Of a stretch of DNA of 29,388 bases, positions 1 through 29,388 are shown in pieces; the stretch's first letter is position 1, and each line of letters opens with the position of its first letter. The position numbers were made by a program, and so were the translations under genes. The stretch is from a virus. The notes beneath the pieces are model-generated. The model saw only the letters and a list, made by a program, of their open reading frames with translations. It was not told where the DNA came from and did no database searches. The stretch covers positions 1 to 29,388 of the IMG/VR virus record IMGVR_UViG_3300034072_002217; one strand, 5' to 3'.

Positions 1-111
1 CTTGGTCTGATGAGAGTGGATAAACACGCCGCGCAAATAATAGCGCGTCTCCTCGCTCGAGATAAAGGCGGAGACAATGCGGAAAAGGTTGGCGTTAACG
101 GTGGTAGTCAT
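1..111 (-). CDS. DNA polymerase III beta (sliding clamp)-like protein, N-terminal fragment, runs off window
   Basis: Reading the minus strand from an ATG at 111 gives 37 codons open to the window edge. A good Shine-Dalgarno (AAGGA) sits about 8 nt upstream. The peptide starts MTTTVNANLFRIVSAF and continues EETRYYLRGVFIH. The (E)TRYYLNG(V/I) signature is typical of the middle domain of bacterial DnaN beta clamps (the E. coli equivalent is DVRYYLNG), and I recall clamp-like proteins in alphaproteobacterial phages starting directly at this domain. If so, the protein would be a shortened clamp or clamp decoy acting on the replisome. It points away from the structural genes and has a shared operator-like motif about 23 nt upstream, so it probably belongs to an early, repressor-controlled leftward unit. 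Only 37 residues are visible, so the family call is moderate. Confidence 0.6.
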   Translation of the reverse strand, partial: MTTTVNANLFRIVSAFISSEETRYYLRGVFIHSHQTK

Positions 112-133
112 AGCTCGATCCTTTTGTTGAGCG

Positions 134-155
134 GAATAACTCTGAAAAATCTACA
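134..155 (-). promoter_or_regulatory. Operator-like motif copy A upstream of the clamp-like gene
   Basis: Read on the minus strand the site begins TGTAGATTTTTCAGAG. It shares about 17 of 22 positions with the copy at 26200-26221 and has the same nine-base core (TGTAGATTT) as the copy at 402-423. It ends about 23 nt before the clamp-like start codon, a usual place for an operator or promoter. I see no clear sigma-70 -35/-10 pair with standard spacing inside it, so it may be a repressor or activator site. Confidence 0.45.
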
Positions 156-237
156 AGCAAGGCGACAGGCAAAGGTATCACTGCTTGCGCCTTCGCCGCG
201 CGTTGTCGGGCATTTACACTTTCGTGGTGTTGGGGTT

Positions 238-248
238 TGTCTAAGACA
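238..248. promoter_or_regulatory. Perfect 11-bp palindrome, possible regulator site
   Basis: TGTCT-A-AGACA is a perfect inverted repeat in the non-coding region about 130 bp upstream of the minus-strand clamp-like start. It resembles a small dimeric repressor site, but only one copy was noticed, so support is weak. Confidence 0.2.
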
Positions 249-401
249 GTAACCGTTCCCCAACGCGACACCTCGACGTTCGGTGCCTAACGCGCCTTTG
301 TTGTAGCTTGGCGCTGCTCTGACCGGCTGTTATGGCCTACGGTTCATGCTGGCCTTCAATCTCAGGTCTTAGGTCTGTCTGCCCTTTGTCCCTGTCGATG
401 A

Positions 402-423
402 TGTATATTCTCATAAATCTACA
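402..423 (-). promoter_or_regulatory. Operator-like motif copy B, imperfect palindrome
   Basis: On the minus strand the site reads TGTAGATTT, then ATGAGA, then ATATACA. It matches the 26200-26221 copy at about 18 of 22 positions. This copy is itself an imperfect inverted repeat (TGTAGATT facing AATATACA), as expected for a dimeric HTH repressor such as the one encoded at 28924-29388. A degenerate copy lies 18 bp away on the other strand at 442-463, making a divergent pair. Confidence 0.45.
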
Positions 424-441
424 GTTTTGGCAATAGGTGCG

Positions 442-463
442 TGTAGAAAAATGAGAGAAAAAA
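442..463 (+). promoter_or_regulatory. Degenerate operator-like motif copy D
   Basis: TGTAGA, four other bases, then TGAGAG appear at exactly the same register as in the copy at 26200-26221, giving about 14 of 22 matches. It is on the plus strand, back to back with copy B. The A-rich surroundings raise the chance of coincidence. Confidence 0.25.
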
Positions 464-653
464 GAGTCTTTTCGAAGCTCTCGCACAAGGGTAACAGGTG
501 GTTTGCACTGGCCCGTTCCCTTCTGTCTTGGGCAAAACGGTTTGTCTGCAGCAGCATAGGGCAAGCACTTACCAGCTAGTGCGCTAGTAAATATTCGCAC
601 AAATACTTATAAGCGCAAATAGGCATACATAAGAGCGCCCACGTTAGGTTGGT

Positions 654-683
654 TTGACAGGCTGAGCACTCTTCACGCATATA
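654..683 (+). promoter_or_regulatory. Candidate promoter for the rightward structural operon
   Basis: A perfect TTGACA (654-659) is followed 18 bp later by CATATA (678-683). This fits the rhizobial vegetative pattern (CTTGAC about 17 bp from CTATAT). An extra TACAAT at 699-704 could be an alternative -10. It is the only such match I noticed in this gap and points at the Z/terminase operon starting at 984. About 300 nt of untranslated leader would follow. Confidence 0.45.
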
Positions 684-835
684 GGGCGTACTTTCAGATA
701 CAATGGCGCATGTCGCGTGGGCACGTCACCCACCGACCAGGAGCTGCAGCGGCACAAGGCCGCTAGCTTGCCCTGCCACGCGCCCCAGCTCGTCGAGCCA
801 CAGCACCACATGCCCACTCACACACTCGCACCTAT

Positions 836-917
836 GGCCTCGCCTGGCCTCAAGAGCGCCTATCAAAAGGCCTCTAGGGACCGTACGAGCCTTGCCTCTC
901 CCGCGAGGCGCGGCCTC
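836..917 (+). repeat. Four GGCCTC copies in 82 bp upstream of the packaging genes
   Basis: GGCCTC occurs on the same strand at 836-841, 846-851, 869-874 and 912-917, the last inside a GC-rich dyad. Clustering this dense is unlikely by chance in a sequence of this composition. In lambda-type phages, short repeated terminase-binding sites (cosB R sites) and a dyad-symmetric nicking site lie just upstream of the small-terminase gene. Here the terminase genes begin one gene further on, at 1573. The packaging-site reading is inference. Confidence 0.35.
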
Positions 918-921
918 GCGG
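901..921. other. GC-rich dyad (9-bp stem, 3-nt loop)
   Basis: CCGCGAGGC (901-909) is perfectly complementary to GCCTCGCGG (913-921), with GCG between. A run of six T begins only at 939, 17 nt after the stem, which is too far for a standard intrinsic terminator. It could be the symmetric core of a cos site, a leader-RNA structure, or a weak terminator or antitermination element. Confidence 0.35.
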
Positions 922-983
922 TCTGTCGCGCAACTTAATTTTTTCTCAGAGGGGGCACCACCACAGGGGTGCAGTGAGCGGCG

Positions 984-1568
984 ATGCAGATCAAAGTCGA
1001 CGCTCGCATCACTGAAATGCCCGAGGTGCGGTCGTTCCTCGACAAGCTGAATAGCCCGGCGCTTCAACAGGCTGGGGCCAAAGGTTTGACCGAGCACGCT
1101 CGAGAGCAGGCTCGTCAGTCGGTCGTTCGGATCTCCGCCTACACAGGCGTCCCGGCTGGCCGCGTTCGTTCTAAGACAAAGGTTCGGTCAGCAGCGGGCG
1201 GCGCCAATCCGGCAGCCATCGTTGTAACGGCCGACCGGGCGATATCGCTCGCCGAATACGGCAATCCGGTGTGGGCTCGTGACTTGAGCCCTGGCTGGAA
1301 GGGCGGCCCGGTTAGTTCGATGCGAGGCGCGGAGGCGACCGGCTGGAACATCCGGCGGCAGTTCCCGCATGCATTTATGGCCAAGGGCCAGGTAGTAGTT
1401 CGCACAGGTCCGGAAAGAAATTCCCGGCTGAAGATTTTGTCGATGGCAGTTCTCGCAAACGAACTCGCCAAACCCTCTCGGCCCAACGTCCCGGCCGCAG
1501 AGAAATTCGCGCAGTTGGACTTGGAAAAGAGGGTAACCCGACACGTCCTGCGCGCTCTAGGAACCTAA
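984..1568 (+). CDS. Tail completion / minor tail protein Z-like
   Basis: The 194-residue protein resembles the prophage minor tail protein Z family (lambda gpZ is 192 residues). Visible features are an N-terminal helical segment (LNSPALQQAGAKGLTEHAREQARQ), a central basic stretch with VPAGRVRSKTKVR, and a C-terminal conserved-looking block with FPHAFMAKGQVVVRTG, the usual end of this beta-sheet domain. Such proteins finish the tail end so that it can join a filled head. The ATG at 984 is the first sensible start; its ribosome site is weak. The gene lies before the terminase genes, whereas in lambda Z lies after the head genes. It ends 4 bp before the small terminase start. Family call is moderately sure. 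Confidence 0.6.
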   Translation: MQIKVDARITEMPEVRSFLDKLNSPALQQAGAKGLTEHAREQARQSVVRISAYTGVPAGRVRSKTKVRSAAGGANPAAIVVTADRAISLAEYGNPVWARDLSPGWKGGPVSSMRGAEATGWNIRRQFPHAFMAKGQVVVRTGPERNSRLKILSMAVLANELAKPSRPNVPAAEKFAQLDLEKRVTRHVLRALGT

Positions 1569-1572
1569 AAAG

Positions 1573-2106
1573 ATGGCAGCGAAGAAGGCGACCTCCGGTC
1601 CGGAGCGCCTTCCGCACACTTGTAGCGCAGCTGAGTTGGGTCGCATCCTCGACCTCAACCGACGTAGCGTGATGGACTGGGCTGCGAAAGGCGTCCTCGA
1701 AAAGGCAGCCAACGGCCGGTTCCTCACCGAGGCTTCGATCCAGGCGTACGTGAAGGCTCTCCGCGAGCAGGCAGCGGGGCGGGCAACCGCCAACGGCGAC
1801 CTGGCCGAAGAAAAGGCAGCGAACGAGCGTATCAAGCGCGAGATCAACGAAATCAAGCTGGCGCAGCTGCGCGGTGATGTCCTGACCCTCGAAGAGGTGA
1901 CGGAAAGCTGGACGAAGTTCGCCCTCATCGTGAAGGGCGCCATGTTGTCGATACCAACAAAGGCGCGCGGAACGATCCCGCACCTTACCGCCCACGACGG
2001 CGAAACGATCAAGCGCATCTGCCGCGACACGCTGACCGACCTGTCCAAGCAGGCGGAGGCCGTCGTCATCGGCGGAGACGCCGGGAAGATCAAAGATGTC
2101 AAATAG
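1573..2106 (+). CDS. Terminase small subunit, Nu1-like
   Basis: This 177-residue protein has an N-terminal winged-helix of the Nu1/MerR-like type at about 14-55 (AAELGRILDLNRRSVMDWAAKG, then a wing with GRFLTEASIQAYV). A charged helical segment follows at 60-110, rich in E, K and R, probably for oligomerisation and large-subunit contact. It is close to lambda Nu1 in length (181). Such subunits recognise the packaging site on concatemeric DNA and load the large subunit. The ATG lies 4 bp after the previous stop. Its 3' end overlaps the large-subunit gene by 11 bp, so translation is likely coupled. The HTH plus position before a GpA-type terminase makes this call firm. Confidence 0.8.
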   Translation: MAAKKATSGPERLPHTCSAAELGRILDLNRRSVMDWAAKGVLEKAANGRFLTEASIQAYVKALREQAAGRATANGDLAEEKAANERIKREINEIKLAQLRGDVLTLEEVTESWTKFALIVKGAMLSIPTKARGTIPHLTAHDGETIKRICRDTLTDLSKQAEAVVIGGDAGKIKDVK

Positions 2107-3913
2107 TGCTGTGCGTAGGCTCTTCGCCGATGTTGCGAAGAGTTTCGTGCCGCCTCCCGTCATGTCCTACTCAGAGTGGGCAACTGACCACTTTCAGATG
2201 TGGGGCAGCGGCGGTGACGGCAGCCCGTTCCGGCCATGGAAGTTTCAACGCGGCATCTTGGATGCGATCGGTGATCCTGTCATCGAGCGCGTGTCGGTTA
2301 TCAAATCGGCTCGTACCGGGTACACGGTCTCGCTCGTAGCGGCGATCGCAGCAATCGCGGCCAATGACCCTGGCCCTATCATGTTGCTGATGCCAACGGA
2401 CGACGACGCCCGCGGCATTGCAGTCGACGAAATCGACCCAGCGTTCCGAAACAACCCGCACATCAAGGGCCTGTTGGTCACCGGGCGGTTTGACGGACGT
2501 AACACGTTGACGCAGCGCTCGCTGGCCGGCGGTGGTTCGCTCAAGATCAATTCGGCACGCTCGCCGAACAATCTGCGCCGTCACACGGTGCGGACGCTCT
2601 ATTGCGACGAAGTCGACGGCATGAAGCCGACGGCTGAAGGCGACCCATTGGTCCTGGCCGAGAAGCGTACGCTCTCGAAAGCTGACCGAAAGATTGTTTA
2701 CGGCTCGACCCCGACCGACGAAGCGACGTCGATCATCTCGAAGAAGTACCTCGAGTCTGATCAACGCATCTTCGAGGTGCCGTGCGAAGCGTGTGGCCAG
2801 TTCTTCGAAATGCTCTGGGAGAACCTGTCCTGGAAGCGCGGCGATCCTGAGTCAGTTCGGTGCATCTGCCCGCACTGCAAAGAGCCGCTTGAAGAAAAGT
2901 ACAAGCCAAAAATGGTTGAAGACGGCGAATGGCGCGCGACGCGTCCGCACGTCAAAGGCCATGCCGGTTTCCGGCTCAACGCGCTGATCTCGCAATTCGC
3001 GAATGCCTCCTGGCCGAAATTGGTCGAGGAATACGAGAAGGCTGAGAAGAACGGCGCGACGGAAATGCAAGGCTTCCAGAACACTGTCCTCGGACGTGTC
3101 TGGTCCGCAGCTATCGACCACGTCAACGAAAACCAGTTGATGGCGCGTCGCGAACAGTTCGGGCTCGTATGGGATCACGCACGAAACGCTTGGCGCGAGG
3201 ACATCCCGGAGGATGTGGCTTACATCACAGCCGGAGTGGACGTTCAGCCAGATCGTCTCGAAGTTCTGTTGCTGGGTTGGTCACGGAACCATCGGTACAC
3301 CTTGGGTCACATTGTGATCCGCGGGTCTGCGCTCTTGCAGACGACGTGGGACGAGCTCGATGCTCTGTTGAGCACTGTCTGGAAGCACCCGCTCGGAGGT
3401 GAGATCGGTATCGAAGCGGCTTGCGTCGACTCCGGCTACCTGTCCCAGAAGGTCTATGACTACTGCGAAGTGGTTCAAGGCCGGAAGATCGTTGCCATCA
3501 AGGGCGATGAAGGCCCGCGGCCGATCTTGAAGGCTTCGAAAACGAAACGGCGCAATCGCACGGCGACCCTCTACATCGCAGGTGTCGATCAGGTGAAGAC
3601 GGACATTCTGGTGTCTCTGCCGCTCGGCAACGGTGACCAGAATTCGATCCGGTTCAGCAACACGCTGGAGGAAGAATTTTTCCTGCAGCTGACCGCTGAG
3701 CGGCGCGAAATCAAGCTCAAGAACGGGAAGCCGGAACCGGCCTTCGTTCGAATTCAGAACCGAAAAGCAGAAGCACTCGACACGATGGTCTACGCCATCG
3801 CGGCGAAACAACTGTGCCGGTTCGACTACGACAACCGCTACGACCAACTCAGAAGCGCTGGCAAACCCAAGCGCCCAAGTCTGAAGGAGTTGGCTGCAAA
3901 ACTGAACAGGTAA
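2096..3913 (+). CDS. Terminase large subunit, GpA family
   Basis: The 605-residue protein is a lambda gpA-type packaging ATPase-nuclease (lambda gpA is 641). The P-loop variant KSARTGYT is at 70-77, as in other GpA proteins (KSAxxGYT). The Walker B is LYCDEVDG with D171 and E172. A probable zinc knuckle has CEAC at 230-233 and CPHC at 258-261. The C-terminal nuclease domain starts about 375, with an acidic strand ITAGVDVQPDRLEV (D382) and a second acidic strand CVDSGY. It pumps DNA into the prohead and cuts at the packaging site. A GpA terminase predicts cohesive genome ends. The ATG at 2096 sits inside the end of the small-subunit gene. Confidence 0.92.
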   Translation: MSNSAVRRLFADVAKSFVPPPVMSYSEWATDHFQMWGSGGDGSPFRPWKFQRGILDAIGDPVIERVSVIKSARTGYTVSLVAAIAAIAANDPGPIMLLMPTDDDARGIAVDEIDPAFRNNPHIKGLLVTGRFDGRNTLTQRSLAGGGSLKINSARSPNNLRRHTVRTLYCDEVDGMKPTAEGDPLVLAEKRTLSKADRKIVYGSTPTDEATSIISKKYLESDQRIFEVPCEACGQFFEMLWENLSWKRGDPESVRCICPHCKEPLEEKYKPKMVEDGEWRATRPHVKGHAGFRLNALISQFANASWPKLVEEYEKAEKNGATEMQGFQNTVLGRVWSAAIDHVNENQLMARREQFGLVWDHARNAWREDIPEDVAYITAGVDVQPDRLEVLLLGWSRNHRYTLGHIVIRGSALLQTTWDELDALLSTVWKHPLGGEIGIEAACVDSGYLSQKVYDYCEVVQGRKIVAIKGDEGPRPILKASKTKRRNRTATLYIAGVDQVKTDILVSLPLGNGDQNSIRFSNTLEEEFFLQLTAERREIKLKNGKPEPAFVRIQNRKAEALDTMVYAIAAKQLCRFDYDNRYDQLRSAGKPKRPSLKELAAKLNR

Positions 3914-3921
3914 GGGCCGGC

Positions 3922-5637
3922 ATGGGCATTCGCGACAGGATCGGCCGGTTCCTGAACGGCACAGCTGTGGAATCGGCAAAGCCAAAGACAGCGTTCTTCA
4001 AAGGCGAATCCAGCCCGTTCCTCGTCTCCTGGCGTCCTCGGCTGCGCGACCAGCAGCAGGATATTCAGGCGGCATGGGGTAGGTCCGCTGCGAGAGCGAT
4101 CGACGCCGTTCAGAACAGCGGCTTCATGTCCGGCATCGTGGAAGTGGCATCGGCCAGCACTGTTGGTTCCGGCCTTCGGATGGCCTGCCGTCCAGACCCT
4201 GACGTCTTGGGTTGGAACTCGGAGCAGGCTTCGAAGTGGGCACGACAAGTTGAAGCGCGTTTCCGTGCCTGGGCCAATAACCCTTACGAATGCGACGCTG
4301 CCGGTCAGATGACCTTCGCCCAGATGCAGCAGGCGGCGTTCGCCAGCTATATGACCTACGGCGAGATCCTGGCCCTGTTGCCTATGATCCGTCGGCCTGG
4401 CGCGGCATCTTTGACCAAGGTCTCGATGCTGCCACCGACACGCCTCGTTGACTACAACGACGCGTTCTCCGGTTGGGTTCAAGGTGTCAAGACCAACGGC
4501 GATGGCCTGCCTGTCGCATACCGCTTCCGTCAACGAGATAAAATTCTCGGCTGGCAGGAGAGGGACATCGCTGCACGCGACGCCGATGGTCGTCCGAATG
4601 TTGTCTTGATCAAAGATCCGGCACCAGCAGTCACGCGGGGTATCTCGCCGTTTGCGCCGGTGCTGAAGGTCACACGCCAGGTCGATCAGTATTTCGACGC
4701 AACGCTGACGTCGGCGATGATCCAGACGATTTTTGCCGCGACCATCAAGACCAACATCAACGGTCTTGCGGCTTTCGACGGTTTGATGACCAACGGCGAC
4801 ACAGGCGCTCTCAACGTCGAGGCATACGCCGAGGCAAAAGGCGATTTCTACGCTGGTGCAAACATCGATCTGACGCAGCACGGGCGTATCGCACACCTGT
4901 TCCCGAATGACGAACTGGAGTTCACCGAGGCAAAGCAGCCTGGTCAGCAGTTCGACCACTTCATGGGCTGGTTGCTCCGCGAAATCGCGCGCGGTGCGGG
5001 CGTGACCTACGAAAACGCCACCGGCGACTACCGCGGCGCCACCTATTCGAGCGTCCGCATGGCTGGCGCTGTCGAATGGCTCACGGTTCTGCGCCGTCGC
5101 GATAACCTGATCATCCCGTTCTGCAAAGCTGTCTTTGACACTTGGCTCGACGAAGAGATCGGGGCGGGGAGGCTGGAATTCCCCGGCGGCTACGAGAAAT
5201 TCCTGTCCATCCGCGGGGTCGGTGTTCGCTCGACGTGGACCGGACCGGCTCGACCACAGGCTGACGACTTCAAAACCGCTCGTGCTTATCAGGTGCGCAA
5301 GGACATGCAGTCGACAACCCTGGCCGAGATCGGCGAGGAATACGGTCGCGACTGGGACGACGATATGCGCCAGCGCAAGGCCGAGAACGATCTTGCAGAT
5401 GAGCTTGGCCTGCCGCGTCCTTGGGCACCCACAGACATGATCGAGACACCGGAAGGGCAGGAACTTGCTCTAAAGGATCCCGGTGATGGGGCGGGTGAGA
5501 AGCGTGACCCGAAGCGCCCACAGCGTAGCGGGCAGCGCGACCCCGGTGAGCGCGATCCGGCAGAGTCTTCGCTCGAGGGCGATCTCGACGCAAAGCTTGA
5601 GGCTGATCTGAGCAAGGACGAACCCGATGGCGATTGA
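3922..5637 (+). CDS. Portal protein, lambda gpB-like
   Basis: This 571-residue protein belongs to the lambda portal family (gpB, 533 residues). It forms the dodecameric ring through which DNA enters and leaves. Recognisable segments are the N-terminal WGRSAARAIDAVQNSGF block, VGSGLRMACRPD, and the mid-domain with GWLLREIARGAGVTYENATG followed by YSSVRM. The C-terminal 80 residues are charged and low in complexity (many E, D, K, R, P), probably a disordered tail. I chose the ATG at 3922, 8 bp after the terminase stop, over an upstream in-frame codon at 3814 that lies inside the terminase gene. It overlaps the following connector gene by 11 bp. Confidence 0.9.
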   Translation: MGIRDRIGRFLNGTAVESAKPKTAFFKGESSPFLVSWRPRLRDQQQDIQAAWGRSAARAIDAVQNSGFMSGIVEVASASTVGSGLRMACRPDPDVLGWNSEQASKWARQVEARFRAWANNPYECDAAGQMTFAQMQQAAFASYMTYGEILALLPMIRRPGAASLTKVSMLPPTRLVDYNDAFSGWVQGVKTNGDGLPVAYRFRQRDKILGWQERDIAARDADGRPNVVLIKDPAPAVTRGISPFAPVLKVTRQVDQYFDATLTSAMIQTIFAATIKTNINGLAAFDGLMTNGDTGALNVEAYAEAKGDFYAGANIDLTQHGRIAHLFPNDELEFTEAKQPGQQFDHFMGWLLREIARGAGVTYENATGDYRGATYSSVRMAGAVEWLTVLRRRDNLIIPFCKAVFDTWLDEEIGAGRLEFPGGYEKFLSIRGVGVRSTWTGPARPQADDFKTARAYQVRKDMQSTTLAEIGEEYGRDWDDDMRQRKAENDLADELGLPRPWAPTDMIETPEGQELALKDPGDGAGEKRDPKRPQRSGQRDPGERDPAESSLEGDLDAKLEADLSKDEPDGD

Positions 5638-5893
5638 TTACCAGGCGCTGTTTGGCAGCGAGGAGTACGACCCTTGCGCTGCGCTGGCCGCTATCAGGCC
5701 AGCGTACATGAAGCTGCGCGTCGAAAAAGGCGTGCAGCAGGTCACCTTTCGGGATCGCACCGTGAAATATTTTGAGTCGGACCTGAGCGACCTGGCTTCG
5801 CTGATCGCTCAGCTTGAGTCCGAATGTGCCGCGAAGAGCGGACGCGGGCGATCGCGGATGGCAATCACTGCCGGCGCTCGCTACCAGTTTTAA
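5627..5893 (+). CDS. Head-tail connector, gpW-like
   Basis: This is a small 88-residue protein between portal and protease genes. In lambda the order is A-W-B-C, so W has changed sides of the portal gene. Its content fits the gpW family: an N-terminal helix (CAALAAIRPAYMKL), a beta hairpin (VQQVTFRDRTVKYFE) and a C-terminal helix (DLSDLASLIAQLESECAA). Lambda gpW is 68 residues and binds under the portal after packaging to allow tail joining. The start ATG overlaps the end of the portal gene, and the protease gene begins 11 bp after its stop. Confidence 0.75.
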   Translation: MAIDYQALFGSEEYDPCAALAAIRPAYMKLRVEKGVQQVTFRDRTVKYFESDLSDLASLIAQLESECAAKSGRGRSRMAITAGARYQF

Positions 5894-5904
5894 GGAAACC
5901 CGAT

Positions 5905-7134
5905 ATGTCAGCACTGGAAGCTGCGCTTCAGGCGCATTGGGCGATGCTGCCCGATCGCCTCGAAGTGCTCTGCGATATCGCGGCCCGCACCAATGACCCA
6001 TCTCCGGAAGTGTTGGAAGCCTATCGAGCCGAAGCGGCAACGCGCGGCGAGCGGATGACGCAGCGCGACGGCGTTGCAATTCTCGAGGTTTCTGGGCCGC
6101 TGTTCAAGAAGGCAAACCTCTTCACCAGAGTTTCTGGTGCAACTTCCTATGAGATTCTGAGACGCGACCTTCAAGTTGCGTTGGACGATCCAGGCATCCG
6201 CTCGATCATGCTGAAAGTGGACTCGCCCGGTGGCGAGGCCAATGGCTGCGACGAGCTCGCCCGAGCCATTTTCGATGCTCGCGGCAGTAAGCCGATCTGG
6301 GCTTTCGTGTCCGGGCAAGCTTGCTCCGGCGGGTATTGGTTGGCCAGCGCAGCTGAGCGGGTGGTTGTAAGCGACGCTGCCATGCTCGGAAGCATCGGCG
6401 TGGTTTTAGGCGTCGCGGATCGCCGGAAAGCCGATGAGAAGAACGGCGTGACCAAGATGGAGTTCGTCTCCTCACAGTCACCCGGCAAGCGACCGGACAT
6501 CCAGACGGACGAGGGCAAGGCCCGCATCCAGAAGATGGTCGACGATCTTGCCGATGTTTTCGTCTCCGCCGTCGCGAAACATCGCGGCGTATCAGCGGAA
6601 GACGTAGTCCAGAAATTCGGCGCAGGCGGCGTCGAAGTCGGCGCGAATGCAGTCGCGCTCGGCATGGCCGACGAAGTCGGTCAATTCGAAGCAGCCCTAT
6701 CGGCGCTTTCAACCCGCGGCAAAAACCGCCGCATTCAGCAACGCTCAATAGGAGATTTCTTTATGAGCAATAGCAACAACGCGGCGGTCGAAGGGAATCA
6801 TACGATCGACGTCGCAAAGATCCAGGCAGATGCACGCGAAGCCGCACAAGCCGAGACCCTAGCCCGCGTCAAGGCGATCCAGACGTCTGAAGAAGGCAAG
6901 TCTCGCCCGAAATTGGCTGAGCACCTGGCCTTCAACACGAACCTGCCCGCTGCGGCAGCTGTCGAGCTTCTGAAGGCGGCGGCACCAGAGCAGGCCGGTG
7001 AATCAAAGACTTTCGAGGAGCGCAAGACGGAAGCCGGCACGCTTGGCCTCGGCGCACCGGACACCCGCGACGAAAATACCAATACGGCATCCGCCAGCTG
7101 GGGCAAGGCTGTGAGCCTCGCCAACCCGCGCTAA
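5905..7134 (+). CDS. Prohead maturation protease (S49/SppA-like, lambda C-like) with C-terminal scaffold region
   Basis: The 409-residue protein has a ClpP/SppA-fold S49 peptidase domain at about 50-260. The strand MLKVDSPGGEANG (102-114) is followed by ACSGGYWLAS, with the expected nucleophile at Ser141. SPGKRPD supplies a likely general-base lysine near Lys195. The phage family acts inside the prohead on scaffold and portal. Residues 287-409 form a separate hydrophilic helical region like the lambda Nu3 scaffold, and a nested start produces it alone (see 6763). I chose the ATG at 5905 because AAGGAAA precedes it by a few bases; the upstream in-frame ATG at 5824 lies inside the W-like gene. 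Lambda gpC is 439 residues, so length fits. Confidence 0.88.
   Translation: MSALEAALQAHWAMLPDRLEVLCDIAARTNDPSPEVLEAYRAEAATRGERMTQRDGVAILEVSGPLFKKANLFTRVSGATSYEILRRDLQVALDDPGIRSIMLKVDSPGGEANGCDELARAIFDARGSKPIWAFVSGQACSGGYWLASAAERVVVSDAAMLGSIGVVLGVADRRKADEKNGVTKMEFVSSQSPGKRPDIQTDEGKARIQKMVDDLADVFVSAVAKHRGVSAEDVVQKFGAGGVEVGANAVALGMADEVGQFEAALSALSTRGKNRRIQQRSIGDFFMSNSNNAAVEGNHTIDVAKIQADAREAAQAETLARVKAIQTSEEGKSRPKLAEHLAFNTNLPAAAAVELLKAAAPEQAGESKTFEERKTEAGTLGLGAPDTRDENTNTASASWGKAVSLANPR
6763..7134 (+). CDS. Nested scaffold protein (Nu3-like) from internal start in the protease gene
   Basis: Within the protease gene, in the same frame, an AGGAGA at 6750-6755 sits 7 nt before an ATG at 6763. This is better than the ribosome sites of several full genes here. 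The product is 123 residues, helical and charged (VAKIQADAREAAQAETLARVKAIQ), without cysteine or a catalytic motif. Lambda Nu3 is made the same way from the 3' part of gene C, and assembles the capsid shell before being removed. The start and Shine-Dalgarno are seen directly. The function follows from position and analogy. Confidence 0.75.
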   Translation: MSNSNNAAVEGNHTIDVAKIQADAREAAQAETLARVKAIQTSEEGKSRPKLAEHLAFNTNLPAAAAVELLKAAAPEQAGESKTFEERKTEAGTLGLGAPDTRDENTNTASASWGKAVSLANPR

Positions 7135-7161
7135 TCCGGTCCACTGTCAGGAGATTTTTCA

Positions 7162-7827
7162 ATGGCTACCGTACTGACTGAAGGCCGGCACCCCGGCGAG
7201 GCCATCATGAGCGAGGCCGAATTCAACCGCTCCCGCAGCAACGTCACTGTTGCCGCTTCACAGAACATCCAGCCCAACGCGCTGCTGGGCAAGAAAGCCG
7301 TAGCCGCAAAGGTCACGGTGTCCTCGACTTACACCGGAACAGGTAACGGAGCGCTCACGCTCGCAAACCCTGCCGTGTCTTCCAAGGTCAAAGACGGCGT
7401 CTACAGCGCCGTGTGCGTGACCGCGGCGGCCAACAGCGGCACATTCCGGGTCGAAGACCCAACCGGCAAGACAATCGGCAATGCCACGGTTGGGACGCTG
7501 TTCGACAAGGAGCTGAAGTTTACGATCGCGGACGGCGCTACTGACTTTGCGGTCGGCGACACCTTCTTGATCACCGTTGCGGCTGACGCTGAAGATTATG
7601 TGTTCGTCAACTTCGATCCGACCGCAACAGACGGCTCGGAAACGCCGGTAGCCTACTCGATTTATGGCGTCCTTACCGGCGCGTCGGAAACGAAGGCGAC
7701 TGCCGTCATCGACATGGATGCTGTGCTGAACGGTAATCTGATCGCTTGGCCAAATGGTATCTCCGCGCCGCAGCGCGCGGACGCCGAACAGGCGCTTCTC
7801 TCCCGCGGGATCAAGGTCCGCAACTAA
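7162..7827 (+). CDS. Head decoration protein D-like with an inserted domain
   Basis: The 221-residue protein matches the lambda D pattern at both ends. The N-terminus has TEGRHPGEAIMSEAEFNRSR, the usual flexible arm. The C-terminal part has DPTATDGSETPVAYSIYGVL and ends with a short helix. Lambda D is only 110 residues. The extra ~95 residues (about 47-143) form a beta-rich block with TGTGNGALTL, GTFRVEDPTGKTIG and FAVGDTFLITVA, inserted between the arm and the core. Decoration trimers cement the expanded capsid, so the insertion would be outside the particle. AGGAG precedes the ATG. An intrinsic terminator follows at 7855. Confidence 0.8.
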   Translation: MATVLTEGRHPGEAIMSEAEFNRSRSNVTVAASQNIQPNALLGKKAVAAKVTVSSTYTGTGNGALTLANPAVSSKVKDGVYSAVCVTAAANSGTFRVEDPTGKTIGNATVGTLFDKELKFTIADGATDFAVGDTFLITVAADAEDYVFVNFDPTATDGSETPVAYSIYGVLTGASETKATAVIDMDAVLNGNLIAWPNGISAPQRADAEQALLSRGIKVRN

Positions 7828-7854
7828 CCCGCGGCATCGCCGCATCCGGTCAAC

Positions 7855-7884
7855 AGCCCGCCTCTGAGCGGGCTTTTTCTTTTT
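7855..7884 (+). terminator. Intrinsic terminator between decoration and capsid genes
   Basis: AGCCCGC (7855-7861), a six-base loop (CTCTGA) and GCGGGCT (7868-7874) form a 7-bp stem running into TTTTT-C-TTTTT. This is a textbook intrinsic terminator. It lies in the 70 bp between two genes that must be co-expressed, so it either limits readthrough, is overridden, or marks a separate capsid transcript. Confidence 0.8.
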
Positions 7885-7897
7885 CAGGAACCCAAAA

Positions 7898-8944
7898 ATG
7901 GCTGATATCCTCGATATCTTTGACCAGGACGCGTTCTCCGTCACCACAATGTCGGATGCGATGCGCGAGATCAAATACGTTCCCGGCTTTGTTTCCAAGC
8001 TCGGGCTCTTCCAGACGACCTCCATCGACACTCTCGACATTGCGATCGAGAAGGATGCTGACGAGAACATCTTCATCGTTCCGTCTTCTCCTCGCGGCGG
8101 CGCTGGTAAGACTTTCGGCAAGAACCGCCGTTCCATGCGGAAGCTGTCTGTGCCTCACTTCCAGGTAGATGACGCCATCTACGCTGACGAAGTCCAGTCT
8201 GTCCGTGCTTTCGGTGAAGACCGTGCTCGCGAAACTTTCCAGGCTCGCATCGCGCGTCGTGCAGCCGAGGCTCGCCAGTCCTTTGCGCTGACCGAGGAGT
8301 TTCATAAGCTCTCTGTCATCACCAAAGGCCAGTTGCTCGACGCCGACGGTTCGGTCCTCTATGACTTCTTCAGCGAAATGGGCGAGTCCCAGGCAGCAGA
8401 AGTCAATTGGGATCTGAACGCGGCTAGCCCTGCTGCCGGCGCACTTCGGCAAAAGGCAACGGACCTCACCCGCGCAATCGGTCTTTCACTCGGTGGCCTC
8501 CCGTTCTCGGGCGTGCTGGCGCTTTGTGGCAACGCCTTCTGGGACGCACTCGTCAAGCACAAGGAAGTGCGCGAGACGTACATGAACTACGGCGCTGCCG
8601 CCACGCTTCGTAGCGCGGTCATCGACCCGAGCAACCAGAGCGTTCAGAGCGGCATGTGGGGCATGTTCCCGCTGTTCGACATCACTTGGGTCAACTACCG
8701 CGGTGGTCTCGACGTCGGCATTGCCGATGATGAGGTGAAGTTCATTCCGATGGGTGTGCCGGGCCTCTTCAGGTCGGTGTTTGCCCCGGCGGACTATATC
8801 GAAACTGTCAACACGCCCGGCCTCGAGCTCTACGTGAAGCAGTTCCGCATGCAGAACGACAAGGGCATCTCGCTCGAATACCAGAACAATGTCATCCACT
8901 ACTGCACGCGTCCGCGTGTGCTGATGCGCGGCAAGCTGGCCTAA
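7898..8944 (+). CDS. Major capsid protein, lambda gpE family
   Basis: The 348-residue protein is a lambda gpE-type HK97-fold capsid subunit (lambda gpE is 341). Recognisable parts are the N-terminal LDIFDQDAFSVTTMSDAMREIKYVP, the SPRGGAGKTFGKNRRSMRKLSVPHFQVDDAIYADEVQ strand-loop region in the first third, and the C-terminal EYQNNVIHYCTRPRVLMRGK. It builds the shell together with the decoration protein. AGGAA at 7886-7890 lies 7 nt before the ATG, right after the terminator T-tract. It ends 4 bp before the next gene. Confidence 0.92.
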   Translation: MADILDIFDQDAFSVTTMSDAMREIKYVPGFVSKLGLFQTTSIDTLDIAIEKDADENIFIVPSSPRGGAGKTFGKNRRSMRKLSVPHFQVDDAIYADEVQSVRAFGEDRARETFQARIARRAAEARQSFALTEEFHKLSVITKGQLLDADGSVLYDFFSEMGESQAAEVNWDLNAASPAAGALRQKATDLTRAIGLSLGGLPFSGVLALCGNAFWDALVKHKEVRETYMNYGAAATLRSAVIDPSNQSVQSGMWGMFPLFDITWVNYRGGLDVGIADDEVKFIPMGVPGLFRSVFAPADYIETVNTPGLELYVKQFRMQNDKGISLEYQNNVIHYCTRPRVLMRGKLA

Positions 8945-8948
8945 CAAC

Positions 8949-9350
8949 ATGATCAGTGAATTCTCAGAGCTGGAGAGACTGGTGTCGGCTGCGGTCGATG
9001 AAACCATGTCAGAACGCATCAGGATCGAACCCAAAGCGCCTGGCCAGTACCTCTCCGGTTCTGCGGATCCTAACCGCGCCCCAATGATAGTCGTTGGGGC
9101 GCCGGACTTCGACCCGGTTACCTTAATCGCCAAGGATACTGGAAAGTACGACGGCCTTCGCCCGGCAGTGTCCGGAGAGAAGCTGCATGTCTCCTTTGAC
9201 GAGGCTCGGTTCCCAACGTGGAAGCCGCGCAAAGGCGACGCACTGGTTTTCATAGATCGGCCCAATCAACCTACGGTGTCCGTTACCCGCGTCGACCCAG
9301 ATGGCTTTGGGCGTTTCGTTTGCATTTGTACACCAGCTTGGGGTGAATGA
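8949..9350 (+). CDS. Probable head-tail joining protein (FII-like position)
   Basis: I do not firmly recognise this 133-residue protein. It starts with a helix (EFSELERLVSAAVDETMSERI) followed by beta-rich sequence. Its C-terminal half has RKGDALVFIDRPNQPTVSVTRVDPDG, which fits a small beta-barrel like lambda gpFII (117 residues). It sits directly after the major capsid gene, where FI/FII lie in lambda, supporting a role at the neck. The stop codon overlaps the next start as ATGA. Function is inferred from position. Confidence 0.5.
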   Translation: MISEFSELERLVSAAVDETMSERIRIEPKAPGQYLSGSADPNRAPMIVVGAPDFDPVTLIAKDTGKYDGLRPAVSGEKLHVSFDEARFPTWKPRKGDALVFIDRPNQPTVSVTRVDPDGFGRFVCICTPAWGE

Positions 9351-10126
9351 TGTCGATAGTAGCGCAAGCGATGGTGATGACGATCGCGCGTGCGCTGCGC
9401 GGCAAGACATGGGCAGCCAATCGGGTTTTCGAGCAGCCCGTGAACCCTCTGCAATTTGTTCTGTCGGGGGATCCGCAGGAAGGACGTCCAGCGATCGCGG
9501 TGTATGTCGAGCATGCTACGGGGCAGCCGCGACAGAAAGAGTTGCAGTTCGGCCTTCAAAGCCTCTGCTCGAAGATAGTGCTTTACGCCCCTCCGAAGAT
9601 GGGTTTCGTTGAGCAAGGCGAGGCTATTGCTTTCAACAATGACAGCGCGGGATTGGTGCTGAACTTGCTTCAAAGGCAGGTACTGAGCCACCTACAACTT
9701 GGGAGCGGTGGATGGACACAACTATTCCAGAAGCTGACCGCCAAGTGCACAGAGCGCAAAAGCAGATACTTGCTGATCGAGTTCGAGGACGGCGTTCGCT
9801 TGCCGAGCGCGGAGATCTCGCTTGATTGGGAGTGCGCACCAGAGCCGCATATCGGCGCACCAATCACCGGGCTTTGGCAGGCGCTAGACCAGCTGCTTCG
9901 GGCCGAAGGCGAGGGGGCATTGGCCGACCTGATGAAGGCTTCGATCGAGTCGAACGAGAACCTTCCTGATTGGGCACTTCTGCAGGCCCAGCTGGGCATG
10001 TCGGATGCAGCTTACCTTGCGTCAGGCCTCGCGCCACTGGCTGTCACCGACAACGGTGAAGTGCCTGACCTTGAGGAAGTTCAGATAGACACGAACATCG
10101 AAATTACCACTCCGCAGGTGCCGTAA
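9347..10126 (+). CDS. Unrecognised structural protein between neck and spike genes
   Basis: This 259-residue protein matches no family I can name with confidence. The first 45 residues contain a hydrophobic helix and a basic patch (IARALRGKTWAANRVFEQPVNPL). The middle is mixed alpha/beta with QKELQFGLQSLCSKIVLYAPPK. The C-terminal third is acidic. The gene lies between the FII-like gene and the spike, where tail-terminator or tail-completion genes are often found, so a neck or tail-end role is plausible. The start uses an ATGA overlap with the previous stop, and the stop overlaps the next start as TAATG. Confidence 0.6.
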   Translation: MMSIVAQAMVMTIARALRGKTWAANRVFEQPVNPLQFVLSGDPQEGRPAIAVYVEHATGQPRQKELQFGLQSLCSKIVLYAPPKMGFVEQGEAIAFNNDSAGLVLNLLQRQVLSHLQLGSGGWTQLFQKLTAKCTERKSRYLLIEFEDGVRLPSAEISLDWECAPEPHIGAPITGLWQALDQLLRAEGEGALADLMKASIESNENLPDWALLQAQLGMSDAAYLASGLAPLAVTDNGEVPDLEEVQIDTNIEITTPQVP

Positions 10127-10671
10127 TGGTAAGTCCGGTCAGTATCTTGCGTGATGTTCTTGAACGTCTACAGGAGCAGAACAGACGCCTGGCCGGCCTC
10201 GAACAGAGGGGAAAAATACCCTCTGGCGGCGTCGACGCGGAAAAGAAAAAAGTCCGCATCGTCTTAGGTAAGGACTCAGACGGCGAGGACGTTCTTTCGC
10301 CGTGGGTTCCGGTCAAGCAAGTTGCTGGCGCCTTGAAGCTTCACAGCCTCCCATCTGAAGGCCAGGTCATGGTCATCAGGTCCGAGACCGGTGATATGGA
10401 GCAGGGTGTCGCAGAACCGTACCATTGGTCGGAAAGCAATACGTCTCCATCGGATAAGGCTGACGAGCATGTGCTTACCTTCGGAGATGTAACCGTCACG
10501 ATCAAGAGCGATAGTATCTTGATCGCGGTTGGCGGAACTACCTGGAAGCTGTCAGCTGAAGGCTTCGATCAGACAGGCGGCACGATACGTCATGACGAAA
10601 TCGTCATAGACAAAACCCACAGGCACACAGAAGTGGAGAAGGGTGGCGACCTCTCGGGCCCACCCCCATGA
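10126..10671 (+). CDS. Baseplate spike protein, P2 gpV-like
   Basis: The 181-residue protein has the make-up of the contractile-tail central spike: an N-terminal helix (VSILRDVLERLQEQNRRLAG), an OB-fold-like region at about 40-100 (KVRIVLGKD to LPSEGQVMVI), then a repetitive beta-helix stretch (VTVTIKSDSILIAVGGTTWKLS). It ends in a glycine-rich tip carrying THRHTE (His165, His167). The HxH near the end matches the metal-binding apex described for P2 gpV and phi92 spikes. It would puncture the outer membrane on contraction. It overlaps both neighbours by a few bases. Confidence 0.85.
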   Translation: MVSPVSILRDVLERLQEQNRRLAGLEQRGKIPSGGVDAEKKKVRIVLGKDSDGEDVLSPWVPVKQVAGALKLHSLPSEGQVMVIRSETGDMEQGVAEPYHWSESNTSPSDKADEHVLTFGDVTVTIKSDSILIAVGGTTWKLSAEGFDQTGGTIRHDEIVIDKTHRHTEVEKGGDLSGPPP

Positions 10672-10853
10672 ACCTCATGCACAAGCAAGACTACCAAGTC
10701 ACCGAGGTTGCCGGCCGCGAAGTTGCCGGCCTGCAAAATCCAGGCTGCGGCGAGATCCTGCAGCTTACAGTTTCACAGGCTGAACATGCGGTGAGGCTTG
10801 GCCATCTTCAGCTGCTACCGGCTGAACGAAGACGGAAAAAGCGAAATGGCTGA
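10668..10853 (+). CDS. Small hypothetical protein between spike and gp25-like gene
   Basis: This 61-residue protein is not recognised. It is basic at its C-terminus (LLPAERRRKKRNG) and contains LTVSQAEHAVRLGHLQ, a short helix-prone block. The start codon overlaps the spike stop as ATGA, and its end overlaps the next ATG by 8 bp, so it is embedded in a coupled string of genes. That context supports it being real. It may be a baseplate or assembly accessory. Confidence 0.55.
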   Translation: MNLMHKQDYQVTEVAGREVAGLQNPGCGEILQLTVSQAEHAVRLGHLQLLPAERRRKKRNG

Positions 10854-11226
10854 CATCGACGCCCGCACTGGCGAGGTTCTTCAAGGATTCGCCGAGGTGG
10901 AGCAAAGCCTCGAAAAGATCCTTACGACTGCGCAGGGTGAACGGGTCATGCGCGAATGGTTCGGTAATCCCGGCCTTCGTCTACTCGGCGAGAATATGAC
11001 ACCGGAGACAGTATTGCTCTGGTACACGATCGTTTGGACGCTTGTGGAGCTCTTCGAGCCCCGGTTCAAAATTCGGCGCTTCGAGACTAACGAGGCAACC
11101 CGCTTGGGTGAGCTCGACGCGACTATGGTCGGCGACTATCGACCCTACGCCCATCTGGATTGGCAGCAGGCTGCCTTTTTCGTTTCTGTTGTTGACGGAG
11201 TGGTGCGAGTCCGCTCGGGAGCCTAA
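10846..11226 (+). CDS. Baseplate wedge protein, P2 gpW / T4 gp25-like
   Basis: The 126-residue protein contains the conserved core of the GPW/gp25 family. EVEQSLEKILTTAQGERVMREWFG is followed by NPGLRLLGENM and FEPRFKIRRFE, the family's E-P-R-(F/I) strand. These wedge proteins sit at the base of the sheath and nucleate sheath polymerisation. P2 gpW is 115 residues. I use the ATG at 10846 (MADIDARTG), which overlaps the previous gene's stop, rather than an upstream in-frame codon. Confidence 0.85.
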   Translation: MADIDARTGEVLQGFAEVEQSLEKILTTAQGERVMREWFGNPGLRLLGENMTPETVLLWYTIVWTLVELFEPRFKIRRFETNEATRLGELDATMVGDYRPYAHLDWQQAAFFVSVVDGVVRVRSGA

Positions 11227-11230
11227 CCAC

Positions 11231-12178
11231 ATGGCCATAATCTACGCACCTACCGCGATCGATCTGTCGCGGTTGTCGGCCCCGGCTGCCATTGAGGTTC
11301 TGGCCTTCGAAACTCAGTATGCGCAGTTCAAGGACCGCTTCCTCTCATACTGGGATTCGCAGAGAGCAATCGACCCCAGCTTGCCGGAAATCGACGTTCT
11401 CAAGCTCGAAGTTTCACCTGCTGCAATTGTTGGTCAGGCATGGAGCTACCTGCGCCTGCTTGATCGCCAGCGAGTCAATGATGCGTTCAAGGCTCTGTTG
11501 GCGCCGCTTTCGACAGGGACAGAGCTTGATGCGCTTGTGGCTGGCCGGAACATCCAGCGCCTGACGATCGTCGAGGCCACGGCGAACACTGCCGCCATCA
11601 TGGAAGGCGATGCATCGCTGCTGCGGCGCTACCTGGAAAGCTTCGATAAACCAGCGGCTGGATCCGCTGGTCGCTATTTGTTTGACGCAAGAACTGCATG
11701 GCCCCAGTCGCAAGACAAGACGCTTGGCCTTTGGGATGCGCGGGTTAACGGTCGCGCGGTGCACAATCGCAGGGGCGATACGGATCTGGTCATCATCGGT
11801 CCGTTTGGGCGCCTTCCGACGACAAGCGAGCTTGCGAGTGTTCGTGCCGCTGTGACTGACCCAACACGAGCACCGGAAGCCTGTGGGATTACAGTCCTGG
11901 CGGCAGCACGCGTTGAGTATCAGGCGTCACTTGTCATTGAAGTGCCAGGCATCGGACCTTCTGCCGAAACACTCCGGCAGGAAGCGATCCAGAGGGTTAC
12001 GGCTGCCGCTCAGGAACGCATTCTCATTGGTGGTGAAATCCCGGCAGGCTTCCTTGCTGCTGCCGCTTACGGAAACAGCGTCATCAAGGTTCGCGACCCG
12101 GCGCCAGTGGTGATCAATCCTGATCCATACAAGGTGCCCGTCATGACAGGGCTCACGGTTGCTGTTGAGGTTCGCTGA
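11231..12178 (+). CDS. Baseplate assembly protein J
   Basis: The 315-residue protein matches the baseplate J family (P2 gpJ, 302; Mu gp47). It has an N-terminal IDLSRLSAPAAIEVLAFETQYAQFKDRF block, a helical GQAWSYLRLLDRQRVNDAFKALL region, and a C-terminal repetitive beta part ending VRDPAPVVINPDPYKVPVMTG. J forms the wedge outer ring with W and I. The start is the ATG at 11231, with GGAG upstream and 4 bp after the previous stop. The following gene begins within the stop (TGATG). Confidence 0.85.
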   Translation: MAIIYAPTAIDLSRLSAPAAIEVLAFETQYAQFKDRFLSYWDSQRAIDPSLPEIDVLKLEVSPAAIVGQAWSYLRLLDRQRVNDAFKALLAPLSTGTELDALVAGRNIQRLTIVEATANTAAIMEGDASLLRRYLESFDKPAAGSAGRYLFDARTAWPQSQDKTLGLWDARVNGRAVHNRRGDTDLVIIGPFGRLPTTSELASVRAAVTDPTRAPEACGITVLAAARVEYQASLVIEVPGIGPSAETLRQEAIQRVTAAAQERILIGGEIPAGFLAAAAYGNSVIKVRDPAPVVINPDPYKVPVMTGLTVAVEVR

Positions 12179-12837
12179 TGGCTGAAGTTGCGCCTTTGCT
12201 TCCGTCCAATACGGGGCCTTACGAAGACGCGCTCGCTGCCGGGATGTCAGATGTCCTGCCGATCCCTTATGAGCAGCTTCTGGACCCGTACCAATGTCCG
12301 GAAAGCATGCTGGTCTGGCTTGCGGCACAGCATTCGGTGGATCTGTGGTTCGATGAATGGCCCGTTGAGCGAAAGCGCGAGGTCATCGCACAACATGCTG
12401 GCCGCTCGGTTCTGTTCGATGGCGAGCTTGCTGAACTCAAGACCACACGCGCCGCGGCAGAACGGTATCTGGCGCTCGTTGACGCGCAGATCATCCACAA
12501 GCGCAGTCATCCGGCCCGTTTCCCAGTCGGCCGTATTGCCGCTGGGCGCACACCGATCAATCACCCGCCTTTCGTCGCGAGATACCTCGTAAAGGTCACT
12601 CTCGTGCAGCCGATCCGCACGATCTGTGTGGGCCGCACAGCAGTTGGCAAAGCATCGCTGCGCAAGCGCGAGCGTCGCCCGCTGGAGCGGGTCTGCAAGG
12701 CGCTGACCGTCTCGAAGGCAACTCACACCGAATACAGCGTCAGTTTTGCCCATAGGCGGCAGATCACGCTGGATGACGGATATGACATTGATGCCGGCTA
12801 TCAGCTCGGCTCCTACATGGACAGGAATAGCCTATGA
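12178..12837 (+). CDS. Tail protein I (baseplate)
   Basis: The 219-residue protein is P2 gpI-like (176 residues). The first third is conserved-looking: LLPSNTGPYEDALAAGM, then CPESMLVWLAAQHSVDLWFDEW and KREVIAQ, the usual tail protein I sequence linking wedges to fibres. The C-terminal 120 residues are basic and less recognisable (RTAVGKASLRKRERRPLERV), and make it longer than P2 I. Start and stop both overlap neighbours (TGATG; ATGA). Confidence 0.82.
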   Translation: MAEVAPLLPSNTGPYEDALAAGMSDVLPIPYEQLLDPYQCPESMLVWLAAQHSVDLWFDEWPVERKREVIAQHAGRSVLFDGELAELKTTRAAAERYLALVDAQIIHKRSHPARFPVGRIAAGRTPINHPPFVARYLVKVTLVQPIRTICVGRTAVGKASLRKRERRPLERVCKALTVSKATHTEYSVSFAHRRQITLDDGYDIDAGYQLGSYMDRNSL

Positions 12838-13730
12838 GCAAGGCAGTCATTGTTGGCGATAGCGAGTTCCTCGAAACCGCTGACTACAATCGCTTCGGCA
12901 CATTTCCACGCGCTGCACTCGACAACGTGGTTGGCGATGCGATCGGTTACGCGTCCCACTGGGCAGGCTTTACCGTATCAAAGAAGTCAGCCCAGCTGTT
13001 GACGGTATCCCCTGGCAGGTTTTTCGAAGGTGCGATCGTCTACACCAAGGAAGATGCGGTTGATCTCAACCTGACGATCTACTTCCCCTCGGATGCCGAT
13101 GACGAACGCTGGCTGGCGATACTGCCCCGCGGGCAGGTGGTCAACCTGAGCGAAGAGCGGGCCGTCGAGACTTCTCTGGATCCTGAGACGTCGATCCCGG
13201 TTGCTCAGCAGGTTCCGGTCGTTGAAAGCCGGACTGTCGAGTACACCGTATCTCCCGGCGTAGCCACGCCTCCACCTGCGGCAAAACCTGCCGTGTCGGA
13301 TACCGACGCATGCCTGGCCTTCGTCATGGTCACGACGCAAGGCATCCAGACGATCGAGCCCGGCAATCTATGGCGCGTCAAGTCGCTGTCTGAAGTCGAA
13401 GGGCGCGTGACATCAATTGAGCTTCGCGTGTCGCAGCTTTTTGAAGACACGGCTTCGTTGCGCACTGATGTTGCCAACCTGGCAGCCAGCATCAAGACTA
13501 TTCCGGATCCGCGCCTTGTCGCCCAGGTAGTGCGCGACGTGTCGCGTCACAATCAAGCGCTGAACCTGCCAGACGAGGCGCGCAACTACTTCTTCGATCA
13601 GGCGCTCTTGAAGGACTTTTGGGACTTCACGGCGGGAGGTTATTTTCGCATCAACGAAGGTATCCGCTTCCAGTATGCGGCTCAGCTTGACCAAGTCCTG
13701 CGCTTGCAGAACTACGACGACCCGCGCTGA
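12834..13730 (+). CDS. Tail/fibre protein, N-terminal part of a gene split by an apparent frameshift
   Basis: This 298-residue frame starts with an ATGA overlap. It has a beta-rich N-terminal half (TVSPGRFFEGAIVYTKED, FPSDADDERWLAILPRG), a proline/alanine linker at 144-153, and a coiled-coil candidate at about 185-220 (LSEVEGRVTSIELRVSQLF). It ends LQNYDDPR-stop at 13730. The overlapping -1 frame then continues ALKIYNNQLVLPAYDEV without a gap in sense. Adding one G at CCGCG (13722-13726) restores a single ~763-residue protein ending at 15124. I do not recognise the family; position after tail protein I suggests a baseplate-proximal fibre or adhesin. It is either a real deletion, a sequencing error, or an unusual recoding site. 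Confidence 0.65.
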   Translation: MSKAVIVGDSEFLETADYNRFGTFPRAALDNVVGDAIGYASHWAGFTVSKKSAQLLTVSPGRFFEGAIVYTKEDAVDLNLTIYFPSDADDERWLAILPRGQVVNLSEERAVETSLDPETSIPVAQQVPVVESRTVEYTVSPGVATPPPAAKPAVSDTDACLAFVMVTTQGIQTIEPGNLWRVKSLSEVEGRVTSIELRVSQLFEDTASLRTDVANLAASIKTIPDPRLVAQVVRDVSRHNQALNLPDEARNYFFDQALLKDFWDFTAGGYFRINEGIRFQYAAQLDQVLRLQNYDDPR

Positions 13731-13747
13731 AGATCTACAACAATCAG

Positions 13748-15124
13748 TTGGTGCTTCCAGCCTACGATGAGGTGCTTCGCATCACTTCGCCGGAGGGTTC
13801 CGGACGGCAAGATATATCGAACGTCGTGCACACCGTCACGACTGCGGTCCAGCACACTGTAGCGCACGAAAGCATCCGCTACGGTGAGACCATCAATGTA
13901 TGCGAGAACACCGCAGGGTGGGGCGCGGTCGGTCAGGCTCAGTATGGGGCGACGTTTCAGTCGGGTGGCGAGACTTGGGTCTCTTATGGACAGACGTCCA
14001 ATCCGTGGAACAACACCGAAACAGCACAGAACGGACACGCGGAGTATGCTGTCGCGCGAATGATCGTCGACACCTACTATGAGACCTACACGACCTACAA
14101 CACCGAGTACTTCGGATTGTCGGGCGCTACGTACGGACAGACGTTCCTCAACTCCCAGGCTGCAGTCATCACCTCGATCGACTTGAATTTCACAAAGGTG
14201 GACGGGACAACCGGGGACGTGATGCTTTGCCTCTGCGAAGTCAATGCTTCTGGCGCTCCGGCGTTCGACGCAGTTCTTGCAAAGGTCACGAAGCCGCGTA
14301 GCGAGTTGGTTGTGGGGTGGAACAAGTTCAGCTTTCAGCCTACCCTGGTTGATCAAGGCAAACGCTATGGCTGGTTCACAGTCACCAGCGGCAACCACCA
14401 GCTGATGACCAACAGCGGCAACGCCTACACCGGGGGCACCAAGTTCGTATGCACTGATGGTGCATGGGCGCAGGGGTCGACGACGGAAGACTTCACCTTC
14501 CGGGTCAACGTGGCCAAGTTCAAGCAGAACCGCACGGTTGTTCCATTTGTCTCGCTCGGCTCGCTGGAGAACGGCATGACCGAGATTCAGATGATCTACA
14601 AGCGGTGGCGTCCGGCCGCTACCCAGCTTTCGTGGGAGATTAAGGCCGAGGGCGAAACGGAGTGGATTCCACTCGATGCTCGCGAGGATAATCCACTAGC
14701 GAACCTACCGCCGACCATCCAGCTGCGCGCCATCTTCCTTGGTACGCAGGATGTGCAGCCTGCCATCATCCTTGATCCGTATGCCCGCGCCGTTTGCGGC
14801 CGCATGCGACCAGACATGGTTGCCATCAGCAAACTCAAGACGTTCGGCTTTTCAACCAACGCGGCGCGGATCGTCTTGCAAATGGATAACTACAAGACGG
14901 CCAAGCACACGGCCGTTCCGAAAGTTGTTCTGGCTAATGGGACGGTTGTGACTGCTTCTGCAATCGTCGCCGAGCAAGACATCACCAAACCGTCACGAAC
15001 AAAGATCATCGCCGACTTCACATTGCCAGCCGACACGACGCAAGCACGCGCTCGCGTCGATGCCACTACGACATCAATTATCGATGTGCCGTTCGGGCAG
15101 GACATTCAGCTGATCGCATACTGA
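13748..15124 (+). pseudogene. Tail/fibre protein, C-terminal part of the same split gene
   Basis: The frame is open from 13691. The first possible start is TTG at 13748, which has no Shine-Dalgarno, so independent translation looks poor. In-frame codons from 13724 (ALKIYNN) join naturally to the preceding gene's end. The ~458 residues are beta-rich with many tyrosines, threonines and glycines (GQAQYGATFQSGGETWVSYGQT, FGLSGATYGQTFLNSQAA), typical of phage tail or receptor-binding structures. A later segment, PPTIQLRAIFLGTQDVQPAIILDPYARAVCG, also looks like a beta domain. Without the upstream half it would lack the baseplate anchor. Confidence 0.6.
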
Positions 15125-15134
15125 CGAGGACCTC

Positions 15135-15326
15135 ATGCCAGAACAAACTGAACAGCCTCCGTATGAAGCGGAGGCAACTTATACCCTCGCTGTGGCAAGA
15201 CCCGTGACTGTCGGGCCGTTCAAATATCTGCCGCGTCACGCGATTGAGGCGAAGGGCGAGCTGATTAACCGGATTATTGAGGAGCACGGTGCAGATGCCA
15301 TCCGTTCCGCCGACCTCCTCGAATGA
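15135..15326 (+). CDS. Small hypothetical tail-region protein
   Basis: This 63-residue acidic protein is not recognised. It has YTLAVARPVTVGPFKYLPRHAI followed by a helix (KGELINRIIEEHGADAI). Short proteins of this kind occur among fibre genes of alphaproteobacterial phages. A GAGGA lies a few bases before the ATG. Its last 32 bases overlap the next gene, whose Shine-Dalgarno is inside it, so the two are probably coupled. It could be a fibre-attachment or chaperone protein; that is a guess. Confidence 0.55.
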   Translation: MPEQTEQPPYEAEATYTLAVARPVTVGPFKYLPRHAIEAKGELINRIIEEHGADAIRSADLLE

Positions 15327-16125
15327 TTACCAAGCGCCACCAGCACCAGCAAAACTAGTTCTGGACCGGTCTGTCTGGAATGCCGTCTTTGGCAGCGTCG
15401 GCGCTCGATTGCGAGCGCTGGAGGACGTCAATTCCGGCATCGAGGCCCTTAAGCTTGAGCTTCAGAACTTCGGCATCCAGCGACTGGACGAAGCGATCAA
15501 CCCTCTGATTGCAGAGACCCAGGCCGCATTGGCCGCACTTCAGGCGGAAGTTGCGCAGGCGCAAGACGAGCTGTCTGATACGGTTGCTGATGCCAATGCA
15601 GCCTTCGCAGCTGCGCTGGCGACGGCGAATGCCAGTCTCGCTGATTTGCAGGAGACGCTGGACCAAATGCTGGCCGGAGGTGTTCCTGCTGCAAACGTAG
15701 CCGTTACCGCGATCGATACGCTTGCGGCAACCAATGCGCAGGCGGCATTTGCAGAGATTGTCAGCGAGATGAACGTGCTGGCGACAAGTACCACGGTAGC
15801 GTTTGCTACGAAGGCAGATGTTTCTGCCCTTGCGACCGTCAAAGCCGGTTCCGCGGTTGTCGTCTCAGCCGCCGAAACCATGGTTGCCGGGGGTGTGTAT
15901 TTCGCGAAAACCGCTGCCGGAACGTTCACGCTCACCCTTCCGGCCGATCCTGCAAACGGCAACACCGTGACGGTTTATCGCTACGGCGGAAATGCCGTCA
16001 CGGTCGCTCGGAATACCAAGACCATCAACTTTGTCGCCGACGACATGTCGATAGATCGGGACCGCATGCTGTTGCAGTTCATCTATCTCGACACGACTTG
16101 GATCGCGCTTCCGGGGACATTCTAA
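15295..16125 (+). CDS. Tail fibre protein with long coiled coil
   Basis: The 276-residue protein has a proline/alanine-rich N-terminus. A long alanine-rich coiled-coil or triple-helix region spans about 30-160 (LIAETQAALAALQAEVAQAQ, ANASLADLQETLDQML). A C-terminal beta domain holds AAGTFTLTLPADPANGNTVTVYR and ends TTWIALPGTF. This plan fits a trimeric fibre shaft with a small head. I chose the ATG at 15295 because GAGGAG lies 10 nt upstream; a TTG at 15277 is possible. The stop overlaps the glycine-rich gene's start (TAATG). Confidence 0.7.
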   Translation: MPSVPPTSSNDYQAPPAPAKLVLDRSVWNAVFGSVGARLRALEDVNSGIEALKLELQNFGIQRLDEAINPLIAETQAALAALQAEVAQAQDELSDTVADANAAFAAALATANASLADLQETLDQMLAGGVPAANVAVTAIDTLAATNAQAAFAEIVSEMNVLATSTTVAFATKADVSALATVKAGSAVVVSAAETMVAGGVYFAKTAAGTFTLTLPADPANGNTVTVYRYGGNAVTVARNTKTINFVADDMSIDRDRMLLQFIYLDTTWIALPGTF

Positions 16126-17147
16126 TGCAGCTGGCATCAGCACTCATGACATCCGGCAACGGCTTGCCACCAGCCCGCGGCTGGATGCGGATGACATCAC
16201 AGGTCTTTACGCCGGACCAAGATATAGACTGCATATTGCACGTTCTCGGGGGCGGTGGCGGTGGAGCTGCTGCCGTTGGTGGGATCGGCGGGCAGGCAAC
16301 CGGTGGCGGTGCTGGCGGCTATGCGAAAAAGCGCGTCACTCTCAAGGCTGGGGTCGCATATACGTTCACCCAAGGAGCCGGTGGCGCGCGAGGCGTAACG
16401 TCAACCGGTAGCGCGAATGCAGCCAACGGGCAGGATGGTGGTGCCAGCTCGGTCACGGGCGGCGGCATCAATATCGTTGCGAACGGTGGCAAGGGCGGTG
16501 TGGCCGGTATCAGCAACGGCAACTACCTTGGCGGCGTAGGTGGCACGGCGACAGGCGGCGATGTGAACCGGCAGGGCGGGCGTGCGGGCAACATCACGCA
16601 AGGCACGAACGTGACGTCGCAGACGCCGCAAGCTACCGGCGGTGGCGCAGTCAATTTGTTCGGGTTTCAATATAATGGTGGTGACATTCTGGCATTCAGC
16701 CACGGGAATACATTCGGCGGCTACGCTTCTGGTGGCGCAGGGATCGGCTCTAACGCAGGCTCCATCTCATGGCAGGGAACCGCTATTGTAACCCAAGGCG
16801 GCCTACCTGGTGCCTTCGCTAATTTTGCGGCGGATGGAGCGTCGGCTGCCACTCTGCCTGTCCCGCTGTTAGGGTTCTACCCAACGCTTGGGCCAGCGAG
16901 CGGTAGTATCGGTCCTGGTGTAGGCGGCGCTGGCTATGCTTCACCCAGCGGAGGAGGCGCAAGCGGCGGTACGGCATTTAGCGGCGGTGGTGCGTCTGCG
17001 GGGTATTCGTCCGGGAGCCAGCCTGTCGGCGGCGGCGGCGGGTTCGGTGGCGGCGGCGGAGGAGGAGGAGGGGGCTGGGATGCCTCCTCAGTCAGTGCCG
17101 GCGGCATTGGCGGCCCAGGTGCCATTTTCATGGAGATCCTGTCATGA
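16125..17147 (+). CDS. Glycine-rich tail fibre tip / receptor-binding protein
   Basis: The 340-residue protein has a short N-terminal beta segment (MRMTSQVFTPDQDIDCILHVLG). Long glycine-dominated stretches follow: GGGGGGAAAVGGIGG, ATGGGAGGYA, and a final run of about 9 glycines near 320. Multiple glycine runs separated by variable polar loops resemble fibre-tip adhesins whose core is packed polyglycine helices (the Salmonella phage S16 gp38 type). Variable loops between them would bind the receptor. It follows a coiled-coil fibre and precedes a probable fibre chaperone, the usual fibre cluster order. Start ATG overlaps the previous stop. Confidence 0.65.
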   Translation: MQLASALMTSGNGLPPARGWMRMTSQVFTPDQDIDCILHVLGGGGGGAAAVGGIGGQATGGGAGGYAKKRVTLKAGVAYTFTQGAGGARGVTSTGSANAANGQDGGASSVTGGGINIVANGGKGGVAGISNGNYLGGVGGTATGGDVNRQGGRAGNITQGTNVTSQTPQATGGGAVNLFGFQYNGGDILAFSHGNTFGGYASGGAGIGSNAGSISWQGTAIVTQGGLPGAFANFAADGASAATLPVPLLGFYPTLGPASGSIGPGVGGAGYASPSGGGASGGTAFSGGGASAGYSSGSQPVGGGGGFGGGGGGGGGGWDASSVSAGGIGGPGAIFMEILS

Positions 17148-17527
17148 CCTCCATCTACGCCATCAAGGATGCTGACGGGAACGTTATGAACCGGATCGTT
17201 GCCACGGCTGACTTCGTTGAGGCCGTGCATCCCGGCCGCTACGAATGGATCGAGGATGTGGTTCCGCCTGTCACCGCTCCAACCTATCCGACACTGTCGC
17301 GCAAGCAGCTCCGCAACGGGCTCTTGTCGATCGGCGTCACGTCCGCTGATGTGGAAGCGCAGATTGCATCAATTGCCGATCCGCTGGAGCGCGAGGCGGC
17401 AATGATCGACTGGCAGGACACGCAAAGCTATCAGCGCGATTACCCGATGATCAACCAGATCGGAGCGGCGCTCGGCCTACCGGCAGAGCAGATCGACGCG
17501 CTGTGGCTGTGGTCGGCCGGGAACTAG
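17144..17527 (+). CDS. Probable tail fibre assembly/accessory protein
   Basis: The 127-residue protein follows the fibre tip gene with an ATGA overlap. Its first part (SIYAIKDADGNVMNRIVA) looks like fibre-assembly proteins that begin with a small beta domain. The C-terminal part (LSRKQLRNGLLSIGVTSADVEAQI to DYPMINQIGAALGL) is a helical module that I recall from rhizobial phage fibre-region proteins. The role (chaperone for the tip protein) is inferred from context. A terminator follows. Confidence 0.6.
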   Translation: MTSIYAIKDADGNVMNRIVATADFVEAVHPGRYEWIEDVVPPVTAPTYPTLSRKQLRNGLLSIGVTSADVEAQIASIADPLEREAAMIDWQDTQSYQRDYPMINQIGAALGLPAEQIDALWLWSAGN

Positions 17528-17557
17528 CCCGCGCCACTAAGTAATTGAACCTCCCCG

Positions 17558-17585
17558 ACCCGCCCTTCGAGGCGGGTTTTTCTTT
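17558..17585 (+). terminator. Intrinsic terminator between fibre genes and tail sheath
   Basis: ACCCGCC (17558-17564), loop CTTCGA, GGCGGGT (17571-17577), then TTTTTCTTT. This is a strong intrinsic terminator closing the baseplate/fibre unit, in a 108-bp gap before the sheath gene. Confidence 0.8.
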
Positions 17586-17635
17586 GCCCGCTTTCCAGCG
17601 ATCGCCGGGCCGTTCTCGCAGGAGAAGAACTGAAA

Positions 17636-19132
17636 ATGACACTCATCGTAGGCATTAATCATCTGCGGGACGGCATCGAACCGCAGTCGACGATCGGCTC
17701 AGACATGGCCATTGTCGGCATCGTCGGCACGGCACCCGGCGCAGACTCCGCGCTTTTCCCCCTCAACAAAGCGGTCGATTTGCGGACAAACGAGGCTGCG
17801 AAGCGTGCTGCACTCGGCACCAGCGGGACGCTCGTAGACGCGTTGGCCGGCATCTCGGCTACGCTGCAGGGTGTCGGGGCGGCGAAATGCGTGCTTGTCC
17901 GCGTCACTCAAGGCGCGACTGCTGCGGAAACCATTGCCAACATCATCGGCTCTGAAGCCAACAGCACCGGTGTCTGGGCACTCTTGTCGGCACCAGAAGA
18001 ACTGACGCTTACTCCGCGTCTGATTATCGTGCCGGGCTTCACTTCGCAGACCCACTCCGGCGTTGGGGCCGTCACCGTCGGTACCGCCGGTTCGGGTTAC
18101 ACGTCTGCGCCGACAGTTGCGTTCTCAGGCGGCGGGGGCACCGGTGCAGCTGGAACTGCTGTCCTCGGTACTGGTCCAGATGCAGGTAAAGTCGTCGGCG
18201 TAACGATCACCAACCCCGGCTCTGGCTATACGTCTGCGCCAACCATTGCTTTCAGCGGCGGTGGCGGCACAGGTGCGGCGGCTACGGCCACCGTAGAAAT
18301 GTTGGCCAACGGTGTCGTCGCAGTCATGCCGACGATCCTCGATCGTCTCAAGGCCCACTTCATTCCAGAAGGCCCGTCCTCGAGCCGTCAGGCTTGGCTT
18401 GATTGGCTGGAGACTGTCCCGAATAACCAGCGCATCCTGCACCCGCTTCGGCAGGACGCAAAGGTGCTGGATGCCGACGGCAACGTCGTCACCAAACCTC
18501 TCAGCCCCTACGTGGTCGGCGCCTATATCGCGCGCGACGCCGGGACAGACGGCGTACCGGCACGTTCTGCGGCCAACCAGGCTCTTTCCGGCCTTGTCGG
18601 CGTCAGCCCGAACATCCCGTTCTCAATCACAGACGCAAACTCGCTCGGTCAGAGTGACCTTGAGGTGTCCGGCGGGATTGTCGTGCGCGGAAACGCCGGC
18701 GTTGATGGCGCTCTGACAGACAGCGGCTTTGTCTTCTGGGGCACCGACACCATGTCGAGCGACTCCGAATGGCTGTTCGCCAACGTGAGCCGCATGCGCG
18801 ACTACATGGAACTGCTGCAGGTCAAGGCCCTGCGGAACTATCTTGGGAAGTACAACCTCACGCGCCAGACGGTTCAGGCCATCATCAATACGATGAACAG
18901 CCAGCTGACTAACCTGGAAGCGAATGGCTACATCCTCGGCTTCAAGCTTGGCTTCGACGAAGGCGTAAACACGCCGGAGGAGCTTCGTGCGGGTCACATT
19001 GACCTTCAGTTCATGGCAGAAGAACCACCGGTTCTGCGCAAGATCACACTCCGCTCTCGCCGTCATCGCGAAGCGCTGCAAGATCTCACGCGCGCCATCG
19101 CCATCGACCTCGGCTCGGATATCGCGGCGTAA
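17636..19132 (+). CDS. Tail sheath protein (P2 FI-like) with an inserted repeat domain
   Basis: The 498-residue protein carries sheath hallmarks: N-terminal SDMAIVGIVGTAPGAD, LIIVPGFTSQ at about 129-138, and the C-terminal domain with DGVPARSAANQALSGLVG, FVFWGTDTMSSDSEWLFANVSRMRDYM and the handshake strand near the end. P2 FI is 396 residues. Most of the excess is an insertion at about 140-222 carrying two copies of GSGYTSAPT(V/I)AFSGGGGTGAA, between the GFTSQ strand and MPTILDRLKA. The sheath contracts to drive the tube. AGGAG precedes the ATG by 11 nt. Confidence 0.92.
   Translation: MTLIVGINHLRDGIEPQSTIGSDMAIVGIVGTAPGADSALFPLNKAVDLRTNEAAKRAALGTSGTLVDALAGISATLQGVGAAKCVLVRVTQGATAAETIANIIGSEANSTGVWALLSAPEELTLTPRLIIVPGFTSQTHSGVGAVTVGTAGSGYTSAPTVAFSGGGGTGAAGTAVLGTGPDAGKVVGVTITNPGSGYTSAPTIAFSGGGGTGAAATATVEMLANGVVAVMPTILDRLKAHFIPEGPSSSRQAWLDWLETVPNNQRILHPLRQDAKVLDADGNVVTKPLSPYVVGAYIARDAGTDGVPARSAANQALSGLVGVSPNIPFSITDANSLGQSDLEVSGGIVVRGNAGVDGALTDSGFVFWGTDTMSSDSEWLFANVSRMRDYMELLQVKALRNYLGKYNLTRQTVQAIINTMNSQLTNLEANGYILGFKLGFDEGVNTPEELRAGHIDLQFMAEEPPVLRKITLRSRRHREALQDLTRAIAIDLGSDIAA
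18089..18280 (+). repeat. Two ~62-bp coding repeats inside the sheath gene
   Basis: Segments 18089-18150 and 18219-18280 encode nearly the same 21-residue peptide (GSGYTSAPT, then V/I, AFSGGGGTGAA), 130 bp apart. Many differences are at third codon positions, so this is an older duplication kept by selection rather than a fresh copy. The glycine-rich unit is a common motif in phage surface domains. Confidence 0.75.
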
Positions 19133-19177
19133 GCCGCGACTTCCACCTGCACCCCAACATAACCGGAGAGCTAATCG

Positions 19178-19711
19178 ATGGCTTCTACCATCTACCACAT
19201 GGATTCCGCCAACCTCTTCATTGGCGATGAAGATCCGACCAACAGCCTGTATCTGGTGTTGAAAAACATCAAGCTACCCGGCCTTGAAGAGATCAAGAAG
19301 GAGCACCTCGGCGGAGGCGCCCTCGGCAAGGTTTCGATGGGCATGGGCGCTATCGAAGCGCTCGTCATGACCTTTAACCTCGACGGCTTCACTCCTGACG
19401 TGCTCAGCAGGTTCATGTCGCCTCTTGGTCGCCTGAACTACACCATCCGTGGCAACGTTCGTGATTTCTTCGAACAGAAGGACATTGAAGTCAAAGCGAT
19501 CCTGCAGGGGCGCATGACCAAAGTTGAGATGTCCGAATTCGATCGGGACAAGGGCTTGGACACCTCCTACGAGATCACAGAGAACGTCCACTACGAGCTC
19601 TATTTCGATGGCCAGGAGAAGATCTACTTCGACCTCCGTACGGGGCGTATGCGCATCGACGGCGTCGAAGTGAACCGCCAGCGCAACATTAACCTTGGCA
19701 TCGGCGCATAA
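19178..19711 (+). CDS. Major tail tube protein (P2 FII-like)
   Basis: The 177-residue protein directly after the sheath gene matches the contractile tail-tube family (P2 FII, 172). It begins IYHMDSANLFIGDED, contains LKNIKLPGLEEIKKEHLGGGALGK, typical of the tube family, and ends with the beta strand pair YFDLRTGRMRIDGVEVNRQRN. It polymerises into the inner tube. GGAG lies about 10 nt before the ATG. Confidence 0.92.
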   Translation: MASTIYHMDSANLFIGDEDPTNSLYLVLKNIKLPGLEEIKKEHLGGGALGKVSMGMGAIEALVMTFNLDGFTPDVLSRFMSPLGRLNYTIRGNVRDFFEQKDIEVKAILQGRMTKVEMSEFDRDKGLDTSYEITENVHYELYFDGQEKIYFDLRTGRMRIDGVEVNRQRNINLGIGA

Positions 19712-19725
19712 GAAGGGAAAACCCC

Positions 19726-20079
19726 ATGTCTGAGGCAGCCATCCCAGAGCCCCCGAAGATCGTCAGTACGAAGCCGCGGCACGTCGATGTGCCGCTGGCC
19801 TGGCCTGTCGAATATGACGGGAAAGTCTACGAGAAGATCCGCATCCGTCGTGTCACGGCCGCAGAGGTAGACGCGTTCATCAAAGCCGTGTCCAACGTTC
19901 CCGAAGGCGAACGTATGCCGGTCCCGCCCATGGTCGAGTGCCCAGCCGAGGTGTTCGACGCCCTCGACGACGACGACCGCTTGCTGGTGGAAGAGAGCAT
20001 GCTCCCTTTTTTGCCCCGGCGCTTACTCGAGGTGGGCGCGTCAATCCTGGCGACTGCCCCCACTTCGTCCGAAAAGTAG
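19726..20079 (+). CDS. Tail assembly chaperone, unshifted product (P2 gpE-like)
   Basis: This 117-residue acidic protein lies between tube and tape measure genes, where P2 has gene E. It contains PLAWPVEYDGKVYEKIRIRRVTAAEV, the typical beginning of tail assembly chaperones of the gp41/gpE type. Near the end of the gene is T-TTT-TTG at 20007-20013 in the correct register, where a fraction of ribosomes should slip back one base. The short product is the more abundant chaperone in P2-like systems. AAGGGAAAA precedes the ATG. Confidence 0.85.
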   Translation: MSEAAIPEPPKIVSTKPRHVDVPLAWPVEYDGKVYEKIRIRRVTAAEVDAFIKAVSNVPEGERMPVPPMVECPAEVFDALDDDDRLLVEESMLPFLPRRLLEVGASILATAPTSSEK

Positions 20080-20216
20080 CAAGCGCCTACAGCACATCGC
20101 TCCCAGCCGTTCTTGAAATGGAATGGCTGGATGTCCTCGAACACGCCTATGCAGCGTACGCCGAGGAGTATTGGGAAAAGCGGTTTCAGCTGAAACTGGC
20201 CGGATTCAAGGTATAG
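19726..20216 (+). CDS. Tail assembly chaperone, -1 frameshift product (P2 gpE+E'-like)
   Basis: Slipping at 20007-20013 joins the first 96 residues of the E-like protein to 67 residues in the -1 frame (APALTRGGRV through LAGFKV), stopping at TAG 20214-20216, 4 bp before the tape measure start. The -1 extension contains SAYSTSLPAVLEMEWLDVLEHAYAAYAEEYW, similar in style to the E' tail (small, helical, W/D-rich). It has no ribosome site of its own. P2 uses the same TTTTTTG heptamer. The heptamer and frame are seen directly; shifting is inferred from the family. Confidence 0.85.
20007..20013 (+). promoter_or_regulatory. -1 programmed frameshift slippery heptamer
   Basis: The bases read T-TTT-TTG in the frame of the E-like gene (codons TTT 20008-20010, TTG 20011-20013), the same heptamer as in P2 E/E'. 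An overlapping CCCTTTT at 20004-20010 is also in a slip-compatible register. Both lead to the same -1 frame. Confidence 0.85.
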
Positions 20217-20220
20217 GCGA

Positions 20221-22452
20221 ATGAAGACATTCATCGGCCAGCTGATCTTCCGGCTGCGCACTGAAGGCCTCGGTGAGACCAAGAAAGTCACCGACGCCAT
20301 GCGGAATGTCGAGGCCGCTGCAAAGCGCCTCGGCAGTACCGGTACCGGCACCTGGGGTGTCGGCTTTCAGCGTCAGATCGACAAGCTCAAACTCACTGCA
20401 GACGAAATCAAGCAGGTTGAACGAGCCTGGATCCAGCTCCATTCTTCCATGCGTAGCCGTAACCTGTCGGGCGCATTGAAAAGCGCCGAGGTGGGTCATT
20501 GGAAGACGAACACCATTTCCGCACTGGCCCAGAGCCGCGCTGAAATGGAGCGCCATTTCCACGAAGCCGAGAAATCGGCTCGCGGCCATTCCAAGCGCAT
20601 GCAGGATATTCTGAAGCCAGCGCTTGTCATGTTGGGTGCCTACACCGTCCCTTACCTCACGGGTGTGATGGGGCAGGAGGCGCTGACCGCATCGTCGGAA
20701 AGGCGTCGGGAAGTCTTTCGGCAACGGATGGCCGGGATCTCTCCGAAAGATCAAGAAACACTTTTCAGCAAGTCGGAGGAGATCGGGCGTCAGTACCCAT
20801 CCGTTCCGATTACCGGGATCATGGAAATGGCCCGGAGCGCTTTCAGCGTCATGGGTGACGCCGAGCGGGCAGTAGGTATTGTTGAGCGCATGGCGCAGGC
20901 GCTTGTCGTCTTGCAGAGCGCTCGCGGCACAGACGCCGCCGCTCGTAACCTCATCGGCCTTATTCGCGGCCTCGACAACCTTGGCGTCAACAAAGACGGC
21001 CAGCAGGGTATCGACCAGGTCAACGACATGATCGACGCTGCAACTCGCGCCGCCCAGGTTGATCCTGATTTCGATGCTGAGAAATTCTTCCAGTTTGCCA
21101 GAGCGACGAAGACTGCCGGACCTGCACTTAGCATGGACTTCCTCGCGCGGTCACCAGTGTTCATCCAAGACGGCGGCGACGGAGCAACCGGCAACGCCTT
21201 GGCCATGGGTTTCCGGGCTTTTGCATTGGAAGCGGTTGGCTCTGCCGGCGGTAAGAAGTACTTGAACGAGCGCGACCGCATCGGCATTCGGAAAAATGGC
21301 AAGCTCGTTGACGAGAACCTATTCGGATCTGACCCCGACAAATGGGTTCTCAAGTACCTCGTGCCAGCTTTGCAAAAGGATGGGGTCGACATGAACAACG
21401 ACACGGCTGTTGCGGCCGCTGTCGGCAGGCTGTCGGGCAACACTACGGCAACGGGCTTTCTGACTCGAATCATCACGCAGCGTGAGCAGATCGAACGTTG
21501 GCTCAAGCTGATGGACGGCACGAAAGGCACAGAGATCGCCAAAGACGTCCGTTACGAAGATCCGTTCGTTGGTTGGGAGTCTTTCAAAACGTCCTTGCAA
21601 AACTTGTCCGCTGCGCTGGTGCCGATCGACGCTATCAATGCCGGTCTCAACGCTTTGGCAAACGGCATCAACATGTTGGCGAACGTAGCCAAGGACAACC
21701 CAATGCTCACGATGCTCGGCATCGGGGCGACAGGCGTCGGTGCTTACCAGGGCGGCAAGTTCGTCATGGGCGCGCTTGGCGATCTGTTCGGCCTCAAATC
21801 CAGCGCTGTTGCGCTTGATGGGTCGGCTGCGGCGCTCACTCGTGCAGCAGTTGCTCTTGGTGGGGAATCCGTTGCGGGAAATCTGCCGGGAGACGGAAAA
21901 AAGCCTCCTAAAAAAGGAGGTGGCTTCTTTGGCCTGAACCCTTGGGCAGTTCTGACAGCTATCGGCGCGACCTTAAGCAGCGACACGCCAGTTGATCAGC
22001 AGACCAAAGACTGGAGAGACGACCCCCGCGCTGAACGGTGGATCAAAGAGCAACAGGAGCTCGAAGAAAAAGCTGGCGCAATCAGGATACCAGTGGCGAA
22101 GACCTTCCTAACCGGTCCTGCCGGAGGGACGAGTGGCGCGATTGAAATGGACGCAGCTCAGCGGGCGCGTGGTGCCGGCATGACTGCTTTCCCAGGCAAA
22201 GTCGCAGATGACCTCAACGTTGGGCTCAACAGCTTGGCAGAGCAAAGCCGAGTTGCAGGCCAACAGATTGAGCAAAACCTGTCGGTGACAGCAAAGCCTG
22301 AAGTGGACACGTCGGCGATCGACATGGCCATCGCGAAAGCAAGCAGGCTTTTGAGTCTGTTGCAGAATGTCGCTGGCGCTAGCGAGCGGGCAAACAGCAG
22401 CGTCAATGCTGAAATGCGGCGTAACTTCGCGGACGGCGGAGGAGGTTGGTAA
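20221..22452 (+). CDS. Tail tape measure protein (P2 gpT-like)
   Basis: The 743-residue protein sets tail length. It begins with helical segments (TKKVTDAMRNVEAAAKRLG), contains a long helical region, and has a hydrophobic stretch at about 490-530 (MLTMLGIGATGVGAYQGGKFVMGALG), as tape measures often have for membrane passage. The C-terminal 200 residues are helical and polar (ADDLNVGLNSLAEQSRVAGQQIEQ). It is the longest gene here, after the E/E' pair and before U, the P2 order. The family shows little conserved sequence, so position carries much of the call. Confidence 0.9.
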   Translation: MKTFIGQLIFRLRTEGLGETKKVTDAMRNVEAAAKRLGSTGTGTWGVGFQRQIDKLKLTADEIKQVERAWIQLHSSMRSRNLSGALKSAEVGHWKTNTISALAQSRAEMERHFHEAEKSARGHSKRMQDILKPALVMLGAYTVPYLTGVMGQEALTASSERRREVFRQRMAGISPKDQETLFSKSEEIGRQYPSVPITGIMEMARSAFSVMGDAERAVGIVERMAQALVVLQSARGTDAAARNLIGLIRGLDNLGVNKDGQQGIDQVNDMIDAATRAAQVDPDFDAEKFFQFARATKTAGPALSMDFLARSPVFIQDGGDGATGNALAMGFRAFALEAVGSAGGKKYLNERDRIGIRKNGKLVDENLFGSDPDKWVLKYLVPALQKDGVDMNNDTAVAAAVGRLSGNTTATGFLTRIITQREQIERWLKLMDGTKGTEIAKDVRYEDPFVGWESFKTSLQNLSAALVPIDAINAGLNALANGINMLANVAKDNPMLTMLGIGATGVGAYQGGKFVMGALGDLFGLKSSAVALDGSAAALTRAAVALGGESVAGNLPGDGKKPPKKGGGFFGLNPWAVLTAIGATLSSDTPVDQQTKDWRDDPRAERWIKEQQELEEKAGAIRIPVAKTFLTGPAGGTSGAIEMDAAQRARGAGMTAFPGKVADDLNVGLNSLAEQSRVAGQQIEQNLSVTAKPEVDTSAIDMAIAKASRLLSLLQNVAGASERANSSVNAEMRRNFADGGGGW

Positions 22453-22874
22453 TGCTCATGCAACTTGGACCGGTTGTGTTCGATGCTCTGGTATCGAACC
22501 TGACGGAAACTGACCTTGAAGTCACTTCATCTTACGCTCGTCACGACGTCGTTGGTGGTGACCCGATCTACGAAGCAATGGGCGGGGCAGGCGACAGCAT
22601 CGAGCTAGCCGGCATCATCCATCCGGAAGTGTTCGGGGTGAATGGTGCACTTGCGAAACTTGAAGCGGCGAAAGCCGCTCAGCTTCCGCTACCACTGATG
22701 AGAGGCACGCTCGAGCCGCTTGGTTGGGTTGTCATCGACAAACTCAGCCGCGGCGACCGAAGCCTCAGTCCTTTCGGCTACGGCCGGGAGATTGAGTTCA
22801 GCGTTTCTCTCATTCGCGTCGGTACGCCCGGCTCCTCCCTCGCAGCAGCTATTGTTGGGTTGTTCTCACCATGA
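22452..22874 (+). CDS. Tail protein U (P2 gpU-like)
   Basis: This is a 140-residue protein after the tape measure gene. It contains ATSSYARHD-like polar sequence (TSSYARHDVVGGDPIYEAMG), then ELAGIIHPEVFGVNGALAKLEAAKAA and LIRVG, which match the general U pattern (I-x-G-x-hydrophobic strand, then a helix). P2 gpU is 159 residues and is needed for the tail tip or baseplate. The ATG at 22452 overlaps the tape stop (TAATG). GGAGG at 22441-22445 lies 6 nt upstream, which decides the start. Confidence 0.8.
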   Translation: MLMQLGPVVFDALVSNLTETDLEVTSSYARHDVVGGDPIYEAMGGAGDSIELAGIIHPEVFGVNGALAKLEAAKAAQLPLPLMRGTLEPLGWVVIDKLSRGDRSLSPFGYGREIEFSVSLIRVGTPGSSLAAAIVGLFSP

Positions 22875-23095
22875 ACCAGACTGAAACCGTGAAGCGCGAG
22901 GGTATGACCCTGGCAGCACTGATCTGGCAGGTGATGGGCTCGCAGCCGGAGTCGTTTGTCGAAACCGTGCTGACAGCAAACCCTGGCCTTTCCTCCCTTG
23001 GCCCTGTCCTTCCTGTCGGCACCAAAGTGGTGCTGCCGCTTGATCAGGTGCGAACCGAGCAGCCAGAAGAGCAAGCCGTAAGGCTTTGGGACTGA
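22871..23095 (+). CDS. Tail protein X (P2 gpX-like)
   Basis: The 74-residue protein resembles P2 gpX, a small LysM-like tail protein (67 residues). It has VKREGMTLAALIWQVMG, then VETVLTANPGLSSLGPVLPVGTKVVLP, the typical 'NPGL...G..LP.GT.v.LP' pattern. Its role is in the baseplate hub. The start overlaps the U stop as ATGA, and D follows after 4 bp. Confidence 0.88.
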   Translation: MNQTETVKREGMTLAALIWQVMGSQPESFVETVLTANPGLSSLGPVLPVGTKVVLPLDQVRTEQPEEQAVRLWD

Positions 23096-23099
23096 CCCA

Positions 23100-24194
23100 A
23101 TGGGATTCAGAAAAGGGACTTACAAGGTTCTGGTCAATGGCCAGGACGTGACTTCTCGTTTCTCCCCATTGCTGTTGGACCTGTCGGTGGATCGATCCGC
23201 TGGCCAGTCGGCAGACAGTTGCGAGATTACGATTGCGAATCCTTACGGCAACAGAGTTCAAGTGCCGTCGGAAAGAGCCTCGATCCAGATCTTTTTGAAC
23301 GGCCAGTGGGTCTTTGAAGGATTCGTCACCGAAGTCGAATGCAGTATCGGCAAGGGCGAGGGGCGGACGCTGTCCATCGTGGGCAGTTCGGTGGACCAAG
23401 GCTCAAAAGCCAAGGAGCCGTCGCTCAAGCACCTCGACAAAGGAACGTTGGCCACGGCTGCACAAACGTTTGGTCAGAAGGCCGGGCTTTCTGTTCAGGT
23501 TGCCGGATCAATCGCTTCTATCGAACGGGACTATTGGCTCCAGCAAAACGAGAGTTTTGTGTCATGGGGCCAGCGAATCGCTCGAGAGGTGGGCGGAACA
23601 TTCAAGGTCATCGGGAGCCGGGCTTTTCTCACCGCGAGAAACGAAGGGCTGTCGATCTCAGGGCGGCCACTCACGACGGTCGACGCGACGTTCGGCGTCA
23701 ATCTGTTGAGCGCCAGCATCCGTCCGATCGTGACCCGGCCGCGGTTCAACAAGGTCAAGATCAGCTACTTCGATCTGGCGAAGGGCGAACGTGTCGAGGA
23801 AGAAGTCGATACTGGCATCGAAGGTGTAGATTCTACTCTTCGCCATTTGCTGACAGCCGCCACCAAGGACCAGGCTCAACGTCGAGCCAAAGCTCACGGT
23901 CAGGAGGCGGAACGCGATAAAGGGCAGGGTGACGTCACGATCGTGGGCGACGCCCGTGCAGAGCCGGAAGCACTATGCGTGCTTTCTGGGGTGATGCCCG
24001 GCGCGGACGGCGCCTACCGGATCCACACCGTTTCGCACAAGTTGAGCAAGAAGGCAGGCTTTACGACCACGTTGTCACTGCGGCAACCGCAGGCATCGGG
24101 AAGCGGGGCCAATGCCAAACTGCCTGTCGGCGCCAAGGCACCAGTGCCGACGCCGAGGCCAGATCCTCCAACGACTCCGTCAGGCCCTCAGTAA
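23100..24194 (+). CDS. Tail hub protein D (P2 gpD-like)
   Basis: The 364-residue protein is the P2 gpD/T4 gp27-type baseplate hub (P2 gpD 387). Features are KVLVNGQDVTSRFSPLLLDLSV at the N-terminus, an embedded NPYGNRVQVPSE strand region, and C-terminal YRIHTVSHKLSKKAGFTTTLSL, a conserved pattern. A proline-rich tail (PVPTPRPDPPTTPSGPQ) follows. The annotation 'late control protein' for this family is historical. The hub bridges tail tube and spike. Terminator T3 lies 45 bp after the stop. Confidence 0.9.
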   Translation: MGFRKGTYKVLVNGQDVTSRFSPLLLDLSVDRSAGQSADSCEITIANPYGNRVQVPSERASIQIFLNGQWVFEGFVTEVECSIGKGEGRTLSIVGSSVDQGSKAKEPSLKHLDKGTLATAAQTFGQKAGLSVQVAGSIASIERDYWLQQNESFVSWGQRIAREVGGTFKVIGSRAFLTARNEGLSISGRPLTTVDATFGVNLLSASIRPIVTRPRFNKVKISYFDLAKGERVEEEVDTGIEGVDSTLRHLLTAATKDQAQRRAKAHGQEAERDKGQGDVTIVGDARAEPEALCVLSGVMPGADGAYRIHTVSHKLSKKAGFTTTLSLRQPQASGSGANAKLPVGAKAPVPTPRPDPPTTPSGPQ

Positions 24195-24238
24195 TTCAGA
24201 TCGCGCGGGCTTCTGCTGCCTCTGTCCGTGCGCAACTT

Positions 24239-24276
24239 CCCTCGCTCTGAAAGGAGCGGGGGCTTTTCTTGCTTTT
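24239..24276 (+). terminator. Intrinsic terminator after the tail module
   Basis: CCCTCGCTC (24239-24247), loop TGAAAG and GAGCGGGGG (24254-24262) make a 9-bp stem with one T-G pair, followed by CTTTTCTTGCTTTTT. It separates the tail genes from the endolysin, in a 95-bp gap. Confidence 0.72.
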
Positions 24277-24289
24277 TAAAGGATTCACT

Positions 24290-25168
24290 ATGGAACTGTC
24301 GTCGAAAGGCGCAGCGTTCACGCGCGCGCATGAAGGATTCAAGGCGCAAGCCTATCTCGATCCGGTGGGTATCCTGACCATTGGAATCGGCTTCACCTGG
24401 CGGTCCAACGCATTCCGCAAATGGTGGGCGATCCATCGTCCGGGCCAAACCTTCTCCATCAAGTCAACGATGACGCGCGAGGAGGCAGAAGAGTGCCTGC
24501 GCTTCCTGTTCAAGGAGGAGTATGGGAAGGCGGTCAACGACTTCCTCGGCCGTGAAGTCCCACAACACATCTTTGATGGCATGGCCTCGCCCGTCTTCAA
24601 TCTAGGAGCCGGTTCGTTGAAGTGGCAATGGGCGCAGGCTGCGAAGTCTGGCGACTACCGCCGCGCAGGCCTGCTCCTCATGACCACCGGAACAACTGCC
24701 CAAGGCAAAACCTTGAGCGGCTTGATCAAACGTCGGGCGGATGAGGCAGAACTCATCATCTACGGCGACTACACCTACGGACCGATGCGGGCGAGCCCGG
24801 CGGCAGTTGCTGAGGCGAATGCGCTCTCCGACGGTGTGCTTGTCCGCGGCGAGCGCGGTCCTGCTGTTGCCCTGCTCATTCAAGATCTCAAGAAGCTCGG
24901 CTTCTATGACGGTACGGTGGATGACATCTTCGGCTACGGCACGGAGGCTGCTGTCCTGGCCTTCCAGCGGGCCAATGGGCTGAAAGCTGACGGCAAGGCC
25001 GGACCGAAGACGCTGGACGCTATTGCCGAAAAGCTGAAGGCCAAGCCTGTGCCGGCCAAAGCCGCAGCGGCTACGGTCGCAGTGGCTGCCGCTACCGGCA
25101 CTGCCGCCCTCTGGCCGTGGCTCTCCAATCTCCCTTGTCAATTGTTCAACGTGTTCTGCGGAGGCTAA
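24290..25168 (+). CDS. Endolysin: GH24 lysozyme with peptidoglycan-binding domain and C-terminal hydrophobic segment
   Basis: The 292-residue protein has a T4-type lysozyme domain (about 1-165). Glu15, Asp24 and Thr30 have exactly the 9- and 6-residue spacing of T4 Glu11/Asp20/Thr26, in HEGFK and YLDPVGILTIGIG. A PG_binding_1-like domain follows at about 180-240 (GERGPAVALLIQDLKKLGFYDGTVDDIFGYGTEAAV, AFQRANGLKADGKAG). A proline/alanine linker then leads to a 20-residue hydrophobic helix (about 258-278) and a short tail with two cysteines. It would cleave murein; the C-terminal helix suggests membrane tethering. AAAGGA lies 6 nt before the ATG at 24290. An upstream in-frame codon at 24269 has no such site. 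Confidence 0.88.
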   Translation: MELSSKGAAFTRAHEGFKAQAYLDPVGILTIGIGFTWRSNAFRKWWAIHRPGQTFSIKSTMTREEAEECLRFLFKEEYGKAVNDFLGREVPQHIFDGMASPVFNLGAGSLKWQWAQAAKSGDYRRAGLLLMTTGTTAQGKTLSGLIKRRADEAELIIYGDYTYGPMRASPAAVAEANALSDGVLVRGERGPAVALLIQDLKKLGFYDGTVDDIFGYGTEAAVLAFQRANGLKADGKAGPKTLDAIAEKLKAKPVPAKAAAATVAVAAATGTAALWPWLSNLPCQLFNVFCGG

Positions 25169-25170
25169 CC

Positions 25171-25383
25171 ATGTGGTCGCGAACGAAATCTTTCTTCAAG
25201 AGCAGCGAGACGATCTTCTGGGCTCGTGTGCAGGCTGTGCTGGGCCTCCTCGCATTAGCGGTTACCTTTGTTGACCCTCAGTTGATCGCACCGGTGCTCG
25301 ACCCGAAATACTTGCCGTGGTTCCTGCTGGCCAACGGCATCGGCACGGAGTACCTGCGCCGCCGTCGTGCCGGTGACCTTTGA
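25171..25383 (+). CDS. Small membrane protein, holin candidate
   Basis: This is a 70-residue protein with one clear hydrophobic helix (VQAVLGLLALAVTFVDPQLIAPV) and a second short one (YLPWFLLANGIGTEYL). The C-terminus is basic (RRRRAGDL). GGAGG is 5 nt before the ATG, 2 bp after the endolysin stop. The next gene starts within its stop (TGATG). Position and shape fit a holin that opens the membrane for lysis, but the two small proteins here could be exchanged in role. Confidence 0.6.
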   Translation: MWSRTKSFFKSSETIFWARVQAVLGLLALAVTFVDPQLIAPVLDPKYLPWFLLANGIGTEYLRRRRAGDL

Positions 25384-25793
25384 TGTGGACGGCCCTTGTC
25401 CGTTGGATCACTGGTGACTTGGTCGGCCAGCTGACCAAGGCGTACGAGGCGCGCCTCAAGGCGCAGACCGATGAGCAGAAGCTCGTCGCCGATGCGGTCG
25501 TTGCTCAAATGGAATCAGCAGTCAAGGAGCGCCAGGAGCAGGCGGCAGTCGTAAAGGAAGGCATGCAGCATCGTGCCTTCTGGATCCCCTGGCTGATCGC
25601 CGCGATACCGACATCGCTCTGGTATGGCTGGGGCATGCTCGACTCGCTGTTCAACGGCTCGCTCCCGGACGTCGCACAACTCCCGCCTCAGCTCAAAGAA
25701 TATGCGGACATCGTTTTCGCCAACATCTTCTATGTCGGCGGCGGTGTCGCCGGCGCCCAACTCGTCGCGTCTGCAATTCGCGGACGCAAATAG
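25383..25793 (+). CDS. Membrane protein of the lysis cassette, holin-like
   Basis: The 136-residue protein has a helical charged N-terminal part (KAYEARLKAQTDEQKLVADAVVAQMESAV) and two hydrophobic segments, RAFWIPWLIAAIPTSLWYGWGM and IVFANIFYVGGGVAGAQLVASAI. The plan recalls the 3TM holins of gene-transfer agents (polar helices, then W-rich membrane segments). ATG at 25383 overlaps the preceding stop. I do not see a lipobox, so it is unlikely to be an Rz1-like spanin. Confidence 0.6.
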   Translation: MWTALVRWITGDLVGQLTKAYEARLKAQTDEQKLVADAVVAQMESAVKERQEQAAVVKEGMQHRAFWIPWLIAAIPTSLWYGWGMLDSLFNGSLPDVAQLPPQLKEYADIVFANIFYVGGGVAGAQLVASAIRGRK

Positions 25794-25817
25794 CTTTGAA
25801 AGAGAGGGGGTCGCCGT

Positions 25818-26180
25818 ATGTCTGGAGAACCAGAAGCGGTCAAGATTGCGCGCCTTGAAGAAAAGGTCACTGCGCTGACGGACATGGTCCGTTCGCTTGT
25901 TGACGAAGTGCGCGCTGGCAACGAGAGCCGCAAGATCCTCTACGAGCGCAACGAAGCGCTCCGTGTCGATTTAATAGAGATAAGACACCGGATCGGCCAT
26001 CTGCAGGACGGCCTCGATGCAGTCAAGCCATCAGCTGCCGAGTACGTGCAGGTGAGGGAGCAGATCACAGGGGCTGGAAGGCTGGGAATGCTGGCCTGGA
26101 GGTTCGGAAGCGTGGCCATGGGGGCAGCCGGATGGCTCGCCGCCGCATACACCTACTGGACCGGCAAACCCCCTCCGTAA
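25818..26180 (+). CDS. Coiled-coil protein with C-terminal membrane helix
   Basis: The 120-residue protein has a long charged N-terminal coiled coil (about 5-70: KIARLEEKVTALTDMVRSLVDE, IRHRIGHLQDGLDAV). The hydrophobic segment LAWRFGSVAMGAAGWLAAAYTYW lies near its C-terminus. It resembles small rhizobial phage proteins of the DUF1515-like type, but I am not certain. With its tail anchor it could act as an antiholin, a spanin-like protein, or a structural linker at lysis. GAGAGGGGG precedes the ATG. It ends just before the control region with motif C. Confidence 0.5.
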   Translation: MSGEPEAVKIARLEEKVTALTDMVRSLVDEVRAGNESRKILYERNEALRVDLIEIRHRIGHLQDGLDAVKPSAAEYVQVREQITGAGRLGMLAWRFGSVAMGAAGWLAAAYTYWTGKPPP

Positions 26181-26199
26181 CGAAATGTCTTGCATCGTT

Positions 26200-26232
26200 T
26201 GTAGATTTTTGAGAGTATATTGAAAACCTACA
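26200..26232 (+). promoter_or_regulatory. Operator-like motif copy C with wide inverted repeat, upstream of the protease operon
   Basis: TGTAGATTTT (26200-26209) faces AAAACCTACA (26223-26232), an inverted repeat matching at 9 of 10 positions with 13 bp between. The 22-bp left part matches the copies at 134-155 and 402-423. TTGCAT at 26190-26195 and TATATT at 26216-26221 could serve as -35/-10, but the 20-bp gap is long. It lies in the 125-bp non-coding gap before the protease gene, as expected for a repressed operon promoter. Confidence 0.5.
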
Positions 26233-26305
26233 GACCAACAGGGATCAAACAGAGAATTCACCCTGACGCGCCAATAGCGCGATCTTCCTCCAAGGAACAC
26301 CCCTT

Positions 26306-26926
26306 ATGCGCAGAGCAGTATTCGTCGGCTTGGCCGTCCTTGCAGTCGCATTCGGCATGGGCGCAGCAGCGACCCACGACCTCACTATATCTCCCGAACC
26401 TATGCTCAAGATCGAGCTTCCCAACGGTCACGGTTCCGGCTTCCACGTCGGAGGCGGCTACGTCTTCACAGCAGCACATGTTGTGAAGGGAGAGGCCAAA
26501 GTCGAAGTCTTGGCTTCTGATGGGCAAAAGGACACTGCCGAGGTGCTTTGGGTCAACGAGAAACGCGACGTAGCGCTCCTGCGGATGGAAAAGCTCCGCA
26601 CAAAAAGCGCTCGTCTTTCTTGTGTCGTGCCAACCGCTGGCGATGCGGTGGAGGCGAGGGGCAATCCCACCAATCTCACCTTTATCTCCACGTGGGGCCA
26701 GGTGGCGGGCAAAGCTTTGAGCGTCGGCCCATGGGAGAAGGTCGTCCCGGTCAGCATGACGATTGTACCGGGTCAATCAGGTGGGCCTCTTTATGACCGC
26801 GCTGGTCGCGTCGTCGGAATGAACGTCGGAGTCATGGTTGTCCCGTTGGGCTTCGGCGGCTCTCTCGTCGGGATCGGGTACTCCGTTCCCGGCTCCACAC
26901 TCTGTGAACTCCTCGCGAAGGTGTAA
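26306..26926 (+). CDS. Exported trypsin-like serine protease
   Basis: The 206-residue protein starts with a clear signal sequence (MRRAVFVGLAVLAVAFGMGAAA). The serine protease core has the full triad: His58 in VFTAAHVV, Asp88 in EKRDVALLR, and Ser158 in PGQSGGPLYD. The GSGFHVGGGYVFTAAHVV and GQSGGP blocks are typical of DegP/trypsin-like S1 enzymes, without a PDZ domain. It should act in the periplasm or outside. AGGAA precedes the ATG. Placed after the lysis genes but with its own operator-like motif, it could be a lysogenic-conversion factor, a processing enzyme, or an aid to lysis. The catalytic call is firm; the role is unknown. Confidence 0.85.
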   Translation: MRRAVFVGLAVLAVAFGMGAAATHDLTISPEPMLKIELPNGHGSGFHVGGGYVFTAAHVVKGEAKVEVLASDGQKDTAEVLWVNEKRDVALLRMEKLRTKSARLSCVVPTAGDAVEARGNPTNLTFISTWGQVAGKALSVGPWEKVVPVSMTIVPGQSGGPLYDRAGRVVGMNVGVMVVPLGFGGSLVGIGYSVPGSTLCELLAKV

Positions 26927-26927
26927 T

Positions 26928-28253
26928 TTGCCAACTCCTCCTATCTCAGAAGTCGAGCGCCAACGGCGCAAGGCAGCCGTAGAGGCTGCGCTCCGTGACG
27001 GGTTCGCGCCCTACAAACAACATGGTGGCCGGGGCAGCAGCGCGCAGGAAGCTGCGCGTCGTCTCGGCGTCACCAGCAACAAGATTGAGAGCTTCCTCCG
27101 GACTGAGGCAAAGCTGGCGGAAAACGGATCGCCGAACTACCTGCCGGATTGGAGCCTTTTTGCTTCGATCGAGGAGCCGGTCGTTGATCCGAAAGCAGCT
27201 CGTGTCGAGAAGCTGGACGCCACGTTCTGGCGCAAGAAGGCGCTGGATACTGAAAAAGAGCTCAGCAAGGCGGAGCATCGCCTCGAACAGATCTCCGGTT
27301 TGCGGGACACGCAGTTCGCTATCCCTGACTGGCTGTTGCGGGAAAGCTCCGGCCGTCGCGGCAAGTCGGTCATCGGGTGCCTCGTCTCCGACGTGCATGA
27401 TGGCGAAGTCATCTCGGCTGAAGAGATCAACGGCATCAACGCTTTCAATCCAGAGATCGCTGAGAAGCGCATGAACCGCTACTACTCTGCGGTCTGCACC
27501 ATTGGCCAGCGCTGGGCTGATGACACCGAATGCAAGGGTGTCCTGCTGGCCTTGGCCGGTGACTTGATGTCAGGCGACATCCACGAAGAACTCAGGATTA
27601 CCAACGCGCTGACCAGCCAAGAGCAGTGCATCCATTCGACGTCCATCCATGTCGCAGGAATCAGGCTTCTGCTCGAAACCTATGGCGCCGTCCATGTCGT
27701 GGGCGTTCCCGGCAACCATGGCCGTTCGACGCATAAGCCGACGGCCAAGATGTACGCGCGGCTGTCCTACGACAATCTGATCCTCGCAATGATCGAGAGC
27801 CACTTCGAGAAAGATCCTCGGGTCACCTTCCAGTATGGCGCGGCCAAGGACCAGATGACGCCTGTGTTTGGTCGGACAGTCTTTACGACGCACGGCGACA
27901 AGATCGGTACGAAAGGCGGCATGGGATTCGCTGGACCGGTGCTGCCGATTGTTCGTGGATCGAAAAAGATCGAAGCGCAGCAGGCAGGCATCGGTCGTCG
28001 CCCGGACTTAATTCAATTTGGGCATTACCACACCACGGCTAACCCCGGAAATATCCTGGCCAACGGCTCAGTGCCCGGCTACTCGGAATACGCCGACGAC
28101 CTTCGCGCTGTGATCGAGCCTCCTCAGCAGTGGGCGTACCTGCTGCACGACAAGTGGTGGCTACGCGAGCGCATGCCCATTCAGCTTGAAGAACCCGCAA
28201 CGCCTGCCAAGCCGAGGGTCTCTGTGCCCGCAGGCTGGAGCCAGGCGGCATAA
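26928..28253 (+). CDS. Metallophosphoesterase with N-terminal helix-turn-helix
   Basis: The 441-residue protein starts at TTG 26928, 1 bp after the protease stop, with GAAGG upstream. Earlier in-frame codons lie inside the protease gene. Residues 10-60 form a HTH-like segment (GGRGSSAQEAARRLGVTSNKIESFLR), then a charged linker. The calcineurin-type phosphoesterase domain (about 147-400) has SDVHDGE (Asp155, His157), AGDLMSG (Asp212), PGNHGRS (Asn263, His264), FTTHGDK (His322) and FGHYHT (His366, His368), the full two-metal set. Substrates in this family range from nucleotides to nucleic acid. It could be a nuclease or nucleotidase tied to DNA through its HTH. It is followed by a dNMP kinase 11 bp later. 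Confidence 0.85.
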   Translation: MPTPPISEVERQRRKAAVEAALRDGFAPYKQHGGRGSSAQEAARRLGVTSNKIESFLRTEAKLAENGSPNYLPDWSLFASIEEPVVDPKAARVEKLDATFWRKKALDTEKELSKAEHRLEQISGLRDTQFAIPDWLLRESSGRRGKSVIGCLVSDVHDGEVISAEEINGINAFNPEIAEKRMNRYYSAVCTIGQRWADDTECKGVLLALAGDLMSGDIHEELRITNALTSQEQCIHSTSIHVAGIRLLLETYGAVHVVGVPGNHGRSTHKPTAKMYARLSYDNLILAMIESHFEKDPRVTFQYGAAKDQMTPVFGRTVFTTHGDKIGTKGGMGFAGPVLPIVRGSKKIEAQQAGIGRRPDLIQFGHYHTTANPGNILANGSVPGYSEYADDLRAVIEPPQQWAYLLHDKWWLRERMPIQLEEPATPAKPRVSVPAGWSQAA

Positions 28254-28264
28254 GGAGGCAGACA

Positions 28265-28858
28265 GTGCAGGCAGCATCTATAATCGCAGTTGAGACGTTC
28301 GGCCAGTTGGACTTCTATGAACCGGAAACCTTTGGCGAGTGGCCGAAGGTCGTCGCCCTTAGTGGCGCAGCTGGTTCCGGCAAGTCGACGGTCAGCTCCT
28401 ATCTTTCGACAAAAGGCTACACGCTGGTAAAGTTTGCCGGTCCACTGAAGTCTATGTGTCGCGCTGTCGGTCTCACCGACGAGCATATCGAAGGCTCGCT
28501 GAAGCAGGAGCCTTGCGCGCTGTTGCAGGGCAAGACCCCGCGCCAGTTCATGCAGTGGCTCGGAACAGAGTTCGGTCGCGATTTGATCGGCCCGAGGTTC
28601 TGGACCGATCTGTGGAAGGCGAGGGCCGAGGCGATCTTGGCGGCGGGCGGTCGGGTTGTCGTCGATGATTGCCGGTTCGAGAACGAAGCCGAAGTTGTCC
28701 GTTCTATCGGCGGTGTCGTTATCCGGTTGACGGGCCGCGGCGGAATCGCGGGTGGCCATTCGTCTGAAAGCCAGACCTGGCCGGCGGATGATGAAGTTGA
28801 AAACACCGGCTCAATTGTCGAGCTGCATCGCGCTGTTGCGGAAGCCCTGCGCTACTAA
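28265..28858 (+). CDS. Deoxynucleoside monophosphate kinase
   Basis: The 197-residue protein uses GTG at 28265 with GGAGG 6 nt upstream. It has a P-loop, ALSGAAGSGKST (31-42), a TPRQFMQWLGTEFGRDLIGPRFW block typical of phage dNMP kinases of the T4 gp1 type, and a Walker B-like VVVDDCRFENEAEVV that starts the lid/base-recognition part. It would phosphorylate dNMPs for DNA synthesis during infection. As the last gene of the protease-phosphoesterase unit it lies far from the structural genes in function. It ends before a strong hairpin. Confidence 0.85.
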   Translation: MQAASIIAVETFGQLDFYEPETFGEWPKVVALSGAAGSGKSTVSSYLSTKGYTLVKFAGPLKSMCRAVGLTDEHIEGSLKQEPCALLQGKTPRQFMQWLGTEFGRDLIGPRFWTDLWKARAEAILAAGGRVVVDDCRFENEAEVVRSIGGVVIRLTGRGGIAGGHSSESQTWPADDEVENTGSIVELHRAVAEALRY

Positions 28859-28863
28859 AGAAT

Positions 28864-28897
28864 TCGGCCACGAGTCCTTCAAAGGATTCGTGGCCGA
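28864..28897. terminator. Hairpin between convergent kinase and repressor genes
   Basis: The bases at 28864-28878 pair with 28883-28897 around the loop TCAA, giving about 15 bp with one G-T pair; the outer arms are TCGGCCACGA and TCGTGGCCGA. It lies midway between two converging genes and would stop transcripts from both sides. No long T-run follows on either strand, so it may depend on the stem's strength alone. Confidence 0.65.
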
Positions 28898-28923
28898 TCA
28901 TTAGGATTCATAAATTCAAGACG

Positions 28924-29388
28924 TCAGTCGATGTCGTAAATTATTGCAAGAAGCTCCTTCATGCGCTCCTTTTTCACCCGCTGGCCAATTAGATTGACTT
29001 GCTGGTAGCGCTCATCCTCGTCGTCCCTGACTTCAAGGCCGGGCCGCATCATCTCTGTGACGGATGGCAGACCGCGAACGCCGCGTAGACCTCTGCTCGG
29101 CAGCAGGTCTTCCTCAGAAACGTTCAATGCGCGGGCCAATGCGGCCAACCTTTCCGGATTAGGTAGCGTCTCGCCTCGAATGTATTGGCTGACGGAGTCT
29201 CGGCCGAAGTGTTTCCCCAATTGAATCGAGGCGACGCGAGCAAGTTCGCTCTGTGAGTATCCCTTGTCCATCATGGCCCGCTGTAGGCGTTTGCCGAACT
29301 CAACTCGAGCCAAATCAGAACCTGCATTCTCAGGGAGTTGGCTGGGCGCACCGTTGTGGAACGAGGTGCCTCTCGGGGTCTTGGCCAT
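28924..29388 (-). CDS. XRE-family transcriptional regulator, probable phage repressor
   Basis: The 154-residue protein on the minus strand begins with an ATG at the window edge, so a longer upstream start cannot be excluded. A helix-turn-helix lies at about 32-95: FGKRLQRAMMDKGYSQSELARVAS, DSVSQYIRGETLPNPERLAALARAL, then VSEEDLLP, the typical XRE end. A polar N-terminal extension of about 30 residues precedes it. The C-terminal part is short and charged (DDEDERYQQVNLIGQRVKKERMKELL), without an S24 peptidase domain, so self-cleavage on DNA damage is not expected. It is likely the lysogeny repressor, with the repeated motif near the early genes as a candidate operator. Confidence 0.78.
   Translation of the reverse strand: MAKTPRGTSFHNGAPSQLPENAGSDLARVEFGKRLQRAMMDKGYSQSELARVASIQLGKHFGRDSVSQYIRGETLPNPERLAALARALNVSEEDLLPSRGLRGVRGLPSVTEMMRPGLEVRDDEDERYQQVNLIGQRVKKERMKELLAIIYDID

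Follow-up and report, generated by a model that had tools for sequence, protein, structure and literature searches.

A 22-bp motif recurs in non-coding gaps ahead of three gene groups of an uncultured virus and at like places in its closest relative, and for this reason we regard it as a genuine phage control site. As to its function, we favour, at slightly better than even, the reading as a lineage-specific dyad operator for a phage regulator, repressor-like, which lies in promoters at two of its copies (B and C) and may form a road-block at a third (A). The device is ordinary in kind, within a little-studied phage.

The virus is represented by record IMGVR_UViG_3300034072_002217; "the window" denotes the whole stretch of 29,388 bases analysed here. 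Its genes include those for a lambda-type GpA terminase and a portal protein; the GC content is 59%, and only about 7% of the window is non-coding. Relatives of the terminase (40-71% identity) are found in Mesorhizobium, Rhizobium, Microvirga, Ancylobacter and other, mostly alphaproteobacterial, genomes; judged by where these relatives sit, rhizobial prophages are its nearest kin. Since most long viral records among them measure 60-68 kb, about half of the phage genome, the early half, is probably absent from the contig, together with any further regulator encoded there. The closest relative, contig L007, has a large terminase 91% identical to that of the window and spans the homologous control region plus 2.6 kb of leftward early genes.

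The genes that matter for the argument are the following.

1..111, minus strand: 5' end of a sliding-clamp gene (DNA polymerase III beta-like), first 37 codons, cut at the contig end; the unit downstream of copies A and B
26306..28858, plus strand: unit downstream of copy C, consisting of the next three genes
26306-26926, plus strand: trypsin-like protease, 36% identical to p036 of Rhizobium phage 16-3
26838-28253, plus strand: exonuclease/phosphoesterase, start uncertain
28265-28858, plus strand: dNMP kinase
28924..29388, minus strand: XRE/HTH_3 repressor-like protein, start codon at the contig edge, its own promoter beyond the contig

The first of these, originally described as clamp-like, could be identified as a DNA polymerase sliding clamp: over 29 residues the fragment shares 59% identity with p081, the homologous processivity factor of phage 16-3, and further homologues occur in RHph_TM3_3_14B and AmM-1.

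Four copies of the motif were proposed in the window, and the elements that we assign to them are as follows.

134-155, minus strand: copy A, 22-bp motif, TGTAGATTTTTCAGAGTTATTC
125..155, minus strand: copy A, dyad TGTAGA-N19-TCAACA; clamp ATG 44 nt downstream, good -35 element absent
402-423, minus strand: copy B, 22-bp motif, TGTAGATTTATGAGAATATACA
393-423, minus strand: copy B, dyad TGTAGA-N19-TCGACA
393..433, minus strand: copy B, putative leftward promoter TTGCCA (428-433)-N17-GAATAT (405-410)
26200-26221, plus strand: copy C, 22-bp motif, TGTAGATTTTTGAGAGTATATT
26200-26232, plus strand: copy C, 33-bp inverted repeat, TGTAGATTTT..AAAACCTACA
26190..26232, plus strand: copy C, putative promoter TTGCAT (26190-26195)-N17-GAGTAT (26213-26218), protease unit downstream
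442..463, plus strand: copy D, TGTAGAAAAATGAGAGAAAAAA, weak, divergent and back to back with B

The positions and sequences of all four copies are as originally given, as are the match counts of C against A (17/22) and against B (18/22), and each copy does lie in a gap, in a window where such gaps are scarce. Counting both strands, the window has TGTAGATTT three times: at A (155, minus), at B (423, minus) and at C (26200, plus). The protease start is 106 nt from C and the clamp start about 300 nt from B. Copy D belongs to a conserved A-rich block and may alternatively be an UP-like element or another part of the upstream region of promoter B.

A position matrix was built solely from three L007 sites and used to scan the window (about 58,700 positions) along with 200 Markov shuffles. 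The four copies took ranks 1-4, with 26.4 bits for C, 23.0 for B, 20.8 for A and 15.6 for D, all four in non-coding sequence. The best score in any shuffle was 16.9 bits and the observed third-best score was reached in none of the 200, which makes A, B and C secure against chance; the score of D, taken alone, falls inside the range of shuffle maxima. The fifth-best match (25964, plus strand) lies within an open reading frame and, at 13.2 bits, is at noise level. The coding relative L004 gave no comparable match. In the reverse direction, the six L007 sites that scored best with a matrix from the window were 2663-, 602-, 342-, 2368-, 1870- and 1180-, all on the minus strand, upstream of leftward genes and oriented with transcription. 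They stand approximately 25-65 nt ahead of six leftward gene starts, several of them directly behind the preceding gene. Together with A, B and C, all of these sites point towards the downstream gene. The block around B is conserved at L007 2633-2673 as an island within an otherwise diverged region, and the whole block of D is conserved as well (2681+, TGTCGAAAAAAGAGAGAAAA). As both matrix directions agree, the motif is real, common to two phages, and non-random in place and orientation.

Beyond these two contigs the motif was not recovered. Pattern scans of viral contigs returned L009, which is unrelated, and later L007 together with an unrelated contig of 32% GC (L063); a genome search at the level of the order added two more, L064 and L065, which have the same unrelated context, and among more distant terminase relatives nothing convincing was found for the same motif. 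As the other matches are unrelated, these searches leave the motif with two carriers, the window and L007. It is lineage-specific and narrow, with two known contigs among the searched viral contigs and the sampled genomes of the order.

A wider dyad, TGTNGR-N19-YCNACA, has the 22-mer as its better half; in C the spacer is N21. After TGTAGA, an inverted second half-site follows at 19 bp in A (TCAACA) and B (TCGACA) and at 21 bp in C (CCTACA). The remark that B is an imperfect palindrome was therefore right but understated, the full dyad being 31 bp and also present at A, and so was the 10-bp inverted repeat noted at C, which extends to a 33-bp dyad. In the window, TGTNGR-N19-21-YCNACA picks out exactly A, B and C; shuffles contained 0.23 matches on average, two at most, and three in 0 of 300, figures that are somewhat generous given that the pattern was picked after the sites had been seen. 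Such dyad half-sites, the mark of a dispersed repressor operator of temperate phages (lambda/16-3 type), are lacking at L007 602-, 342- and 2368-, where the second half is absent.

Copies B and C, as well as the L007 equivalent of B, carry TTGC ten bases ahead of the motif and fit a sigma-70-like promoter frame, TTGCnn-N17-GARTAT, with the motif in its spacer, with TTGCCA..GAATAT at B, TTGCAT..GAGTAT at C and TTGCGC..GAGTAT at L007 2673-. A search for the string TTG-N7-YGTAGA returned just B and C from the window, for which shuffles average 0.14, and just the equivalent of B from L007. The -10 hexamers GAATAT and GAGTAT are weak, and a standard promoter scan called no promoter at B or C.

The sequence itself shows that the motif exists, is conserved and oriented, and has a dyad and a promoter-like frame. 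On the reading that we favour, the 22-mer would be the main half of an operator of 31-33 bp, TGTNGRTTTTTGAGAG..., whose inverted half, YCNACA, follows some 20 bp further along. Binding of a protein, repression, and the XRE product as the protein concerned are what we infer. The operator would serve a DNA-binding regulator encoded by the phage, whose most likely role is repression of lytic genes. At B, ahead of the leftward early unit, and at C, ahead of the protease/exonuclease/dNMP-kinase unit, the motif would fill the spacer of a host sigma-70-type promoter, and a regulator bound there would therefore keep RNA polymerase out. Copy A and the copies just before downstream leftward genes of L007 are oriented with transcription and have no clear promoter; a regulator bound at these places could block elongation. 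Several observations count against the operator: the unequal spacing of the dyad, 19 in A and B versus 21 in C, the missing second half-site at the internal copies of L007, the weak -10 hexamers with no promoter call at B or C, and the restriction of the motif to two contigs.

The XRE protein is a plausible candidate for the regulator. It matches Pfam HTH_3 (E 6.6e-10) and the PHROG "transcriptional repressor" (1.1e-11), and its nearest phage homologue is annotated as a cro-like repressor beside an integrase. Relatives of it were not found among viral contigs, and tblastn with the XRE protein, the protease, the exonuclease and the kinase detected nothing in four full proviruses or in other relatives, so that the unit of C is not traceable there. 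The original prediction had spoken of a phage-specific regulon tying three units together, probably through this protein. What stands is a phage-specific motif common to the clamp/leftward early, main control and protease units, in good agreement with the cross-check in L007 and with a precedent in phage 16-3; the part of the XRE protein is kept at the strength given above. The original prediction did not include the extended dyad, the -35/-10 frame around B and C, or the co-directional placement close to gene starts in L007. For an uncultured phage with rhizobial prophages among its relatives, a regulon is thereby defined and checked against an independent relative, and joint switching of the clamp/early unit and the protease-exonuclease-dNMP kinase unit is predicted.

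The precedent is the following. Rhizobium phage 16-3 is, like the phage of the window, a temperate rhizobial phage with a homologous clamp and protease; operators of the C repressor (OL/OR) are marked in its record at PL and Pr. Its 60-kb genome (NC_011103) also contains seven exact copies of TTGACAAATTTGTA, mostly in promoter-like positions and unmarked in the annotation consulted.

NC_011103, plus strand: TTGACAAATTTGTA copies at 21503, 48798, 48949, 57198 and 57756
NC_011103, minus strand: TTGACAAATTTGTA copies at 33887 and 37779

The same sequence is found in RHph_TM3_3_14B (L070). As at B and C, the 16-3 copies show a TTG-N7-TGTA promoter-like frame, and one of them precedes the trypsin-like protease gene by 121 bp. 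A dispersed promoter-borne motif that covers a protease unit is hence not unusual in this kind of phage. The two systems differ in the sequence of the motif and the arrangement of half-sites, in the terminase (HK97-like in 16-3 versus GpA type), and in that the C operators of 16-3 are annotated whereas those of the window are predicted from sequence.

A second comparison is offered by the stoperators of Cluster A mycobacteriophages (L5, Bxb1), which are found at promoters and between genes, mostly in one orientation to transcription (PMC6550527). Placement in gaps and a single orientation relative to transcription are shared with our motif. Stoperators are, however, numerous and asymmetric, while the window has 3-4 sites in 29 kb, a count that could change with the missing half of the phage genome, and A, B and C carry a second, inverted half. 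Repressor bound to a stoperator ends transcription elongation; for A and the internal copies of L007 a road-block is what we infer. Phage and host are unrelated to those of the window.

An alternative, which we consider unlikely, is a start-associated element of the mRNA, i.e. a lineage-specific leader that tunes translation or mRNA fate of the early genes and has a counterpart in the RAUYGU hairpin described below. The placement of the L007 copies shortly before six leftward starts, several right after the preceding gene, would suit it, and start-associated sequences (SAS) are known from Cluster K mycobacteriophages (PMC3203893). There, SAS and their extended form, ESAS, are repeated in one orientation before a subset of non-structural genes; the ESAS is an imperfect inverted repeat with variable spacer, and the Shine-Dalgarno sequence, which stands 3-7 bp before the start codon, is part of the SAS (PMC3203893). 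Repetition, single orientation and an extended inverted repeat with variable spacer are thus common to both. Our motif, in contrast, begins about 25-106 nt or more from the start, only L007 602- and 342- extend into the Shine-Dalgarno region, and B and C have promoter-like frames and, at about 300 and 106 nt, are too distant from their starts for an element of this kind. The folds point both ways: C forms a strong hairpin (z -4.0 against shuffles) and L007 2368- forms UGUC-GAUUUUUAA-GACA, but A, B and L007 2663-, 602- and 342- are not unusually stable (z -1.1 to +0.9). If the dyad were an RNA stem, A, B and L007 2663 would have a mismatch at half-site position 4, which does not covary; this fits a protein-DNA contact better than a hairpin. 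A structured leader RNA in the 240 nt between B and A was also considered and is unsupported, as this stretch folds no better than shuffles (z -0.7).

The counterpart is present in related proviruses, where early genes of distant relatives carry a covarying hairpin at the same position. It has a stem of 3-7 bp, a closing C-G pair, a covarying outer stem and the loop RAUYGU, and stands just before the Shine-Dalgarno sequence.

L013/L028 (G012), 34976-38934: RAUYGU hairpin locus
G014, 29715-33914: RAUYGU hairpin locus
G013, 24687-30803: RAUYGU hairpin locus
G011, 2123-5539: RAUYGU hairpin locus
L014, L016, L017 and L018: further records with the hairpin

Where a hexaloop hairpin has an SD-like sequence and a start codon behind it, the commonest loops are AATTGT (11 of 14 such hairpins in this context) and GATTGT (8 of 9). 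When sites were chosen by loop and SD alone, all four flanking pairs were present in 24 of 104, where approximately 0.4 would be estimated if pairing were random. In an alignment of 27 rows, 94% of the cells pair, a value inflated by the selection of these rows for pairing; covariation is 0.849 versus 0.171 in shuffles, and slid controls collapse. Neither the window nor the hairpin region that was searched matched an Rfam family, and a literature search, largely without subscription papers, gave no account of the hairpin or of TTGACAAATTTGTA in 16-3. The RAUYGU start-site hairpin is apparently undescribed. It is a more novel by-catch than the motif itself and, being located in prophages of sequenced bacteria, is directly testable there.

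The hairpin is absent from the window and L007. A perfect small hairpin, CGCGC-CAATA-GCGCG, lies at 26267-26281 of the window, shortly before the protease Shine-Dalgarno sequence; it is reminiscent of the RAUYGU hairpin without matching it. Whether the motif is the lineage's version of a phage-wide control at early gene starts, for which sister phages use the RAUYGU hairpin and the phage of the window a directional DNA site, appears rather doubtful to us. If true, a single regulator may serve numerous gene starts and not just a few promoters.

About equally improbable is a directional promoter, read by a phage sigma factor or by the host polymerase with a phage activator, as in a middle-gene switch. 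It is compatible with the way in which A, B, C and the copies on the minus strand of L007 all point along with their downstream genes, and with the TATA-like hexamers (TATAWN) placed at an equal distance, 16 bp after TGTAGA, in B, C and L007 2663, the equivalent of B. A phage-sigma promoter is conceivable because 16-3-like phages encode such factors: 16-3 and RHph_TM3_3_14B, both with clamp homologues, have sigma-70-like proteins near the clamp. Related proviruses, however, lack homologues of the 16-3 sigma factors, and a sigma-r4 search of seven records yielded one match only, below threshold. Moreover, the TATA part is missing from A, D and L007 602- and 342-, and symmetric half-sites suit a dimeric regulator, as in the favoured operator, better than a sigma factor.

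Finally, a likeness between AT-rich gaps of a GC-rich genome that is due to chance or composition, for which the AT-rich copies and the shuffle-range score of D might speak, is extremely improbable and for A, B and C is rejected, given the ranks obtained with a matrix from a separate phage, the shuffles, the lack of a comparable match in L004 and the orthologous conservation of B and D.

Comparison of the control region with L007 revealed three conserved islands, namely the B/D region, a likely rightward promoter and, ahead of the terminase genes, a block rich in GC. The second is given here.

653-683 (L007 2882-2912): likely rightward promoter, TTTGACAG..TGAGCACTCTT..GCATATA

This block is probably the rightward promoter of the terminase/structural unit. 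Further on, at approximately 875-930 of the window, TAGGGACCGTACG ... CCCGCGAGGCGCGGCCTCGCGG is conserved in L007, and a core GGGACCGTA is also found in L005, L008 and L013 ahead of the terminase genes. It is possible that the block at 875-930 represents the cos region.
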